Assembly (NCBI GenBank): GCA_021298655.1
Contig: JAJTFK010000003.1
Coordinates: forward strand, 9,966-73,965
Reading direction: 5' to 3'
Source of the DNA: Cryomorphaceae bacterium
GTDB lineage: Bacteria; Bacteroidota; Bacteroidia; Flavobacteriales; Schleiferiaceae
Length of the DNA stretch: 64,000 nt
Below the pieces are notes generated by a model. That model saw only the letters and a list, made by a program, of their open reading frames with translations, was not told the DNA's origin and ran no database searches. Below, piece by piece: positions 1-64,000 of the stretch. The position numbers and the translations under genes were made by a program. Each line of letters starts with the position of its first letter. Positions within the stretch are counted from its first letter, which is position 1.

Positions 1-1089
1 GACATCAACGAGTCCGAGGGGCCGTTCACCGTCAACCGCGAGGGGGCGATTCGCTTCGGTCTCCTTGGAATGAAGGGGGTAGGAGCCGCGGCCGTCGACT
101 TTTTGCTTGCAGACCGCGCCGACAATGGGCCCTATACCAGTGTGTTTGACGCGGCGCGCCGCCTCGACTTGCGGGTGGTCAACAAGGGCACTTGGGAGTC
201 GCTGGCGCTCGGCGGAGCCTTTGATCGCTTCGAGGGCGTGCACCGCGCCATGTTTTTTGCCGAAGAAGCCGACGGTCGCCCGTTCGTGGAGCGCTTGCGT
301 CGCTACGGTCAAGCCTATCAAGATCAGCTGAATTCCGCCCAAGTTAGCCTGTTTGGCGAAGACAGCGGCGTCGACACGCCCGAGCCCGCGCTGCCGCAGG
401 TTCCGACTTGGAACAACCTCGAGTTGCTCAAACGCGAGAAAGAGGTGATCGGCATTTACGTCAGTTCGCACCCGCTCGATGCCTACCGCTTTGAGCTGCG
501 CACATTTAGAAAGCAGTCGGTCGGTGAACTGGCTTCGCTCGAAACCTTTGTTCAGGGCAAGGGCTCCCGTGATTTTGTGGTGGCCGGCATTGTGACCAAC
601 GCCCAGGTGCGCACAACCCGTACCGGCCGCGAAATGGGCAGTTTTGTGCTCGAAGACGAAGAAGGCGCGACGGAATTTGTGCTTTTTGGCCAGCAGTTTC
701 TTGATCAGCGCAGCTTTTTTGTCAACGACCTCATGGTCCTGGTGCGGGGACGGGTGCAGCGTCCCGCCTGGGCTCGCGACGACAACCAGGCCAAGCTGGT
801 GGCCGACATCCACAAAATCCAGCTGCTGAGTGAGGTATTCGATCGCGAAGCCCGCGGCCTCACGCTCTTTGCCGCGGTTCAGGACATTACGCCCGAAACA
901 TGGGGCGAGTTGGCGCAGATTTTGCGCGCCAGTCCCGGTACGCAGCGCCTGCAGTTCCATATTGGGGATGCCGCAAGCCAAACCCAGCTCCGCTTGCCCA
1001 GCCGAGCGGGTGGGGTGCAGATTACCCGGGAATTGCTCGCGAACCTCGATGAACTCAAACACTTTCACGCGGCCGTGCGCCTGGATTGA
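1..1089 (+). CDS. dnaE: DNA polymerase III alpha subunit, C-terminal part (5' truncated by window edge)
   Basis: The frame is open from base 1 to the TGA at 1087-1089, so only the last 362 residues of the replicative polymerase catalytic subunit are visible. The fragment starts in the ESEGPFTVN region that follows the polymerase palm/fingers. It continues through a helix-hairpin-helix stretch (GLLGMKGVGAAAV, visible residues 21-33), then an OB-fold with the RTTRTGREMGSFVLEDEEG pattern near residues 200-220, and a short C-terminal domain. This order matches the bacterial DnaE C-terminus. The polymerase active site and PHP domain lie outside the window. A MORN-repeat gene starts one base after the stop, suggesting co-transcription. 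Confidence 0.95.
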   Translation, partial: DINESEGPFTVNREGAIRFGLLGMKGVGAAAVDFLLADRADNGPYTSVFDAARRLDLRVVNKGTWESLALGGAFDRFEGVHRAMFFAEEADGRPFVERLRRYGQAYQDQLNSAQVSLFGEDSGVDTPEPALPQVPTWNNLELLKREKEVIGIYVSSHPLDAYRFELRTFRKQSVGELASLETFVQGKGSRDFVVAGIVTNAQVRTTRTGREMGSFVLEDEEGATEFVLFGQQFLDQRSFFVNDLMVLVRGRVQRPAWARDDNQAKLVADIHKIQLLSEVFDREARGLTLFAAVQDITPETWGELAQILRASPGTQRLQFHIGDAASQTQLRLPSRAGGVQITRELLANLDELKHFHAAVRLD

Positions 1090-1090
1090 C

Positions 1091-1771
1091 ATGAAGCATA
1101 TCGAAATGGCTTTTGGTTTGTGGCTCCTGACCGTGGGTCTGGTTGCCCAAAACGCGTTCGACGCTCAAGGAAGGCGAACGGGATCCTGGTCCGCCAAGCA
1201 CCCCAACGGCCAGCCGCGCTACGAGGGGCAGTTTGAGGCGGGCGTGCCCGTTGGCCGCTTCACCTACTACCACGAAAACGGGTTTCGAAGCGCGCAGATG
1301 GACTACCGCGGGCGCAGCGGCGTCTGCATGTCGGAACAGTACGACGAAAAGGGCAAGCTGATGGCCCGGGGCAAGTACACCGCCTCGCGGCAGCGCGACA
1401 GCATTTGGGTCACCTTTGCTTTTGATGGCAGCATGCTGGAGCACGCGCCCTACCGGACCGACACGCTCCACGGGGCCTACACCATGTTTTATCCCGACGG
1501 CAAGGTGATGGAGCGCGGAACCTACGTCAACGGACGAAAGCAGGGGGCGTGGACGCGGTTCTCCGATGCCGGTAACAAGGAGCGCACCTCAAACTTTGTC
1601 GACGGCCGCCTTCAGGGTTCTTGGGCGGAATTTGATGCCGACGGTCGAGTGGCCGTCTCGGGCAGCTACGTCAACGACCTCCGCCAGGGTAAGTGGACTT
1701 ATTTTGACCGCGGAACCGTGGTTCGCACCGAAGTGTACCGCCGCGGAGTGCTTCAAAAACCCAAATCCTAG
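1091..1771 (+). CDS. MORN_2-type repeat protein, exported, function unknown
   Basis: This 226-residue protein has a hydrophobic N-terminal segment (MAFGLWLLTVGLVAQ at residues 6-20) that looks like a signal peptide. The rest is built of repeats of roughly 20-25 residues such as YPDGKVMERGTYVNGRKQGAW and DADGRVAVSGSYVNDLRQGKW, the toxin-antitoxin-like MORN_2 pattern common in Bacteroidota. Such repeats are usually structural, and no enzyme motif is visible. It starts one base after dnaE, and its TAG shares the final G with the GTG start of mnmA, so it sits in an operon between replication and tRNA-modification genes. A second in-frame ATG at 1106 is a possible alternative start. Confidence 0.75.
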   Translation: MKHIEMAFGLWLLTVGLVAQNAFDAQGRRTGSWSAKHPNGQPRYEGQFEAGVPVGRFTYYHENGFRSAQMDYRGRSGVCMSEQYDEKGKLMARGKYTASRQRDSIWVTFAFDGSMLEHAPYRTDTLHGAYTMFYPDGKVMERGTYVNGRKQGAWTRFSDAGNKERTSNFVDGRLQGSWAEFDADGRVAVSGSYVNDLRQGKWTYFDRGTVVRTEVYRRGVLQKPKS

Positions 1772-2916
1772 TGGCCCGAGTCGTCGTCGGCCTCTCGGGG
1801 GGCGTTGATTCGTCGGTAGCCGCGTTGCTCATGCAGCAAGCTGGCCACGAGGTCATTGGCATCTTCATGCGCAACTGGAACGACGCGTCGCCCACGCTCG
1901 AGGACGAGTGCCCCTGGATCGAGGATTCGAACGACGCCCTGCTCGTGGCGGAGCGGCTCGGCATTCCGTTTCAGGTGCTGGACCTTTCGGTCGAGTACAA
2001 AGAGCGCATTGTCGACTACATGTTTGCCGAATACGAGGCCGGCCGAACGCCCAATCCCGACGTGCTGTGCAACCGCGAAATCAAATTCGACCTGTTTTTG
2101 AACGCAGCCCGCCGGCTAGGGGCGGATTTTGTCGCCACCGGCCACTACGCCCGGGTGGAGCGGGACGCCGAGGGCCGCATGCACCTGCGTGCTGGGCTGG
2201 ACGCCGGTAAGGATCAATCCTATTTTCTGTGCCAGCTCACCCAAGAGCAGCTGCGCCACGCACGCTTCCCCATTGGAGGACTTCAGAAGTCGGAAGTTCG
2301 CCGCCTTGCTGCCGAGGCCGGCTTGATTACCGCTGCCAAGAAGGATTCTCAGGGTCTGTGCTTCATTGGCCACGTGCGGCTGCCCGACTTCCTGCAGCAG
2401 CAGCTCAAGCCCAAGACGGGGCGGATTATTGAAATTCCGCGCGACGCGCCGGTGCTGGAGCGGGCGAAGCCGGGCGCGCCTTGGGGTTTTGTTCCCGAAG
2501 ACGGCGTCGTGGTGGGTAGCCACCACGGCGCGCACTACTTCACCGTGGGGCAGCGCAAAGGCCTCCTGGTTGGCGGAAAGCCCCTGCCGCTCTTTGTGTT
2601 GGCTACCGACGTGGTCCAAAACACCGTCTACGTGGGCCAAGGCGAGGACCATCCGGGGCTTTACCGCAGTGCCCTGTGGATTGATTCCGCCGACGTGCAT
2701 TGGGTGCAGCCTTGGCGTGCCCTTACCGCGGGGGATTCGGCCGATTTTCTTGTTCGGATTCGCTACCGTCAAGCCCTGGTGCCCGCGCGCTTGCGCGTCG
2801 AGGAGGGCGGCCTCTGGGTGGAATTCAGCAAGCCCATGAAGGCCGTGGCCCCCGGTCAGTTTGCCGCATGGTACGACGGAGATGATTTAGTAGGTTCTGG
2901 AGTTATTAAGAATTGA
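1771..2916 (+). CDS. mnmA: tRNA-specific 2-thiouridylase MnmA
   Basis: This 381-residue enzyme makes the 2-thio group of wobble U34 in tRNA-Lys, -Glu and -Gln, using ATP and sulfur relayed by a persulfide donor. The N-terminal PP-loop SGGVDSS is at residues 9-15. The two catalytic cysteines are visible: Cys100 in NPDVLCNREIKFD and Cys197 in GLCFIG. The C-terminal part (HHGAHYFTVGQRKGL onward) is the usual beta-barrel region, and the length is normal. The start is GTG, overlapping the TAG of the upstream gene by one base. The subtilase ATG follows the TGA by two bases. The tRNA-modification gene mnmE lies elsewhere in this window (44879-46228). Confidence 0.96.
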   Translation: MARVVVGLSGGVDSSVAALLMQQAGHEVIGIFMRNWNDASPTLEDECPWIEDSNDALLVAERLGIPFQVLDLSVEYKERIVDYMFAEYEAGRTPNPDVLCNREIKFDLFLNAARRLGADFVATGHYARVERDAEGRMHLRAGLDAGKDQSYFLCQLTQEQLRHARFPIGGLQKSEVRRLAAEAGLITAAKKDSQGLCFIGHVRLPDFLQQQLKPKTGRIIEIPRDAPVLERAKPGAPWGFVPEDGVVVGSHHGAHYFTVGQRKGLLVGGKPLPLFVLATDVVQNTVYVGQGEDHPGLYRSALWIDSADVHWVQPWRALTAGDSADFLVRIRYRQALVPARLRVEEGGLWVEFSKPMKAVAPGQFAAWYDGDDLVGSGVIKN

Positions 2917-2918
2917 TT

Positions 2919-4514
2919 ATGAAAAAGATACTTGCATTAAGTTCATTTTTTGCGTTAAGTTCAATTTGGGCCCAAGATGCCCCGCGCAAGCACTGGGTTT
3001 TCTTGAGCGAGACGCAGGTTCAATTCACGCAGCCCATGCTGGGTACGGACGCGTTGGCGCGCCGCGCCGCCCAGGGAATTGGTCTACGCCGCACCGACTT
3101 TGCTCTTCAGCCCGAAGCGGTAGGTTCGGTGGCTCAGGTGGTGCCGGTGGTAGGGCGCAGCCGCTGGCTCCGTGCGCTCGTGGTCGAAGCCGATGCGGCC
3201 CAACTTGAGGCTCTGGGCGCCCTCCCTTGGGTGCGCGCCACCCAGCCGGTGGCCTTGATGAAGCGAAGCCTCACGGAGGTGGCGCCGGGTCCGTCGGTCG
3301 CGCTCGCCGAATGCGAGGAAGGCGTTCAGGGCTACCAATACGGGGCCTCGGCCCAGCAAGTCAACCAAATTCAGGTCCATGCGCTGCACGACGCGGGCTT
3401 CGACGGCGCGGGCGTCAAGGTGGCCCTGATGGACGGTGGCTACAGCGGCGCAGATACCTATTCCGCGTTTCAAGGGGCCTGGCAGCAGGGCCGTGTGCTC
3501 GGAACCTGGGACTACATCGACGGGGATACCAACGTGTTTCACCTCGGCAGCCACGGGATGAGCGTATGGAGCACGATTTGCTCGGACCTCGACGCAACGT
3601 TTGTCGGTACCGCCCCCAAAGCGTCGTTTTACCTTTTTAAAACCGAAAACCAGCTGACCGAAACCATTGCCGAAGAATACCATTGGGTCATGGCCGCGGA
3701 GCGGGCGGATTCCCTCGGGGTGGACGTCATCAACACCTCGCTCGGCTACACCACCTTCGACAACGGTATCGGCGACCACAGCTACGCAGACATGGACGGG
3801 CGAACCACGCCGATTTCTCAAGCGGCGGTTGCGGCAGCCCGCACCGGCATGATTCTCTGCGTTTCGGCCGGCAACGAAGGCGCCGCCGCATGGAAGTACA
3901 TTTCGGCCCCTGCCGACGCCGATTCCATTCTCGCCGTGGGTGCGGTCGACGAATTCGGTATTCGGGCCAGCTTCAGCAGCCAAGGACCCTCGGCCGACGG
4001 ACGGATCAAACCGGACGTCGCGGCGCGCGGCTTGGGCGCCACGGTCATGAACTCCTCCGGAAACGTAGCTACCTCTTCGGGCACAAGCTTTTCGTCGCCC
4101 ATCATGGCCGGAGCCATGGCCAGCTTGGTACAGGCTGCGAAGACGCTCCCCAACGGCTACACCGCCAACGACCTGATTCACCGGGTGCGCATGTCGGCCA
4201 ACCGGTCCTTTGCGCCCGATTCCTTCACCGGCTACGGCATTCCCAACTTTGCGACGGTGTTGAACGGACTGGGCATCCAGCCGGACGAAACCCCGCGCAA
4301 CTGGACCCTGCATGCGCTCAATAATCAAGGCGGATGGTTGCTGCGGCGCAGCGAAGCCGGGCTGGCGGACGAGCTTGACGTCGTAGCCATCGATGGGCGC
4401 TTGATCGACCGCGTTGCGGTACCCGCGGGCCAGAGCGAGGTTCGCCTTGATCCGCGTTCGTACTGGTTCACGGTGCGCAGTCGAAATCAGGTGCTCACGG
4501 TACCAGCCCAATAG
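2919..4514 (+). CDS. Secreted S8 subtilisin-like serine peptidase with probable T9SS sorting tail
   Basis: A 531-residue subtilase. I use the ATG at 2919 because it gives a clean signal peptide (MKKILALSSFFALSSIWAQ). The upstream TTG in the same frame lies inside mnmA. The catalytic triad is Asp172 (ALMDGGYSG), His212 (GSHGMS) and Ser390 (SGTSFSSP), with the oxyanion region in between. The last 60 residues resemble a type A T9SS C-terminal signal: a beta-rich domain with an AIDGRLIDR core and a final VRSRNQVLTVPAQ strand. I infer export to the cell surface or medium. It follows mnmA by two bases and precedes a nitronate monooxygenase-like gene by 11. Confidence 0.88.
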   Translation: MKKILALSSFFALSSIWAQDAPRKHWVFLSETQVQFTQPMLGTDALARRAAQGIGLRRTDFALQPEAVGSVAQVVPVVGRSRWLRALVVEADAAQLEALGALPWVRATQPVALMKRSLTEVAPGPSVALAECEEGVQGYQYGASAQQVNQIQVHALHDAGFDGAGVKVALMDGGYSGADTYSAFQGAWQQGRVLGTWDYIDGDTNVFHLGSHGMSVWSTICSDLDATFVGTAPKASFYLFKTENQLTETIAEEYHWVMAAERADSLGVDVINTSLGYTTFDNGIGDHSYADMDGRTTPISQAAVAAARTGMILCVSAGNEGAAAWKYISAPADADSILAVGAVDEFGIRASFSSQGPSADGRIKPDVAARGLGATVMNSSGNVATSSGTSFSSPIMAGAMASLVQAAKTLPNGYTANDLIHRVRMSANRSFAPDSFTGYGIPNFATVLNGLGIQPDETPRNWTLHALNNQGGWLLRRSEAGLADELDVVAIDGRLIDRVAVPAGQSEVRLDPRSYWFTVRSRNQVLTVPAQ

Positions 4515-4525
4515 GCCAGGCGGCG

Positions 4526-5461
4526 ATGAAGACGCGACTTACCGAACTGCTCGGCATTGCGCACCCCGTCATCCAGGGGGGGATGATTTGGTGCTCGGGC
4601 TGGGAATTGGCTGCGGCCGTTTCCAACGCGGGCGGATTGGGAACCCTCGGCTCCGGGAGCATGTACCCCGATGAGCTGCGTGCCGAGCTGCGGGCTCTGC
4701 GGGCCGCAACGGACAAGCCCTTCGCCGTGAACATTCCGATGCTGTATCCGAACATTGCCGAGCACCTGCAGTCCTGCATCGATTTTGATGTTCCGGTGGT
4801 GATTACCTCGGCCGGCAACCCCAAGCTTCACACGGCCTGGCTCAAGGAGCGCGGACGCACGGTGCTTCACGTGGTCGCTTCGAGCGCATTCGCGGTCAAG
4901 GCCGAGGCCGCCGGGGTGGATGCCGTTATTGCCGAAGGCTTTGAGGCCGGCGGACACAACGGCCGCGACGAGACAACCACCATGGTTCTGGTCCCTTCGG
5001 TGGTGGACGCGGTGTCCATTCCCGTCGTAGCCGCCGGCGGCATTTCGGACGGCCGAAGCATGGCCGCCGCCTTGATGCTTGGAGCCGAAGGGGTCCAAAT
5101 GGGTTCGCGCTTTGTAGCGACCCCGGAGGCTAATGCCCACCGCGCGTTCAAGGATGAAGTGCTGCGGGCGACCGAAGGATCAACGCTGCTCACGCTCAAG
5201 GAATTGGCGCCGGTACGCTTGATTAAGAATGCGTTTTACGATCGCGTAGCGGCGGCGTACGCGCGCGGAGCGAGCCCCGAAGAACTCGAGTCCCTACTCG
5301 GTCGCGGACGGGCTAAAAAAGGCATGCGCGAAGGCGACCTCGTTGAGGGCGAGCTCGAAATTGGGCAAGTAGCCGCGCGAATCAGCGAGCTTCAGCCCGC
5401 GGGGGATGTGGTCCGTAAGGTGGTTCGCGACTGCGAGGTGCTGCTTCAGCGCGGCTGCTAA
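4526..5461 (+). CDS. Nitronate monooxygenase / FabK-like FMN enzyme
   Basis: A 311-residue TIM-barrel flavoprotein of the 2-nitropropane dioxygenase family. The visible family marks are the early HPVIQGGM strand, EGFEAGGHNG with the conserved histidine, the phosphate-binding AAGGISDGR, and GAEGVQMGSRF. Members oxidise alkyl nitronates using FMN. Close relatives (FabK) are enoyl-ACP reductases, and sequence alone does not separate the two here. A separate FabI is encoded at 62342-63160, which makes a FabK role less necessary. No -7 element is seen before its start and the gene follows the subtilase closely, so it is probably transcribed from upstream. It converges on gmhA. Confidence 0.85.
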   Translation: MKTRLTELLGIAHPVIQGGMIWCSGWELAAAVSNAGGLGTLGSGSMYPDELRAELRALRAATDKPFAVNIPMLYPNIAEHLQSCIDFDVPVVITSAGNPKLHTAWLKERGRTVLHVVASSAFAVKAEAAGVDAVIAEGFEAGGHNGRDETTTMVLVPSVVDAVSIPVVAAGGISDGRSMAAALMLGAEGVQMGSRFVATPEANAHRAFKDEVLRATEGSTLLTLKELAPVRLIKNAFYDRVAAAYARGASPEELESLLGRGRAKKGMREGDLVEGELEIGQVAARISELQPAGDVVRKVVRDCEVLLQRGC

Positions 5462-5524
5462 TCGCGCGCCTGGCGCTTGACGAATTTGGTCAAAATGACC
5501 ATTTCTTGGCCCTCGACGCGTCCC

Positions 5525-6124
5525 TCAGGAAATGCGCGCGTCGTAGGTTCCGCCCATGCTGGGCGCATCGCCCATCAACCGGGCCATGCAGGCTTTTTTG
5601 ACCATGTTAAACACGGCCATGTGAACGTCTTCGGCAACCTCCATGTCCATGGCGACCGAATGGATGCTGAGGTCGGCCAGTTCGCGGAGTTTTCCGCCCT
5701 TGAATCCAGTCATGCCCACCAGCGTAGCGCCGTGGGCTTTGGCGAATTCCGCGGCCTTGAGCACGTTTCGCGAGTTTCCGCTGCCGCTGATGCCGATGAC
5801 CACATCGCCCGGCCGCAGGTAGTTTTGGAGGGGCTCCACAAAAATGTCGTCCCAGCCAATGTCGTTGGCCACGGCCATCATGCTCGGAACGTTGTCGTTC
5901 AAGCAGATCATTTTGAAGCGCTTCTTAAGGCCGTAGGACGCGCCCTTCAGGAAGTCACCGGCCGCGTGGCTCGCGCTGGCCCCTGATCCCCCGTTGCCCA
6001 TGGTAAAGATTTGGGCTCCGCGGGCGTGGGCGTCCAAAAAGACCTCCACGAGGCGGTCAACGGCAGCCAGGTCAAGCGCTTCCAGCGTTTCAATCAGTAG
6101 TTGGCGGTATTCGGTAGGCTTCAT
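5525..6124 (-). CDS. gmhA: SIS-domain phosphoheptose isomerase
   Basis: This 199-residue sugar isomerase (SIS) protein resembles GmhA, which converts sedoheptulose 7-phosphate to D-glycero-D-manno-heptose 7-phosphate. Visible marks are MGNGGSGASASHAAGDF near residues 42-58, the second phosphate loop GISGSGNSRNVL near 111-122, and DMEVAEDVH near the C-terminus. It is the last gene of the heptose operon, 12 bases after the heptose kinase. The stop lies just after a CG dinucleotide run (5534-5540). The frame opened by adding one GC unit continues 22 or more codons with protein-like content, so the C-terminus deserves checking. Confidence 0.88.
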   Translation of the reverse strand: MKPTEYRQLLIETLEALDLAAVDRLVEVFLDAHARGAQIFTMGNGGSGASASHAAGDFLKGASYGLKKRFKMICLNDNVPSMMAVANDIGWDDIFVEPLQNYLRPGDVVIGISGSGNSRNVLKAAEFAKAHGATLVGMTGFKGGKLRELADLSIHSVAMDMEVAEDVHMAVFNMVKKACMARLMGDAPSMGGTYDARIS

Positions 6125-6136
6125 GAATGCGAAAAA

Positions 6137-7135
6137 TTACCTGGTTAAGGTCGGAACTTCGTCGGAATAAATAATGCGCGACCCCTCGAAATCCCACTGG
6201 AATGGAACGGGGCGAAGGTCGCTTAGGGCGGCATCGAGCGCGGCGTGGTCCTCGGGGCGCACCACAAACAGCATAAACCCGCCTCCGCCGGCCCCGAGAA
6301 GCTTGCCGCCTAAGGCGCCAGCTTCGAGTCCGCGTCGGTAGGCATCCTGAATTCCCCGGTCGCTAATTCCGCTGGCCAGGCTTTGCTTGAGCAACCAGTT
6401 TTCGTGCATCAGGCGTCCGCACTCGCGCCAGTTGCTCTGACTCAGGGCCGTGGCGAGCGGATCCACGAGGTGTACCATGTCGCGAAGGACCTCTTGCTTG
6501 CTGCGCTTGGCGCTTTCGAGGCTTTGCTCGGCCAAAATGGCGGACGCCGAACGCTGGTTGCCCAGGTAGTACAGACGCAGGTGGCTAAGCCAACCTTGGG
6601 GGTCGGGAAGCGAAACAGGGTGTATGCTAACCGATTCGTCGGGGTTGAATCTATAGATGTGGAACCCGCCAAAGGCCGCCGCGTACTGGTCTTGCTTGCC
6701 GATGGGCTCGCCGAGGTCGCCCAGTTCCACGGCACAGGCCTGCTCCGCCAACCAAGACTTGGTGGCCTCGTCGGCGCGGCCCAGGCGCGCCATAAGGTTG
6801 TGCAGGGTGCCCACGGTAAACGACGACGAAGAACCCATTCCCGTTCCCGAAGGGACGTCGGCGATGGAGCTGATTTCAAGACCCGTACCCATTTTTAAAC
6901 GGGTTAAAATGGCCCGGAGCAGGGGGTGTTGCAGTTCGGCCACGCTGGATACGGTCTCCGTACTGGAATACTTGGTTCGGATTTGAGCCACCTCAAAGAA
7001 GTCGTGGCTGCTAACGTACAGGTACTTAGCTATGGTACTCGAAAGCACTGCGCCGCCGTGCTCGCGGTAGTAGGCCGGAAGGTCGGAACCTCCGCCGACG
7101 TAGGAGATGCGAAAGGGCGTGCGGCTGATGATCAT
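6137..7135 (-). CDS. hddA: GHMP kinase, D-glycero-alpha-D-manno-heptose 7-phosphate kinase type
   Basis: This 332-residue GHMP-family kinase is expected to phosphorylate C1 of heptose 7-phosphate. The ATP-binding glycine/serine loop is PSGTGMGSSSS at residues 95-105. The N-terminal RTPFRISYVGGGSDLPAYY and the late GGKLLGAGGGGFMLF motif are typical of the HddA/FucK-like group that acts on sugar 7-phosphates or fucose. Its ATG overlaps the TGA of the upstream nucleotidyltransferase-phosphatase (ATGA, 7132-7135). The neighbours make heptose 7-phosphate the most likely substrate. The alpha-anomer route (HddA) is inferred from its GHMP fold, since the beta route uses an unrelated PfkB-type kinase. 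Confidence 0.87.
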   Translation of the reverse strand: MIISRTPFRISYVGGGSDLPAYYREHGGAVLSSTIAKYLYVSSHDFFEVAQIRTKYSSTETVSSVAELQHPLLRAILTRLKMGTGLEISSIADVPSGTGMGSSSSFTVGTLHNLMARLGRADEATKSWLAEQACAVELGDLGEPIGKQDQYAAAFGGFHIYRFNPDESVSIHPVSLPDPQGWLSHLRLYYLGNQRSASAILAEQSLESAKRSKQEVLRDMVHLVDPLATALSQSNWRECGRLMHENWLLKQSLASGISDRGIQDAYRRGLEAGALGGKLLGAGGGGFMLFVVRPEDHAALDAALSDLRPVPFQWDFEGSRIIYSDEVPTLTR

Positions 7136-8463
7136 GCCTGCGAAGTTCGGGACTTTTCGCGTTCCAAAATCCAGGCAACGGCCGCACTCAGGTCGTCGAC
7201 CTGCACCGTGGGCGCCGCCGTGCTGGGTTTCAGTCCGTGTCCGGTGCGCACGCGCAGGGTTGCCGCGACGCCAGCGGCTTGTCCCGCTTCGATATCACGG
7301 GGCGAATCGCCCACTAAGTAGCTGCTGCTCAGGTCAATATTAAATCGATCGGCGGCGGCCAAAAGCATTCCTGGTTTGGGCTTTCGGCAGCTGCATTCGA
7401 TTTTGTAGGCCGGATTTTCTTCGGGAAACCCGCCGTGAGGGTGGTGCGGGCAGTAGTAAATCGCGTCGACAAAGGCACCGGCTTCGTCGGCCAGCAGCCG
7501 TTCCATCCGAGCGTGAATGCGGTCCACGCCGGCTTCGTCGGTAAGGTTCCGCGCCACCACGCTCTGGTTGGTCACCACCACCGCAATCAAATCGCTTTGG
7601 TTGAGCGCGTGAATTGCCGCGGCCGCGCCGGGAACCAGTACCAGTTCGTCGGGGTGCTTGATCAGGTCGGAATCCACATTGATCACGCCATCTCGGTCGA
7701 GGAAGACCGCGCGCTGGCGGTTGCGTAGGTTGCGGGCTTCAACCTTGCCCTGGCGCAGCGCTGCTTCGACTTGGACGCGGCGTTCGGGCTTACCCATGTC
7801 TTTAATGTACTCCGGGGTGGAGTAGGCGTACAGACGGTGCGATGCCGCCCACTTCGGAAAGAGGTCGCGGCCAAAATCGCTGGCCACTCCGCGCGGAATT
7901 TCGCGCAGCATGGACGGCTCGAGCAGGTAAAGCGCCGCATTCACCACGTTGCGAACTTCGCGGTCCGCCGGATGGGGCTTTCCGTACACGGCGCGCACCC
8001 GACCTGTAGGTTCGGCATCGACCAAATCGCTGTCGTAGGGGTGGTCGTTGGGGTGAACCAGCAGGGTCGCATCGGCAGAATTCGCCCGGTGATGGGCTTC
8101 CATGCGCGACAGATCCACGCTGCTCAACGTATCGGCGTAAAACACCCAAAAGGGAGCAGCGCCCAGTTCGTCCTGAAGTTCAGCTAGGGCGCCGGCCGTG
8201 CCAAGGGGCTCCCGTTCTTCGAAATACTCCACCGAAACGCCCCATGCGGACCCGTCGCCAAAATGCACGCGAAGCTGATTTCCACGGTAGCCCAGCGTAA
8301 AAATGAACCGCCGAACACCCTGCGCCGCGTAGGTGCGCACCAGATGTTCGGCGATGGGCAGGCCATCCACCGGAACCATGGGCTTTGCCAGGTCGGGGAA
8401 GGCCGAAGCGAGCCGGGTTCCCTTGCCGCCCGCAAGGACGACAGCCGTGGAAACGCCGGTCAT
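7132..8463 (-). CDS. Bifunctional heptose-1-phosphate nucleotidyltransferase / heptose bisphosphate 7-phosphatase (HddC-GmhB fusion)
   Basis: A 443-residue fusion. Residues 1 to about 235 are a nucleotidyltransferase with VLAGGKGTRL near residues 10-19 and KPMVPVDGLP, matching sugar-1-phosphate guanylyl/uridylyltransferases such as HddC. From about residue 250 the protein is a HAD phosphatase of the GmhB/HisB-N type: the nucleophile motif FLDRDGVIN has Asp256 and Asp258, and a zinc loop with CPHHPHG and ECSCRKPKPGM follows. Together the halves would remove the 7-phosphate and then load the 1-phosphate onto a nucleotide. It starts five bases after trxA ends and overlaps hddA by four. The nucleotide (GDP rather than ADP) is inferred from the HddA/HddC context. 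Confidence 0.88.
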   Translation of the reverse strand: MTGVSTAVVLAGGKGTRLASAFPDLAKPMVPVDGLPIAEHLVRTYAAQGVRRFIFTLGYRGNQLRVHFGDGSAWGVSVEYFEEREPLGTAGALAELQDELGAAPFWVFYADTLSSVDLSRMEAHHRANSADATLLVHPNDHPYDSDLVDAEPTGRVRAVYGKPHPADREVRNVVNAALYLLEPSMLREIPRGVASDFGRDLFPKWAASHRLYAYSTPEYIKDMGKPERRVQVEAALRQGKVEARNLRNRQRAVFLDRDGVINVDSDLIKHPDELVLVPGAAAAIHALNQSDLIAVVVTNQSVVARNLTDEAGVDRIHARMERLLADEAGAFVDAIYYCPHHPHGGFPEENPAYKIECSCRKPKPGMLLAAADRFNIDLSSSYLVGDSPRDIEAGQAAGVAATLRVRTGHGLKPSTAAPTVQVDDLSAAVAWILEREKSRTSQA

Positions 8464-8467
8464 CGGA

Positions 8468-8785
8468 TTAAAACTGGGCTTCGATTTTACCGGCCAATAC
8501 GTTTTTCGGGGCTACGCCAACTTGCTTGTCCACAACCTGACCGCCCTTGAAGACGAGCAGGGTAGGGATGTTGCGGATGCCAAACTGCATGGCGAGATCG
8601 CCTTCCGCGTCGACATTCACTTTACCCACCACGGCGCGGTCCGCAAAATCGCTTGAAAGCTCGTCCACGATGGGACCTACCACGCGGCAGGGTCCGCACC
8701 ACTCCGCCCAAAAATCAACGAGGACGGGCTTGTCGGAGTTAAGTACAAGTTCTTGGAAGTTTGCGGTGGTCAATTCTAAGGCCAT
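8468..8785 (-). CDS. trxA: Thioredoxin
   Basis: A 105-residue thioredoxin with the classic active site WCGPC (Cys30 and Cys33) and the cis-proline loop RNIPTLLVF. It is a cytoplasmic protein-disulfide reductant, and the size and composition are those of canonical TrxA. It is the first gene of the heptose operon, with the nucleotidyltransferase-phosphatase starting five bases downstream. A perfect -7 element (TATCTTTG) lies 22 bases upstream of the ATG, giving a short leader. I do not see a functional reason for its linkage to heptose genes. Confidence 0.95.
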   Translation of the reverse strand: MALELTTANFQELVLNSDKPVLVDFWAEWCGPCRVVGPIVDELSSDFADRAVVGKVNVDAEGDLAMQFGIRNIPTLLVFKGGQVVDKQVGVAPKNVLAGKIEAQF

Positions 8786-8807
8786 GGGAGTAACAATTTT
8801 AGTGGGG

Positions 8808-8815
8808 CAAAGATA
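8808..8815 (-). promoter_or_regulatory. -7 promoter element of the trxA-heptose operon
   Basis: TATCTTTG on the minus strand matches the Bacteroidota -7 consensus TAnnTTTG exactly. It ends 22 bases before the trxA ATG, so a leader of about 20 bases is predicted. No clear -33 TTG is visible. Confidence 0.6.
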
Positions 8816-8918
8816 CGAAGGCTTTATTTCCGCGGTTCAGGATAAAGTCCGATTCACCGATGGTTTTCAAAATTAATGCCGCACCGAAGTGAGGCTGCAA
8901 CCCAAGGGGATTTTCGTG

Positions 8919-8926
8919 CATCTTTG
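8919..8926 (+). promoter_or_regulatory. Probable -7 element of the Kazal lipoprotein gene
   Basis: CATCTTTG matches TAnnTTTG at seven positions (first base differs) and ends four bases before the ATG at 8931. This is the spacing seen at perfect sites elsewhere in the window. Confidence 0.4.
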
Positions 8927-8930
8927 AGGT

Positions 8931-9149
8931 ATGAAACCGACACCCTTTCTTTTGATGGCCCTTGGCCTCGGCTTTTGGGGCTGCGAAAAGCCCGTTGATC
9001 CGGCCTGCAAAGGCGAACGAAATCCTGCCTGTATTTGCCCGGCGGTCTACGATCCGGTGTGCGGGTGCGACGGCGAAACCTACGGGAATGCGTGCGAGGC
9101 AGAATGTGCCGGCGTAAAATCATGGACTCCCGGCGAGTGCGGTAACTAA
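8931..9149 (+). CDS. Small lipoprotein with a Kazal-type protease inhibitor domain
   Basis: A 72-residue protein with a lipoprotein signal (LGLGFWGC, Cys18) followed by one Kazal-like domain: CPAVYDPVCGCDGETYGNAC with later cysteines in AEC and GEC. The VCGCDGETYxNxC core is the Kazal hallmark. Kazal domains inhibit serine proteases by presenting a reactive loop. Here it would be membrane-anchored, perhaps protecting the cell from its own or foreign serine proteases. It is monocistronic, divergent from trxA, and followed by a hairpin terminator. A weak -7 element lies four bases upstream. The inhibitory activity is inferred from the fold only. Confidence 0.8.
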   Translation: MKPTPFLLMALGLGFWGCEKPVDPACKGERNPACICPAVYDPVCGCDGETYGNACEAECAGVKSWTPGECGN

Positions 9150-9193
9150 ATTTGCCCAGAGCGCCCCGCCGCCACTAGGTATGGGGGGAAAAC

Positions 9194-9223
9194 AAAAAAG
9201 CCTGCAGCATTGCAGGCTTTTTT
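9194..9223. terminator. Bidirectional hairpin terminator between Kazal gene and tRNA-Asp
   Basis: A seven-base-pair GC-containing stem (9200-9206 pairing with 9211-9217, loop 9207-9210) is flanked by six A on the left and six T on the right. It can terminate the tRNA transcript on the minus strand and the lipoprotein gene on the plus strand. Confidence 0.8.
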
Positions 9224-9228
9224 CGTTC

Positions 9229-9305
9229 TGGCGGTGCGGACGGGGCTCGAACCCGCGACCCCCGGCGTGACAGGCCGGTATTCTAACCAACTGAACTACC
9301 GCACC
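9229..9305 (-). tRNA. tRNA-Asp (anticodon GTC), CCA encoded
   Basis: On the minus strand a complete 77-base cloverleaf is visible. The seven-base acceptor stem GGTGCGG pairs with CCGCACC, the D-arm is GTTC..GAAT-like, the anticodon loop CTGTCAC carries GTC, the T-arm has TTCGAGC, and a discriminator G is followed by an encoded CCA. The GTC anticodon reads Asp codons. A -7 element lies 11 bases upstream of the mature 5' end and a hairpin terminator lies just downstream, so it appears to be a single-gene unit. Confidence 0.96.
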
Positions 9306-9316
9306 AGAAGGGGCTG

Positions 9317-9324
9317 CAAATATA
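9317..9324 (-). promoter_or_regulatory. -7 promoter element of tRNA-Asp
   Basis: TATATTTG on the minus strand is an exact TAnnTTTG match ending 11 bases before the tRNA 5' end. This allows a short 5' leader for RNase P to remove. Confidence 0.6.
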
Positions 9325-9330
9325 CACTGA

Positions 9331-10521
9331 CTAAGCAGATTTCAAAATCCCCGCAGGCTGCATTTTGCGTATCCAAATCCACGGAAGGAAGAGGGCAGGA
9401 GTAAAGCTCAGAAAGACAATTAAATAGAGCAAAATCAACCGCCCGAAATTCCAGGAAACGGGCACGTGGTGGACGTAGTAGGTTTCGGGATTTAGGGTCA
9501 AAACGCCCGTAAAATCCTGAATTGCGAGCAGGCCGATCGCGATACCAATCCCCCAGAGGGCTCCGCGAAGCAGCATGGGAACCAGCATGCCCGCCAAGGC
9601 GACCGGGGCGTGAGCCGAGGGCCAGCCAATCGCCCGAAGCAGCGCCAGCGCCCGTTGCTGCTCAAGCGATAGGATTAGCAGCGTTCCGCCCAAGTTAACG
9701 GCACCCACCAAAATAAGGACGACTGCCAAAATGGCCACGTTGGCGTCGAACAAATCGAGCCATTGGTAGAGCGCCTGCAGGTCGCTGCCCGGCAAGAAAA
9801 CATCTAGGCTCACGGGCAGCTGGGCGCGAAGCCCTTCGACGTCCTTGGGCGACAGCGCGCGCGGGTCAAAGCGAACCCAGGTAGCTTGGGCGCTGTCGGG
9901 CCAGCGCTGAAGGCTTCGAATTCCCGAAAGCAAGCCCACGGCGGTCTGCGCATCCCATTCCGCCAAACCGGTCTCGTAAAGCCCCGTTACGCTCAGGTAG
10001 CGGAGGGTGGGCGCGGCCCCGGCTTCGCGGCTGGCGTAGTAGGCCATTTCGTCGCCGATGCCCAGTCCCAGACGTTGGCTTAGGGTGCGGCTAAGCACGA
10101 TTTCGTAGGCGGATTCCGGCGCACGGCCCCGGTAAATGAGCTGATTCCAGCTCGCATTCCAGCGTTCCCAACCCAGCCACTGAATCCCTTCCATTCCCTC
10201 GGGTCCCGATGCCACGCCGGCCTTCCACGCCATCTGCATCCATTCCGTGGAGTCCAGTCCCAGCGCCGTGTAGTGGACCTGGGTTTCGTAGGGGCTGTGC
10301 TGGTCCAGAAGCCGTACCTGTGCGCTTCCGTAGAACAGGCCTACTTTTTGGCGAATGGCGGTTTGAAGTCCGCCGGAGAACGAAGTCGCCAGCGTCAAAA
10401 TGGCAAACGTGCTTGCCACGACTGCAGTGGCGATTATCTTGGCTCGTCGCTGACGGCGGCTGGAACGATTCCAGCGTCGGCCGAGCAGCCACGAAGTACG
10501 TATGCGTTGGAACCGAGCCAT
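9331..10521 (-). CDS. ABC transporter permease, LolC/LolE-FtsX family
   Basis: A 396-residue inner-membrane protein with the LolC/E layout: one N-terminal membrane segment (IIATAVVASTFAILTLATSF near residues 29-48), a large periplasmic domain (residues about 50-265), then three C-terminal membrane segments carrying the FtsX-like permease domain (VAILAVVLILVGAVNLGGTLLI and following). LolCDE-type transporters release lipoproteins from the inner membrane. In Bacteroidota such permeases often occur singly, and the partner ATPase is not in this window. The start is supported by an exact -7 element (TACTTTTG) six bases upstream. Its first 20 bases overlap the divergent namZ gene. Confidence 0.85.
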   Translation of the reverse strand: MARFQRIRTSWLLGRRWNRSSRRQRRAKIIATAVVASTFAILTLATSFSGGLQTAIRQKVGLFYGSAQVRLLDQHSPYETQVHYTALGLDSTEWMQMAWKAGVASGPEGMEGIQWLGWERWNASWNQLIYRGRAPESAYEIVLSRTLSQRLGLGIGDEMAYYASREAGAAPTLRYLSVTGLYETGLAEWDAQTAVGLLSGIRSLQRWPDSAQATWVRFDPRALSPKDVEGLRAQLPVSLDVFLPGSDLQALYQWLDLFDANVAILAVVLILVGAVNLGGTLLILSLEQQRALALLRAIGWPSAHAPVALAGMLVPMLLRGALWGIGIAIGLLAIQDFTGVLTLNPETYYVHHVPVSWNFGRLILLYLIVFLSFTPALFLPWIWIRKMQPAGILKSA

Positions 10522-11821
10522 AGATCACAAAAGTACGCGGACCCTGCTCGCTGTGGCACTTTGGTCCCTGGTCCTTTTTATGGCCACGGCCCAAAACCTG
10601 CGGTACGGAGCCGAACGCGAGCGCCTCTACATTCCCGAATTGCGCGGAGCACGGGTTGCGGTGGTGGCCCATGCGGCCTCCGTTGCGGACGGAGAACACA
10701 CGGTGGACCGCTTACTGCGTCGCGGCGTAGACCTGCGCTTGGTGTTTACTCCCGAGCACGGATTTCGGGGCACGGCATCGGCGGGCGAAAAGGTGGATGC
10801 CGTCCGGGACTCCGCGACGGGACTGCGCTTGGTTTCGCTCTACGGTGCGCGCCGTAAGCCCACAACGTCCGACCTCGACAGCGTGGACGTCGTCGTGTAC
10901 GACCTCCAAGATTTGAGCATTCGCTTTTACACCTACGTTTCGACCCTTGCCTACGTCATGGAGGCCTGCGCGGAGCAGGGCAAAACCCTGATCGTGCTCG
11001 ATCGGCCCACACCCTTTGCCGACGTAGTTGATGGGCCCATTTTGGATACGTCGGCCCACCGGAGCTTTGTCGGCCTGCACCCCGTGCCGGTTCTTTATGG
11101 CCTTACTTCGGCGGAATACGCGCTTATGGCCAAGGGAGAAGGGTGGATTCGCGGCGCGGATTCGCTGAAGCTGCGTGTTGTTCCGGTGGAGCACTACCGT
11201 CGGGAGCGCATTTATCCGCCGTCGCCGCCTTCGCCCAACCTTGCGACGCGTAACGCCATCGACTGGTATCCGTCGCTGTGCTTTTTTGAGGCCACCGACG
11301 TTTCGGTAGGCCGCGGAACGGACTTCGCCTTTGAGCAATACGGCGCGCCCTGGTGGGGCGATTCCAGCTACGCTTTTGTGCCTCGTTCGCGGGTAGGCGC
11401 CAGCAATCCGCCCCACGAGGGAGATACCTGTTTGGGCGTAGACCTACGGTCGACCCGCGCTCCCTTGGGCATCGACTGGTCCCACCTTTGGGAGGCCAAG
11501 TACCGATACGATTCGGTTAAGGTTGCCGACTCGCTCACCCAGCGTCCGCCCTTTGCGCGGAGTTTTTTGCACCGGCTTTCGGGCACCAGCACCCTAATGA
11601 AGGCGCTCGACGAGGGTTGGACCGCGGCCCAGTTTCGTACCTGGTACTTTACGGACGTGATGCGCTACAACTTCATGCGCCAGCGCTACATTTTGTACGA
11701 GTCGGCGACCGACTACCAGCCGGGGGATGCAGCGCCCGAAGTGGTCCCGATGCCGGAAGAGGCCCCGAAGCCGCGCCGCACGCGCCGACCCCGAGGCCTC
11801 TTTCGAAAAAAGCTTCCGTAG
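10502..11821 (+). CDS. namZ: DUF1343 / NamZ-type exo-beta-N-acetylmuramidase
   Basis: A 439-residue exported protein of the DUF1343 family, whose characterised member NamZ removes N-acetylmuramic acid from the non-reducing end of peptidoglycan fragments. Family motifs are visible: LVFTPEHGFRG, DVVVYDLQDLSIRFYTY, LDRPTP, and SVGRGTDFAFEQYGAPW. A hydrophobic stretch (LLAVALWSLVLFMATAQ, about residues 15-31) fits a signal peptide. The start is uncertain. ATG 10502 is the only good start before the signal peptide, but it makes the gene overlap the divergent permease by 20 bases. No kinase or transporter for MurNAc is next to it. The tail after residue 400 is low-complexity and basic. Confidence 0.87.
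   Translation: MRWNRAIDHKSTRTLLAVALWSLVLFMATAQNLRYGAERERLYIPELRGARVAVVAHAASVADGEHTVDRLLRRGVDLRLVFTPEHGFRGTASAGEKVDAVRDSATGLRLVSLYGARRKPTTSDLDSVDVVVYDLQDLSIRFYTYVSTLAYVMEACAEQGKTLIVLDRPTPFADVVDGPILDTSAHRSFVGLHPVPVLYGLTSAEYALMAKGEGWIRGADSLKLRVVPVEHYRRERIYPPSPPSPNLATRNAIDWYPSLCFFEATDVSVGRGTDFAFEQYGAPWWGDSSYAFVPRSRVGASNPPHEGDTCLGVDLRSTRAPLGIDWSHLWEAKYRYDSVKVADSLTQRPPFARSFLHRLSGTSTLMKALDEGWTAAQFRTWYFTDVMRYNFMRQRYILYESATDYQPGDAAPEVVPMPEEAPKPRRTRRPRGLFRKKLP
10528..10535 (-). promoter_or_regulatory. -7 promoter element of the LolC/E-type permease gene
   Basis: TACTTTTG on the minus strand fits TAnnTTTG exactly and ends six bases before the ATG at 10521, predicting an mRNA with almost no leader. It lies inside the divergent namZ coding sequence. 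Confidence 0.6.
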
Positions 11822-11827
11822 CCGGAC

Positions 11828-14221
11828 TCAGAAGTCCACGATGATGCCGAGTCCCGGCTGGACAATGCCCAGGTTGTTTTCGAGGAACTTGGTTTGGTAC
11901 TGGGTCGGGTTGTTGGGGTCCACTAACGGATTCCCGTTGGCGTCGCGAACGACGTCGATGAATGCCGGGCCCGCCAACGAGGACCCCAATGCGTTCTGCA
12001 CGTCGAAGTACAGGTCGAGGTTCCATTTTTTGAGGAACCACTTCTTGTCGATCCGCAGGTTCAAACGGTCGAACTCTCCGTATCGCTGCGAATTGAGTCG
12101 GCTGTAGTCGGGAAGTCCGCGTCCAAAAACGTTCCAGTTTTGGATATTGGCGGTGCGCTCCAGGTCGAAGGGCGTGTAGGGAGCGCCGCCGAGGTGCTGG
12201 TACTGACCGCCAAACTCCCAGTTTTTCCCAAACTTCTTGCCAAAGGTGAAGGTGGCAATCATGCGGTTGTCCCAGGAAGAGGGCACGTAGGTTCCATTAA
12301 AATCGGCAAACTCACTGCGCACCAGCGTAACCGCGGCAATGCCAAACCAACCCTTAAACAACTTTTGCTGGTAGGTGAATTCGGCTCCGTAGGCGCGCCC
12401 CGTGCTGGTCGGTGTCGCCAGCTGGTTGCCGATCACCCCGAAGTCTCCGCCCAAGGTGGCGAGCGAAATGCTGTCGCGCAGCAGCAGCGGGTAGTACTGG
12501 TAGGCCTTGTAGAATCCCTCGACGCTGGCTTTGGCGTTCCACGGCAGAAAGCGCGTGCTTCCGAGTACGTAGTGGTCCGCCTGAATGTAGCGGAGCGAGG
12601 AATTGTCGCCGTCTACGCCCGTGTATCCCAAGGCGGTGAAGGGCGGAAGCTGGAAGTACCTACCCACGTTGGCGTCCAGCGTCCAATTCTCGGTTAGGTT
12701 GTAGCTCACGGCAGCGCGGGGCGACAACTGGTCCAACGGATTCTTCGTATTCTCGTTGAAGTTGCCCACGTCGGTCCGCAGTCCGAGCGACACCTTCATG
12801 CGGCCGTCGAGGAACTTGCCCACGGCGTTCGCGAATACCGAACCGCGGTAGTACACCGCGGCCGTTTCGTAGTCAAGCACGAATCCGCCCGGGAATCGCT
12901 TGTCAAACGTGTTGGTGTTGTACTTGAGTTGCTCGGCGCCAAACCCCACCAGGCCTTCCCAGTTTTTGGCCTTCCAGGGCTGCTCCACGCGCAGCTTGTT
13001 GGCGATTTCTTGGCTTCCGTAGTTGAGCAGCAGGTCGCCGTTCACGTCGTTGTTGAAGTACTTCTTGGACTGGTTGTCGAGCATAAACCGGCTAAGTACC
13101 ACGTTTGTGGCCCCAAAGCGCCCGAAGTGGGTGTATTTCGCGCCAATCGAGTAGTTCCACTGGTTGTAGGAGGGCAGGTAGTTCAAAATGTAGCGCTGAT
13201 CCTCGGTCTCGTTGCGCTCAAGGTTTAGCTCGCTCACGTCGTAGGCGCCAAGGCTCAAAAACGTGATCTGGTTCTTGCGGTCAAACTTGTGCTTGATTTT
13301 GATTTGGTAGTCGTTGTACGTGGGCAAAAAGGGGAGCCCAATAAGCCCAAACAGGTACTGCAGGTAGCTTCGGCGAACGCTGGCGAGGTAGGTGGTTTTC
13401 TTCGAAAGCGGACCGTCCAGGGTTAAACCAACCTCCGAAGCGCCTACTTGAAAAATTCCGTTGACTTTTTCTTCGGAACCGTCGCGCAGGTTGAGTTCCA
13501 TCACGGAACTCAGGCTTCCGCCGCGCTGCACGGGGAAGGCGCTGGTGTAGAAGTCCACGTCGCGAATGAAGTTCACGTTGATCATCCCTACGGGGCCCCC
13601 GCTGGCTCCCTGTGTGGCAAAGTGGTTGATGGCGGGAATTTCGATTCCGTCCAAAAAGAAAATATTCTCGTTGGGTCCGCCGCCGCGAATGATGAGGTCG
13701 TTTCGGAAGGCCGCACCGCCGCTGGCCACCCCAGGAAGCGATTGGATCACCTTGGAAATATCTTGGTTGGCACCCGGGTTGCGCCGTATTTCGTTGATGC
13801 CGATGCTTTGAACGCTCACCGGGGACTGATCAACCCGCTGAAACTGCGACTGGGCCGTGATTTCGACTTCCTGGAGTTGCTGGGCTGACTCCTTCAACCG
13901 AACCTGCAGTTCGGCCGGTTTGGCTCGGGTAAGCTGGACCTCAAAAGCGGTGTAGGCCTCGTAGCCAAAGGACTCTACGCGCACGTTGACCAGACCGGGA
14001 GCCAAGTTGTCGATTCGGAATTTTCCTTCGGCGTCCGATGTTCCGGTGGCTTGGCGGCCGTCGATGCGCACTACGGCGCCGGGAATCGGCTCGTTGGTGG
14101 TGTTGTCGACTACTGTGCCCCGAAGCGTCGCTTGAGCTAAGGCGTTGTATGAAAGCAAGCTGAACGCTGTAAGCACGGCAGCACGCAGGGTTTGTTTAAT
14201 CTTCATACCCCGTTTAACCAT
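11828..14221 (-). CDS. TonB-dependent outer-membrane receptor with CarboxypepD_reg domain
   Basis: A 797-residue outer-membrane protein. After a signal peptide (MKIKQTLRAAVLTAFSLLSYNALAQ, if the second ATG at 14206 is the start) comes a carboxypeptidase-regulatory-like domain (ATLRGTVVDNTTNEPIPGA onward to about residue 110). A plug follows with DLIIRGGGPNENIFFLDGIEIP near residue 165, then a beta-barrel ending in the aromatic GLGIIVDF. Such receptors import ligands using TonB energy. No SusD partner is adjacent, which argues against a classic glycan SusCD pair, and the substrate cannot be read from sequence. A long hairpin terminator upstream separates it from the DUF2911 gene. No promoter element is obvious. 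Confidence 0.9.
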   Translation of the reverse strand: MVKRGMKIKQTLRAAVLTAFSLLSYNALAQATLRGTVVDNTTNEPIPGAVVRIDGRQATGTSDAEGKFRIDNLAPGLVNVRVESFGYEAYTAFEVQLTRAKPAELQVRLKESAQQLQEVEITAQSQFQRVDQSPVSVQSIGINEIRRNPGANQDISKVIQSLPGVASGGAAFRNDLIIRGGGPNENIFFLDGIEIPAINHFATQGASGGPVGMINVNFIRDVDFYTSAFPVQRGGSLSSVMELNLRDGSEEKVNGIFQVGASEVGLTLDGPLSKKTTYLASVRRSYLQYLFGLIGLPFLPTYNDYQIKIKHKFDRKNQITFLSLGAYDVSELNLERNETEDQRYILNYLPSYNQWNYSIGAKYTHFGRFGATNVVLSRFMLDNQSKKYFNNDVNGDLLLNYGSQEIANKLRVEQPWKAKNWEGLVGFGAEQLKYNTNTFDKRFPGGFVLDYETAAVYYRGSVFANAVGKFLDGRMKVSLGLRTDVGNFNENTKNPLDQLSPRAAVSYNLTENWTLDANVGRYFQLPPFTALGYTGVDGDNSSLRYIQADHYVLGSTRFLPWNAKASVEGFYKAYQYYPLLLRDSISLATLGGDFGVIGNQLATPTSTGRAYGAEFTYQQKLFKGWFGIAAVTLVRSEFADFNGTYVPSSWDNRMIATFTFGKKFGKNWEFGGQYQHLGGAPYTPFDLERTANIQNWNVFGRGLPDYSRLNSQRYGEFDRLNLRIDKKWFLKKWNLDLYFDVQNALGSSLAGPAFIDVVRDANGNPLVDPNNPTQYQTKFLENNLGIVQPGLGIIVDF

Positions 14222-14240
14222 TTTTCGGGGTATTGGTTCA

Positions 14241-14285
14241 ACAAAAAAGGGTATAATTTCTGCCCGAGGCAGAAATTATACCCTT
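14241..14285 (-). terminator. Strong intrinsic terminator of the DUF2911 gene
   Basis: A perfect 18-base-pair inverted repeat (14247-14264 with 14268-14285) has a three-base loop and is followed on the minus strand by a T run, the layout of an intrinsic terminator. The stem is AT-rich in the middle and unusually long. It sits between the DUF2911 gene and the TonB receptor gene on the same strand. Confidence 0.8.
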
Positions 14286-14302
14286 GTGCACGCGGAGAAC
14301 GC

Positions 14303-15142
14303 CTACTTCAGTCGGCCGATCAAGGTCTTGACGTCGGCTTCGCTGCCAAAGGGCTTCGAAGATTTTTTGGCGTCGGCCAACCCAACTTCAAGTGCCTTTT
14401 GGGCGGACTTGAGTGCATCGGCCTTCTTGCCCTTGCCCTCAAGGATTTGGGCCAAAAGGTAGTGGTTGTACCAATTGTCTCCCTTCATGCTGACGGCCTT
14501 GCGCGCCCATTCTTCGGCTTCGGGCATCTTGTTTTCGACGGCGTAGCGCGCAGCGTTGCGGTACACGGTCCATTCCGCCTTGGGGTTAGCCAATGCCTTG
14601 TCGAGGTTTTCTTTAGCCAATCGTTCCGTCGGGAAGCCCACGGTGTAGCGCGCGGTGCGATCGCCCCAGGAAATCACAAGGTCCGCGCTGCTTTTTTGGA
14701 TGTTGTCCCAGAAAATCAGCATGGATTCCGTGCGCATTTGGCCCACTTCGACCGGAACGTTGGCGCGAAGCACGTCGTTTTTTTCTGAATAGGACGATAC
14801 GCCCCAGCCCTCGGTGTCGCGGTTCACGACCAGCGTCCATTCCGCATCGTTGGCAAAAACCGACAAGCTGTAGGTTCCGGCCGGAATCTGATTGCCGTTG
14901 ATGCTGGCTTCGGTACTCAAGGTCAACAGCGTGCTGCTGTTGGCGCCAAGTCGCCAGTGCTGGCCCGACTGAACCACTTCGCTGTAGATGTCTCGGCCGC
15001 GCGCACTGGGGCGCCAGTAGGTGAGCTTCGTATCGGTTAGCCCGATGCGCTGTTCGACAACGGCTTTAGGAGAAAGCTGCGGCAGGTCCTGCGCGGTCAA
15101 CGCGGTCGCGCCAAGCACCGCGGCGATAAAGATGTTTTTCAT
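14303..15142 (-). CDS. DUF2911 family exported protein
   Basis: A 279-residue protein with a signal peptide (MKNIFIAAVLGATALTAQ) and a DUF2911 domain: SPKAVVEQRIGLTDTKLTYWRPSARGR, GQHWRLGANSSTLLT and IPAGTYSLSVF are the recognisable parts. The C-terminal third (about residues 190-279) is helical with alanine-rich repeats resembling tetratricopeptide units (AEEWARKAVSMKGDNWYNHYLLAQ). The function of DUF2911 is not established, and a periplasmic or outer-membrane location is inferred. A near-consensus -7 element (TAAATTGG) lies four bases upstream, and a strong hairpin terminator follows the gene, so it is probably monocistronic. Confidence 0.85.
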   Translation of the reverse strand: MKNIFIAAVLGATALTAQDLPQLSPKAVVEQRIGLTDTKLTYWRPSARGRDIYSEVVQSGQHWRLGANSSTLLTLSTEASINGNQIPAGTYSLSVFANDAEWTLVVNRDTEGWGVSSYSEKNDVLRANVPVEVGQMRTESMLIFWDNIQKSSADLVISWGDRTARYTVGFPTERLAKENLDKALANPKAEWTVYRNAARYAVENKMPEAEEWARKAVSMKGDNWYNHYLLAQILEGKGKKADALKSAQKALEVGLADAKKSSKPFGSEADVKTLIGRLK

Positions 15143-15146
15143 GATC

Positions 15147-15154
15147 CCAATTTA
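15147..15154 (-). promoter_or_regulatory. Possible -7 element of the DUF2911 gene
   Basis: TAAATTGG matches TAnnTTTG at seven positions and ends four bases before the ATG at 15142. The spacing equals that of perfect sites in the window, but the single mismatch leaves doubt. Confidence 0.35.
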
Positions 15155-15158
15155 CGAA

Positions 15159-17051
15159 TTAAACCAAGCGTTCCAGGGAACGGTTCACAAAGGCCGTCAA
15201 ACGCTCACCGGTCAGCAATCCTTGCTGAAGGAGCGCCAGGTCCTTGGCCTGTAGAACGAGCTGCTCGCGCTCGGCGGGCTCTTCGGCCTTCAGGATCTTG
15301 CCGGCCAGCGCGTGGTTGCCGTTCACCACCACGTCGTAGTGGTCCGGGAAGTCGCCCATTCCCATGAATCCGCCGCCGCCCGTGGCGCTCATTTCCTTCA
15401 TGCGGCGCATGTACTCGGGCATCACGACCATCATGGGCACGTCGTCGCTCGCGAGGGCTTCGACGCGGACGCTGTAGTTTTTGTCGTTGATGGCGCCCTC
15501 CACATAGCCTTTCAGGCTTTCTTTTTCGGAATCGGTCAGCAGGTGCGCGCGTTCGCCTTCCTTAGGAATCAGCTTGTCGAGCATGTCGCTGTCGACGCGG
15601 GCAAAGCGCACTTTTTCTTTGGCGCCTTCGATCTTTTGAATCCAGTGACCGGCGATGGGCGAATCCAGCACGACCACGTCGTAGCCCTCGGCCTTGGCCT
15701 TTTGAATGTAGCTGTGCTGGGCGTCCACGTTCGAGGCGTAGAGCACCACACGGGTTCCCTCTTTGTCGGTCTGCAGGGCGCTGATCTTTTCGAGGTACTC
15801 GTCGACGGTGTAGGTCGTCTCGTCCACGGCGCTGCGCAGCAGGCTGAACTTTTGGGCGCGCTCAAAGAACTTGTCGTCGGTCACCATGCCGTACTCGATG
15901 ATGACGGCGATGTCCTTGAACTTCTGCTCGAAGTCGGCGCGGTCCGCCTTGAACATTTCTTCGAGCTTGTCGGCGACCTTTTTGGTGATGTGGCCGCTGA
16001 TCTTTTTGACGTTGCCGTCGGCCTGCAGGTAGCTGCGCGACACGTTGAGCGGAATGTCCTTGGAGTCAATCACCCCGTGGAGCAGCATCAAAAAGTCCGG
16101 AACGATGCCCTCGACGTTGTCGGTGACAAAGACCTGGGACTGGTAGAGCTGGATTTTGTTCTTGTTCAGCTCCATGTTGGGCTTCACCTTCGGGAAGAAC
16201 AGGATTCCGGTTAAGTCAAAGGGGTAGTCCACGTTCATGTGGATGTGGAACAGCGGTTCCTCAAACGTGTAGGGGTAGAGGGCCTTGTAAAACGCCTTGT
16301 AGTCCTCGTCGGTCAGCTCGCTCGGCTTTTTGGTCCACGCGGGGCTGTCGGGGTTGATGAGGTTGGGCACCTTTTTGGTTTCCCACTTGGCCTCTTCGCC
16401 TTCGGGGGCGGAATTATAGCGCTCGTCCTTCTCGCCGCACACAATGGGCACGCTCATGAACCGGGCGTACTTCTTGAGCAGTTCGTTGATTTTGAATTCC
16501 TCGAGGAATTCCTCGGACTCGCCGTCAATGTGGAGGACGATGTCGGTTCCGCGGTCCTTCTTTTTCTTGGTCTCGAGGCGGTATTCGGGCGAGCCGTCGC
16601 AGGACCAGAATGCGCCCTCGGCTTCGCCGGCCTTCCAGCTTCGGGTATGGATTTCGACCTGGCTCGATACCATGAAGCTCGAGTAGAATCCGAGTCCGAA
16701 GTGGCCGATCATCGCGCCCTTGTCGATTTTGCCCTCGTAGGCGTTGACAAATTCCGTGGCGCCCGAGAAGGCCACGTCGTTGATGTACTTGTTGACCTCG
16801 TCCGACGTCATGCCAATGCCGCGGTCGCGGATGGTGATGGTCTTTTTCTTTTTGTCGACGTCGACGTGAATCGTCAGATCGCCGAGCTCACCGCTGAATT
16901 CACCCAAGTTACTTAGGGTCTTGAGCTTGTTGGTGGCGTCTACGGCGTTTGAAATCAGTTCGCGCAAAAAGATTTCGTGGTCGCTGTAGAGAAACTTCTT
17001 GATGACCGGAAAGATGTTGTCGGCCGATACGTTGATTTTACCCGTTGCCAT
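15159..17051 (-). CDS. htpG: Molecular chaperone HtpG (Hsp90)
   Basis: A 630-residue bacterial Hsp90. GHKL ATPase motifs are present: LRELISNAVDATNK with the catalytic Glu and Asn (residues 29-42), DRGIGMTSDEV, and GHFGLGFYSSFMV. The middle-domain SRSYLQAD and the GGGGFMGMG glycine segment near the C-terminus also fit. The ELISNAVDA variant has Val where many family members have Ser, but the ATP-contacting residues are kept. It acts as a cytoplasmic ATP-dependent folding factor. No -7 element is seen near its start, so either a longer leader or a stress-specific promoter is possible. It diverges from crtA. Confidence 0.97.
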   Translation of the reverse strand: MATGKINVSADNIFPVIKKFLYSDHEIFLRELISNAVDATNKLKTLSNLGEFSGELGDLTIHVDVDKKKKTITIRDRGIGMTSDEVNKYINDVAFSGATEFVNAYEGKIDKGAMIGHFGLGFYSSFMVSSQVEIHTRSWKAGEAEGAFWSCDGSPEYRLETKKKKDRGTDIVLHIDGESEEFLEEFKINELLKKYARFMSVPIVCGEKDERYNSAPEGEEAKWETKKVPNLINPDSPAWTKKPSELTDEDYKAFYKALYPYTFEEPLFHIHMNVDYPFDLTGILFFPKVKPNMELNKNKIQLYQSQVFVTDNVEGIVPDFLMLLHGVIDSKDIPLNVSRSYLQADGNVKKISGHITKKVADKLEEMFKADRADFEQKFKDIAVIIEYGMVTDDKFFERAQKFSLLRSAVDETTYTVDEYLEKISALQTDKEGTRVVLYASNVDAQHSYIQKAKAEGYDVVVLDSPIAGHWIQKIEGAKEKVRFARVDSDMLDKLIPKEGERAHLLTDSEKESLKGYVEGAINDKNYSVRVEALASDDVPMMVVMPEYMRRMKEMSATGGGGFMGMGDFPDHYDVVVNGNHALAGKILKAEEPAEREQLVLQAKDLALLQQGLLTGERLTAFVNRSLERLV

Positions 17052-17106
17052 AGTTTTTATTCGTTTAGTGGTGCTCCCTGCGGAACAAGGCGTGTGCCAC
17101 GGGGGT

Positions 17107-17114
17107 TAACTTAG
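17107..17114 (+). promoter_or_regulatory. Possible -7 element of the crtA-alkB pair
   Basis: TAACTTAG matches TAnnTTTG at seven positions and ends four bases before the GTG at 17119. It is similar to the TACTTTAG site before ribD. It favours the GTG over the ATG at 17131 as start. Confidence 0.4.
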
Positions 17115-17118
17115 TGCA

Positions 17119-17853
17119 GTGACTGACAAAATGGCAAATCCTCCCTTTATTACCGTTCGGTTTTTGCGTTGGCAGGGCCGCAACGCCCATTGGCAGGGCC
17201 GCAACGCCCAGTGGCGGGCCTTCGGCGCCCAGGGTTTTGCCCTTCGCCAGCCTTGGTCGGCCCCCGGATTGCGCTTTGGCAAGCAGCTTGGCAGCGGAGC
17301 CGGCGGGGGGTTCTCCATTTGGCCGGACTTCAGCACCTACGCCTGGTTCGGCGTCTGGGACACGGCCGCGGACGCAGCAGCGTTTTTTGCGACGGACGCC
17401 CGCTGGGCAGAATGGCGCGCCTCAGCCCACGAAGAATGGGGCTGGGACGCTGAGCCCGTGCGCGGCCACGGAAGCTGGGACGGCGTGCACCTGCTCGAAG
17501 GGGCCGCGCTGGCCGAGTTGGCGCCCGACGACGAGGTGGCGGTACTCACCCGAGCCCGCATTAAATGGAGTCAAGCCCTGCGCTTTTGGTGGAACGTACC
17601 CGGCGCCAGCCGCCACCTGGACCGGTTGCCGGACCTCCTGTACCGCAAAGGAGTGGGGGAGCTGCCGTTGGTGGAACAGGCCACGTTAAGTGTTTGGCGC
17701 AGTGCCGAAGCGCTCGACGCCTTTGCGTACCGAAGTCGGGAGCACGCGCCCATGGTTCGAAAGACCCGGGTCTACGCTTGGTACAGCGAAGAAATGTTCC
17801 TGAGGATGAAGGTCTTGAATCGTTGGGATGCGCGCCCTATCTTGGGTGCATGA
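17119..17853 (+). CDS. CrtA-like (spheroidene) monooxygenase family protein
   Basis: A 244-residue protein resembling CrtA, the heme-containing carotenoid ketolase family: SAPGLRFGKQLGSGAGGGFSIWPDFSTYAWFGVWDT, then HLLEGAAL, VAVLTRARI and a final RKTRVYAWYSEEMF. It could oxygenate a carotenoid or another lipid, but no other carotenoid gene is in the window. Near the N-terminus a seven-residue unit (WQGRNAH / WQGRNAQ) is duplicated in frame. Its TGA overlaps the alkB ATG (ATGA, 17850-17853), so translation of the two is probably coupled. The start is GTG 17119 or ATG 17131. I prefer the GTG because of the -7 element four bases before it. Confidence 0.72.
   Translation: MTDKMANPPFITVRFLRWQGRNAHWQGRNAQWRAFGAQGFALRQPWSAPGLRFGKQLGSGAGGGFSIWPDFSTYAWFGVWDTAADAAAFFATDARWAEWRASAHEEWGWDAEPVRGHGSWDGVHLLEGAALAELAPDDEVAVLTRARIKWSQALRFWWNVPGASRHLDRLPDLLYRKGVGELPLVEQATLSVWRSAEALDAFAYRSREHAPMVRKTRVYAWYSEEMFLRMKVLNRWDARPILGA
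17170..17211 (+). repeat. Two tandem 21-base units within crtA, with a third degenerate copy
   Basis: Bases 17170-17190 and 17191-17211 differ only at their last base and encode WQGRNAH and WQGRNAQ. A weak third unit follows at 17212 (WRAFGAQ). The period of 21 bases keeps the frame, so this looks like a recent in-frame duplication. Confidence 0.9.
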
Positions 17854-18851
17854 CGGGACTTCGTTACCTGCTTTCGCTGCTTTTGCCGGCCTCGATTTAC
17901 GCGGGCTTGCTTTCGCAGGGCTTCTGGTCTTTTGCGGCCTTGGGATTTGCGTTTGGCCTGGTGCCCGTTCTCGAGTCGGTGTTGCCTGCTTTTTCGGCGA
18001 ATCTGAGCGAGGCCCAGCGGGCCGAGCGGTTAAGTCAACCTTGGTACGACCTGCTGGTTTTGGCTCAGATTCCGCTCCACCTCGGCGCCATTGGCCTCTT
18101 TCTGCGCGTCGTTCCCGAAGACCGAGCTACGGGTGACCTCCTGTCCTTGGTGGGCCACATTTCGGCCCTCGGCGTTTCGTGCGGATCGTTAGCGATAAAC
18201 GTCGCCCACGAACTAGGGCACCGCCCCAACGCCACCTACCAGCGGCTGGCCCAGGGACTGCTGGTCACCACGCTCTACGGACAGTTTTTTATCGACCACA
18301 ACCTCGGGCACCACAAGAACGTGGCCACTCCCGAAGATGCCTCAACCGCCCGGTACGGTGAAGTGCTGTACGCGTTTTGGCTGCGAAGCATTGCGGGCGT
18401 CTGGCGCACGGCATGGCGCTTAAAGCCCGGACTCATGGCCAGCTTATTCGCGCTCGAACTGACCTACCTGGCCGCGGTGTTCGTTTGGGCGCCGTCCGCG
18501 CTGTTGCCCTTGCTGCTGGCCGCGCTCATGGGTGTCGTGCTGCTCGAAACCGTGAACTACATCGAGCACTACGGGCTGCTGCGCCAAAAAGTCAGCGTCC
18601 ACCGCTACGAAAACGCGCAGCCGGAACATTCTTGGAACTCCAACCACCCGCTCGGGAGGTTTATGCTCTTTGAGTTGACCCGGCATTCCGACCACCACGC
18701 GCATCCCTACAAGCCCTATCCGGTGCTCGACCACTTCGACGAAGCGCCCCAAATGCCGGCCGGTTACCCGGCCATGATGGTGCTGGCTGCGCTGCCGCCG
18801 CTGTGGTTCCGTGTAATGAATCCGCGGTTAAAACCAGTAACTAGCAACTAG
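17850..18851 (+). CDS. alkB: AlkB-type alkane/fatty-acyl membrane hydroxylase
   Basis: A 333-residue integral membrane di-iron hydroxylase. All the AlkB histidine boxes are present: HELGHR (His120, His124), DHNLGHHKNVAT (His150, His154, His155), NYIEHYGL (residues 236-243) and RHSDHHAH (His279, His282, His283). Around these are about six hydrophobic segments. AlkB hydroxylates terminal carbons of medium-chain alkanes or related lipids and needs rubredoxin and a reductase, neither of which is next to it. The ATG overlaps the stop of the CrtA-like gene, so two lipid-oxygenating enzymes are co-translated. The gene is shorter than Pseudomonas AlkB (about 400 residues) but near the usual Bacteroidota size. 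Confidence 0.9.
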   Translation: MTGLRYLLSLLLPASIYAGLLSQGFWSFAALGFAFGLVPVLESVLPAFSANLSEAQRAERLSQPWYDLLVLAQIPLHLGAIGLFLRVVPEDRATGDLLSLVGHISALGVSCGSLAINVAHELGHRPNATYQRLAQGLLVTTLYGQFFIDHNLGHHKNVATPEDASTARYGEVLYAFWLRSIAGVWRTAWRLKPGLMASLFALELTYLAAVFVWAPSALLPLLLAALMGVVLLETVNYIEHYGLLRQKVSVHRYENAQPEHSWNSNHPLGRFMLFELTRHSDHHAHPYKPYPVLDHFDEAPQMPAGYPAMMVLAALPPLWFRVMNPRLKPVTSN

Positions 18852-18858
18852 TAGCTGG

Positions 18859-19560
18859 CTAGAATGGGTTCGTCGCCCAGACGCCCAGTTCGGGGATGAA
18901 CCCTCGGTCGTCCATCGCCAGCGCACTCACCATGGCGTGGGCGAGTTCTTCAGGACGCAGCATGTTGTCTTTAAGCGGCTTCTCTTCGCGGCTTTCGACG
19001 TTGAATGCGGTCGGCACGGCCGAGGGATTGACGAGCATCACCCGAATGTTGAAGGGGCGAAGCTCGTCGCGCCAGCACTCGGTCATGCCGCGCACCGCAA
19101 ACTTGGATGCCGCGTAGACCGTTCCGTTTTTGAAGCCGCGCACGCCCGCACTCGAGGCGATGTTGATGATGTTGCCCTTGTTCTGGGCTTTCATTCGCTT
19201 GGCGGCTTCGCGGCCGACCAAGGCCGCTCCAAATACGTTGGTGTGAAAAATGGTTTCGAAATCGGACCACGACACCTCGTCTACGGGTCCAAAAAAGCCG
19301 ATTCCGGCGTTGTTGATGAGCACGTCCAGGCCGCCCCATTCGCGGTCGATCGCCGCGTACATCGCCAGGATGTCTTGCTCTTTGCTGGCGTCGTAGGGCA
19401 GGGCCCAGGCTCCGAGCTCACGGGCAACGCGCTCGAGTTTGCTGCGGTCGCGTCCGGTTATGGCAACCCGGGCACCGCGGGCAACAAGCAGTTCGGCGGT
19501 GGCTTTTCCGAGGCCAGATGAGCCTCCGGTGATCAAAACGCGGGCGTTGGGGAATTCCAT
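18859..19560 (-). CDS. Short-chain dehydrogenase/reductase
   Basis: A 233-residue classical SDR. The NAD(P)-binding TGGSSGLGKAT is near residues 11-21, NNAGIG is near residue 87, a serine lies in the INIASSAG strand, and the catalytic YAASK tetrad part follows. It probably reduces or oxidises a small carbonyl or alcohol with NAD(P)H. The substrate cannot be assigned: SDR subfamilies of this form (3-ketoacyl reductase-like) are very broad. It converges with alkB, with only seven bases between the two stops and no terminator. It is not in an obvious operon. Confidence 0.88.
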   Translation of the reverse strand: MEFPNARVLITGGSSGLGKATAELLVARGARVAITGRDRSKLERVARELGAWALPYDASKEQDILAMYAAIDREWGGLDVLINNAGIGFFGPVDEVSWSDFETIFHTNVFGAALVGREAAKRMKAQNKGNIINIASSAGVRGFKNGTVYAASKFAVRGMTECWRDELRPFNIRVMLVNPSAVPTAFNVESREEKPLKDNMLRPEELAHAMVSALAMDDRGFIPELGVWATNPF

Positions 19561-19605
19561 GATGGGTAAATGTTTAGCAGGTTAACGTGGCGAACCGACG
19601 GCGGT

Positions 19606-20517
19606 TCACGCAAAGCGGTACTCAATCACCCGGCTGGGCACGTCAAAAGGGACCACCGAACTCAGTCCAAGGTAGTTGGCGCCCTCTTCCGCCGACGAGA
19701 ATCCGCGAAAGGCGCGGAGCGGAGGCATGCCGATCAGCTCGGACCCCGCTGCCGCAAGTCCAAAATTCCGCGCCAGGAGGTCTACCGCATCGTATACCTC
19801 TTTGAGCGCGAGGCGCGACAGGTCGGTCACGTTGCAGCTCACCTGGCTGCAGCCAAATTCGGGCGTATCCCACCCGATCGAGCGGAGTCCCGGAAGTCCG
19901 CCGTCGGTCCGCTCCCGAATCTGGGACGCGATCGCCTTGGCGGCTTCGAGGTTTTCCCCCGAAAGGTTGACGTTGTAGGCCAGCAAAAAATCCCGTGCGC
20001 CCAGCGCCATGGCGCCAAAGCGTGGGTGGTAGCGGCCAAAGTCCAGCTCATGGGCCCGAGCTTCGAGGCCTTCGTACTGGCCCTTGCGCACGTTCGCCAG
20101 CAGGCGGAACTCGGGCCGTCGGGCGTTGCGGGAATAAAACCAGCCGCCGGCCGGTAGGTCTTGGATGAGCCGGGCTACGTTTTCGGCGGCCTGGTCGGCC
20201 AGCGCGGCTTCTTCAGGGCGCAAGGCCACCAGCGGGCAAACGTCCACGGCGCCGATGCGCGGATGGGCTCCATGGTGCCCGCGCATGTCGATCCGCGCTG
20301 CGGCCGATTTGATCAAGTTGACGCATCCCGAAACCACGGCGTCTGCTGGGCCCGCAAAGGTGTAGACCGTTCGGTGGGCGTCAAACCCCACATCGCGATG
20401 CCAGAGCTCCACCCCGGGGGATGCCGTCAGGGCCTCCGCCATAGCATCCAGCACGGCGGAATCCCGGCCCTCCGACACGTTGGCTACGCACTCGAGCCAT
20501 CCTGCCGGAGCGCGCAC
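19606..20517 (-). CDS. ftcD: Glutamate formimidoyltransferase (single-domain FtcD)
   Basis: This 303-residue enzyme transfers the formimino group of N-formimino-glutamate to tetrahydrofolate. The N-terminus LECVANVSEGRD, RTVYTFAGP, RIDMRGHHGAHPRIGAVDVCP and QVSCNVTDL match the formiminotransferase N- and C-subdomains. There is no cyclodeaminase domain, so a separate cyclodeaminase would be needed. I place the start at the GTG at 20517, whose G is shared with the hutG TAG (TAGTG). The longer open frame upstream is a shadow of hutG. It is the last gene of hutI-hutG-ftcD. Confidence 0.87.
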   Translation of the reverse strand: MRAPAGWLECVANVSEGRDSAVLDAMAEALTASPGVELWHRDVGFDAHRTVYTFAGPADAVVSGCVNLIKSAAARIDMRGHHGAHPRIGAVDVCPLVALRPEEAALADQAAENVARLIQDLPAGGWFYSRNARRPEFRLLANVRKGQYEGLEARAHELDFGRYHPRFGAMALGARDFLLAYNVNLSGENLEAAKAIASQIRERTDGGLPGLRSIGWDTPEFGCSQVSCNVTDLSRLALKEVYDAVDLLARNFGLAAAGSELIGMPPLRAFRGFSSAEEGANYLGLSSVVPFDVPSRVIEYRFA

Positions 20518-21443
20518 TACCAGGGCAGGCTTTGGGTTCCGCGCACGAAGTCGAGCAGCAGCATGGCTGCCGCCTTGGCCTGGCCCGGACGTTCGCCTTC
20601 GGAAGCGTAGTTCAGCGCCAGTTCGGTGAGGTGCAGGTAGGATACTTGGCCCGTTTGCCCCGCGCGGTAGGCGAGTTCGCGCGCCTGAAGCCAGGTCCAG
20701 CCGCTCGCAGTTTGGGCACTTGACGGCGCCCCGGTGATGCCGTCGACGTCGATTTCCAAACCAAACCGACCCTTCTGAACGTGGCCGAGCATTCGGTCCA
20801 TGGCGGATTCCCACGAGGTTTCGCCCCGAACGGCCCAAGATTCCAGGGTTTCGTAGGTCCAGCCGGGCGTAGTGTTTAAGCGGTCCAAGCTCGCGGAGTT
20901 TACCGCGTATTCGCTGAGGCCCAGCACCGCGTAGCGATCGAGCAAGCCGTGCTCGCGGGCGTAGCTGAAGCCGTTGCCGCTGTGGCGTCCTTCAAGGGCC
21001 CGCACGTCCGGATGGGGATCCAGGTTGAGGGCATTCACGGGCGCACCGGCTGCCTCCGACGCGGCACGGAGCAGGGGGTAGGCGTTGTTGTGCCCGCCGC
21101 CCACCACCAGCGGTACTAAACCAGCCTTCATCCACGGCGCGACGGCAGCGTGAACCGCTTCGTCCACTGCCTCGACGCTGGCGGCGGAGCGCAGGTCCAA
21201 GATTCCGCCCCACGAAAGCTCGCCGCCGCGCACCCAGCCGTTGCAGGGAATGTTGAGCAGCGCACGAAACACCCCTTCAGGGCTCTCGGCGGCGCCGGGA
21301 CGGCCTCCGTTGGCGCGCACGCCCAGGTCTTCGGCCGCACCGAGCAATACAAAGGGGGCTTGGCCTAAAGGGGCCAGGGCATCACCCAAGCGCTGTTCGC
21401 CGGCGCGCGGGCTGTACAGGTGGGACCAAGGTTTAGCGTCCAT
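20517..21443 (-). CDS. hutG: Formimidoylglutamase-like ureohydrolase (arginase family)
   Basis: A 308-residue member of the arginase/agmatinase fold. The metal-binding motifs are recognisable though slightly divergent: GGGHNNAYPLL, DPHPDVR (usually DAHxDxR) and EIDVDGI (usually DxDx). Given its place between hutI and ftcD, the likely reaction is hydrolysis of N-formimino-L-glutamate to glutamate and formamide. It overlaps hutI by 11 bases and ftcD by one. The operon thus encodes two alternative ways to use formiminoglutamate. Another ureohydrolase substrate is possible but less likely given the context. Confidence 0.85.
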   Translation of the reverse strand: MDAKPWSHLYSPRAGEQRLGDALAPLGQAPFVLLGAAEDLGVRANGGRPGAAESPEGVFRALLNIPCNGWVRGGELSWGGILDLRSAASVEAVDEAVHAAVAPWMKAGLVPLVVGGGHNNAYPLLRAASEAAGAPVNALNLDPHPDVRALEGRHSGNGFSYAREHGLLDRYAVLGLSEYAVNSASLDRLNTTPGWTYETLESWAVRGETSWESAMDRMLGHVQKGRFGLEIDVDGITGAPSSAQTASGWTWLQARELAYRAGQTGQVSYLHLTELALNYASEGERPGQAKAAAMLLLDFVRGTQSLPW

Positions 21444-22677
21444 AAATCAAGGTTTGCGCGATGCGGTTTTCGCTGGTGAAGTAGGGGAGTTCGGCGTAGT
21501 CCGGCATGGGTTGGGTGAGGAGCACGTGGGCATCCATTCCCGGTTGGATGCGTCCCATTCGTTGGTGCGCGTTCACGGCGAAGGCCGCGTTGGCGGTCAG
21601 CGCGGCCAGCCCTTCGTCGACGCGCAATTTCATTTGGTGCGTGGCCAGGCTCCAGGCCATGCGCAGGTCGCTGGACGGCGCCGAACCGGGGTTGCAGTCG
21701 GAAGCAAGGGCCAAGGGCAATCCGGCGTCAATGATTTGGCGCCCCGGGGTGTAGGGAATGTTCAAAAACAGCGAACAGTGCGGCAGGGCTACCGGCATCG
21801 GGCCGTATCCCGTTCCCCATGCCCCGACGAGCGCATCGAGGTCCGCGTCCGACAGTACTTCCAGGTGGTCCACGCTTCGGGCTTTGGCCGCCACGGAGGC
21901 TTGGATTCCGCCCACGCTCTGAAACTGGTTGACGTGGGATTTGAGCTCGATTCCGCGCTTCGCGGCGGCCTCGGCCAAGCGCAGCAGGTCGTCGGCGGTA
22001 AAGTAGTTGGCCTCACAAAACACGTCGACGAAGTCAACCAGACCCTCGTCGGCGAGCTGGGGTAGCCAACGGTCCACGGCGTCGGCCACAAAATCCGCGC
22101 GCGGTCGGTCTTTGGGCAGGGCGTGCAGCGCCAGGAAGGTGGCCCACAGCGGCATGGGCTGAAGGCCTCGGGCGCGTTGGATCACGCGCAGCATCTTGCG
22201 CTCGGCGTCCAGGCTGAGTCCGTAGCCGCTTTTGATCTCGGCCGCCACGGTGCCGGTGCTGCGCGCCGTTTCGAGCCGAGCGAGCAGGGCGTCGAGCAGG
22301 ACGGACTCCTCGGCTTGGGCGATGGCGGCGGCCGAATTCAAAATTCCGCCCCCCGCTGCGGCGATGTCGTGGTAGCTGGCCCCGTCCAGGCGCATGCGAA
22401 ACTCGGTTACCCGCGGCGCGGCAAAGACCAGGTGCGTGTGGCTGTCGATAAACCCCGGGAGCATCCACTGGCCTTGGCAACAGCGGAGTTCCCAGCCGTC
22501 GTCGGCCAGCGGGCAGTCTGCCATCGTTCCAACCGCCGAAATTGTGCCGTCCACTACCTCGACGTAGGCGTTGCGGACTACGGGCAGAGCGGCCATTTCG
22601 GCGCCCTTCAGGGGACTCAACGGAAGGACTTCGGGGCTGCCGACTACGCCGGCTAAATGAGTAAATCGGGTGCGCAC
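21433..22677 (-). CDS. hutI: Imidazolonepropionase
   Basis: A 414-residue amidohydrolase that opens the ring of 4-imidazolone-5-propanoate in histidine breakdown. The metal-binding DSHTHLVFA motif, the ILNSAAAI loop, EIKSGYGLSLDAERKML, DVFCEANYF, SHVNQFQ and ALASDCNPGSA are all typical of HutI. The start is the GTG at 22677: it gives the usual family length, and a -7-like TACCTTCG lies four bases before it. Longer open frames run into the divergent aroC. hutH and hutU are not in the window, so the first two steps must be encoded elsewhere. Confidence 0.93.
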   Translation of the reverse strand: MRTRFTHLAGVVGSPEVLPLSPLKGAEMAALPVVRNAYVEVVDGTISAVGTMADCPLADDGWELRCCQGQWMLPGFIDSHTHLVFAAPRVTEFRMRLDGASYHDIAAAGGGILNSAAAIAQAEESVLLDALLARLETARSTGTVAAEIKSGYGLSLDAERKMLRVIQRARGLQPMPLWATFLALHALPKDRPRADFVADAVDRWLPQLADEGLVDFVDVFCEANYFTADDLLRLAEAAAKRGIELKSHVNQFQSVGGIQASVAAKARSVDHLEVLSDADLDALVGAWGTGYGPMPVALPHCSLFLNIPYTPGRQIIDAGLPLALASDCNPGSAPSSDLRMAWSLATHQMKLRVDEGLAALTANAAFAVNAHQRMGRIQPGMDAHVLLTQPMPDYAELPYFTSENRIAQTLIYGR

Positions 22678-22681
22678 ACTA

Positions 22682-22689
22682 CGAAGGTA
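22682..22689 (-). promoter_or_regulatory. Probable -7 element of the hutI-hutG-ftcD operon
   Basis: TACCTTCG on the minus strand (seven of eight matches to TAnnTTTG) ends four bases before the hutI GTG. The identical octamer precedes parA by five bases. Confidence 0.45.
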
Positions 22690-22698
22690 CGCTTCGCG

Positions 22699-22706
22699 TA
22701 TTTTTG
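22699..22706 (+). promoter_or_regulatory. -7 promoter element of aroC
   Basis: TATTTTTG fits TAnnTTTG exactly and ends four bases before the aroC ATG at 22711. It lies 9 bases from the oppositely oriented hutI element, all inside a 33-base intergenic gap. Confidence 0.65.
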
Positions 22707-22710
22707 AGGG

Positions 22711-23796
22711 ATGGCCGGCAACACCTTCGGAAGCGTTTTTCGACTTACCACCTGGGGCGAATCCCACGGTCCCGCGGTGGGCGGCGTACTTGACGGAATG
22801 CCGGCGGGTCTTCTCCTCGACCTGGCGGCCGTTGATGCCGCATTGGCGCGCCGAAAACCCCGTGGAGCAGCCGGAACGCCCCGCCGCGAGGCCGACCGCG
22901 TAGAATGGCTTTCGGGCCTTCACCCGGACGCCGATGCGCAGGGACGCCGCAGGAGCCTCGGTACGCCGATCGCTTTTTTAATCCGCAACGAAAACACCAA
23001 TCCCGGGGACTACGCCGCGTTGGCCGAAGTCTACCGCCCCGGGCATGCCGACGCCACCTACCAAGCCAAATACGGCGTCCGCGATCTTCGGGGTGGTGGA
23101 CGCAGTTCGGCGCGCGAGACGGTGGCTCGGGTGGTGGCCGGCGCGCTCGCTCAGCAGCTTTTGGGCCCCGAGGTTCGCGTGCGGAGCGGCGTGGCCCGAG
23201 CGGCGGGAATTTCGGCGTCCGACCCCATGTCTTGGGACTGGTCCCAGCTCGAGCACAGTGCCGTGGGCTGCCCGGACCCGGTTGCCTCAGCGGCCATTGA
23301 AGCCGAAGTGGCCCGTCGCCGGGACGCGGGCGATTCCGCAGGAGGCGTGGTTTACCTGGAACTCCTCGGAGTGCCCGCGGGCTGGGGTGAGCCCGTTTTT
23401 GACAAGCTTCACGCGCTCCTCGGCCATGCGCTCTTGAGCATCAATGCCGTCAAGGGCGTGGAATTTGGCGACGGTTTCGCTGGAGCCGATTTGAGCGGTA
23501 GCCAACACAACGACGCCCCCGACGAAGACGGGGTGGTGCGCCAAAACCGCGAAGGAGGCATTACCGGAGGAATCAGCAACGGCCGCGTCATTACGGCCCG
23601 CATTGCCTTCAAGCCCGTTTCTAGTATTGCTCAAGAACAGCGTGCGCTGGGATCGGACGGAGCGGTACATAGCCTTCAAATTTCCGGGCGCCACGACGCC
23701 TTAGTGTTACCCCGCGCTCTGCCCATAGTCGAAGCCATGGCGGCCCTTGTGTTGGCCGACGCCATGCTCCAGCAACGAATTCAACAACACCCTTAA
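22711..23796 (+). CDS. aroC: Chorismate synthase
   Basis: This 361-residue enzyme makes chorismate from 5-enolpyruvylshikimate 3-phosphate with reduced FMN, the last common step to aromatic amino acids. Family signatures are visible: GESHGPAVGGVLDG, RGGGRSSARETVARVVAGA, SQHNDAPDEDG and GGITGGISNG. Length and motif order are normal. The ATG follows a perfect -7 element by four bases, so a leaderless mRNA is predicted. A dicarboxylate/amino-acid symporter starts four bases after its stop and is probably co-transcribed. Confidence 0.97.
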   Translation: MAGNTFGSVFRLTTWGESHGPAVGGVLDGMPAGLLLDLAAVDAALARRKPRGAAGTPRREADRVEWLSGLHPDADAQGRRRSLGTPIAFLIRNENTNPGDYAALAEVYRPGHADATYQAKYGVRDLRGGGRSSARETVARVVAGALAQQLLGPEVRVRSGVARAAGISASDPMSWDWSQLEHSAVGCPDPVASAAIEAEVARRRDAGDSAGGVVYLELLGVPAGWGEPVFDKLHALLGHALLSINAVKGVEFGDGFAGADLSGSQHNDAPDEDGVVRQNREGGITGGISNGRVITARIAFKPVSSIAQEQRALGSDGAVHSLQISGRHDALVLPRALPIVEAMAALVLADAMLQQRIQQHP

Positions 23797-23800
23797 CGCA

Positions 23801-25198
23801 ATGAAACTTCACCACAAAATTCTTCTCGGCATGGTCCTGGGCCTGGCCTGGGCAGTTGGTTCGGCCTACATGGGCGGTGCCCAGTTCACCAAGGATTGGA
23901 TTGCCCCCTTCGGAACCTTGTTCATCAACGCCATGAAGCTCATTGCCGTTCCGCTGGTCCTGTTTAGCATCATCGACGGCGTAGGTCAAGTGGGAGATCC
24001 CCGCGCCCTGGGTCGCATTGGGGGCAAAACCCTCGGGCTCTACCTGATCACGACGCTAGCGGCCATCTTGATGGGGGTCTTTGCCGTAAACCTCGTCAAA
24101 CCGGGCCTCACGGCTTCGGAGTCCCAGCGCATGGAGAACCGCCACAGTTTTGAGGCCTGGCTGCACGCCAACAACAAACCCAGTCCCGACGGAAAATGGC
24201 TCACGGATGCCACAGCCGCCGACGCGCCCACCGCGAGCGATGCCGAACTCGACGCCCAAATTGCCGACGTTCGCTCCGGCAACCGCGGTCCCTTGGAGTT
24301 TTTGCACGAAATGGTTCCCAGCAACGTCTTCGAGGCCCTTACCGACGGGAGCATGCTGCAAATCATCGTGTTCGCCATCTTTTTTGGGGTCATCCTCGTC
24401 CTGATGCCGCGGGAGCAAACCGACCGCGTCCGCCCGCTGATGGGCCAGTTGTCGGCGGTATTTGTGCACATGGTGGTGGTCGTGATGAACGGTGCGCCCT
24501 TCTTTGTTTTTGCGCTGATGGCCGGAACCCTAACCCAGCTGACCGGCGACGATCCGGCACGCCTTCCCAACCTGCTTCAGACCTACGGAACCTACATGCT
24601 TACCGTGTTTGGTGGTCTGGTAGTGCTCTTGGTTACCATGTATCCAACCCTGATTTGGCTGGCAACGCGCGCATACGGTTGGTCCTGGTGGAAGAGTTTT
24701 CAATTTTTCTTTCGCGGAATGCGGCCCGCCCAATTGCTCGCCTTCAGCACGTCGTCTTCGGCCGCAACCCTTCCGGTGACGCTGGAGTGCGTGCACGACA
24801 ACCTTAAAGTCGACGAGCAGGTGAGCCAATTCACCCTTCCCATCGGCGCTACCGTGAATATGGACGGAACCAGCCTCTACCAGGCTGTGGCCGTGATTTT
24901 CCTTGCCCAGTTCCACCTCGTGGATTTGTCCATTGCCCAGCAAGCGACCATTGTGGTTACGGCGGTGGCGGCCTCGGTAGGTGCGGCGGCCATTCCTTCG
25001 GCGGGACTCATCATGCTGATCATGGTGCTCGACGCCGTGGGCCTGAATCCCGCCTGGATCGCGCTCATTTTTCCGGTCGACCGCATTTTGGACATGTGCC
25101 GGACGGTGGTCAATGTTTCAAGTGATGCGGCCGTGGCACTCAATGTGGCGGCCAGTGAGGGCAAATGGCACGGAGCGGAGTCGGGTTCACCCGAATGA
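23801..25198 (+). CDS. Dicarboxylate/amino acid:cation symporter (DAACS family)
   Basis: A 465-residue secondary transporter of the GltP/DctA fold. The serine-rich re-entrant loop STSSSAATLPVT and the MDGTSLYQA region of the second hairpin are clear, with about eight hydrophobic segments. These proteins import glutamate, aspartate or C4-dicarboxylates with Na+ or H+. The substrate is not decided by sequence. The extra loop at residues 105-150 (low hydrophobicity, TASDAELDAQIADV) is a Bacteroidota-style periplasmic insertion. The start is the ATG at 23801, four bases after the aroC stop. Its TGA overlaps the next gene's ATG (ATGA). Confidence 0.9.
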   Translation: MKLHHKILLGMVLGLAWAVGSAYMGGAQFTKDWIAPFGTLFINAMKLIAVPLVLFSIIDGVGQVGDPRALGRIGGKTLGLYLITTLAAILMGVFAVNLVKPGLTASESQRMENRHSFEAWLHANNKPSPDGKWLTDATAADAPTASDAELDAQIADVRSGNRGPLEFLHEMVPSNVFEALTDGSMLQIIVFAIFFGVILVLMPREQTDRVRPLMGQLSAVFVHMVVVVMNGAPFFVFALMAGTLTQLTGDDPARLPNLLQTYGTYMLTVFGGLVVLLVTMYPTLIWLATRAYGWSWWKSFQFFFRGMRPAQLLAFSTSSSAATLPVTLECVHDNLKVDEQVSQFTLPIGATVNMDGTSLYQAVAVIFLAQFHLVDLSIAQQATIVVTAVAASVGAAAIPSAGLIMLIMVLDAVGLNPAWIALIFPVDRILDMCRTVVNVSSDAAVALNVAASEGKWHGAESGSPE

Positions 25199-27105
25199 CG
25201 CGGTGTTCGGCCGCCGTGCGGGCTTCGATGGCCTTGGTTGCGGGGGTCTTTTCCTTCGCCCTTTCGGCGCAGGTGCAGCTCGGAGACTGCGAAAAGGCGG
25301 GGCCGCCCTCGCCCCAAGTGATGAAGGCCGAAGCCGCGCTCGCCAAGGGCGATCGCCCTATGGCCCAGGTCTACCTGTCGAGTTTGCGCCGCAAGGAGCC
25401 CGAGTCCATTCACGCCTGGTACCTCGACGCGGAGCTGGCCCTTATGGTGGGCGAAGCGCGCGCCGCCCTGGCCCTGTACGAGAAAGTCTACGCGGCCTGT
25501 CCGGACTACCTGGGTGACTTGGCCTTCCGCATCGGGGCGCTCCACGCGGGCCAGGGCCGCCGCGCCGAGGCCCAGCGGTACTGGGCCTCGCCCAACGCCG
25601 GGGCGGAGGCCCGGCGTTGGCTTCGCCGATTCCAAATGGAAGACTCGCTCCGCGCGAACCCCGTGCCCTTCGCCCCCCTGCCCATACCGGGCCTGGACAG
25701 TCCTGCCGACGAATTTTTGGGCGTCCGCAGCCCCGACGGAAGCAAATGGTACTTCACCCGCCGCCGGACCGTCGTTGACCGAAGGAGCGGCCCGGCCGCC
25801 CTCACGCGGATGGAAGAAATGCTCTGCGAAGGAATACCGACCTCCACCGGCCTCGACGTACGCCCCTTGGACCGTCCCTTTAACGCGGGCCTGAACGAGG
25901 GGGGACCCTCGGTCAGCGCCGACGACCAGTGGATGGTGCTGACCTCCTGCGCGGCCGACGCCAGCGGCTACCGCAACTGCGACCTGTTCTTGGCCCACCG
26001 GGAGCTTGGTGAATGGTCCACGCTGCGCCGCATCGATGAGGTTTCGCTGCCGACGGCCTGGGACTCCCAGGCGGCCCTGTCGGCCAACGGCGACCGCATC
26101 ATCTTCTCCAGCGATCGCCCCGGCGGGCGCGGTGGGCTCGACCTTTGGACGTCGGCGCGAACCGACAAAGGAACCTGGTCCGCCCCCGAGAATTTGGGTC
26201 CCATCGTCAACACCGAAGGCGACGAGAAGTCGCCCTTTCTGCACGCCGACGGGCGAACCCTGTTTTTTTCGTCAACTGGCCACCCCGGCATGGGCGGCTT
26301 CGACGTCTTTTACACCGACTGGATCCAAAATGCGTGGCCCGTGAACTTGGGCTACCCGATAAACACCGAAGGGGACGAGTTGGGATTTGGGGTTCATGCC
26401 AACGAACCGCTGGGCTACTTCAGTCAGGCCCGCACGGGAACCGGCTACGACCTGATGCGCTTTGACCTGCCCGGTTTGGCGGCCGGCCGCGAAGTTGCTT
26501 TTGTGCGCGGAACCGTAGACGGCGAACTCCCCGACGACGGTCGCCCTACCCAGATTCGCATCGAGAACCTGCGCACCAAAACGAGCCAATCCGTCGTCGT
26601 AGATCCCGGAGCCAAAACCTTTATGGCGGTCATTGCCCGAGAAGACCTGGCGAGCACGGTGCTGGAGCTGGACCACCCGGACTTGGGCTACACGGCCATT
26701 CGCCTCGAAGAATACCGCGAAGACGAGCCCGTTCCGGCACTGGCTGCCCGAAAGGCCCTGCCCGGAACCGAATTTGCCCTGCGCAGTATTTTGTTCCAAA
26801 CCTCGAGCGCAGAGCTTGGTGACGAAGACCGCCTTGCCTTGGAGGGTTTTGCGCGCTACCTCAACCGGAATCCCGCGTTCCGCATCGAAATCCAGGGCCA
26901 CACCGACAACGTAGGTTCGGCTCAGGCCAACATCAGCCTGTCGCAGCAGCGCGCCGAGCGGGTGCTCGATCACTTGGTTCAGCTGGGCGTGGAGCGCAGC
27001 CGACTTCGCGCCAAGGGCTACGGTGCGTCGCGGCCAGTCGCCAGCAACCAAAACGAAGAAGGCCGCTCGCGCAATCGGCGAACGGCCTTCGAAATCGTGC
27101 CGTAA
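25195..27105 (+). CDS. OmpA-family protein with TPR-like region and PD40 (WD40-like) propeller
   Basis: A 636-residue envelope protein. The start is the ATG at 25195, which overlaps the upstream TGA (ATGA) and leads into a signal peptide (MALVAGVFSFALSAQ). A TPR-like helical stretch comes first (AKGDRPMAQVYLSSLRRKEPESIHAWYLDAE). Residues about 200-420 carry PD40 repeats such as IIFSSDRPGGRGGLDLW and LFFSSTGHPGMGGFDVF. A carboxypeptidase-like linker follows, then an OmpA domain (IEIQGHTDNVGSAQANISLSQQRA) that binds peptidoglycan. This architecture is common in Bacteroidota and similar to T9SS-associated PorE-type proteins, though I cannot assign a specific role. It is the third gene after aroC. 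Confidence 0.87.
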   Translation: MTRCSAAVRASMALVAGVFSFALSAQVQLGDCEKAGPPSPQVMKAEAALAKGDRPMAQVYLSSLRRKEPESIHAWYLDAELALMVGEARAALALYEKVYAACPDYLGDLAFRIGALHAGQGRRAEAQRYWASPNAGAEARRWLRRFQMEDSLRANPVPFAPLPIPGLDSPADEFLGVRSPDGSKWYFTRRRTVVDRRSGPAALTRMEEMLCEGIPTSTGLDVRPLDRPFNAGLNEGGPSVSADDQWMVLTSCAADASGYRNCDLFLAHRELGEWSTLRRIDEVSLPTAWDSQAALSANGDRIIFSSDRPGGRGGLDLWTSARTDKGTWSAPENLGPIVNTEGDEKSPFLHADGRTLFFSSTGHPGMGGFDVFYTDWIQNAWPVNLGYPINTEGDELGFGVHANEPLGYFSQARTGTGYDLMRFDLPGLAAGREVAFVRGTVDGELPDDGRPTQIRIENLRTKTSQSVVVDPGAKTFMAVIAREDLASTVLELDHPDLGYTAIRLEEYREDEPVPALAARKALPGTEFALRSILFQTSSAELGDEDRLALEGFARYLNRNPAFRIEIQGHTDNVGSAQANISLSQQRAERVLDHLVQLGVERSRLRAKGYGASRPVASNQNEEGRSRNRRTAFEIVP

Positions 27106-27119
27106 TCGGGAGAAGCTGC

Positions 27120-27467
27120 TTAGACGCGGCGCTCCTTGATGCGCGCGCTCTTGCCGGTGCGATCGCGCTGGTAGAAGATGCGTGCACGGCGAACCTTACC
27201 GGTCTTGTTGACCTCAATTTTCTCGAGGTTCGGCATGTTCACTGGGAAAATACGCTCCACGCCGATGGCTCCCGACATTTTGCGAATCGTGAAGGTTTCC
27301 GTGGCTCCGGCGCCGCTGCGCTGGATTACGTCGCCGCGGAAGAACTGCGTGCGCGTCTTTTCGCCTTCCACAATTTTGTAGTACACGGTGATGGTGTCAC
27401 CTGCTTTGAACGAAGGAAAGTCCTTCTTATCGATGTAGGTCTCTTGGACGTACTTAATCAGATCCAT
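27120..27467 (-). CDS. rplS: 50S ribosomal protein L19
   Basis: A 115-residue ribosomal protein of the large subunit at the 30S-50S interface. The motif FRGDVIQRSGAGATETFTIRKMS with GVERIFPVN and KVRRARIFYQRDR is diagnostic. I use the ATG at 27467 (MDLIKYVQE), which gives the Bacteroidota family length. The longer frame would add a non-homologous stretch. A perfect -7 element lies 97 bases upstream, so this gene, unlike many here, has a real leader. The leader has one small hairpin and no evident regulatory fold. It converges with the OmpA gene. Confidence 0.96.
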   Translation of the reverse strand: MDLIKYVQETYIDKKDFPSFKAGDTITVYYKIVEGEKTRTQFFRGDVIQRSGAGATETFTIRKMSGAIGVERIFPVNMPNLEKIEVNKTGKVRRARIFYQRDRTGKSARIKERRV

Positions 27468-27564
27468 GATCTTGAAGTTTTGCAATTCAAACGGCAACGT
27501 GCTTCGCTTTGAAGCAGAGGTTGGGTCTGCGTTACCCCATTTGGCGTAGTTCCTCCAGGGGCGG

Positions 27565-27572
27565 CAAAGGTA
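27565..27572 (-). promoter_or_regulatory. -7 promoter element of rplS
   Basis: TACCTTTG on the minus strand is an exact TAnnTTTG match, 97 bases before the rplS ATG, giving a leader of about 95 bases. Confidence 0.55.
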
Positions 27573-27591
27573 CTACGAAAAACGAAAAGTT

Positions 27592-28917
27592 TTAAATACC
27601 CCCGCAATCTTGGTACACGCCGTTCACGCGGAGGGCCGTTTCTGCCTTTTTGCGTGCGACCCAGGCGTCCATTACCTCCTGCCGACGCTTGTTTTCTACG
27701 TAGTTCTTTAGGAGCGCAAGATCCTGCTCCAGGTTCGCGCGATGCGGATCTACCTTACTTCGCAGCTGGATGATGCGAAAAAATTCTTTGCCCTGCGGAT
27801 CGCGCACCAAGGCCGCCTCGCTGATGGAGCCCGTATTGAGGTTCTGAATGGCGTAAAAGATCCCTCGATCGAGTTGGTCTAAGTTGAACTTCACGTCCAT
27901 GGTGTTCGGGTTCAGCATAATGCCCGAATTCAGCTTGGTTTCTTCGTCTTCCGAAAACTGCTGGGCGGCCGCTTCAAAGGTCAAGCTCCCCTGGAGGATG
28001 GCACTTCGAATGCTGTCCAGGCGCTCCTGCGCCGCATCCAGATCTTTTTGTTCCAGTTTGGGCTTGACCAGAATATGGCGCAGGTCGAGTTCTTCTCCGC
28101 GTTTTGCCTGGAGCTGAACAATATGGTACCCAAACTCCGTGCGGAAGGGTTTGGAAATTTCACCAACCTCCAGGTTGTAGGAAACCGCGTCAAACTCCTT
28201 GACAAACTGTCCGCGCTTAATGCCTTTGTATTCGCCGCCGTTCCGGTTGGATCCGGGATCTTCCGAATACAGAATGGCCATGGTGGCAAAACTCGAACCG
28301 TTTAAAATGCGGGTTCGAAGCTGCTCCAGCCGCTCCATGGCTTCTTTTTCTGCCTTGTCGCTAACCTTTGGGTTGATGATTAATTGGGCGAGCTCGACCT
28401 CGGTACCAATCAAGGGCAGGGAGTCCAGCGGAAGCTTGCGAATTTCCTGCTCCACTTCGACCGGCGTAACCTTGACGTTTTCGGTAATGGTGCCCTGCAT
28501 GCGCTGCGCCGTGAGCTGGTTTTTCATCAACGGGCGCATTTCTTCTTTGATTTCGATAATCGACTTCTTGTAGTATTCGGTGAGTCGGCGCTCGCTGCCG
28601 ATCTGGGCCACTAGCTGTTCAATTCGGCGCGAAATGTTATCGTCGATTTCGGAATCTCCGACCTCTACCGAGTCAATGGCCGCGTGGTGAATGAGCAACT
28701 TTTCGAGAATGAGCTCTTGAAGCACCTCGCATTCGCTCCGGTCCTGGCCTTCGCGCTGGAGGGTTTCGCGCATGATGGTGACGTCCGACTGCAGGATGAG
28801 CTCGTTGCCCACGACGGCCACCACGCCGTCGGCGAGTAGGGGTTGAGCCAGTGCGGAACCCGACCAACCGAGGAACAAGGTCAGGGCAATAATGAGGGGG
28901 CGAAGGGAAGTGGGCAT
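27592..28917 (-). CDS. Periplasmic peptidyl-prolyl isomerase/chaperone, SurA-like
   Basis: A 441-residue protein with a signal peptide (PLIIALTLFLGWSGSALAQ), a SurA-N-like helical domain (GVVAVVGNELILQSDV onward) and two parvulin-type domains. The first (about residues 165-275) has FATMAILYSEDPGSNRNGGEYKG. The second is more diverged (DLRHILVKPKLEQKD onward). SurA helps outer-membrane proteins fold. The start is fixed by an exact -7 element (TAAGTTTG) six bases before the ATG at 28917. It lies directly downstream of parA on the same strand but has its own promoter, located inside the end of parA or just before. Confidence 0.88.
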   Translation of the reverse strand: MPTSLRPLIIALTLFLGWSGSALAQPLLADGVVAVVGNELILQSDVTIMRETLQREGQDRSECEVLQELILEKLLIHHAAIDSVEVGDSEIDDNISRRIEQLVAQIGSERRLTEYYKKSIIEIKEEMRPLMKNQLTAQRMQGTITENVKVTPVEVEQEIRKLPLDSLPLIGTEVELAQLIINPKVSDKAEKEAMERLEQLRTRILNGSSFATMAILYSEDPGSNRNGGEYKGIKRGQFVKEFDAVSYNLEVGEISKPFRTEFGYHIVQLQAKRGEELDLRHILVKPKLEQKDLDAAQERLDSIRSAILQGSLTFEAAAQQFSEDEETKLNSGIMLNPNTMDVKFNLDQLDRGIFYAIQNLNTGSISEAALVRDPQGKEFFRIIQLRSKVDPHRANLEQDLALLKNYVENKRRQEVMDAWVARKKAETALRVNGVYQDCGGI

Positions 28918-28923
28918 AAAAAA

Positions 28924-28931
28924 CAAACTTA
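28924..28931 (-). promoter_or_regulatory. -7 promoter element of the surA-like gene
   Basis: TAAGTTTG on the minus strand matches TAnnTTTG exactly and ends six bases before the ATG. It lies in the short gap between parA and this gene. Confidence 0.6.
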
Positions 28932-28945
28932 CGGCGTTCAGCAAC

Positions 28946-29722
28946 TTAGGCTTCAACCTGCGCATTTCGTGCCAAAAGCTCCCGCGCCAAGTTTAGGTAG
29001 TTCTCGGCTCCCGTAGACGCGGCGTCGTAGACCATAATCGGTTCACCGAACGACGGGGCTTCGCTGAGTCGCACGTTTCGCGCAATCACGGTGTCAAAAA
29101 CGAGCTGCTGAAAATGCTGGCGCACTTCGTCTACCACTTGGTTGCTCAGCCTCAGGCGCGAATCGTACATCGTCAGGAGCATGCCTTCAATCTGAAGCGC
29201 CGGATTCTGAAGGTTTTGCACCGAACGCACGGTGTTGAGCAGCTTGCCCAAGCCTTCGAGCGCAAAATACTCGCACTGAATCGGGATGATTACGGAATTC
29301 GCGGCCGTTAGGGCATTGAGCGTCACCAAACCCAGCGACGGCGCGCAGTCGATTAGGATGTAGTCGTAGTCGTCCGCAATCGAAGCCAGGGCCGTTTGCA
29401 GCATGTACTCCCGTCGGGGCTTGTCTACGAGTTCGAGTTCGGCCGCGACCAAATCAAGGTGGGCGGGCATCAAGCTAAGGTTGGGATTTCGCCCGTCGAC
29501 AATGGCTTCGCCCGGCGTGGCCGTATGCTCCAAAACGTGGTAGGTACCGGTTTTGGGCTCGGTCGGATCATAGCCCAGGGCCGATGTGGCGTTGGCCTGC
29601 GGATCGGCGTCAATCAACAGCACGCGCTGCTCCAGCACGCCCAACGCACTGGCCAGATTTACCGCGGTCGTCGTCTTGCCGACTCCGCCTTTTTGGTTCG
29701 CAACAGCAATGATTTTTCCCAC
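28946..29722 (-). CDS. parA: Chromosome-partitioning ATPase ParA (Soj)
   Basis: A 258-residue ParA/Soj ATPase with the deviant Walker A loop NQKGGVGKTTT (near residues 9-19), a Walker A' ADPQANAT region, and DYILIDCAPSLG. ParA works with ParB and parS to segregate chromosomes. No parB is adjacent: the next gene downstream is the surA-like one and the upstream gene encodes a lipoprotein, which is unusual since Bacteroidota commonly keep parA-parB together. The start is a GTG with a -7-like TACCTTCG five bases upstream. It could be an orphan Soj-type protein or the only ParA with ParB encoded elsewhere. Confidence 0.93.
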   Translation of the reverse strand: MGKIIAVANQKGGVGKTTTAVNLASALGVLEQRVLLIDADPQANATSALGYDPTEPKTGTYHVLEHTATPGEAIVDGRNPNLSLMPAHLDLVAAELELVDKPRREYMLQTALASIADDYDYILIDCAPSLGLVTLNALTAANSVIIPIQCEYFALEGLGKLLNTVRSVQNLQNPALQIEGMLLTMYDSRLRLSNQVVDEVRQHFQQLVFDTVIARNVRLSEAPSFGEPIMVYDAASTGAENYLNLARELLARNAQVEA

Positions 29723-29727
29723 GGAAG

Positions 29728-29735
29728 CGAAGGTA
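29728..29735 (-). promoter_or_regulatory. Probable -7 element of parA
   Basis: TACCTTCG on the minus strand (one mismatch to TAnnTTTG) ends five bases before the GTG. It is the same octamer as at hutI. Confidence 0.45.
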
Positions 29736-29778
29736 GTACGGTCGTTTGGGCCTATGGGTGATTGTTTAAAACTTTAGC

Positions 29779-30294
29779 TCAGTTGGCCGAGGGAGCCAAG
29801 GCTTTGCGGACGACGCCGCAGGACAGCATTTCGTCGCCGAAGTAGGGGTTCATAACATTCGATTCGCGGCTGATCCAGGTGGCGCCCTCGTAATCGAACG
29901 CCATCGGGCAAAACTGCAAGTAGAGGGTGTCTTCGCCGGGATTGGATTCAAGCGAAACCAGGTACGCCTGGGTGAGGCTGTAGAAGGCTTCGCGCTGCGC
30001 TGCGAGGTCTGAGGTTGCCGCAATTTGGCGCACGGACGACAGAAGTTGCTCGCCCGGACTGGAGGCGGTCCAGAGCGAATCCAAATGACGTGCTGCCTTT
30101 TGGGCCTCGTACGGGTTTGACGAAACTAAAGCGTCCTTGATGCGCAGGTACTGGTCGAGCGGAACCTCGGCGTAGGAATCCTGCAGGTAGGAGTTGGCAA
30201 CCGGTAAAGAACAATCTGCCGTCTCGACGGAATTCTGTTTGTTGGTGCAGGCCATAAAAAAGGCGGCCGAAGCCGCCATAAGTAGGTACTTCAT
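29779..30294 (-). CDS. DUF3347 lipoprotein
   Basis: A 171-residue lipoprotein: signal MKYLLMAASAAFFMAC with lipobox Cys16, then a DUF3347 domain. The C-terminal FCPMAFDYEGATWISRES and NPYFGDEMLSCG are typical. DUF3347 is also found at the end of CusB-like metal-efflux adaptors, and the CPM and CG cysteines suggest metal binding, but no metal has been shown for the stand-alone form as far as I know. A perfect -7 element ends four bases before the ATG, so a leaderless mRNA is predicted. It appears monocistronic. Confidence 0.82.
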   Translation of the reverse strand: MKYLLMAASAAFFMACTNKQNSVETADCSLPVANSYLQDSYAEVPLDQYLRIKDALVSSNPYEAQKAARHLDSLWTASSPGEQLLSSVRQIAATSDLAAQREAFYSLTQAYLVSLESNPGEDTLYLQFCPMAFDYEGATWISRESNVMNPYFGDEMLSCGVVRKALAPSAN

Positions 30295-30298
30295 GCGG

Positions 30299-30306
30299 CA
30301 AAAATA
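30299..30306 (-). promoter_or_regulatory. -7 promoter element of the DUF3347 gene
   Basis: TATTTTTG on the minus strand is an exact TAnnTTTG match ending four bases before the ATG at 30294. Confidence 0.65.
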
Positions 30307-30321
30307 CGCCGCAGCCAGGGC

Positions 30322-32622
30322 TTAGTTTCGGGCTTCTCGCATCGGGTTGCTGCGCCACTGCTGGGCGCCCGTGGGCTTGGGCAGGGCCTCGAGGTGCACC
30401 TCGACGTCGCCGCCCCAGCTGTTGTTGTACAGGTCAATGTCGGCAAGCTCCTTGAAGGGATCCAGCTCGATCGATACCGCCTTTTTGGGCAAAAACACCG
30501 TTTTGGTGAACTCCTGCTCCGACTGAATCCAGATTTCCGCGGGCCAACGCTCCACGTGCGAGGTTCCGTCGGCAAACGTGTAGCGAACCACTACCGGCAT
30601 AATGAGTCCGCCGACGTTTTTCACGGTAACCTCGTGCAGGTAGCCTTGAGGGCCGGGCTTGAGTCCAGCCAGGCGCTTGGCGTCGGCCTTGCTGACGGCG
30701 TGGCGGTTGTACTCCGTGACATAAAAATCGCGGTAGGCGGGGTCCTTGTCAACCTTGGTTGGGCGGTTGCTCAGCTCGTTGCGCTGGTTGCCGATAAACG
30801 ATTTGTACTCCGTGTCGGCTTCGGTCTTGCGCTGGGCCTCGAGCTCCTTGGGGTCAAGGGTTGGCACGGCGGCAATGCGCACCTTGCTCAACTCCTGGTC
30901 CACGGCTTCGGTGGTGTAGAACCATCCGCGCCAGAACCAATCGAGGTCCACGCCGCTCGCGTCTTCCATGCTGCGAAAGAAGTCGGCGGGCGACGGGTGC
31001 TTGAAGGCCCAACGGGTGCAGTAGGTCTTGAATGCGTGGTCAAAGAGTTCGCGGCCCATCACCGTTTCGCGCAGGATGTTGAGGGCGGTAGCTGGCTTGC
31101 CGTAGGCGTTGTTGCCAAATTGAATCACGCTCTCGGAATTCGTCATGATGGGCACCTGGTTCAGGGCCGGAGAACGCATGTACTCCACAATCTTGTAGGC
31201 CGGACCGCGGCGCGACGGGTAGTTGACGTCCCATTCCTGTTCGGCGAGGTACTGCACAAACGTGTTCAATCCCTCGTCCATCCAGGTCCACTGGCGTTCG
31301 TCGCTGTTGATGATCATCGGGAAGAAGTTGTGGCCAACCTCGTGAATGATCACGCTGATCATGCCCAATTTGGTGGCTTCGGAGTAGGTGCCGTCGGCAT
31401 CCGGACGTCCGCCGTTGAAGCAGATCATGGGGTACTCCATACCAATGTCTTCGGTATGAACCGAAATCGCCCGCTCGTAGGGGTAATCCACGGTGAACTT
31501 CGAGTAGGTTTCAATCGTTTGTGCCACGGCGCGGGTCGAAAACTGCTCCCAAAGCGGATTTCCTTCCTTAGGGTAGAAGGACTCAGCCAGCGTCGTACGG
31601 TTGCCCACCTTCACGGCCATGGCATCCCAAATGAACTTGCGGCTCGTGGCAAAGGCAAAGTCGCGCACGTTCTTCGCGGTAAACACCCAGGTTTTGGTGG
31701 ACGTGGCCTTTGTTTTTTCGCGTTCGCGGGCTTCGGCCTCCGTGGCGATAATCACCGGCTTGTCGGTCGCCTTGCGGGCCTCGGCCAAGCGCTGGCGCTG
31801 GACGGCCGTCAGCACGCTGCTTTCGTTGGTTAGGGTTCCGGTTGCCGCTACGAGGTGGTCGCTCGGCACCGTAATGGCCACTTTGTAGTCGCCAAAGGGA
31901 AGGGTGAACTCTCCCTGCCCGAGAAACTGCTTGTGCTGCCAGCCGACGTTGTCGCCGTACACGGCCATGCGCGGAAAAAACTGCGCAATGGTGTACAGCG
32001 TGTTGCCTTCTTCGTCAAAATGCTCGTAGCCGCTGCGGCCGCCGACCTTCATGCGGTCGTTCACCAGGTAGCTCCAGGCGATGTAGAACTTCACGCTTTG
32101 CCCCGGTGCGAGCACGGTCGGAAGGTCCACGCGCATCATGGTATTGTTGATCACGTACGGCAGCTTCGCGCCCGTGGCCGACTTCACTTCGGTCACGTTG
32201 AAACCTCCTTGGTACTTATCGACGTACTGCTCGCTGATCTGTTCGGGCGTGATCGACGAAGGGATGGAGCCCTTTTTGCTCAAATCCGTCATCGAGCCGG
32301 GCTTCATCATGTTTTGGTCGAGCTGCACCCAGATGTACGGAAGCGCGTCGGGACTGTTGTTGCGGTAGGTAATCCACTCGCTGCCCGTAAGGACGTGGGT
32401 TTTCTCGTCAAGGCTCAGCTGAATGTCGTAGTCTGCTCGGTTTTGGTAGTACGCGTGACCCGGTGCGCCGGCCGCATTTCGGTAGCTGTTGGGGGTTGGC
32501 AGCTCTTCTTCTAACTGGCGGAACTTGCTGTGGGGCAGCCGGTCAGCCGGCACATGCTGTGCGTTCAGTGCAAACGAGAAGGAGAGGACCGCAAGGATCC
32601 GAAGCGTGGAGGTGTTGTTCAT
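30322..32622 (-). CDS. M1-family zinc metallopeptidase, exported
   Basis: A 766-residue gluzincin aminopeptidase. The zinc site is His427-Glu428-x-x-His431 (HEVGH) with Glu450 in WMDEGLN, the usual 18-residue spacing, and a GMEYPM stretch stands in for the GxMEN substrate loop. The N-terminus has a signal peptide (LRILAVLSFSFALNAQ), so it works in the periplasm or on the surface. The start at 32622 overlaps the hupE TGA (ATGA), which decides between two possible ATGs. It is the third gene of DUF6702-hupE-M1, a set I recall as recurrent in Bacteroidota. Confidence 0.9.
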   Translation of the reverse strand: MNNTSTLRILAVLSFSFALNAQHVPADRLPHSKFRQLEEELPTPNSYRNAAGAPGHAYYQNRADYDIQLSLDEKTHVLTGSEWITYRNNSPDALPYIWVQLDQNMMKPGSMTDLSKKGSIPSSITPEQISEQYVDKYQGGFNVTEVKSATGAKLPYVINNTMMRVDLPTVLAPGQSVKFYIAWSYLVNDRMKVGGRSGYEHFDEEGNTLYTIAQFFPRMAVYGDNVGWQHKQFLGQGEFTLPFGDYKVAITVPSDHLVAATGTLTNESSVLTAVQRQRLAEARKATDKPVIIATEAEAREREKTKATSTKTWVFTAKNVRDFAFATSRKFIWDAMAVKVGNRTTLAESFYPKEGNPLWEQFSTRAVAQTIETYSKFTVDYPYERAISVHTEDIGMEYPMICFNGGRPDADGTYSEATKLGMISVIIHEVGHNFFPMIINSDERQWTWMDEGLNTFVQYLAEQEWDVNYPSRRGPAYKIVEYMRSPALNQVPIMTNSESVIQFGNNAYGKPATALNILRETVMGRELFDHAFKTYCTRWAFKHPSPADFFRSMEDASGVDLDWFWRGWFYTTEAVDQELSKVRIAAVPTLDPKELEAQRKTEADTEYKSFIGNQRNELSNRPTKVDKDPAYRDFYVTEYNRHAVSKADAKRLAGLKPGPQGYLHEVTVKNVGGLIMPVVVRYTFADGTSHVERWPAEIWIQSEQEFTKTVFLPKKAVSIELDPFKELADIDLYNNSWGGDVEVHLEALPKPTGAQQWRSNPMREARN

Positions 32623-33203
32623 CCTGTATACCATTGGGAAGCCAAATGTAGCGAAATACCGAGGCACAGCGCACCCAGCGCCAGCGCAAAATCTTTGGGG
32701 CTAAACCGCCGCGCCGAGGCTCCTGCGCGGAGCAGAAACACGCCCGCCACCACGGCAAGCTGCCCTACCTCAACACCCAAGGCAAACCAGCCCCACGAAG
32801 CCCAAAGGGCCCCGCGGTCGCTCGGCAAGAGCGGGGCGAGGTCTTTGGCAAAAGCGAGCCCATGGACCACACCAAAAAGCGCAGCCACGGCCAGTTCGGC
32901 ACGAAGCCAGCTGCGGGCTGGCGGCACCGTTCCCTTGAGCCAAACGACGCGGGCCGAGGTGAAAACTAACGTGGCGAGCACGGCACCTTCGACGGCCCGT
33001 TCCGGCAGCGGAATCTGAAGGGCGACTTGACTGGCCATGGCCGCCGTATGGCCCACGGCAAACGCGGTCAGGGCTCCGAACCAGGCCTTCGCATCCTTGG
33101 GTGCGAACGGCGCAACGAGTGCCGCTACAAAGAGCAGGTGGTCCCAAGCTTGGGGATCGAGAATGTGAAACATGCCAAGCTCGGCAAAGGGCGGAACGGT
33201 CAT
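32619..33203 (-). CDS. HupE/UreJ-family membrane protein
   Basis: A 194-residue membrane protein with about six hydrophobic segments and the HupE/UreJ core: FHILDPQAWDHLLFVAALV, AFAVGHTAAM, and a second histidine-containing helix VVHGLAFAKDL. HupE proteins are nickel or cobalt permeases with conserved His/Asp near the N-terminus, which HxxDxxDH-like positions here resemble only partly (DPQAWDH). The metal is unknown. It overlaps DUF6702 (ATGA, 33200-33203) and the peptidase (ATGA, 32619-32622), so all three are translationally coupled. Confidence 0.82.
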   Translation of the reverse strand: MTVPPFAELGMFHILDPQAWDHLLFVAALVAPFAPKDAKAWFGALTAFAVGHTAAMASQVALQIPLPERAVEGAVLATLVFTSARVVWLKGTVPPARSWLRAELAVAALFGVVHGLAFAKDLAPLLPSDRGALWASWGWFALGVEVGQLAVVAGVFLLRAGASARRFSPKDFALALGALCLGISLHLASQWYTG

Positions 33204-33676
33204 TTGGGGTAGCGGAGTTCGAAGTTTGGTTGGCTTGGCGTACTCAGTGCGTCCAGGCGCCCTTGGGGTCCGCGCACAAAGTAGACGTTGCGTTGGTCGG
33301 TGAATCGTTCGTGCAGCAGGCGGTCCGTCACGGTCAGCGGCAAACCCGTAGCCAAGTGAAGCCGAATTTCGACCGCGTCGGGCTGGTAGGTTAGGCCGTC
33401 AAATACCAGGGGCAGTTGCTTTCGGCCGCGGCTAACCTGAAGCCGACCGGCCACATACTGTTCCACGAGTTTTCGGGCTTCGGGGCGCTCAAGGCGCACT
33501 TTTACTCCGGGGTTGGCCTCGGCGATGGCCGCCTCAAGGTCGTCGGTGAACACTTTGATAACCCAGTCTGTTCGGCCGTCCCGCACCGTCAACTCATGCG
33601 AGGCCAGGTGAATGGGGTGGTCCGACGCGGAACACCAAATGAAGCTGCTGAAAAGGAGGGCGAGGGTACGGAGCAT
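33200..33676 (-). CDS. DUF6702 family exported protein
   Basis: A 158-residue protein with a signal-like N-terminus (MLRTLALLFSSFIWCSA) and the DUF6702 pattern HPIHLASHELTVRDGRTDWVIKVFTDDLEAAI. The function is unknown. In Bacteroidota it commonly accompanies an M1 peptidase and a HupE-like protein, as here. The start is the ATG at 33676, six bases after an exact -7 element, so the three-gene operon has almost no leader. The longer frame begins at a TTG inside the promoter element and is rejected. The N-terminal histidines could bind metal, but this is speculation. Confidence 0.78.
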   Translation of the reverse strand: MLRTLALLFSSFIWCSASDHPIHLASHELTVRDGRTDWVIKVFTDDLEAAIAEANPGVKVRLERPEARKLVEQYVAGRLQVSRGRKQLPLVFDGLTYQPDAVEIRLHLATGLPLTVTDRLLHERFTDQRNVYFVRGPQGRLDALSTPSQPNFELRYPK

Positions 33677-33682
33677 GCGGTG

Positions 33683-33690
33683 CAAACCTA
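33683..33690 (-). promoter_or_regulatory. -7 promoter element of the DUF6702-hupE-M1 operon
   Basis: TAGGTTTG on the minus strand fits TAnnTTTG exactly and ends six bases before the ATG at 33676. The divergent acs ATG is 21 bases away, with a weak TA-n-TTTG (33700-33706) before it. Confidence 0.6.
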
Positions 33691-33711
33691 ATCATTTCCT
33701 AATTTGAGCCC

Positions 33712-35631
33712 ATGGATGTTCCGTACCAAATTCGAACGCACGATCAATACCTCGAAGCCTACCGAGCGGCAGCCGAAGATCCCGAGGTGTTTTGGGCCGA
33801 TGTCGCACGGCATTTTCGCTGGCGGCGCACCTGGGATTCCGTCTTGGAATGGAACTTCACCGATCCGCAGGTGCGGTGGTTTCACGGCGCGAAGCTGAAC
33901 ATCACCGAAAACTGCTTGGATCGGCATCTGGACGCGCGCGGAAGCCAGCCGGCACTCATTTTTGAACCGAACGACCCAGGTTCTCCTTCGCAGATCCTGA
34001 CCTACCGCGAGCTGCATTTCCGGGTCATGCAGTTTGCCCAGGTGCTAAAGAACAACGGCGTCCAAAAGGGCGACCGCGTTTGCCTGTACATGGGCATGAT
34101 TCCCGAGTTGCCCATTGCGGTCTTGGCCTGTGCCCGCATCGGAGCGGTGCATTCCGTCATTTTTGGCGGATTCAGTGCTCAGTCCATTGCGGACCGCGTC
34201 AACGACGCGCAAGCTGCGCTCGTGGTGACCTGCGACGGATCGCTTCGCGGGGCCAAGGAGGTGCCGCTCAAACCCGTCGTCGACGAAGCCTTGGGGGCCT
34301 GTCCATCGGTTCAAAAGGTCGTGGTGTACGCCCACACAGGAACCCCGGTTTCCATGAAAAAAGGTCGGGACCTTTGGTGGGCGGACGAGATCGAGCGCGT
34401 GAACGCCATGGGCAATCCCTTCGTCGAGGCCGAGGAAATGGATGCGGAAGACATGCTGTTCATTTTGTACACCAGCGGTTCGACGGGCAAGCCCAAGGGC
34501 GTCGTACACACCTGCGCCGGGTACATGGTGTGGACCAACTACACCTTCATCAACGCGTTTCAGTACCGACCGGGCGACGTGCACTTTTGTACGGCCGACA
34601 TCGGTTGGATCACGGGGCACAGCTACCTTCTGTATGGCCCCCTGAGCGCCGGGGCGACCACGGTGATGTTTGAAGGCATCCCGACTTGGCCCGACGCGGG
34701 CCGACTTTGGGACATCGTCGATCGCCACCGGGTTTCCATTTTGTACACGGCACCCACGGCCATTCGCAGCCTTATGGGCTTTGGCCTAGAGCCCATAGCG
34801 GGCAAGAGCCTAACCAGCCTGAGGGTGCTCGGTACCGTCGGCGAGCCCATTAACGTCGAGGCCTGGAACTGGTACGGCACCCACATCGGAGGCGGTCGCT
34901 GTCCCGTCGTCGATACCTGGTGGCAGACCGAAACGGGCGGAGTTCTTATCTCCAATTTAGCAGGGGTAACGCCCGCCAAAGCCACGTTTGCCACCCTGCC
35001 AATGCCCGGCGTGGACCCGGTACTGGTCGACGAGCAGGGAGAAGAAATCGCGGGCAACGACGTCAGCGGGAACCTGTGCATCCGCAAGCCGTGGCCGGGC
35101 ATGCTCCGCACCACCTACGGCGACCACGAGCGCTGCCGCCAAACCTACTTCAGTGCGTATCCGGGCATGTACTTCACGGGCGACGGCTGCTTGCGCGACC
35201 GAGACGGGCACTACCGCATCACCGGCCGCGTGGACGACGTACTCAACGTCAGCGGCCACCGCATCGGAACGGCCGAGGTCGAAAACGCACTCAATATGCA
35301 CGCGGGCGTGGTCGAGTCTGCGGTGGTCGGGGTTCCGCACGGAATCAAAGGCCAGGGGATTTATGCCTACGTCGTGTACCGCGGCGGCATCGACGACGCA
35401 AACCAAATTCGACGGGACATTGCCGCTACCGTCAGCCGAGTCATTGGTCCGATTGCCAAGCCCGATGCGATTCAGTTGGTGAACGGATTACCCAAAACGC
35501 GCTCGGGCAAAATCATGCGCCGAATTCTCCGAAGGATTGCGGAGGGCGAGACGGCCAACCTGGGCGATACCACCACGCTCCTCGATCCGGGGGTGGTGGA
35601 TGAGGTTGCCGCGGGGCGCATTCCCATTTAG
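33712..35631 (+). CDS. acs: Acetyl-CoA synthetase
   Basis: A 639-residue AMP-forming acetate:CoA ligase. The signature loop YTSGSTGKPKG, the WWQTETGG motif, YFTGDGCLRD and the C-terminal catalytic-lysine region LPKTRSGKIMRR are all present, and the length matches Acs. It turns acetate into acetyl-CoA for central metabolism. The SGK lysine is a known acetylation site in the family. It diverges from the DUF6702 operon and its last bases overlap the end of the convergent DUF6428 gene by four bases, with no terminator between them. Confidence 0.97.
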   Translation: MDVPYQIRTHDQYLEAYRAAAEDPEVFWADVARHFRWRRTWDSVLEWNFTDPQVRWFHGAKLNITENCLDRHLDARGSQPALIFEPNDPGSPSQILTYRELHFRVMQFAQVLKNNGVQKGDRVCLYMGMIPELPIAVLACARIGAVHSVIFGGFSAQSIADRVNDAQAALVVTCDGSLRGAKEVPLKPVVDEALGACPSVQKVVVYAHTGTPVSMKKGRDLWWADEIERVNAMGNPFVEAEEMDAEDMLFILYTSGSTGKPKGVVHTCAGYMVWTNYTFINAFQYRPGDVHFCTADIGWITGHSYLLYGPLSAGATTVMFEGIPTWPDAGRLWDIVDRHRVSILYTAPTAIRSLMGFGLEPIAGKSLTSLRVLGTVGEPINVEAWNWYGTHIGGGRCPVVDTWWQTETGGVLISNLAGVTPAKATFATLPMPGVDPVLVDEQGEEIAGNDVSGNLCIRKPWPGMLRTTYGDHERCRQTYFSAYPGMYFTGDGCLRDRDGHYRITGRVDDVLNVSGHRIGTAEVENALNMHAGVVESAVVGVPHGIKGQGIYAYVVYRGGIDDANQIRRDIAATVSRVIGPIAKPDAIQLVNGLPKTRSGKIMRRILRRIAEGETANLGDTTTLLDPGVVDEVAAGRIPI

Positions 35632-36077
35632 CAGCAACCGCTCCCTGGGGCGCACGTGTTTTTAGGCCGCGGCAGCTTTTCGGCGGGAATTCCGCAGGAA
35701 TCGGAGGCCAGGCAGTTGGTGAACTTTGGGGTAAGGTGAAACGACATCCCGTCAAAATCGAGCCCGAAGGTTGAAAGGGAGGCTTGCTGGTACTCCACAA
35801 GGACTTCTTCGTTTCGAAGGCCTAAGCGCGCGGAAGCAGCGGTCAAAATCCCAAGCAGTTTTTCGGGACGCAGGCGGTGATCCGTATCTCCAGCGACAAA
35901 AAGCTGCAGGCTGACGGCTTCCTCACGCCGTTCGGTTCCGCCGCAGTCCACGTAATGCTTGCGGACCAGGGCGACTTCGGTCAGGTGGGCGTGGGGCGGA
36001 ACCAGTCCGCCCTCGGCGTCGAAAAAGCGAAGGTGCTCCAGGTGCTGGACCGCGTGAAGAAAGTCGTTAAATGTCAT
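35628..36077 (-). CDS. DUF6428 family protein with cysteine-rich tail
   Basis: A 149-residue protein starting MTFNDFLHAVQHLEHLRFF, with VPPHAHLTEVALV and the Cys-rich end TNCLASDSCG ... NTCAPGSGCC (six cysteines in the last 30 residues). I recognise the DUF6428 family, which I recall lying next to ArsR regulators and arsenic genes in Bacteroidota. The tail suggests thiol-based metal or metalloid binding. An inverted repeat resembling an ArsR-type operator begins at the base just before the start codon. The HMA-MauE gene on the same strand ends 10 bases before this start, so the two may share a transcript. No regulator is in the window. Confidence 0.68.
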   Translation of the reverse strand: MTFNDFLHAVQHLEHLRFFDAEGGLVPPHAHLTEVALVRKHYVDCGGTERREEAVSLQLFVAGDTDHRLRPEKLLGILTAASARLGLRNEEVLVEYQQASLSTFGLDFDGMSFHLTPKFTNCLASDSCGIPAEKLPRPKNTCAPGSGCC

Positions 36078-36093
36078 ATCGTAAAATTACGAT
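36078..36093. promoter_or_regulatory. Inverted repeat, possible ArsR/SmtB-type operator
   Basis: ATCGTAA and TTACGAT (seven-base arms, 36078-36084 and 36087-36093) are separated by two bases and abut the DUF6428 start codon. They resemble ArsR-family operators in symmetry and AT content. The site overlaps the stop codon of the HMA-MauE gene. No ArsR gene is visible nearby. Confidence 0.45.
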
Positions 36094-36821
36094 AAAAGCA
36101 TCCATCCCGCCATGGCCGCCATGCTCAGATCTTCGACTACGGTCACGGTACTCATGGGTAGGTTGAAAACGCTGCCAAGGCAAGCGCATTGGATCGATTT
36201 TTTTTGGAGCCTGCTTTGAATCACGCCGCCAGCACCAATCAGCATGATAACTAAGGTCAGGCTATGGGTTAGGGTCGGGTTCCAGTCGGCCGCGTAGGCG
36301 AGTCCGAGGGCCAATTCCACGAAGGGGTAGGCCAGGCCCCAACCCGGAATGAGGCGGGCGATCCAATCGTACATGCGGTAGGTGGCCGCAAAGGCGCGCA
36401 CGTCAAGGAGCTTGAAGTAGCTAAAGCTCAAGAAGAAGCCCGCCATGAACCAGCGCATCCAGGAGTGGAGGGTGAGTTCCTTCCCCAAGGCGAGCGTTGG
36501 AACTACGGCGAGCAGCAGGGCAAGCGTAAAAAGAGGGCGGTAGGTTTCCCAAAATCCCCGGGTATCGTCGGTCGCTGCGTCCGGCGGTTTCGGCACGCTC
36601 GGATCTTCTGCCGCAACGGCTTGGTAGTCGCCGGCCTTTGCCACTGCGGCGGTGATTTCTGCATCCGAAACAGAGTAAGGGGCCCAAACGTCCATGCGGT
36701 TGGCGGCCAAATCCACGCGTACCGTCTGCACGCCGTGGTGGTTTTGCACTGCATCGGTGATGCGTGCCACGCAGCTTCCGCAGTGCATGCCTTCGAGGCG
36801 AAATCGTCGAGGTTGGTCCAT
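36087..36821 (-). CDS. HMA-domain plus MauE-like membrane protein, probable metal handling
   Basis: A 244-residue protein. Residues 1-65 are a heavy-metal-associated domain with the binding motif GMHCGSC (Cys14, Cys17). After a linker there are four to five membrane segments resembling the MauE/DoxX domain (LFTLALLLAVVPTLAL, WFMAGFFLSFSYFKL, YPFVELALGLAYA, LVIMLIGAGGVI). A later QCACLGSVFNLPMS motif carries two more cysteines, common in MauE-type proteins. It may move or sense metal or thiol-linked electrons at the inner membrane; the function is inferred only. It lies just upstream of the DUF6428 gene on the same strand, 10 bases apart. Confidence 0.78.
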   Translation of the reverse strand: MDQPRRFRLEGMHCGSCVARITDAVQNHHGVQTVRVDLAANRMDVWAPYSVSDAEITAAVAKAGDYQAVAAEDPSVPKPPDAATDDTRGFWETYRPLFTLALLLAVVPTLALGKELTLHSWMRWFMAGFFLSFSYFKLLDVRAFAATYRMYDWIARLIPGWGLAYPFVELALGLAYAADWNPTLTHSLTLVIMLIGAGGVIQSRLQKKSIQCACLGSVFNLPMSTVTVVEDLSMAAMAGWMLLS

Positions 36822-36830
36822 GGACTGAAG

Positions 36831-37976
36831 CTACGACGAAGCCCAGGAAGTTAGGCGATGCCCCGCTTCGGCAAGCGTGGAATCTTCTTTGGCGAAGCAC
36901 AGCCGGAGCATCCGAAGACCGGCTGGCGCACTTCCGTAAAAGGGACTCAGCGGAACCGTGGCAACCCCCGCCTCGCGGGTAAGGAGGTGGGCCAATTCGC
37001 GGTCGCCAAGGTCGCTGACTTCGGAATAGTCGACCAGCATAAAGTAGCTGCCCGGCGCGGGCAGTGGACGAAACCGGCTTTCGGCCAAGCTGGACGCCAA
37101 AAGGTCTCGTTTTTGCGCAAAAAACGCCGGAAGTTCCCGGGCGTAGTCGGGCGCGGTCTTCAAAAAGCGGAGCACCGCATGCTGGGTTGGAGTGGACGCC
37201 GAGAAGGCCGCAAATTGGTAAATGTTTCGCAGGGCATGGGTGAGGCGGGCGGAACCCAAAACGGCACCCAGCTTCCAGCCCGTAACGTGGTAGGTTTTGC
37301 CAAAACTGAGGAACCGCAGGCTGCGCTCGCGCAGGTTCTCGTGGTGGTGCGGACTTTCTAATGTGCTGCCATCCAGAATCATGGATTCGTACACTTCATC
37401 GCTTAGTACCAGGGCGGATTCGGGCAACACCCCCGACAAGCGCTCCCAATCTTCGCGGCGCCACAGCATCCCCGTGGGATTGTGGGGGGAGTTGATCAGA
37501 ACCGCTTTGGTTCGCGGCGTTACCGAATCCGCCAATTGGTCCCAATCCACCGAAAAACCACCGGGCGACGGGCGAAGTGCGACGCCAACGGGCCGTGCCC
37601 CAGCCGCCAAAACCGCCGGACGGTAGGCGTCGTAGGCCGGCTCAAGCAGCACAACCTCATCTCCGGGGCCAACGAGCGCCTGAAGGGCACAAAAAATGCC
37701 CAGCGTCGCCCCGGGAACCACCGTGATTTCGGTGGCGGGGTCGTAGCGCAACGCATTTCGGTGCAGCTGATCCGCCGCAAGGGCCTCGCGAAGTCCGAGC
37801 AATCCCGGCATGGGTGCGTACTGCGCCGACTCGGAACTCAAGGCGTCGCGAAAGGCATCGATCAATCGCGCATCCGGCCCAAACTCCGGAAAGCCCTGGG
37901 CCAGGTTGAGGGCGCCGTGCTGCTGCGCCAAGGCGGTCATTTCCGAGAAGATGCTCGGTCCAAAATCGGGCAGCAT
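36831..37976 (-). CDS. Class I/II PLP aminotransferase (YbdL/methionine aminotransferase type)
   Basis: A 381-residue fold-type I aminotransferase. The PLP lysine is Lys227 in SFGKTYHVTGWKLG. NLAQGFPEFGPD near the start, NSPHNPTG, and the C-terminal arginine region LRLCFAKED match the YbdL/kynurenine-aminotransferase branch that uses methionine or aromatic amino acids with a 2-oxo acid. The exact substrate is not fixed. The start at 37976 shares one base with the cdd stop (TGATG), giving the family's usual length and rejecting the longer frame. It is co-transcribed with cdd. Confidence 0.9.
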   Translation of the reverse strand: MLPDFGPSIFSEMTALAQQHGALNLAQGFPEFGPDARLIDAFRDALSSESAQYAPMPGLLGLREALAADQLHRNALRYDPATEITVVPGATLGIFCALQALVGPGDEVVLLEPAYDAYRPAVLAAGARPVGVALRPSPGGFSVDWDQLADSVTPRTKAVLINSPHNPTGMLWRREDWERLSGVLPESALVLSDEVYESMILDGSTLESPHHHENLRERSLRFLSFGKTYHVTGWKLGAVLGSARLTHALRNIYQFAAFSASTPTQHAVLRFLKTAPDYARELPAFFAQKRDLLASSLAESRFRPLPAPGSYFMLVDYSEVSDLGDRELAHLLTREAGVATVPLSPFYGSAPAGLRMLRLCFAKEDSTLAEAGHRLTSWASS

Positions 37977-38449
37977 CAGCGAAGGTCCGAGGGGGTGAAG
38001 GCCAGGGGCAGAAGGGAGCTCGCGTCGGCAATCACCCAAACGTCTCCTTGTTCGGCGGCCAGCACCACTTCAAAGGCGGCCTTTTGCCGCGCGTGCTGCT
38101 CCACCATGGCTTGACGGCACATGCCGCAGGGTGCAAGCGGAATCGAAGCGGGACCCGAAGCCGGACGGTAGGCAATGGCCATCCGTTCAACCTTAGCTCC
38201 GGGCGCTACGCTTTGAACCGTGCTCAACGCGACGCGTTCGGCACAGATGCCCACGGGATACGACGCATTTTCTTGATTGGTTCCGACGAAGTGTTCGCCC
38301 GAATCAAGCCGAACCGCGGCCGCAACGCGAAACCCCGAATAGGGAGCGTAGGCATGATCCAACGCGGCAAAAGCAGCATTCAGTAGTTCACGCTGCGCCC
38401 CACCTACTTCCTCGCGCGGCACCACGCGCACATTGAGTTCCAACTTCAT
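37976..38449 (-). CDS. cdd: Cytidine deaminase
   Basis: A 157-residue homotetrameric-type cytidine deaminase. The zinc motif CAERVA and the PCGMCRQ loop supply the three cysteine ligands and the catalytic Glu, and YAPYSGFRVAAAV and NQENASYPVGICAER fit the family. It converts (deoxy)cytidine to (deoxy)uridine in pyrimidine salvage. A perfect -7 element ends four bases before the ATG, so the mRNA is predicted to be leaderless, and the aminotransferase follows with a one-base overlap. Confidence 0.95.
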   Translation of the reverse strand: MKLELNVRVVPREEVGGAQRELLNAAFAALDHAYAPYSGFRVAAAVRLDSGEHFVGTNQENASYPVGICAERVALSTVQSVAPGAKVERMAIAYRPASGPASIPLAPCGMCRQAMVEQHARQKAAFEVVLAAEQGDVWVIADASSLLPLAFTPSDLR

Positions 38450-38453
38450 GTAC

Positions 38454-38461
38454 CAAACCTA
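38454..38461 (-). promoter_or_regulatory. -7 promoter element of cdd and the aminotransferase
   Basis: TAGGTTTG on the minus strand is an exact TAnnTTTG match ending four bases before the cdd ATG at 38449. It lies between cdd and the end of the upstream kinase gene. Confidence 0.65.
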
Positions 38462-38473
38462 CCGCAAATCCGG

Positions 38474-40802
<2,329 letters not shown>

Positions 40803-41555
40803 TTAGAAGTGTTGGTTAAAATACGCCAAAACGGCGTCGTGATCGGCGGCATAGGTGAGGCCCATCCAAGTGGTGCCCAGGGTGTCTGCCCAAAAAACGT
40901 CGCCCCGATCCAAACCGAAGCGCACCGCGTCGGGTATGCCAAATTCGCCTCCGTCCCGGGGTGTTGGCGGCCACCAATCCAGCACACTTCGCGCCAAGAC
41001 CCAGGCGTTCATCGAGACGGGCGGATCGCCCAAGCGCAGGACATCGGCCGGCGTAAGGCCCGAATGCTCCTGGAGCTCGACAAGCTGTCCTTCGGCGTTC
41101 GTAAAGAGGACGGCACGGTTCACGGGACCGTGGGGGCTGCATACCCGAGACAGGGGGTAGGCCAGGGATGCGTTGCGGCCCATTCGAGCCCGAGCAACCG
41201 CTCCCTGCCATAGGTCGCCGTAGTAGTCGTCGGCGTTTCCAACCACAAAAACCTCTGCGCCCTGTTCCGCGGCGCAGCGCATGCCAACGGCCAGGGCATC
41301 CCCGGTTCCGCGGGCCTCATGCTGCACGGCAAAGTGAACGGGTATAGGCCAGTTTTTACCGCGCCACAGCGCTTCGTGCTCCGGACGAATCACGAGCACC
41401 GCCAGGTCGATACCTGCTTTGGCGGCATCCAACACGCTGAATTCGGCGATGCACGCGCCCGACGAATGCACGGCCACCAATTGCTTGGGTCCGCCAAATC
41501 GGGTGCCGTGCCCGGCAGCAACGAGAATTAACGCGATGTGCGGCGTCGCCTTCAT
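40803..41555 (-). CDS. Sugar-1-phosphate nucleotidyltransferase (NTP_transferase)
   Basis: A 250-residue nucleotidyltransferase with the nucleotide loop ILVAAGHGTRFGGPKQL near the start, ARGTGDALAVGM, and a VVGNADDYYG motif holding the metal-binding aspartate. This short form is often encoded beside a NahK-like kinase in Bacteroidota, as I recall, and would make a nucleotide sugar from the hexosamine 1-phosphate. The start at 41555 is chosen because the sequence before it is not protein-like. It is the first gene of a three-gene operon, 12 bases before the GH109 gene. Confidence 0.82.
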   Translation of the reverse strand: MKATPHIALILVAAGHGTRFGGPKQLVAVHSSGACIAEFSVLDAAKAGIDLAVLVIRPEHEALWRGKNWPIPVHFAVQHEARGTGDALAVGMRCAAEQGAEVFVVGNADDYYGDLWQGAVARARMGRNASLAYPLSRVCSPHGPVNRAVLFTNAEGQLVELQEHSGLTPADVLRLGDPPVSMNAWVLARSVLDWWPPTPRDGGEFGIPDAVRFGLDRGDVFWADTLGTTWMGLTYAADHDAVLAYFNQHF

Positions 41556-41693
41556 GGATAAAAATAACCTATGATCACCATAAGCTGATGTGTTGAACAA
41601 AATGTCGGGACCCTAACTAACATTGTTGCTTAATCACCTAATTCTTGGGCCAACGCGGTCGTTTCGACTGCCCTTGACCCTAAATGTACAGTT
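41556..41693. other. Intergenic gap between divergent operons (138 bases)
   Basis: AT-rich gap between the nucleotidyltransferase and a lipoprotein gene. I find no exact TAnnTTTG in either orientation, only a weak TAGGTTAT on the minus strand. No RNA gene or hairpin is evident. Confidence 0.5.
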
Positions 41694-42227
41694 ATGAACC
41701 GACTTTTTACCCGTTTCGCGCTGCTCGCAATGACCGCAGCGAGCATCTTGGTCGCCTGCTCGGGCGGCTCCGGCGAACACCATGCAGTCCAAATCAAGGA
41801 CGCCGTCGTTACCCTTGAGGGCCCGCTTTTCGCCGGCCCCAACCAGGGGCAGTATGCCTTCAAACTCGATCTGGCCAAAGAGCTCGGGTCCGCCTACCGG
41901 GAGGGCATGACCGTCGAGGCCGCCCGCATTACCTCGGTGGACGTAGCGTCTGCCGATAGCCTGGGGCTGTCTTCGTTCCGCTCCTTTGTGGTATCGTTGG
42001 CAAGCGACAACGCCGACGTAGCCATGCAGGAGGCGGCATTCAAAAACCCCCTGCCAGAGGGGGCGTCAAGCGTTTCGCTCGACGTGTCGTCTGAAGCGGA
42101 ACTCGGGTCACTGCTGCAGCAGGGCACGGTGTACCTGGTGCTGGACGCGGACCTCGCCGAAGACTACCTCGAAGGCAACCGCAGCCTTACCCTCAATCTT
42201 TCGTTTGACCTTACCATTAAATCGTAA
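41694..42227 (+). CDS. Hypothetical lipoprotein
   Basis: A 177-residue protein with a lipoprotein signal (lipobox ILVAC, Cys22) followed by an acidic beta-rich domain with no family I recognise. Strands such as VEAARITSVDVASADSLG and STVSLDV-like repeats with many aspartates and alanines suggest a small beta-sandwich. It starts a three-gene plus-strand operon with DUF2147 (two bases downstream) and DUF6268, all exported, so it may belong to the same envelope-related process. Nothing more can be said from the sequence. Confidence 0.7.
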   Translation: MNRLFTRFALLAMTAASILVACSGGSGEHHAVQIKDAVVTLEGPLFAGPNQGQYAFKLDLAKELGSAYREGMTVEAARITSVDVASADSLGLSSFRSFVVSLASDNADVAMQEAAFKNPLPEGASSVSLDVSSEAELGSLLQQGTVYLVLDADLAEDYLEGNRSLTLNLSFDLTIKS

Positions 42228-42229
42228 TT

Positions 42230-42703
42230 ATGCTACGCAAATTCACCCTTTGGGCCGCTTCGGCCCTAATCGCCTTCGCCTCGCTGAATTTTGAACTTCA
42301 AGAAGCCCCCGGAGACAAGCTCATCGGCGTTTGGGAGCCCAGCAACGGCCGTGCCCGCGTGAAAATTGACCGCATCGGAACCAAATACTACGGCCGCATT
42401 GTGTGGCTCATTGAGCCCAACGACCCCGAGACCGGGCTGCCGAAAACCGACAAAAACAACCCCGACCCGGCGCTAAAGAACGTGCCGCTGAAGGGCTACC
42501 GCATGCTCAAAGACTTTGTGTACCAAGCCGACGGAACCTGGTCCGAAGGAACGATTTACGACCCGCTGAACGGCAGCACCTACAACTGCGTGATCAAGAT
42601 GAAGGACAAAAACACCCTGGACATCCGCGGCTACATTGGTGTTCAGGCGTTGGGACGCACCGACGTATGGAAGCGTTTGGCCGTTCAACCTGCAAAAAAA
42701 TGA
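42230..42703 (+). CDS. DUF2147 family exported protein
   Basis: A 157-residue protein with a signal-like start (FTLWAASALIAFASL) and a DUF2147 domain: LIGVWEPSNGRARVKIDRIGTKYYGRIVWL, then GTIYDPLNGSTYNCVIKMKD and GYIGVQALGRTDVWKRL. The function of the family is unknown, and it is widespread in Bacteroidota and Proteobacteria. The fold is predicted as a beta-barrel of lipocalin-like type. Its TGA overlaps the ATG of the next gene (ATGA, 42700-42703). Confidence 0.85.
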   Translation: MLRKFTLWAASALIAFASLNFELQEAPGDKLIGVWEPSNGRARVKIDRIGTKYYGRIVWLIEPNDPETGLPKTDKNNPDPALKNVPLKGYRMLKDFVYQADGTWSEGTIYDPLNGSTYNCVIKMKDKNTLDIRGYIGVQALGRTDVWKRLAVQPAKK

Positions 42704-43809
42704 ACCGCATTTTTGTTCTCGGGACCCTTTTCGCTTCCTTGGGGTCTGCTTCGATGTTTGGCCAAACAGACACGAATTCACTCGAAGACTTCAGTCAGTA
42801 CGACAACCTAGGTTTCGCGGAGGCAGGCGCCAAGCGCTACTGCAGTCCCAAGATTGAAGGCCTGAGTCCGGCCAAGCTGATTTCGCTGGGCTACGACTTC
42901 CAGGGCGGATACGCCGTCAACGCCGGAGACCTGTTTGCGGCCGACGGAACAACCCTATTGGCCCCGAGCAGCTCGGCCCAAACCTCGGCCACCTACGGCA
43001 TGCGTGCGGGCTTCAACATCCCGGTGATTTCCAAAACCAACCTGGTTTGGCAAATGGGCGCCAACTACTGGAACACGAACTTCCGGTACGCCCCCGACCC
43101 GAGCAGCGCAACGCCCAACCCGCTGCATCAAACCCTGGATGAACACGGGATTCGCACCGCCGGGGTCAACACTACCCTGTTCAAGCCCCTGGATAGCAAG
43201 CAGTTCTTGCTGTTTCAGGGTTCTGCGGACCTGAGCGGAACCTACGGCCTTGGCTTGATGCCCATGGACTACCTCAAGTATTCGGCGGCCCTTATTTACG
43301 GACGCCGTCCGACCGAAAAAAAGCAATGGGGCCTTGGCGTAGCGCGCACCTACCGCGTGGGCGAGATCAACTACATCCCGGTTGTGCTGTACAATTCCAC
43401 CGATGCCCGCAACAAGTGGGGAGCTGAGGTCCTGTTCCCGGCCCGAGCCCATGTGCGGCGCACCATCAATCCACGCAACATGATTTTCGCGGGCTACGAG
43501 CTTGAAGGCCAATCCTACCGACTTTGGCGCAACCCGGCGAGCGGATTCGACCTGCGCGACGAAGACCTTGAAATCCGCCGCGGCGAAGCCCGCCTTCGCA
43601 TGGTGTACGAGTTTTCCCTTAAGGACTTCATTTGGCTTTCGGTACAGGCGGGCTACCGCGTGAACTACCGCTTCGACGTAGATCGCTTGGTTGACGGCGC
43701 GGAGATTTACCGCGCATTCGGCCTGCTGCGCGACGATGCCTACGCCCAAGTTAACGGACTGGGTAATCCTTTGTATTTTAACGTGAGCTTGAACCTGGTA
43801 AGTCCCTGA
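42700..43809 (+). CDS. DUF6268 outer-membrane beta-barrel protein
   Basis: A 369-residue outer-membrane-type protein with signal peptide (MNRIFVLGTLFASLGSASMFGQ) and repeated amphipathic beta-strands such as WGLGVARTYRVGEINYIPVVLY, ending in FNVSLNLVSP. It matches the DUF6268 pattern, whose function is unknown. The start at 42700 overlaps the DUF2147 stop. A strong bidirectional terminator follows the stop. I infer an outer-membrane location from strand content. Confidence 0.72.
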   Translation: MNRIFVLGTLFASLGSASMFGQTDTNSLEDFSQYDNLGFAEAGAKRYCSPKIEGLSPAKLISLGYDFQGGYAVNAGDLFAADGTTLLAPSSSAQTSATYGMRAGFNIPVISKTNLVWQMGANYWNTNFRYAPDPSSATPNPLHQTLDEHGIRTAGVNTTLFKPLDSKQFLLFQGSADLSGTYGLGLMPMDYLKYSAALIYGRRPTEKKQWGLGVARTYRVGEINYIPVVLYNSTDARNKWGAEVLFPARAHVRRTINPRNMIFAGYELEGQSYRLWRNPASGFDLRDEDLEIRRGEARLRMVYEFSLKDFIWLSVQAGYRVNYRFDVDRLVDGAEIYRAFGLLRDDAYAQVNGLGNPLYFNVSLNLVSP

Positions 43810-43829
43810 CGGTCCGACTCCCAAAACGC

Positions 43830-43858
43830 AAAAGCCCCGCCAATCGGCGGGGCTTTTT
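43830..43858. terminator. Bidirectional hairpin terminator
   Basis: An eight-base-pair GC stem (43834-43841 with 43846-43853, four-base loop) is flanked by A and T runs on opposite sides. It can end both the DUF6268 transcript and the convergent yceI transcript. Confidence 0.9.
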
Positions 43859-43878
43859 CATTCGAAGTCCGAGTGCAA

Positions 43879-44490
43879 TTAAAGGGCGGGCGTCGCGACA
43901 ACCGTGAAGGTGATCGCAATGTCGTCCGCAAGAACGTAGTCCTTCACGAAGTGCTTCCAGCTAACGCCGTGCTTCTGGCGGTCAAATACCAGCGTTCCGG
44001 TGAAGGTTGCGCCCGTTTCCGACACCTGAAGGTTGCTGATTTCGAGCTGCTCGTCTACCGTGATTCCTTTGACGGTCAGCTTGCCGTTTACCTTGTCCAG
44101 GCCTTCTGCGCTGACCACTTCAAACGTAGCCGTTGGGAACGAGTCGACACCAAAGAAGTCGTTGGTAGCCAAGTGCGCAACGAGGTCCGTAGCACGACCG
44201 CCGTCTTGGTCCTTGTACGAGGCGCTGTCGGTGGGCCAAATGCTGGTCATGTCGATGGTAAAGGTTCCGCCAACAATCTGGCTGTCGGCAACCTCAACCG
44301 TGCCCGAAGCGAGCTTCACGCTTCCGTTGTGGCCGTATACGCCAACAACTTCGCCCTTCCATTCCACGCTGGACGCAGCTACGTCAACGGTGTAGGCGGC
44401 GGTTGCAGCAACCTCGGTTTCTTCGGCCTTATTGGCGCACGATGCAGCTACCAGCGCAAGGGCGGCAGCGGTAAAAAGTGATTTGTTCAT
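43879..44490 (-). CDS. YceI-family lipoprotein
   Basis: A 203-residue lipoprotein (lipobox VAASC, Cys18) with a YceI domain: YTVDVAASSVEWKGEV, FTIDMTSI, HLATNDFFGVDSFPTATFEV and KLTVKGIT. YceI proteins are beta-barrels that bind isoprenoid-like lipids in the periplasm. Here it would be anchored in a membrane. A perfect -7 element (TATCTTTG) lies 30 bases upstream of the ATG. A terminator lies just downstream, so the gene is monocistronic. Confidence 0.92.
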   Translation of the reverse strand: MNKSLFTAAALALVAASCANKAEETEVAATAAYTVDVAASSVEWKGEVVGVYGHNGSVKLASGTVEVADSQIVGGTFTIDMTSIWPTDSASYKDQDGGRATDLVAHLATNDFFGVDSFPTATFEVVSAEGLDKVNGKLTVKGITVDEQLEISNLQVSETGATFTGTLVFDRQKHGVSWKHFVKDYVLADDIAITFTVVATPAL

Positions 44491-44520
44491 GGTTTTTTGA
44501 TTAACGTTTTAAAGTGGCGG

Positions 44521-44528
44521 CAAAGATA
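44521..44528 (-). promoter_or_regulatory. -7 promoter element of yceI
   Basis: TATCTTTG on the minus strand is an exact TAnnTTTG match, 30 bases before the ATG at 44490. This is one of the few genes here with a normal leader. Confidence 0.6.
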
Positions 44529-44589
44529 TATGGTTAAACACCTAAAACAATGGTTAAACATCGTTGGGGGTAAAAAATGCGCGAAATGC

Positions 44590-44871
44590 CTAGTTGGCGC
44601 GGAACACGCGGCGTTCCAACCAAATGCTCCCGTAGGGAATCAGGGAGGCCACGGCAAACGAAGCGACGCGCCCGAAGGCCCAGCGTTCCCGAAGCCAAAC
44701 GGCCATAAGTACCAAGCAGTAGGCGATGAAAAGCCCTCCATGGGCCATGCCCACAATCTGGTTGGGCCATTGAATACCCAGACCGTACTTCAAGGGCATG
44801 GTGGCGCCAAACGCGAGGTAGCTGATGCCTTCGGCCACCGCAATCCAACGAAAAACACGTACTAAATCCAT
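44590..44871 (-). CDS. DUF3817 family membrane protein
   Basis: A 93-residue membrane protein with three hydrophobic segments and the DUF3817 pattern FRWIAVAEGISYLAFG and GMAHGGLFIAYCLVL. The function is unknown, and similar domains occur as small inner-membrane proteins or fused to transporters. The ATG at 44871 is preferred over an upstream GTG in the same frame because the family starts here. It begins seven bases after mnmE ends and is probably co-transcribed with it. Confidence 0.8.
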   Translation of the reverse strand: MDLVRVFRWIAVAEGISYLAFGATMPLKYGLGIQWPNQIVGMAHGGLFIAYCLVLMAVWLRERWAFGRVASFAVASLIPYGSIWLERRVFRAN

Positions 44872-44878
44872 AACATCG

Positions 44879-46228
44879 TCACTTTCCAATACAAAAAGAG
44901 CTGAAAATCGACCCGAGCAGGTCGTCGGCGGTTACTTCGCCGGTAATGCTGCCCAGGTGGCGCAAGGCGTCGCGAAGATCGTAGGCCACCAGTTCGCCGC
45001 TTATGCCCAATTCCAGGCTCGAACGAACCCGCTTGAGGGACTCCAGGCTGGCCTCGAGGGCTGCGGCATGCCGGGCGTTGGCAATGAGTACGTTGCCCTT
45101 AGGCTCGTTTCGTCGAATCGTTTCAAGCAGCAGCCACTCCAATTGTGCGAGGTCGTCCTGGCTGGGTCCGATGGCGAGGTGTTCCGGGTAGCCAGCGCCT
45201 TCCAAGCTTCCCCACAAATCGCGTTTGGTCAGCAGCACGATGCACTCGGCTTCGGGGTTGGACTGGCGGACCCTTCGGTAAAGTTCCTGTGCTTCGTCTG
45301 CGTTCGTTTGGGTGGGGTCAACCAGGACCAGCGCGAGGTGCGCTTCCGCGAGCTTGGTCCAGGAACGCGCAATACCCATCTGCTCGACGGGGTCTTCGGT
45401 GGCGCGGATGCCTGCGGTGTCCACCAATCGAAAAACATAATCACCCAGGCGAAAGCGCTCTTCCACGCTGTCTCGCGTGGTTCCCGGGACCGCACTAACT
45501 AAGGCCCGGTCGTCCCGGAGCAGGCGGTTCAGGAGCGTACTTTTTCCGGCGTTGGGAGCGCCCAACAGCACCAGCGGAATTCCGTCGCGCACGGCACGCC
45601 CGTGTCGGAACGTAGACAACATCGTTTCGCATTCCGCAGAAATGTCGGCCAAAACCTCAAGGAGTTGGTCGCGCTGGGCGAATTCAACATCCTCTTCAAC
45701 AAAATCAAGTTCCAATTCGATCAGGGCCGCAAAATCCGTCAAGCGCGTCCGAAGTTCCTGGAGCTTGTGCGAAACCGTACCCTTGAGTTGCTTGAGCGCG
45801 AGTTCGTGGCCGGCCCGAGATTCCGCCGCAATCAAATCGCCCACCGCTTCGGCTTGGGCAAGGTCGAGCTTCCCGTTGGCGAAGGCCCGCTGCGTGAATT
45901 CTCCGGGCGCAGCCAATTCCGCACCGGCTGCGCGGAGCGCATTCAGAGCTTCTTCGGCTATGTAGCTGGAGCCGTGCAGCCCAAACTCTACCACGTCCTC
46001 TCCGGTAAACGAGGCCGGCCCGGCAAACCAGGTAGCTAATCCCTGATCCAGGTCTTCGCCCGACGCCGAGCAAAACACGCCCAGCAGGGCCTTGCGGGGC
46101 GTCCAGGCTCCCGTGATCCGAAATACGTGCTGCGCAATGCGGAGCGCGTCCGGTCCCGAAACGCGCACCACATGGAGCGCGCCAAGTCCTTTGGCCGTGG
46201 CTAATGCCGCAATAGTTTTCGGAATCAC
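44879..46228 (-). CDS. mnmE: tRNA modification GTPase MnmE
   Basis: A 449-residue GTPase that, with MnmG, adds the 5-carboxymethylaminomethyl group to wobble uridine. Visible parts are the N-terminal TIAALATAKGLGALHVVRVSG, a folate-binding domain, the G domain with GAPNAGKSTLLN and DTAG, a TKRD G4 motif, and the C-terminal FCIGK with the conserved cysteine. The start is the GTG at 46228 because a perfect -7 element ends four bases before it, which rules out the ATG at 46252 as the main start. It pairs functionally with mnmA in this window. Confidence 0.95.
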   Translation of the reverse strand: MIPKTIAALATAKGLGALHVVRVSGPDALRIAQHVFRITGAWTPRKALLGVFCSASGEDLDQGLATWFAGPASFTGEDVVEFGLHGSSYIAEEALNALRAAGAELAAPGEFTQRAFANGKLDLAQAEAVGDLIAAESRAGHELALKQLKGTVSHKLQELRTRLTDFAALIELELDFVEEDVEFAQRDQLLEVLADISAECETMLSTFRHGRAVRDGIPLVLLGAPNAGKSTLLNRLLRDDRALVSAVPGTTRDSVEERFRLGDYVFRLVDTAGIRATEDPVEQMGIARSWTKLAEAHLALVLVDPTQTNADEAQELYRRVRQSNPEAECIVLLTKRDLWGSLEGAGYPEHLAIGPSQDDLAQLEWLLLETIRRNEPKGNVLIANARHAAALEASLESLKRVRSSLELGISGELVAYDLRDALRHLGSITGEVTADDLLGSIFSSFCIGK

Positions 46229-46232
46229 CCCG

Positions 46233-46240
46233 CAAAGGTA
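46233..46240 (-). promoter_or_regulatory. -7 promoter element of mnmE
   Basis: TACCTTTG on the minus strand is an exact match ending four bases before the GTG start. It lies downstream of the ATG at 46252, so transcription from it could not include that codon. Confidence 0.65.
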
Positions 46241-46273
46241 CTCGTCCGGCATGGGCTTTGCGGAGGCTAAAGG

Positions 46274-47209
46274 GTGAAACCGAAGTCCGTTCTTGCCGTT
46301 CTTACCCTCTGCGCACTGGGTATGGCCTGCCGCGTGGATCAGGCCATCGAAGCCGAAGACCAGTGGTTTTACAGCCGTCGACCGACCCGGTCGGTTTTTA
46401 CCCCGGTAGGCAGTGATACGCTGCACTGGACCCAAACGGGCACGGGCGGCGACACGCTGCTCTTGGTCCACGGTTTTGGACCCTATCCCACCGTTCAGTG
46501 GCAACCGGTAGTGTGGAAGTACAGCGAATCAAAAACCATTCTCGTTGTCGATCTGCTCGGATTTGGCAAGAGCTGTTCACCCGATTCATCCATTTCCGTT
46601 GCGCAGCAGGTAGCCGTGCTCAAATCCGCCCTTGATCAGCGCGGAATCGCCAAGGTGCACCTTGTCGGTCATTCCTACGGCGGCATGGTGAGTACCCTGT
46701 TCGCAAGCCAGCACCCCGAACGCGTTCGGTCGCTGGTGCTCATCGACCCGCTGCACCGGCATTTTGAACTGCGCCACTTGGATAGCCTGCAGCGCGTTTG
46801 GGGTCGCCCGATCGAGGAAGTGCTGCTGCCCCGGGATCTCGCCAGCTACGACGCGATGATGGCCGTAAGCGTCCACGATCCCTTCTTTTTGCCCGATTTC
46901 ATGAAGCGACAGGTGCTTGAAACCATTTACCAGGTGAACATAAGCCAACGGGAATCCATGCTTCGCGCCGTGCGCCAGGATGAAGCGTATTTGCGGCGCA
47001 CCGCCGTGGGTTCGTCCGCACCGACCCTTATGGTCTGGGGCGAAGGCGATGCCTTGTTTCCTTCGCGGGGCGCAGCCCTGCTCGCCAAGGATTTCCCCCA
47101 AAGCAAGCTTGTCTTGATACCCAACGCGGGCCACATTCCCCACATGGAGCGGCCCTTTGTCTTTCTCGACTCCCTCGACGCGTTTTTTACCGCCCAATGG
47201 CCCAAATAG
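46274..47209 (+). CDS. Alpha/beta-hydrolase lipoprotein
   Basis: A 311-residue alpha/beta hydrolase with a lipoprotein signal (LGMAC, Cys19). The nucleophile elbow is GHSYGG with its serine, an early HGFGPYPTVQW oxyanion loop follows the first strand, and an IPNAGHIPHMERP segment has the catalytic histidine. Substrate unknown; an esterase or similar is likely. The start is a GTG. It diverges from mnmE, and its last 23 bases overlap the convergent rsmI-like gene, with no terminator. Confidence 0.87.
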   Translation: MKPKSVLAVLTLCALGMACRVDQAIEAEDQWFYSRRPTRSVFTPVGSDTLHWTQTGTGGDTLLLVHGFGPYPTVQWQPVVWKYSESKTILVVDLLGFGKSCSPDSSISVAQQVAVLKSALDQRGIAKVHLVGHSYGGMVSTLFASQHPERVRSLVLIDPLHRHFELRHLDSLQRVWGRPIEEVLLPRDLASYDAMMAVSVHDPFFLPDFMKRQVLETIYQVNISQRESMLRAVRQDEAYLRRTAVGSSAPTLMVWGEGDALFPSRGAALLAKDFPQSKLVLIPNAGHIPHMERPFVFLDSLDAFFTAQWPK

Positions 47210-47894
47210 CGGGCTCCTTCTCCGACAATTCCTGAGGCACTCCCGATTCGCGCCACGTGCGCACGCGGTTCCGTTTGACCCACTCGTTGGGCCCCGTGAG
47301 TCCGAGTCCAATAAACAGAACGGTGTCCGGGTGCAGGGATTGGCAGAGCTCCGAAAAGAGCTTAGCATTGCGGTACGGGGTTTCGATAAACCACTGACTT
47401 TCGCCCTGAGAAGCATCGCGCTCCATTCGGTTAATCACGTTTTTGCGTGTTGACGCCTCGTGGGGTAGGTAGCCGTGGAACCGAAACTGCTGTCCGCCGA
47501 GGCCGCTGGCCATCAGGCCCAGCAGGATGGAAGAGGGGCCCGGCCAGGCCACGACTGGGATGCCTTCGGCATGTGCTTGGGCCACAACCTCGGCGCCTGG
47601 ATCCGCCATTCCGGGTGCACCGGCGTCCGATATCAAGCCCATCGGGCGCCCTTGCCGGCAGGCTTCGAGTAGCGCCCGCGCATCATTGCCGCCGTGCTTT
47701 GACCACGATACCAAGGTCAACGCACCCAATTCGAGGTCGGGATTGATGGCGCGAAGCTGGGCTCGTGCCACCTTGGGGGTTTCAACAATCCAGTCCGAGA
47801 TGCCGCCAACCAGGGTGCGGAGCTCTTCCCCGGTCCAACGGCTGGTTGCGGCCAAGGAAACGGGCACAACGTGGAGGGTTCCTAGCTTCGCCAT
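47187..47894 (-). CDS. RsmI-like SAM-dependent methyltransferase (short form)
   Basis: A 235-residue tetrapyrrole-methylase-fold protein: LISDAGAPGMADPGAEVVAQA and VAWPGPSSILLGLMASGL match RsmI, which 2'-O-methylates C1402 of 16S rRNA, but the protein is shorter than E. coli RsmI and lacks its C-terminal domain. The exact target is uncertain. The start at 47894 overlaps the phosphatase by 13 bases. It is the third gene after dnaA, an arrangement I recall in other Bacteroidota. Confidence 0.85.
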   Translation of the reverse strand: MAKLGTLHVVPVSLAATSRWTGEELRTLVGGISDWIVETPKVARAQLRAINPDLELGALTLVSWSKHGGNDARALLEACRQGRPMGLISDAGAPGMADPGAEVVAQAHAEGIPVVAWPGPSSILLGLMASGLGGQQFRFHGYLPHEASTRKNVINRMERDASQGESQWFIETPYRNAKLFSELCQSLHPDTVLFIGLGLTGPNEWVKRNRVRTWRESGVPQELSEKEPAIWAIGR

Positions 47895-48355
47895 ATCCGT
47901 ATCCAATCTTGGCAGGCAGCGCGAAGGAGCTGAACAACCTGTTCGAACCCGTGTTCCCCGCCGTAGTAGGGGTCGGGTACCGCTCGGCCCTCACCCGGAT
48001 ACGTGGATTCCAAAACAAGCGAAATTTTGGACTGGGCATCTTGGGGTGCGCGCAGCAAAACGTCGGCATAATTGGAGCGGTCCATGACCAAAATGTGATC
48101 AAATTCCGCGAAATCAGCGGCCGTGATGGGTCGGGAACGCTGGTTCGAAATATCAATGCCGAGGCGGCGCACCGAAGATTGGGATCGCGGATCCGGTCCC
48201 TCGCCTGCATGGGTTGCCACGGTGCCGGCACTGTCCACCATCCATCCGTGTTCGGGACCCAACTGGGCGGTTAATTCCGCCTCCATAAGTCCTTGTGCGA
48301 CCGGTGAGCGGCATATGTTGCCGAGGCACACCATGAGCACCCGGCGCGGTTTCAT
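47882..48355 (-). CDS. Low-molecular-weight protein tyrosine phosphatase
   Basis: A 157-residue LMW-PTP with the P-loop CLGNICRS (Cys10 nucleophile, Arg16) and the general-acid loop DPYYGG near the C-terminus. It removes phosphate from tyrosine in bacterial kinases or polysaccharide regulators. The ATG shares one base with the dnaA stop (TAATG), so it is translated after dnaA. Substrate unknown. No tyrosine kinase is next to it. Confidence 0.94.
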   Translation of the reverse strand: MKPRRVLMVCLGNICRSPVAQGLMEAELTAQLGPEHGWMVDSAGTVATHAGEGPDPRSQSSVRRLGIDISNQRSRPITAADFAEFDHILVMDRSNYADVLLRAPQDAQSKISLVLESTYPGEGRAVPDPYYGGEHGFEQVVQLLRAACQDWIRIWRS

Positions 48356-49785
48356 TAAGCGAGCGTGAGCTTCTTGCGAATATCGTCCACGTAAATGCGG
48401 AAGCGCTTGTCGGTTTCCGTCAAGTTCGACACGGTTCGGCAGGCATGAAGTACCGTGGCGTGGTCTTTATTGCCAATTTGGGTTCCAATCGAAGCGAGGG
48501 AATTTTTGGTCAATTGCTTGGCAAAGTACATGGTAAGTTGACGGGCCTGAACGATTTCGCGCTTTCGCGTTTTGCTGCGAAGCAATTCAACCGGCATGTC
48601 AAAGTAGTCGCAGACCACCTTTTGGATGAAGTCAATCGATATCTCCCGAGTGGTATTCTTGACAAACTTATCGATCATGGACTTCGCAAGCTCCACCGTG
48701 ATCCGCTTGCGGTTTAGCGAAGACTGCGCCAGCAGCGAAATCAAGGCTCCTTCAAGCTCCCGAACGTTGTTGGTAATGGAGTACGCCAGGTACTCAATCA
48801 CGTCGTCGGGCATTTCGATGCCGTCGGAATACAATTTTTGGCGAAGAATGGCCATTCGGGTCTCCAAATCCGGACGCTGAAGGTCTGCCGAAAGACCCCA
48901 CTTGAAGCGCGAAAGCAGTCGCTGCTCCACGCCCTGCAAATCCACCGGCGCTCGATCGGAGGTCAGGATGATTTGCTTGCCTTGCTGGTGAAGGTGGTTG
49001 AAAATCTCAAAAAATACGTCCTGCGTTTTTTCCTTGCCGCTAAACGAGTGCACGTCGTCCATGATCAGCACGTCAATGAGCTGGTAGAAATGGACGAAGT
49101 CATTCTTCGTATTGTTGCGAATCGCGTCAATGAACTGCTGCGTAAAGCGCTCCGCCGAAACATAAAGTACCGTCTTCTCCGGGAATCGGTCCTTAATTTC
49201 AATGCCAATGGCGTGCGCTAAGTGGGTCTTTCCCAGTCCGTTGCCGCCGTACAGGAGGAGCGGGTTGAACGAAGTTCCCCCGGGCTTTTGCGCCACGGCA
49301 TAGCCGGCTGATCGCGCCAGGCGGTTGCAATCCCCCTCAATGAAGTTCTCAAAACTGTAGTTGGGGTTGAGCTGCGACTCGATGTGCACCTTCTTCAATC
49401 CGGGAATTACGAAGGGATTCCGAATGCCGTCGTCCCCAATACGAGCCGGTAGGGCCACTTGGGGGTTTTCAATCGGGCCTCGGTTAGCCGAAGGAATATC
49501 CATATTGGACGTTCCCAGGTGGGCGGACTCCTGGTCCATCACTATGGAATAAACCAAACGCGCATCACTGCCCATCTCCTTCGTGATGGCGGATTTCAGG
49601 AGCTTCACGTAGTTGGCTTCAAGCCACTCGTACACGAACTTTGACGGTACCTGCAGGGTAATTACCTTACCTTGGAGCTTTACGGGCCGAATCGGCAGAA
49701 ACCAGGTCTTGTACGCTTGAGGACTAATGTTGTCCTGAACGTAGGTAAGACAGTTTCGCCAGACGGCTTCAGCGGTACGCTCCAT
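48355..49785 (-). CDS. dnaA: Chromosomal replication initiator DnaA
   Basis: A 476-residue initiator ATPase. Domain I is at residues 1-90, then a linker, then the AAA+ domain with Walker A GGNGLGKTH and LIMDDVHSFSGKEKTQ. The C-terminal DNA-binding helix-turn-helix has the signature GNKDHATVLHACRTV. The start at 49785 (MERTAEAVW) gives the family length and rejects the longer frame. No -7 element lies near the start, so the promoter is probably further upstream. It leads an operon with a tyrosine phosphatase and an RsmI-like methyltransferase. Confidence 0.97.
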   Translation of the reverse strand: MERTAEAVWRNCLTYVQDNISPQAYKTWFLPIRPVKLQGKVITLQVPSKFVYEWLEANYVKLLKSAITKEMGSDARLVYSIVMDQESAHLGTSNMDIPSANRGPIENPQVALPARIGDDGIRNPFVIPGLKKVHIESQLNPNYSFENFIEGDCNRLARSAGYAVAQKPGGTSFNPLLLYGGNGLGKTHLAHAIGIEIKDRFPEKTVLYVSAERFTQQFIDAIRNNTKNDFVHFYQLIDVLIMDDVHSFSGKEKTQDVFFEIFNHLHQQGKQIILTSDRAPVDLQGVEQRLLSRFKWGLSADLQRPDLETRMAILRQKLYSDGIEMPDDVIEYLAYSITNNVRELEGALISLLAQSSLNRKRITVELAKSMIDKFVKNTTREISIDFIQKVVCDYFDMPVELLRSKTRKREIVQARQLTMYFAKQLTKNSLASIGTQIGNKDHATVLHACRTVSNLTETDKRFRIYVDDIRKKLTLA

Positions 49786-50023
49786 CGTAGTGTTTAGGTT
49801 AGTAATTTGAGGTGCCGTTGGGGGAGGAGGTCGATGCGCATGGCACGCCAAACCGCGCTCCCTTTTTCGGACCACGAAATTGTCAATTAATTCTGTTGAA
49901 AAAAGTTTCTTCCCCTATTGATTTTAAGAAATTTTTGCCGTTTAGCTTTTGGAAAGGATGGGGTCTAAGTGCTAGTAAAAAAATCATAAACAACTGAAAA
50001 TAAGATATTAATCAAGTCAAATA
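49786..50023. other. AT-rich gap between dnaA and a thioesterase gene (238 bases)
   Basis: Divergent gap with an AT-rich half (about 49870-50020) that stands out from the GC-rich surroundings. I find no TTATCCACA-type DnaA box or cluster, so calling it an origin is not supported. It must contain the dnaA and thioesterase promoters, but no exact TAnnTTTG is obvious in it. Confidence 0.5.
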
Positions 50024-50437
50024 ATGTTTGTTACAACACATAAATTAAGGGTTCGCTACGCCGAAACGGATCAAATGGGTTACGCGTACTACGGAACCTA
50101 TCCGACCTATTTTGAAGTCGCTCGCGTCGAGGGCTTAAGGTCCATAGGAATCGATTATGCCGCTATGGAGCGCGACGGCGTGATGCTTCCCGTTCGCGAT
50201 GTTCGCATCCGATATCGCCGGCCCCTTAAGTACGATGAGCTGTTTACCATTCGGACCGAGGTCGCCGAGTTGCCGACGGGCAGCCGAATTCACTTCGCCT
50301 ACCAAATTCACAACGAGCTGGGCGAACTCTGCAGCGAAGCCGAAACCGTTCTTGTTTTTGCCTCAACCCAAAGCGGGCGTCCTGTTCCCCCGCCGCCGCA
50401 CGTGCTCGAGGCCCTCAAGCCGTACTTTAGGGAATAA
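50024..50437 (+). CDS. YbgC-like acyl-CoA thioesterase
   Basis: A 137-residue hotdog-fold protein of the 4HBT/YbgC family: LRVRYAETDQMGYAYYGTYPTYFE holds the catalytic Asp16 with Tyr and Glu that follow, and IRYRRPLKYDELFTI is the second strand. It hydrolyses short acyl-CoAs. In many bacteria this family is encoded with the Tol-Pal genes, but none are here. Its 3' end overlaps the convergent metallopeptidase by 11 bases. Confidence 0.92.
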   Translation: MFVTTHKLRVRYAETDQMGYAYYGTYPTYFEVARVEGLRSIGIDYAAMERDGVMLPVRDVRIRYRRPLKYDELFTIRTEVAELPTGSRIHFAYQIHNELGELCSEAETVLVFASTQSGRPVPPPPHVLEALKPYFRE

Positions 50438-52016
50438 CCAGCACCCTGGTTCCGGCCCCAGAGACATACCATCCCGGTTCGGGCCGAGGTCCTGAAGGTC
50501 GAACTACCCGGTGGCGCCCGAGTGCGTCCCAGAGCAACACTTCGGCATCATCGCCAAAAGGCCAGGATTCTGAAGCCCAAATAAGTGCTCCACTATGAGC
50601 GGAATTCGCCGAAGCATCATCGCCCAGTCCCGGCGTTATGATTTGCCAGGTTCCGAAATCCAAACGCAGCCCCGCAGCATGAGCCCCCGCATACTTGACC
50701 GTATCGGCGTGCAGTACCGCTTGGGCAAAGTCCGCAAACGTCGTATTGGCGGTTAGGCTGTAGAGCGCTTCCATGACCAAGCCATCCATTACCGCGCCGC
50801 CTAAGCGCTGCCGGCCGCGAACCAAGGCGTCCACCATGACCGCGGTATGGCTGTAGGGCCCCGTGAACACCAAGCCCGGGTACATTTTCTGTTGGCTGTT
50901 CACGGCGTTCCGCCCCGACCAAAAACTGTTATGTCCATCCCAGGTGAACACGTCGGTCCAGCGGTTCGGACTCCATTCACGGGACCAGGAAACGGCGAAG
51001 TAGTCGCAAATGGCCTCCTCCAAAGCCTGTCGCTGCGTCGAAACGTTGGTTCCGGGTGCGGCGCCGTAGCACATGGCGTGTCCGTACTCGTGCACCAAAA
51101 CGTCGGGGTCTTCGGCATCGTCCACGCCGCCTTCGCCGAAGTACAGCCTTGGCGGATTCGTGGCGTAGTCAAAGGCACTTTGGTCTGCCCCCCCGTAGGC
51201 GTTCACGTCCACCGGAATCGAGTAGGGCACCATGCTGCCGTAGCCCAGCGCGGTCATGCGCTCCTTCCAGGCGTGGAGGTGGAAGAGGGTGTTGACCATT
51301 TCAAATTCGGGCGCGGACCGGCTAAAGACCGTGTTGCCCGCAGACAGCACCGGCACCGTCACGCTGGGAGGGTCAAATTCCTGAATCGTGGCGGCCGCGT
51401 TGGCCAGCACGAATCCACTTCCGTTCCAACTTAGTCGGAGCAGTACCTGTTGCCTTAAGCTGTCGAGAACCGCCTGGTTGCCGTCGTTGCCGTCGACATA
51501 CAACCCGCCGTAGGCCACATTATCCCGAGTAACGGGATCGGGAGCAAAAACCTTGGTCGCAACGAGCGTATCCAGGCGTCGAATCAGGTCGAGGGAATCA
51601 ATCATTTGACCGCTTGGAGTCCGCCAGTAGCGCATCCTGCGAAGCGGATGTACTTCGTAAACCTCTTCGCTCCGGGCCGCAATCCACTGGCCATCGCGAA
51701 CGAGCCAAACGGGATTTGAATCAAAGGGCAGGGGGTGGGCTCCCGGAGTCGCGTCGGGAAGTTCGGGCGCAATCACCCGGTCCAGATCGCCGTTGGGGTG
51801 AAGTACCCGAACAGCCTCGGCGCCCTCGACGAGTACCCCGTGAAGACGGCCTTGGAGCCGCTCGTAGCTGCGCCAGGGCGTAGTCCGCGTGGCATAAACG
51901 TTCCACAAAAGTCCTTCGCGCTGCGGCAGATGCATGCCCCCGCGTTGCCCAAAGGCTTGGGTCAGACCTAGGACCGCGGCGAGTGCCAAAAAGCTTCGTT
52001 TACCGATCATGTTCAT
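50427..52016 (-). CDS. Secreted gluzincin metallopeptidase (M4/M36-like), probable T9SS cargo
   Basis: A 529-residue exported protein with signal peptide (RSFLALAAVLGLTQAFGQ). The zinc site is His309-Glu310-Tyr-Gly-His313 (HEYGH), with EEAICDYFAVSW supplying the third ligand (Glu, ExxxD), as in thermolysin or fungalysin types. The C-terminal LLWDALGRHRVVRPSG ... GTRVLVIP resembles a type A T9SS sorting domain. It starts within the 3' end of ribD (17 bases of overlap; an ATG at 52010 is also possible), so it depends on the ribD transcript, though no functional link is evident. Confidence 0.82.
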   Translation of the reverse strand: MNMIGKRSFLALAAVLGLTQAFGQRGGMHLPQREGLLWNVYATRTTPWRSYERLQGRLHGVLVEGAEAVRVLHPNGDLDRVIAPELPDATPGAHPLPFDSNPVWLVRDGQWIAARSEEVYEVHPLRRMRYWRTPSGQMIDSLDLIRRLDTLVATKVFAPDPVTRDNVAYGGLYVDGNDGNQAVLDSLRQQVLLRLSWNGSGFVLANAAATIQEFDPPSVTVPVLSAGNTVFSRSAPEFEMVNTLFHLHAWKERMTALGYGSMVPYSIPVDVNAYGGADQSAFDYATNPPRLYFGEGGVDDAEDPDVLVHEYGHAMCYGAAPGTNVSTQRQALEEAICDYFAVSWSREWSPNRWTDVFTWDGHNSFWSGRNAVNSQQKMYPGLVFTGPYSHTAVMVDALVRGRQRLGGAVMDGLVMEALYSLTANTTFADFAQAVLHADTVKYAGAHAAGLRLDFGTWQIITPGLGDDASANSAHSGALIWASESWPFGDDAEVLLWDALGRHRVVRPSGPRPEPGWYVSGAGTRVLVIP

Positions 52017-53025
52017 TAGGCGTAACCGGTACGGCAACCTGAAGTTCATCGCCGCCGTAGCGGCCGACGTGCTGCCAGACCAAGTTGTTTGATGGCTCCG
52101 GTGGCCCTCCTGCCGGCAGGCTTCGTGGCGAGGACCATTTGTAGGCTTCGTCCCAAAGGCTTGAATCGAGAAACAGCTTCAGCGTTTTTGGACCGCCCTC
52201 GACCAGGACGCTGCGCAAGGTGCTGTGCGCCAGGTGGCGTTCCAGCGCATGTGCCGAATCTTCGCCGGCATCCGGGCACCACACCGTCCAACCTTCCTGT
52301 TCCGCTCGAAGGCGGTCGGGTTCGGCCAGGGGTCGGCTGGCCCACAAAATCCGCGCGATGTCGGGTCCGGCGAGGGCGCGGACGCTTCCGCGCGTTCGGT
52401 CCGCCAACCACGTTCCGGCGCCCACCAAAAGGGCGCCGCAGCGTTGCCTAAGTCGGTGCGATGTAATCTGGGCTTCGCTCCCGGTAACGGTCCAAGGGCC
52501 GGGATGTTCGGGGCTTCTCGGTCCATCCACCGCGCCGTTCGCATCGGCCGCCCACTTCAGCACTACCCACGGACGTCCCCGCCGAAACGAGCTCAAGAAG
52601 GCTCGATTCAGCTGTTCGGCCCGTTCGGCCTCGATGCCGACCTCGACGCGGCATCCGGCCTCGCGAAGCATTGAAATGCCTCGCCCCGATACCAGGGGGT
52701 TCGGATCCTCAAGGGCCACGACCACGCGGCCAACTCCCTGTTCAATCAAGGCCAAGCAGCAGGGTCCTGTTCGGCCTCGGTGGCTGCAGGGCTCCAGGGT
52801 GACGTACATCGTGGCCTGCGGAAGGAGGGAGCGGTCCGCCGCACCCAAGTTGTTCAGCGCCATGATTTCGGCGTGGGGTTCGCCTGCGCGGTGGTGGTAG
52901 CCCTCGGCCAAAATTCGGCCGTCGTGAACCAGCACGGCTCCGACCATTGGATTGGGATGCGTAAAGCCGGAACCTTGGGCCGCGAGGTCCAGTGCGCGCC
53001 GCATGTACATCGAGTCCGCTCCCAC
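52000..53025 (-). CDS. ribD: Riboflavin biosynthesis deaminase/reductase RibD
   Basis: A 341-residue bifunctional enzyme. The N-terminal deaminase has the zinc motif HAE (His51-Ala-Glu53) and PCSHRGRTGPC (Cys80, Cys89). The C-terminal reductase starts around residue 150 (RPWVVLKWAADANGAVDG). Together they convert the first pyrimidine intermediate of riboflavin synthesis. The start is the GTG at 53025 because a -7-like TACTTTAG ends four bases before it, and it adds only five residues to the family's common start. Its promoter sits back to back with that of prmC. Confidence 0.93.
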   Translation of the reverse strand: MGADSMYMRRALDLAAQGSGFTHPNPMVGAVLVHDGRILAEGYHHRAGEPHAEIMALNNLGAADRSLLPQATMYVTLEPCSHRGRTGPCCLALIEQGVGRVVVALEDPNPLVSGRGISMLREAGCRVEVGIEAERAEQLNRAFLSSFRRGRPWVVLKWAADANGAVDGPRSPEHPGPWTVTGSEAQITSHRLRQRCGALLVGAGTWLADRTRGSVRALAGPDIARILWASRPLAEPDRLRAEQEGWTVWCPDAGEDSAHALERHLAHSTLRSVLVEGGPKTLKLFLDSSLWDEAYKWSSPRSLPAGGPPEPSNNLVWQHVGRYGGDELQVAVPVTPNEHDR

Positions 53026-53029
53026 AGCG

Positions 53030-53037
53030 CTAAAGTA
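53030..53037 (-). promoter_or_regulatory. Probable -7 element of ribD
   Basis: TACTTTAG on the minus strand (one mismatch to TAnnTTTG) ends four bases before the GTG at 53025, and faces away from the prmC element six bases to the right. Confidence 0.45.
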
Positions 53038-53043
53038 CTGCGC

Positions 53044-53051
53044 TACCTTTG
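53044..53051 (+). promoter_or_regulatory. -7 promoter element of prmC
   Basis: TACCTTTG matches TAnnTTTG exactly and ends four bases before the GTG start at 53056. Confidence 0.65.
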
Positions 53052-53055
53052 CTGC

Positions 53056-53886
53056 GTGACGTGGCGCGAACTTCAGCAGGCATTTGAACAAGTCCGCGGA
53101 CATTTTGGTCCGAGCGAGGCCAAGGCGCAGTGGAGGCGCTGGATTGAAGCCCAAACGGGGAAGCGTTACGCCGAGATTGCGCTGGCTGGTGGGGAGCCGG
53201 CTACCCCCGAGGTACTGAAGGCTTTTGATGCCGACTTGGCGGACCTTCGTTCATACAGGCCTGTTCAGCAAATACTTGGTTTTGCGTATTTTGACGACCG
53301 CAAGTTCCACGTTAACTCGAATGTACTCATTCCGCGGCCTGAGACCGAAGAACTGGTAGCCGAGGCCGCGAGAAGGGCGCCGCAAGGTGCCCGGGTTCTC
53401 GATCTGGGCACGGGCTCAGGGTGCATCCCCGTCGCCCTAAAGCTGCGGAGGCCCGACCTGCAGATCCTTGGACTCGACTGCTCCGAATCCGCGCTCGAGG
53501 TGGCCCGACAAAACGGAACGGAGCATAGCGCAGCAGTCACCTGGTTGCGCGGAGACCTTCACCAATTGCCGCCGGAGGAACTGAAAGTTGAGGTGGTGCT
53601 GAGCAACCCGCCCTACGTCACCCCCGAGGACCCCCTCGAGCCCGAGGTGCGCGACTTTGAGCCGGCGCTTGCGCTTTTTGCGCCCCCAGGAGATCCATTG
53701 TACTTCTACCGCCGCATCCTGGAATGGGCCGACCGACTCGAGGCCCGTCAACTTGGCCTGGAGTGCCACCGAGCGCATGCCGAGGCCACGGCTCAATTGG
53801 CCCGAGAATTCGGCTGGGACTCGACCGCGAGCGTGGACCAATTTGGTGCGCCACGCTGGGTTTGGGGCCTTAAAACCCGAGCCTGA
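53056..53886 (+). CDS. prmC: Peptide chain release factor N5-glutamine methyltransferase
   Basis: A 276-residue SAM methyltransferase that methylates the GGQ glutamine of RF1 and RF2. The SAM-binding DLGTGSGCIP is at residues 116-125, and the catalytic NPPY is at 184-187. IPRPETEEL precedes these as usual. The start is the GTG at 53056, four bases after an exact -7 element. The longer open frame upstream would include the promoter and the ribD region. ligA follows with its own promoter 6 bases after the stop. Confidence 0.95.
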   Translation: MTWRELQQAFEQVRGHFGPSEAKAQWRRWIEAQTGKRYAEIALAGGEPATPEVLKAFDADLADLRSYRPVQQILGFAYFDDRKFHVNSNVLIPRPETEELVAEAARRAPQGARVLDLGTGSGCIPVALKLRRPDLQILGLDCSESALEVARQNGTEHSAAVTWLRGDLHQLPPEELKVEVVLSNPPYVTPEDPLEPEVRDFEPALALFAPPGDPLYFYRRILEWADRLEARQLGLECHRAHAEATAQLAREFGWDSTASVDQFGAPRWVWGLKTRA

Positions 53887-53891
53887 ACCCC

Positions 53892-53899
53892 TACCTTTG
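53892..53899 (+). promoter_or_regulatory. -7 promoter element of ligA
   Basis: TACCTTTG is an exact TAnnTTTG match ending five bases before the ligA ATG at 53905. It lies right after the prmC stop. Confidence 0.65.
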
Positions 53900-53904
53900 G
53901 CGTA

Positions 53905-55920
53905 ATGGCTCCGCACGAACGTATTACCGCCCTCCGCCGCGAACTGCACGAGCACAACCGCCGCTACTACGTCACCGATTCGCCCAGCATCAGCGACGCG
54001 GAATTCGATCGCCTCCTCCGGGAGCTTCAAGACCTCGAAGCCCTGCATCCCGAGTATTTCGACGCCAACAGTCCAACCCAGCGGGTTGGTGGGGGCATCA
54101 TCAAGCACTTTGAGCAGGTGGCCCACCGCCGCCCCATGCTGAGCTTGGCCAATACCTACAGTTTTGACGAACTCGATGAATTTGTGCGACGCGCCGAAGA
54201 GCTGGCCTCAGTGCCCAACCTGGAGTGGAGCGCCGAACTCAAATTTGACGGCGTCGCTATTTCGTTGTGGTACGAAAACGGCGAACTCATCCGAGCCCTT
54301 ACGCGCGGCGACGGCGAGGTAGGAGACGATGTAGTGGTCAACGTTCGAACCATTCGGGAACTGCCGCTGTACCTGCCCGACGAGGCTCCCCGCGACCTCG
54401 AAGTGCGGGGCGAAATCGTCTTTCTTCACGACGACTTTGAGCGCATGAATGCGCGCCGAAGGGAACAGGGTTTGGAGCCATTCGCCAACCCCCGTAACGC
54501 GGCATCGGGAACCCTTAAAATGCAGGATTCGGCCGAGGTTGGCCTCCGGAGGCTGAGCATGTTTGCCTACGCGGCCTTTTCGGCGGACCAGCCCCTTGAA
54601 ACCCACTCCGGCGCACTCGATGCCTTAGCTCGTTGGGGATTTCCGGTTCCGCCGCGTGCCCAACGTTGGGCCCAAAAATGCACCTCGTCCGACGAGCTCA
54701 AGGACTTTCTCACGTTTTGGGACGCGGAGCGCCAGCATTTGCCGGTGGCCACCGACGGCGCCGTGCTCAAAGTGGACCGGGTGGAAGAGCAGCAGCGCTT
54801 GGGGTTCACGGCCAAGGCGCCGCGATGGGCCATTGCCTACAAGTTCAACGCCGAGCAGGCCTGTACCGTCCTGCGCGAAGTGGTGTACCAAGTTGGGCGC
54901 ACTGGGGCGGTAACGCCGGTGGCGGTGCTTGATCCCGTCTGGCTGAGCGGCACCCAAGTTCAGCGCGCCTCGGTACACAACGCGGACCAAATCGCCAAGC
55001 TCGACCTGCACCTCGGAGATTGGGTATGGGTTGAAAAAGGCGGCGAAATCATTCCCAAAATCACCGCAGTGGACCTTGGACGCCGGCCTATTGGCGCGCC
55101 GACCGTCGTTTTTGCTGCGGACTGCCCCGATTGCGGCACCCCGTTGGAGCGCCAAAATGGCGAGGCCCAGCACTTTTGCCCCAATGCCGAACACTGTCCT
55201 CCTCAGATTAAAGGCCGGATCGAGCATTTTATTCACCGCCGCGCCATGGATGTCGACGGTATTGGGATTGAAACCGTGGACCGACTCGTGGACCTGGGTT
55301 GGGTGCGCACTCCGGCCGACCTCTACGACCTCGGTGCCGCAGGCTGGGCGCGCCTCGACAAGTTCAAAGAAAAGTCTGTAGCCAATGCGCTTGCCAGCCT
55401 TGAAGCCAGCCGCAGCATTCCCTACGAGCGCGTACTTTTTGCCCTGGGAATCCGCCACGTAGGCGAAACCGTGGCCAAAAAACTGGCCAAGGCCTTCACC
55501 CACATGGACCGGTTGGCGGCCGCCAGCATGGACGACCTGATTGCGGTACCCGACGTGGGACCTCAGATAGCAGTGAGCATAGCGAGCTGGATGTGCGATC
55601 CGGAACACCAGCGCGAACTCAGCCGACTTAAAGCCCATGGCCTGCAGATGGAAAAAGCTGCGTCCGCTGGTGGCGCGTCGGCGGTGCTCGAGGGCCAAAC
55701 CTTCGTGGTTAGCGGGGTGTTTACCCACTTTAGCCGCGACGGAATCAAGGATGCCGTCGAGCAGCACGGGGGTCGCATCGCCAGCAGCGTCAGCAGCAAA
55801 ACAAACTACCTATTGGCCGGAGAAGGCGTAGGTCCGAGCAAACGCGCCAAAGCCGAAGCCTTGGGCGTAAAATGGTTAACTGAAGAAGAATTTCGCGCAT
55901 GGATTGGCTCTACCGATTAA
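53905..55920 (+). CDS. ligA: NAD-dependent DNA ligase LigA
   Basis: A 671-residue bacterial DNA ligase. HNRRYYVTD and DAEFDRLL form domain Ia, the adenylation lysine is Lys113 in ELKFDGVA, and a four-cysteine zinc finger (CPDCGTP..FCPNAEHC) is near residue 415. Helix-hairpin-helix repeats and a C-terminal BRCT domain (from about residue 590) follow. It seals Okazaki fragments and repair nicks using NAD+. It has its own -7 element and leads into the overlapping DUF6913 gene. Confidence 0.97.
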   Translation: MAPHERITALRRELHEHNRRYYVTDSPSISDAEFDRLLRELQDLEALHPEYFDANSPTQRVGGGIIKHFEQVAHRRPMLSLANTYSFDELDEFVRRAEELASVPNLEWSAELKFDGVAISLWYENGELIRALTRGDGEVGDDVVVNVRTIRELPLYLPDEAPRDLEVRGEIVFLHDDFERMNARRREQGLEPFANPRNAASGTLKMQDSAEVGLRRLSMFAYAAFSADQPLETHSGALDALARWGFPVPPRAQRWAQKCTSSDELKDFLTFWDAERQHLPVATDGAVLKVDRVEEQQRLGFTAKAPRWAIAYKFNAEQACTVLREVVYQVGRTGAVTPVAVLDPVWLSGTQVQRASVHNADQIAKLDLHLGDWVWVEKGGEIIPKITAVDLGRRPIGAPTVVFAADCPDCGTPLERQNGEAQHFCPNAEHCPPQIKGRIEHFIHRRAMDVDGIGIETVDRLVDLGWVRTPADLYDLGAAGWARLDKFKEKSVANALASLEASRSIPYERVLFALGIRHVGETVAKKLAKAFTHMDRLAAASMDDLIAVPDVGPQIAVSIASWMCDPEHQRELSRLKAHGLQMEKAASAGGASAVLEGQTFVVSGVFTHFSRDGIKDAVEQHGGRIASSVSSKTNYLLAGEGVGPSKRAKAEALGVKWLTEEEFRAWIGSTD

Positions 55921-56435
55921 CCGCCCCGCTGCAGCAGCGTGCTTGGCGCAAGGCCGCCGACGACCGACCGACCACCTTGGCATGGCCTGGCTGGGAAAAG
56001 GCACGCCGCATCGGCATCGTTTTTGACGCCCGAGCCGAAGAGGGCTACCTGGAATCCCTGCGTCAAGTGGTTTCGGCCCTCCAAGGGCAGCAGCGCGCCG
56101 TCGCCCTCATTGGGTGGACCGGCGAAATGCGCCCCAAAAACGCCCTGTATTCGGGCCGTCAGCTCATTTTTACCGACGACTTCGCATGGAACGGCGGGGT
56201 TCAAGGGGGCAACGCGCTTGAATTCATGCAAAGCGAATTTGACCTGGTCGTGGCCCTTCACCGGAGTGAAGACAGCCCCATTGACTACCTCGTGGCGCGG
56301 ACTCCGGCGGGCCTCCGCGTGAGCTTGACCGGGGCGAACGACTTTTACGACGTGCGCTACCACAGCGCCGACCGACTTCCTATGGACTACTTTCGCGCAT
56401 TGAGCGCTTGGCTCGCTAAAATCCCTTCCCGATGA
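55899..56435 (+). CDS. DUF6913 family protein
   Basis: A 178-residue cytoplasmic protein with no signal peptide: RRIGIVFDARAEEGYLESL, LIFTDDFAWNG, and DLVVALHRSEDSPIDYLVARTPAGLRV are the recognisable parts. I recognise this as the DUF6913 protein that lies between ligA and dapA in many Bacteroidota; its function is unknown. It overlaps ligA by 22 bases in another frame, and its stop overlaps the dapA ATG (ATGA, 56432-56435), so it is translationally coupled to both. Confidence 0.78.
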   Translation: MDWLYRLTAPLQQRAWRKAADDRPTTLAWPGWEKARRIGIVFDARAEEGYLESLRQVVSALQGQQRAVALIGWTGEMRPKNALYSGRQLIFTDDFAWNGGVQGGNALEFMQSEFDLVVALHRSEDSPIDYLVARTPAGLRVSLTGANDFYDVRYHSADRLPMDYFRALSAWLAKIPSR

Positions 56436-57334
56436 ACGCACGCGTCAACCCCTTTCGCGGAACCGGCATTGCCCTGGTTACCCCATTTACCGCATCCCAC
56501 GCGGTGGACTACCCGGCACTTAAGCGGCTCGTAAACCACTGCATTGAGGGCGGAGTGGACTTTCTCGTCGCCCTAGGTACGACCGCCGAAACGGCCACGT
56601 TGAGCCCCGAAGAAAAGCACCAAGTAATCGAAACCATACTCGAGGCTTCGGCCGGACGCGTGCCGGTGGTGCAGGGGGTGGGCGGCAACGATTCCGCCAA
56701 GGTGGCTTCCGAGCTCAAAGCCGGCCTGACGGCGGGAATTCAGGGCGTACTCAGCGTTTCGCCTTACTACAACAAGCCGACCCAAGAAGGCATTTACCGC
56801 CACTTCTGCTTCATCGCCGAAGCGACCGATCTGCCCATAATCTTGTACAACGTTCCCGGGCGCACAGGGTCCAATATGTCCGCAGCGACCACGCTGCGCA
56901 TCGCCAACGCGGTGCCCCACGCCGTAGCCATCAAGGAAGCAAGCGGCAACCTCGAACAGTCCATGGAAATCATCCACGGTGCTCCGGCGGGCTTTGACGT
57001 GCTCAGCGGCGACGACAACCTGACGCTTCCCCTGATTGCCTGCGGCGCCCACGGCGTGATTTCGGTCAGCGGACAGGGATTCCCGCGGACCTTCAGCCAA
57101 ATGGTGCGCGACGCGCGTCAAGGCAACATGCCCGAAGCCCAAAAAGGCCACTACGCCATGCTCCAATTTACCCAGCAGCTTTTTGCCGAAGGCAATCCGG
57201 GCGGCATCAAGGCGGCGCTGGCCCACCTCGGCATCCTGGAAAACGAGCTGCGCCTCCCGCTTTGGCCGGTTTCCGACGCACTTCGCTCCGCGCTCCATCA
57301 TTCGGTACAGCAACTGAAGCACCACGAATCATGA
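56432..57334 (+). CDS. dapA: 4-hydroxy-tetrahydrodipicolinate synthase
   Basis: A 300-residue TIM-barrel lyase that condenses pyruvate and aspartate semialdehyde, the first committed step of lysine/diaminopimelate synthesis. The Schiff-base lysine is Lys168 (VAIKEASGN), the catalytic tyrosine is Tyr139 in YNVPGRTG, and GTTAETATLS is the usual early motif. Its stop overlaps the bamD ATG (ATGA). Its place in the ligA-bamD block supports a conserved Bacteroidota operon. Confidence 0.96.
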   Translation: MNARVNPFRGTGIALVTPFTASHAVDYPALKRLVNHCIEGGVDFLVALGTTAETATLSPEEKHQVIETILEASAGRVPVVQGVGGNDSAKVASELKAGLTAGIQGVLSVSPYYNKPTQEGIYRHFCFIAEATDLPIILYNVPGRTGSNMSAATTLRIANAVPHAVAIKEASGNLEQSMEIIHGAPAGFDVLSGDDNLTLPLIACGAHGVISVSGQGFPRTFSQMVRDARQGNMPEAQKGHYAMLQFTQQLFAEGNPGGIKAALAHLGILENELRLPLWPVSDALRSALHHSVQQLKHHES

Positions 57335-58116
57335 GAATTTGGCTTCTCGCGGCCGCGACCGCGGCACTTTTCGCCTCGTGCGGCGACTACAACAAAGTCC
57401 TTAAAAGCACCGACCCAGCCTACAAGTTGGAGCGCGCAATTCAGTACTACGACACCAAGAACTTCAGCAAAGCGTACCCGCTCTTTGACGAATTGATGAC
57501 CTCGTACCGAGGTACCACCAAGGCCCAAATCGTTTACCGGTACTTTGCCAAAACGCTGTATGCCCAGCACGAATACCTGCTCGCGTCCTACCACTTTAAG
57601 CGCTTCGCTCAAACCTTTCCGAACGACGATTTTGCCGAAGAATCCGCCTACCTCGGTGCCCACTGCGCCTACCTTGATGCGCCTTCGACCACGCTGGATC
57701 CGGCCTTGACCTACCAGGCAATGGACGAGCTTCAGTTATTTATCAACACGCATCCAGACTCAAAATTTCTTCCCGAAGCGAACGACCAAATCGAGGAACT
57801 GCGCCGGAGGCTTGAAGAAAAGAGCTTCTTGATCGCCAAAGGCTACCACCACCGCAACCAGTTTGCCAGCGCGGTGGTATCCTTCAACGTAATGCTTACC
57901 GATCACCCTTCAAGCCCGCGACGCGAAGAAGCGATGTACTTGAGGGTGGAGTCCGCCTTTAACTACGCCGAAAATTCCATTGAATCCAAGCAGGCGGAGC
58001 GCTTTCGCGACGCCGAAACCTACGTCAAAGAGTACCTCGCGACCTTCCCCGAAGGGCGGTATGCCGGTCAGGTTGCCACGCTTTCCAAGCGCATTGCCGC
58101 ACGTAAGCGAAAATAA
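57331..58116 (+). CDS. bamD: Outer-membrane assembly lipoprotein BamD
   Basis: A 261-residue lipoprotein (LFASC, Cys17) with TPR repeats: YKLERAIQYYDTKNFSKAYPLFDEL, YLLASYHFKRFAQTFPNDDFAEESAYL, and a late RFRDAETYVKEYLATFPEGRYAGQV. BamD is the essential lipoprotein of the beta-barrel assembly machine. The ATG at 57331 overlaps dapA's stop; the upstream frame extension is not real. Length is near the Bacteroidota norm. Confidence 0.93.
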   Translation: MRIWLLAAATAALFASCGDYNKVLKSTDPAYKLERAIQYYDTKNFSKAYPLFDELMTSYRGTTKAQIVYRYFAKTLYAQHEYLLASYHFKRFAQTFPNDDFAEESAYLGAHCAYLDAPSTTLDPALTYQAMDELQLFINTHPDSKFLPEANDQIEELRRRLEEKSFLIAKGYHHRNQFASAVVSFNVMLTDHPSSPRREEAMYLRVESAFNYAENSIESKQAERFRDAETYVKEYLATFPEGRYAGQVATLSKRIAARKRK

Positions 58117-58119
58117 TCG

Positions 58120-58127
58120 TACTTTTG
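58120..58127 (+). promoter_or_regulatory. -7 promoter element before rpoZ
   Basis: TACTTTTG is an exact TAnnTTTG match 33 bases upstream of the rpoZ ATG, so rpoZ and downstream coaBC can be transcribed separately from bamD. Confidence 0.55.
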
Positions 58128-58160
58128 CCCCCCTTAGTGCAACATAGATAACCTCGAACC

Positions 58161-58493
58161 ATGGATAAAGCGCACCTCGCTGCCTCGAAGACCACCAAAA
58201 CATTGGATTTCAATGAGCTGGACGCGGCTACCGGCAATATTTATGAGGCGATAGCCCAGATTTCGCGCCGTGCCGAGCAAATCAACGAGACGCTTCGCGC
58301 CGAAATCAACGATAAACTCGAAGATTTTCAGGTTGTTACCGACAGCCTTGAAGAGGTTTTTGAGAACAAGGAGCAGATCGAAATGTCGCGCCAGTACGAG
58401 TCCCTTCCCAAGCCACACGCCATGGCGGTGCGCGAGTGGCTCGACGGCAAGGTATTTTACCGCTACCCCGAGGTAGACGGCACCAAAGCCTAA
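58161..58493 (+). CDS. rpoZ: RNA polymerase omega subunit (Bacteroidota type)
   Basis: A 110-residue Rpb6-like subunit that helps assemble RNA polymerase. The motif LDAATGNIYEAIAQISRRAEQINETLR is the omega/Rpb6 core, and the C-terminal LPKPHAMAVREWLDGKVFYR is the Bacteroidota form. It follows bamD with its own promoter and precedes coaBC by three bases, the usual order in this phylum. Confidence 0.88.
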   Translation: MDKAHLAASKTTKTLDFNELDAATGNIYEAIAQISRRAEQINETLRAEINDKLEDFQVVTDSLEEVFENKEQIEMSRQYESLPKPHAMAVREWLDGKVFYRYPEVDGTKA

Positions 58494-58496
58494 ATC

Positions 58497-59711
58497 ATGG
58501 TACTGCAGGGTCGCCGCATCCTGCTGGCTGTCAGTGGGGGCATTGCCGCCTACAAGATTCCTTTTTTGGTTCGCCTGCTGCGCCAGTCCGGCGCAGAGGT
58601 CCGCGTTGCCGTAACGCCCGCTGCCGAAACCTTTGTTTCGCCGCTTACGCTTGCCGCCCTAAGTGGGCAACCCGTTGAGCAGCACTTGGTGCTTCAGGGC
58701 GGAGGCCGCACATCCTGGAATAACCACGTTCACCTCGCGGAATGGGCCGAGGCCTTGGTTGTGGCGCCAGCCACCAGCAATACCCTCGCCAAGGCCGCCA
58801 ACGGGCTCTGCGACAACTTGGTTACGTCCTTGGTGCTGTCCGCGAAATGTCCCGTTTTTTGGGCTCCAGCTATGGACTTGGATATGTTTGCGTATCCGGC
58901 AACCCAGCGAAACCTCGAGGTGCTTCGGGGTATGGGGCACTGTGTTTGGCCGTCGCCTGAGGGCGAGTTGGCTTCGGGACTTACGGGCGCCGGACGCATG
59001 GCGGAGCCCGAGTTCATGCACCGCGAACTGGAGCTTCATTTCGGCGTTCGGTCGTTTTGGCGGAATAAGACGCTGCTGCTGACGTCGGGTCCGACGGAGG
59101 AGCCCCTCGACCCGGTTCGCTTTTTGAGCAACGGTTCAAGCGGAAAGATGGGCGAGGAGCTGGCGGCCGAAGCGGAGCTTCGCGGCGCCAAGGTGGTTTG
59201 GGTGCGCGGACCGTTGCGTCGGTCAGACCGATCTTGGACCCGTAGGGTTCGGGTGGTTTCGGTGCGGAGCGCCGCGGAGATGCACGCCGCCGCGCTAGAG
59301 GCCCTGCCCGAAGCCTCGGTCGTCATCGCGGCGGCGGCGGTTGCCGACGTGCGCCCTGCGGCGCAGCGCCATGAAAAAACGCCCAAAGAAGCCCTTACCG
59401 CTCCCCTCGAGCTCGTGCTCAACGACGACATCCTTGCGTCCCTTGCGGCGAATAAAAAAGCGGGGCAATGGATCTTGGGCTTTGCCCTCGAAACCCACGA
59501 CGGAACCGCCTCGGCCCAAGCCAAACTGCGCCGCAAGGGAGCCGACGCCCTGATCCTGAACATGAACACGCCCGAAACCGGGATGGAAGCCGACACCAAC
59601 CAGGTTGCCTTGGTGCGCCGAGATGGCGTGGAGCAGGGGCCTCTAGAAACCAAAAAAACTGCGGCAAGCCGCATCCTGGACTGGGTTGAGCACTACGCCG
59701 CCAACGCGTAA
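58497..59711 (+). CDS. coaBC: Bifunctional phosphopantothenoylcysteine decarboxylase / phosphopantothenate-cysteine ligase
   Basis: A 404-residue CoA-biosynthesis enzyme. The N-terminal flavodoxin-like half (VSGGIAAYKIPFLVRLLRQSG, APATSNTLAKAANGLCDN) is CoaC and the C-terminal half (TSGPTEEPLDPVRFLSN onward) is CoaB. Two CoaC positions differ from E. coli Dfp: PAMD instead of PAMN, and ELASGLTGAGRM with Ser where the catalytic Cys158 (ACGxxGxGRM) is expected. I believe this variant is common in Bacteroidota, so I still call it functional. It starts three bases after rpoZ. Confidence 0.93.
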   Translation: MVLQGRRILLAVSGGIAAYKIPFLVRLLRQSGAEVRVAVTPAAETFVSPLTLAALSGQPVEQHLVLQGGGRTSWNNHVHLAEWAEALVVAPATSNTLAKAANGLCDNLVTSLVLSAKCPVFWAPAMDLDMFAYPATQRNLEVLRGMGHCVWPSPEGELASGLTGAGRMAEPEFMHRELELHFGVRSFWRNKTLLLTSGPTEEPLDPVRFLSNGSSGKMGEELAAEAELRGAKVVWVRGPLRRSDRSWTRRVRVVSVRSAAEMHAAALEALPEASVVIAAAAVADVRPAAQRHEKTPKEALTAPLELVLNDDILASLAANKKAGQWILGFALETHDGTASAQAKLRRKGADALILNMNTPETGMEADTNQVALVRRDGVEQGPLETKKTAASRILDWVEHYAANA

Positions 59712-59720
59712 CTTCACCTC

Positions 59721-60626
59721 GTGAAACGCCGCGCGCTCCTTACCGCCCTTCTGCTGGGATTCCAGTCCCTCGTAGCTCAGGAGTTTTTTGTTGAAGTAAA
59801 AGTTCAAGCCCCAGAGGTTCAAACCAATGACCGACAGGTTTTTACCCAGCTTGAACAAGTTCTCCGCGACCTCATCAACAACCGGGCGTGGACCGAAGAT
59901 ACTTGGGAACAGGTAGAGCGAATCCGGGGCTCCTTTGTCTTCACCATTCGCGACTACGACCAGAGCACGGGCCAAATGTCGGGCAACCTTCAGGTGTCCT
60001 TCGCGCGTCCGGTTTACCAATCGGACTACAATTCCACCACGTTCACCTACCAGGATCCCGACGTGCGCTTTCGCTACCGGCCCAATGAAATCGTGGAATT
60101 CCAACCCAACCAGTTCGGTGACCTCGCTTCGCTTGTGGGGTTTTATGCCTACCTGGCACTCGGTTTGGACGAGGCTTCCTTTGATCCCCAAGCCCGTGCA
60201 TCACTCTTGTCGGCTCAGCAGGTAGCGCAGCTCGCCCAGTCTTCCGGCGCGGGCGGCGGTTGGGATCGCTTTTCGTCCACCCGCAATCGCTTTTGGCTGA
60301 TTGAAGACCTGTTGAACCCGGCCAACGAGGCCTTTCTTCAATCGTGGTACCGCTACCATCGCGATGGACTGGACCGATTGGCCAACCTGGAAACCCAAGG
60401 TCAGGCCAAGCAGGCCATCGCCAACTCGGTGCTCGCCCTCAAACCCGTTCACACCCGCCAACCAAACATCTTTTTGCTTCGTTGGTTTTTTGATGCTAAA
60501 TCCGTGGAAATCCAGCAGGTTTTCTCAGGCGGACCGCAGGTTCCGGTGCAGGAACTGGTGGACGCCCTCCAGGTCATGGACGCATCAAACGCAAGTAAGT
60601 ACGTGAAAATGGCTTCGCCCCGATAG
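59721..60626 (+). CDS. DUF4835 family exported protein
   Basis: A 301-residue protein with a signal peptide (LLTALLLGFQSLVAQE). FFVEVKVQAPEVQTNDRQVFTQLEQVLRDLINNRAW, FARPVYQSDYNSTTFTYQDPDVRF and FYAYLALGLDEASF are the DUF4835 pattern. It is a Bacteroidota-specific envelope protein of unknown function that almost always lies between coaBC and recN, as here. The start is the GTG at 59721, nine bases after the coaBC stop. Confidence 0.88.
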   Translation: MKRRALLTALLLGFQSLVAQEFFVEVKVQAPEVQTNDRQVFTQLEQVLRDLINNRAWTEDTWEQVERIRGSFVFTIRDYDQSTGQMSGNLQVSFARPVYQSDYNSTTFTYQDPDVRFRYRPNEIVEFQPNQFGDLASLVGFYAYLALGLDEASFDPQARASLLSAQQVAQLAQSSGAGGGWDRFSSTRNRFWLIEDLLNPANEAFLQSWYRYHRDGLDRLANLETQGQAKQAIANSVLALKPVHTRQPNIFLLRWFFDAKSVEIQQVFSGGPQVPVQELVDALQVMDASNASKYVKMASPR

Positions 60627-60633
60627 CCCAACC

Positions 60634-60641
60634 TAGGTTTG
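60634..60641 (+). promoter_or_regulatory. -7 promoter element of recN
   Basis: TAGGTTTG matches TAnnTTTG exactly and ends four bases before the recN ATG at 60646. Confidence 0.65.
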
Positions 60642-60645
60642 CGTT

Positions 60646-62322
60646 ATGCTTCGCCGCCTCCACATTGAACGATTTGCCCTCATTGACGAGCTCGACTTGG
60701 ATGTCGCGCCCGGTTTTACGGTGATTACGGGCGAAACGGGTGCAGGTAAGTCCATTTTCCTCGGAGCCTTGCAGCTTGCTTTGGGCGGGCGCGCCGAGTT
60801 TGCGGCAGTGGGTCAACCCGGTTTTAAAAGTGTGGTTGAGGCGGAGTTTTCGGTTGCGGAATCCCGAAAAGCGGAACTTTTCTCGGAGGACTGGGACTGG
60901 TGGGGCGACGGTGCCTTGGCAAGCCTGGTCCTTCGCCGCGAGGTTCATCCGGGCGGACGCAGCCGAGCCTTCATCAACGATTCCCCCGTTCGCCTCGACG
61001 AACTTCGCCGGGTTTCTGGATCGCTGGTCGACATCCACAGCCAGCGCGACGAAGGCTTGTGGGCTCGGAGCGAGGGCATCGCCATGCTGCTGGAGAACTT
61101 TGCGCCCAAGGGCGTAGCCGAGGCCCGTCAAACCTACCTTCGGGCTTGGGAGGTCTTTGGCGACGCGGAACGCGCGCTCCACGAACTTGAATCCGAGCTG
61201 GGGTCCGTGAACGACCCCGAATACCTGCGCTTTGTGGTCCAGGAGCTCAAGGGGCTCGACCTAAAGGCCGGCGAAGAATCCCAACTTCGCCAGCAGCTGG
61301 CCACCCTAAGCCACCAGACGGAACTGCAGGAAGCTGGCTCGGAGGCGCTGCACACCCTGGATCGCGAAGAGCTTGGCTTGGCTGCATTGGCCAGCCAGGT
61401 ACGTCGCGCGGCCGAGCGCGTTGCCCGCCGAACGGGCGCGCACGACGACCTCGTCAACCAGGGAATGGCCCTGGAAGAACTGGTTCGCGAACTGCGTTCC
61501 GCGTGGTCCACGCTGCTGGATCAGCTGGAATCCGATCCCGCTGCGCTGGCCCGCGCCGAAGAACGCCTTGCGGAAATTGACCGCATTCAGCGCAAGCACC
61601 AGGTCTCCTCGGAAGACGAACTCCGGTCGCAGGCCGAGCGCCTCTACCAAAGGCTTGAACTCTGGGAGGAGGGGCAAGACCGAATTGCCCAGGCGCGATC
61701 CGCCCTAAACGATGCCCAAAAGGCGGTCGAACGAGCCGGTGAAGCCTGGAATCGGGCCCTCATGAACGGCGAACCCCCGCTGATTCTCGCCGTGAATGCC
61801 GGACTTGCGGAATTGGCCATGCCCCAAACCCAGTGCGCGGTCCGCGCCCAACTCAGGCCGTCTCCAACCGTGCACGGAACGTATTCCTACCGCTTCGAAT
61901 TCAGCGCCAATCCGGGCCAGGCCATGCAGGAGCTCAGCAAGGTAGCCTCCGGGGGCGAGCGCAGCCGGCTGATGCTGGTGCTCAAGCGCTACTTGGCCGA
62001 ACGCCAGGGTTTGAGTACCGTACTTTTTGACGAAATCGACACCGGTGTTTCGGGCGGAACCGCCGCCAAAATGGCCTTCATGCTCCGAGCCATGAGCAGC
62101 AACGCCCAGGTTTTGGCCATTACGCACCTGCCGCAGGTCGCAGCCAAGGGCTCGCATCATTGGGTGGTTGAAAAGTCGACCGACGGCAAGGCTACGCGGA
62201 CGCAGCTGCGCGTGCTGAGTCCCGCGCAGCGCCTCGACGAAGTAGCGCGCCTCCTGTCCGACGGCAGCCTGAGTGACCTCGCGCTGGCCCAGGCTCGGGC
62301 GCTGATGGCGGCAACCGAGTGA
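60646..62322 (+). CDS. recN: DNA repair protein RecN
   Basis: A 558-residue SMC-like ATPase acting in double-strand-break repair. Walker A GETGAGKS is at residues 29-36, a long coiled coil fills residues about 160-365 (LRQQLATLSHQTELQEAG, LARAEERLAEIDRIQRKH), and the C-terminal ATPase half has VASGGERSRLML and FDEIDTGVSGGTA. Length matches the family. A perfect -7 element ends four bases before the ATG, so it can be transcribed separately from the upstream block. Confidence 0.96.
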   Translation: MLRRLHIERFALIDELDLDVAPGFTVITGETGAGKSIFLGALQLALGGRAEFAAVGQPGFKSVVEAEFSVAESRKAELFSEDWDWWGDGALASLVLRREVHPGGRSRAFINDSPVRLDELRRVSGSLVDIHSQRDEGLWARSEGIAMLLENFAPKGVAEARQTYLRAWEVFGDAERALHELESELGSVNDPEYLRFVVQELKGLDLKAGEESQLRQQLATLSHQTELQEAGSEALHTLDREELGLAALASQVRRAAERVARRTGAHDDLVNQGMALEELVRELRSAWSTLLDQLESDPAALARAEERLAEIDRIQRKHQVSSEDELRSQAERLYQRLELWEEGQDRIAQARSALNDAQKAVERAGEAWNRALMNGEPPLILAVNAGLAELAMPQTQCAVRAQLRPSPTVHGTYSYRFEFSANPGQAMQELSKVASGGERSRLMLVLKRYLAERQGLSTVLFDEIDTGVSGGTAAKMAFMLRAMSSNAQVLAITHLPQVAAKGSHHWVVEKSTDGKATRTQLRVLSPAQRLDEVARLLSDGSLSDLALAQARALMAATE

Positions 62323-62329
62323 TTTTGCC

Positions 62330-62337
62330 GATATTTG
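62330..62337 (+). promoter_or_regulatory. Possible -7 element of fabI
   Basis: GATATTTG has seven matches to TAnnTTTG and ends four bases before the fabI ATG at 62342. Confidence 0.4.
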
Positions 62338-62341
62338 CCCC

Positions 62342-63160
62342 ATGAACAACGTACTCGCAGGAAAAAAGGGCATCATTTTCGGTGCCCTGAACAGCGACTC
62401 CATCGCTTGGAAGGTCGCGGAACAGTGCCACGCTCAAGGCGCGCAGCTCGTTCTAACCAATGCTCCCATGGCAATGCGCATGGGCGAAATCAATGCCCTA
62501 GCTGAAAAAACAGGCGCTCCGGTAATTGGCGCCGATGCGACCAGCCTCGAGGACCTGCAAAACCTGCTCCAGGGTGCAATGGACCACTTCGGCGGCAAAA
62601 TCGATTTCATCTTGCACAGCATTGGGATGTCGGTTAACGTGCGCAAGAGCCGTCCGTACACCGACCTCAACTACGACTTTTTAACCAAGGGCTGGGACGT
62701 ATCCGCCGTGAGCTTCCACAAGGTGCTTCAGACGGCCTACCAAATGGACGCCCTGAGCGACTGGGGCAGCGTGCTCGCGCTGAGCTACATCGCGGCCCAG
62801 CGCACCTTCCCAGACTACAACGACATGGCCGAAAACAAGGCCTACCTCGAGTCGGTCGCCCGCAGCTTTGGCTACCACTACGGCATTCGGAACAAGGTTC
62901 GCGTGAACACGATCAGCCAATCGCCGACGCCGACCACAGCGGGCAGTGGCGTTAAGGGCTTCAATGCCTTCTTGAGCTTCGCCGACAAAATGAGCCCGCT
63001 GGGCAACGCTACGGCCGAAGACTGCGCCAACCTGTGCGTGGTGATGTTCAGCGACATGAGCCGCCGGGTTACCATGCAAAACCTCTACAACGACGGGGGC
63101 TTTAGCAATACGGGCGTGAGCCAGGAGGTACTCGACACCTACATGAAGGGCGCGGAGTAA
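62342..63160 (+). CDS. fabI: Enoyl-ACP reductase FabI
   Basis: A 272-residue NADH-dependent reductase for the last step of each fatty-acid elongation cycle. The catalytic Tyr and Lys are in FPDYNDMAENKAYL (Tyr-x6-Lys), HSIGMS and NTISQSPTPTTAGSGVKGF are typical of the Bacteroidota FabI form, and the N-terminal GKKGIIFGALNSDSIAWKVA is the cofactor-binding start. It has a likely -7 element and is followed by a hairpin terminator. Confidence 0.95.
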   Translation: MNNVLAGKKGIIFGALNSDSIAWKVAEQCHAQGAQLVLTNAPMAMRMGEINALAEKTGAPVIGADATSLEDLQNLLQGAMDHFGGKIDFILHSIGMSVNVRKSRPYTDLNYDFLTKGWDVSAVSFHKVLQTAYQMDALSDWGSVLALSYIAAQRTFPDYNDMAENKAYLESVARSFGYHYGIRNKVRVNTISQSPTPTTAGSGVKGFNAFLSFADKMSPLGNATAEDCANLCVVMFSDMSRRVTMQNLYNDGGFSNTGVSQEVLDTYMKGAE

Positions 63161-63180
63161 TTCCGCCCAACGCACGCACC

Positions 63181-63206
63181 AAAAAGCCCGCTTTGGCGGG
63201 CTTTTC
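63181..63206. terminator. Bidirectional hairpin terminator after fabI
   Basis: A seven-base-pair stem (63185-63191 with 63196-63202, four-base loop) has an A run on the left and T-rich sequence on the right. It can end the fabI and the convergent prfC transcripts. Confidence 0.85.
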
Positions 63207-63232
63207 TCGTTTTTAGCAGGTTCAGCAGCAAC

Positions 63233-64000
63233 CTAGAATTCGCTCTTTTCGTGAAAAGCGAGCTTATCAAACTTTTCCTGAGTGAGCTGCAGGCCAAACT
63301 GGGAATCCGCCAGGAACACCAAACGTCCAAACTTATCGTGGGCCAGCTGCCGGGCCTTCATGCGCTCGAGCTCCGCGAGCTGCGACGCATCCTTGCCCTC
63401 GACCCAAAGCGCTTTGTAGGCGGGGAAGGGTTCGTACGAACAGGTTGCGCCGTATTCGTGCTCGAGTCGGTACTGAATGACTTCGTACTGCAGCGCGCCC
63501 ACGGTTCCGATGACCTTGCGCCCGTTGGCTACCAGGGTAAAGAGCTGGGCAACCCCCTCGTCCATGAGCTGATCGACCCCCTTCGCCAACTGCTTGGCCT
63601 TCATGGGGTCGGCGTTGTTGATGAAGCGGAAGTGCTCGGGCGAAAACGACGGAATTCCACCAAAGTGCAGCACCTCACCGCCCGTCAGGCTGTCGCCAAT
63701 GCGAAACAGCCCGGTGTCGGGCAACCCGACGATGTCGCCGGGGTAGGCCTGCTCTACGACCTCGCGCTTACTCGCCAAAAAGGTCATGGGCGAGCTGAAT
63801 TTCAGTGATTTGCCCTCGCGCACGTGGAGGTAGTTCGTGTTCCGCTCAAACACGCCGCTCACCACCTTCACGAAGGCAATCCGACTGCGGTGGTTGGGGT
63901 CAATATTGGCGTGGATTTTAAACACAAATCCGCTGAATTTGGATTCGCTGGGGTTGACCATGCGTTCGTCGGCCTGCTTGGGCTGCGGATGGGGCGCGAT
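63233..64000 (-). CDS. prfC: Peptide chain release factor 3, C-terminal part (5' truncated by window edge)
   Basis: The minus-strand frame is open from the right edge to the stop at 63233, giving the last 255 residues of RF3. FSGFVFKIHANIDPNHRSRIAFVKVVSG, the GDIVGLPDTG loop and FGGIPSFSPEHFR are distinctive of RF3 domains II and III. RF3 is a GTPase that recycles class I release factors. The GTPase domain is outside the window. It converges with fabI, with a terminator between. Confidence 0.93.
   Translation of the reverse strand: MAPHPQPKQADERMVNPSESKFSGFVFKIHANIDPNHRSRIAFVKVVSGVFERNTNYLHVREGKSLKFSSPMTFLASKREVVEQAYPGDIVGLPDTGLFRIGDSLTGGEVLHFGGIPSFSPEHFRFINNADPMKAKQLAKGVDQLMDEGVAQLFTLVANGRKVIGTVGALQYEVIQYRLEHEYGATCSYEPFPAYKALWVEGKDASQLAELERMKARQLAHDKFGRLVFLADSQFGLQLTQEKFDKLAFHEKSEF

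Follow-up and report, generated by a model that had tools for sequence, protein, structure and literature searches.

A conserved pair of crtA-like and alkB-like genes in a Schleiferiaceae-type genus, most likely a lineage-specific arrangement of two known oxygenases

Gene content and structure of the locus

The stretch of DNA analysed (64,000 nucleotides, hereafter the window; G000:C14:9966-73965) belongs to a 1.6-Mb genome (G000) of a marine bacterium in a Schleiferiaceae-type genus, designated here g1. Among its named relatives are Cryomorphaceae bacterium BACL7, Flavobacteriales UBA972 and several 'Schleiferiaceae bacterium' MAGs. It contains candidate genes for two oxygenases, crtA and alkB, lying between two neighbours transcribed from the opposite strand (Table 1). 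The locus was compared with 61 genomes of the family, 22 of them from g1, and with 395 genomes across the phylum; rubredoxin was searched for in 38 family genomes.

Table 1. Features of the crtA-alkB locus (coordinates are positions in the window)
Feature	Position	Strand	Basis
crtA-like gene (predicted carotenoid 2-hydroxylase of CrtA-OH type)	17131..17853	+	NF045923; Met shared with relatives; structure model; homologues in crt clusters
alkB-like gene (integral-membrane di-iron hydroxylase)	17850..18851	+	Pfam FA_desaturase; AlkB structures 8f6t/8sbb; nine His ligands; Ala34
ATGA stop/start overlap of crtA and alkB	17850..17853	+	Sequence; spacing
htpG-crtA intergenic region (short, divergent)	17052..17130	.	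Short blocks kept across the genus
21-bp tandem duplication inside crtA	17169..17220	+	Alignment with relatives
htpG (Hsp90), divergent upstream neighbour, outside the pair	15159..17051	-	Pfam; neighbour kept in the genus
SDR-family dehydrogenase, convergent downstream neighbour, outside the pair	18859..19560	-	Pfam adh_short

Both reading frames are open and intact. The stop codon of crtA (TGA, 17851-17853) overlaps the start codon of alkB (ATG, 17850-17852), so that the ATGA overlap reported in the original prediction is real; as a notable feature it carries less weight, since at least four other co-directional 4-bp overlaps occur in the window (e.g., 2913-2916, 7132-7135, 33200-33203, and 56432-56435). 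Translation of crtA from ATG 17131 yields 240 amino acids; an alternative upstream start, GTG 17119, is less likely because the relatives share the methionine at ATG 17131. The alkB gene encodes 333 amino acids with no fused rubredoxin. Between G000 and the relative G010, the differences at codon positions 1, 2 and 3 are 0.07, 0.04 and 0.37 in crtA and 0.14, 0.05 and 0.41 in alkB; the excess at third positions indicates that both genes are under purifying selection. The tandem duplication near the N-terminus of CrtA, amounting to about 2.5 copies and adding seven residues (RWQGRNAH-WQGRNAQW), was found in G000 alone and is absent from the relatives.

The likeliest place for a promoter is the htpG-crtA intergenic region, upstream of both genes, which are probably co-transcribed. 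Short blocks in this region, AACAAG...TGCCA and ACTGACAAA, are kept across the genus. An operator motif common to crtA and the other crt genes was considered and rejected, as in the stretches read ACTGACAAA occurred upstream of crtA only.

Identity of CrtA

Residues 34-235 of 244 in the crtA product match the NCBIfam model for spheroidene monooxygenase CrtA, NF045923 (E 8e-42), in agreement with the CrtA-like assignment made earlier from the sequence. The score of 143 bits is below the equivalog cut-off of 300 bits, and the protein was not filed as the Rhodobacter ketolase. It is 34-43% identical to its homologues, several of which are encoded inside crt clusters. A sequence search against solved structures returned nothing useful for CrtA; in its AlphaFold model (pLDDT 91) the protein folds as a tandem ferredoxin-like alpha+beta barrel. 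Foldseek matched the model to monooxygenases of that fold, to HmoB, and to heme aldoxime dehydratase, the last with a TM of up to 0.58. A candidate heme ligand is His205, which does not vary across 50 sequences. CrtA enzymes require O2, reduced ferredoxin and a 5-coordinate heme (PMC10604819).

Relative to the Rhodobacter CrtA described by NF045923, the protein shows near whole-length homology and a predicted alpha+beta barrel, possibly of the heme type, but it scores far below the cut-off and comes from another phylum; according to the literature, the spheroidene ketolase was itself derived from a Bacteroidetes hydroxylase (PMC10604819). Closer counterparts are the CrtA-OH enzymes of Flavobacterium P99-3 and Nonlabens spongiae (Rahlert 2009; PMC11855829), which share with it the protein family, the phylum and a pathway comprising CrtB, CrtI, CruF, CrtZ and a lycopene cyclase. 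The Nonlabens crtA-OH gene, located inside a crt cluster, encodes an enzyme turning 1'-hydroxytorulene into deoxymyxol (PMC11855829). In contrast to these systems, crtA of the window lies outside any crt cluster with alkB behind it, the cyclase belongs to the CrtYcd type, and the protein has diverged from its Flavobacteriaceae homologue (L097) to 34% identity. Its likeliest identity is the known carotenoid 2-hydroxylase CrtA-OH.

Carotenoid biosynthesis genes in the genome

The original prediction had remarked on the absence of carotenoid synthesis genes near the pair, which is true of the neighbourhood; the pathway is, however, encoded elsewhere in the genome. A cluster with the order ECF sigma factor-crtI-crtB-idi is located 4 kb outside the window, within the same contig, and its CrtI matches the bifunctional CrtID model NF058655 (702 bits, cut-off 640). 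The genome also contains cruF, and crtZ immediately upstream of a two-domain crtYcd cyclase gene. The possibility that carotenoid genes are missing from the genome was thus rejected, as crtB, crtI, idi, cruF, crtZ, and crtYcd were all found, and the enzymes forming a substrate for CrtA (CrtB, CrtI/D, the cyclase, and CruF) are accompanied by CrtZ. Judged by gene content, this set appears to be essentially the myxol pathway, and by the logic of the pathway the product of CrtA would be a 2'-hydroxylated monocyclic xanthophyll, myxol or a compound near it. Homologues of crtA adjoin crtD-cruF-crtY/crtZ in Owenweeksia sp. of the same family, as well as in Flavobacterium, Psychroflexus, Saprospiraceae, and Ekhidna, and these crt clusters contain no alkB. 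CrtA has a coherent role in a dispersed carotenoid pathway, and the lack of crt genes beside it does not imply a new substrate.

The genome encodes a microbial rhodopsin (L293:2891-3604); the rhodopsin frame is longer in a g1 subclade that lacks alkB (see below). Two members of that subclade, G013 and G016, encode a 660-aa protein in which a CrtY-type lycopene cyclase is fused to a Blh beta-carotene 15,15'-dioxygenase (L133:5574-7556 and L139:4735-6717, respectively) and which could yield retinal straight from lycopene. Long frames over the cyclase were also seen in G015 and in G073 (another family). An inverse association within the genus between the PF05834 cyclase and AlkB was rejected, since the single subclade amounts to one event and all the genomes possess CrtYcd.

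Identity, substrate length, and electron donor of AlkB

AlkB aligns over nearly its whole length with the solved AlkB structures 8f6t (E 8e-63) and 8sbb (E 1e-56), which bears out the earlier AlkB-type assignment, and all nine histidine ligands, invariant in 62 AlkBs, are kept. Its Ala34 aligns with Trp62 of FtAlkB, for which 8sbb was taken on the strength of its numbering, which matches the published W62 and L141. Trp62 restricts chain length, and small residues in its place are associated with alkanes of at least 12 carbons (PMC10110569); Ala34 thus predicts long-chain substrates (C12 or longer).

The original prediction had noted no rubredoxin nearby, and the search extended this: the rubredoxin domain (PF00301) was absent from all 38 family genomes in the search, G000 among them, and was recovered in the control genomes. 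The gene is therefore not part of a classical rubredoxin-linked alk system. AlkB of the window resembles the solved enzymes and that of P. putida GPo1 in its histidine ligands and near whole-length homology, but differs from them in having no rubredoxin, fused or separate, in carrying Ala for Trp, and in lying outside an alk operon. A close parallel by description is AlkB of another member of the Bacteroidetes, Dokdonia, which is reported to assimilate hexadecane with no rubredoxin in its genome; no mention of a crtA neighbour was found there (PMC10654063). The absence of rubredoxin is thus no argument against alkanes.

Three [2Fe-2S] matches were found in G000, one being PaaE by its context and the other two NqrF- and SdhB-like by length and score. 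A Fer2 reductase of PaaE length occurs in 13 of the 14 AlkB-bearing g1 genomes. As a dedicated AlkB reductase PaaE was rejected, since in G000 its gene adjoins paaA/paaC-like genes, which points to phenylacetate metabolism.

Conservation and distribution of the two genes

Within g1, CrtA is present in 19 of the 22 genomes and AlkB in 14, and in all 14 of the latter crtA is followed by alkB. Nine genomes have a gap of -4 nt, and in the other five it ranges from +9 to +45 nt. The adjacency survey proposed in the original prediction thus recovered the pair throughout the AlkB-bearing g1 genomes and also in two genomes of another genus, g9, where the order is fabH-crtA-alkB and the crtA-alkB gap is 64-66 nt; a third g9 genome has fabH-alkB and no crtA. 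The two genes are 9-17 kb apart in genus g15 and about 12 kb apart in g14. In three genera of the family, the gene immediately upstream of crtA encodes a KAS III (fabH, TIGR00747; L083, L084, L093, and L094).

Sequence identity across g1 is 51-59% for CrtA and 54-60% for AlkB, so that the close spacing persists despite strong divergence. In the trees, g1 AlkB forms one clade with subclades resembling those of CrtA, and the pair accordingly looks vertically inherited. The htpG/hut gene order around the pair is likewise broadly kept between the two genera, and, with 4-bp overlaps being common in the window, adjacency alone is modest evidence. The CrtA proteins of Aquirufa and other freshwater Cytophagales cluster with g1 CrtA and not with those of other Cytophagales (L158, L167, and related loci); alkB is not beside crtA in this group, and the pattern looks like horizontal transfer of crtA alone.

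Across the family sample (n=61), 35 genomes carry the two genes together, 12 carry AlkB without CrtA, 6 carry CrtA without AlkB, and 8 lack both. This co-occurrence is above chance (Fisher p 0.049, kinship not corrected for), but one gene occurs without the other in 18 of the 61 genomes, and a test of whether the genes were gained and lost together came out negative on these 12 and 6 exceptions. In a five-species subclade of g1, CrtA is present and alkB was found nowhere in the genome; at the three loci read, htpG-crtA is in the same place, while alkB and the SDR gene are both gone. This subclade lost alkB and retained crtA. Since each gene so often occurs without the other, their substrates are most likely different molecules. 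The fixed ratio and the two steps on one substrate envisaged in the original prediction are not supported by this distribution.

Of the 395 genomes in the phylum sample, 51 encode AlkB, 26 have a strong CrtA match, and 10 have the two together, against 3.4 expected (p 0.0006, kinship not corrected for); adjacent genes were found in G000 only. A literature search yielded no description of the crtA-alkB pair, in line with the earlier impression that it was undescribed, and the one paper found to name both enzymes does so in unrelated passages.

Interpretation of the gene pair

Given the gene identities, intactness, spacing and conservation, the presence of the rest of the carotenoid pathway, the lack of a detectable rubredoxin, and the independent occurrence, all of which are directly established, the best explanation (probability about 0.68) is that two known oxygenases form one short transcription unit and act on different membrane-borne substrates. 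CrtA would be a heme monooxygenase of the CrtA-OH type that uses O2 and low-potential electrons to hydroxylate C-2' at the psi end of a monocyclic 1'-hydroxy carotenoid, a step towards myxol, with the remaining crt genes scattered in the genome. AlkB would be a rubredoxin-independent alkane/alkyl hydroxylase of the Bacteroidota type that oxidizes long chains (C12 or more) at their terminal methyl group, and the adjacency would have arisen, or been retained, in one family. The link is probably the co-expression of two O2- and reductant-dependent membrane enzymes and not a shared pathway. Several observations go against this explanation: the close spacing despite divergence, co-occurrence above chance in both the family and the phylum, the CrtA score below the spheroidene monooxygenase equivalog cut-off, and the gene orders fabH-crtA-alkB in g9 and fabH-crtA in two further genera, a hint that crtA may be connected with lipids.

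The AlkB superfamily includes carotenoid hydroxylases and ketolases, and CrtA and AlkB could in principle oxygenate the same polyene successively, for example at the C-2' and a terminal methyl group of the psi end, so that a new xanthophyll would result. Such a scheme would account for tight co-directional spacing kept over long divergence and for a promoter lying most likely upstream of both genes. It is nevertheless very improbable, given the family genomes with only one of the two genes, including an AlkB-bearing genome (G024) that lacks CrtA and yet has CruF, CrtZ, and CrtYcd, the crtA homologues in crt clusters devoid of alkB, and the close relationship of AlkB to true alkane hydroxylases. 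A shared substrate is, in short, possible but unsupported. Also very improbable is its extended form, in which C-2' and terminal-methyl hydroxylation of one carotenoid, or of a lipid attached to it, would draw on a shared electron donor other than rubredoxin and produce a new xanthophyll, which might be a pigment or antenna particular to this lineage of rhodopsin-bearing marine Schleiferiaceae.

A lipid substrate for both enzymes has been considered too: CrtA would then be no carotenoid enzyme and would oxygenate the fatty-acyl product of the neighbouring KAS III, with AlkB acting on the same lipid. The KAS III does match TIGR00747 above the cut-off, and fabH adjoins crtA and alkB in g9, alkB in the g9 genome without crtA, and crtA in g5 and g11. 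This is extremely improbable, however, as in the genus of the window fabH is not beside crtA, the same CrtA family occurs in carotenoid clusters (once in the same family of bacteria), and G000 encodes the rest of that pathway. Finally, AlkB could serve growth or detoxification, with n-alkanes of biogenic or petroleum origin as its substrates, its place behind crtA being an accident with no functional or regulatory meaning. Schleiferiaceae are reported as abundant alkB carriers, and the gene is regarded there as a hydrocarbon gene (PMC10176705); moreover, other genera carry alkB at different places, 4-bp overlaps are frequent within the window, and the kept htpG/hut order makes a kept adjacency nothing special. 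A pure accident is still unlikely, as the genes are co-directional and within 45 nt of each other in every AlkB-bearing g1 genome and lie at the distances given above in a third and a fourth genus, g15 and g14.

Under the preferred reading, two oxygenases with different substrates, the dispersed carotenoid pathway of a small genome accounts for the apparently orphan CrtA beside AlkB. For this whole family of aquatic bacteria, in which long-chain-type AlkB is common and rubredoxin undetectable in the 38 genomes searched, the electron donor of AlkB becomes a useful question. The locus is also a warning that gene overlap should not be read as a shared substrate: two known enzymes are most likely arranged here in a way specific to the lineage, and are probably co-transcribed; the arrangement is new, and the parts are ordinary.
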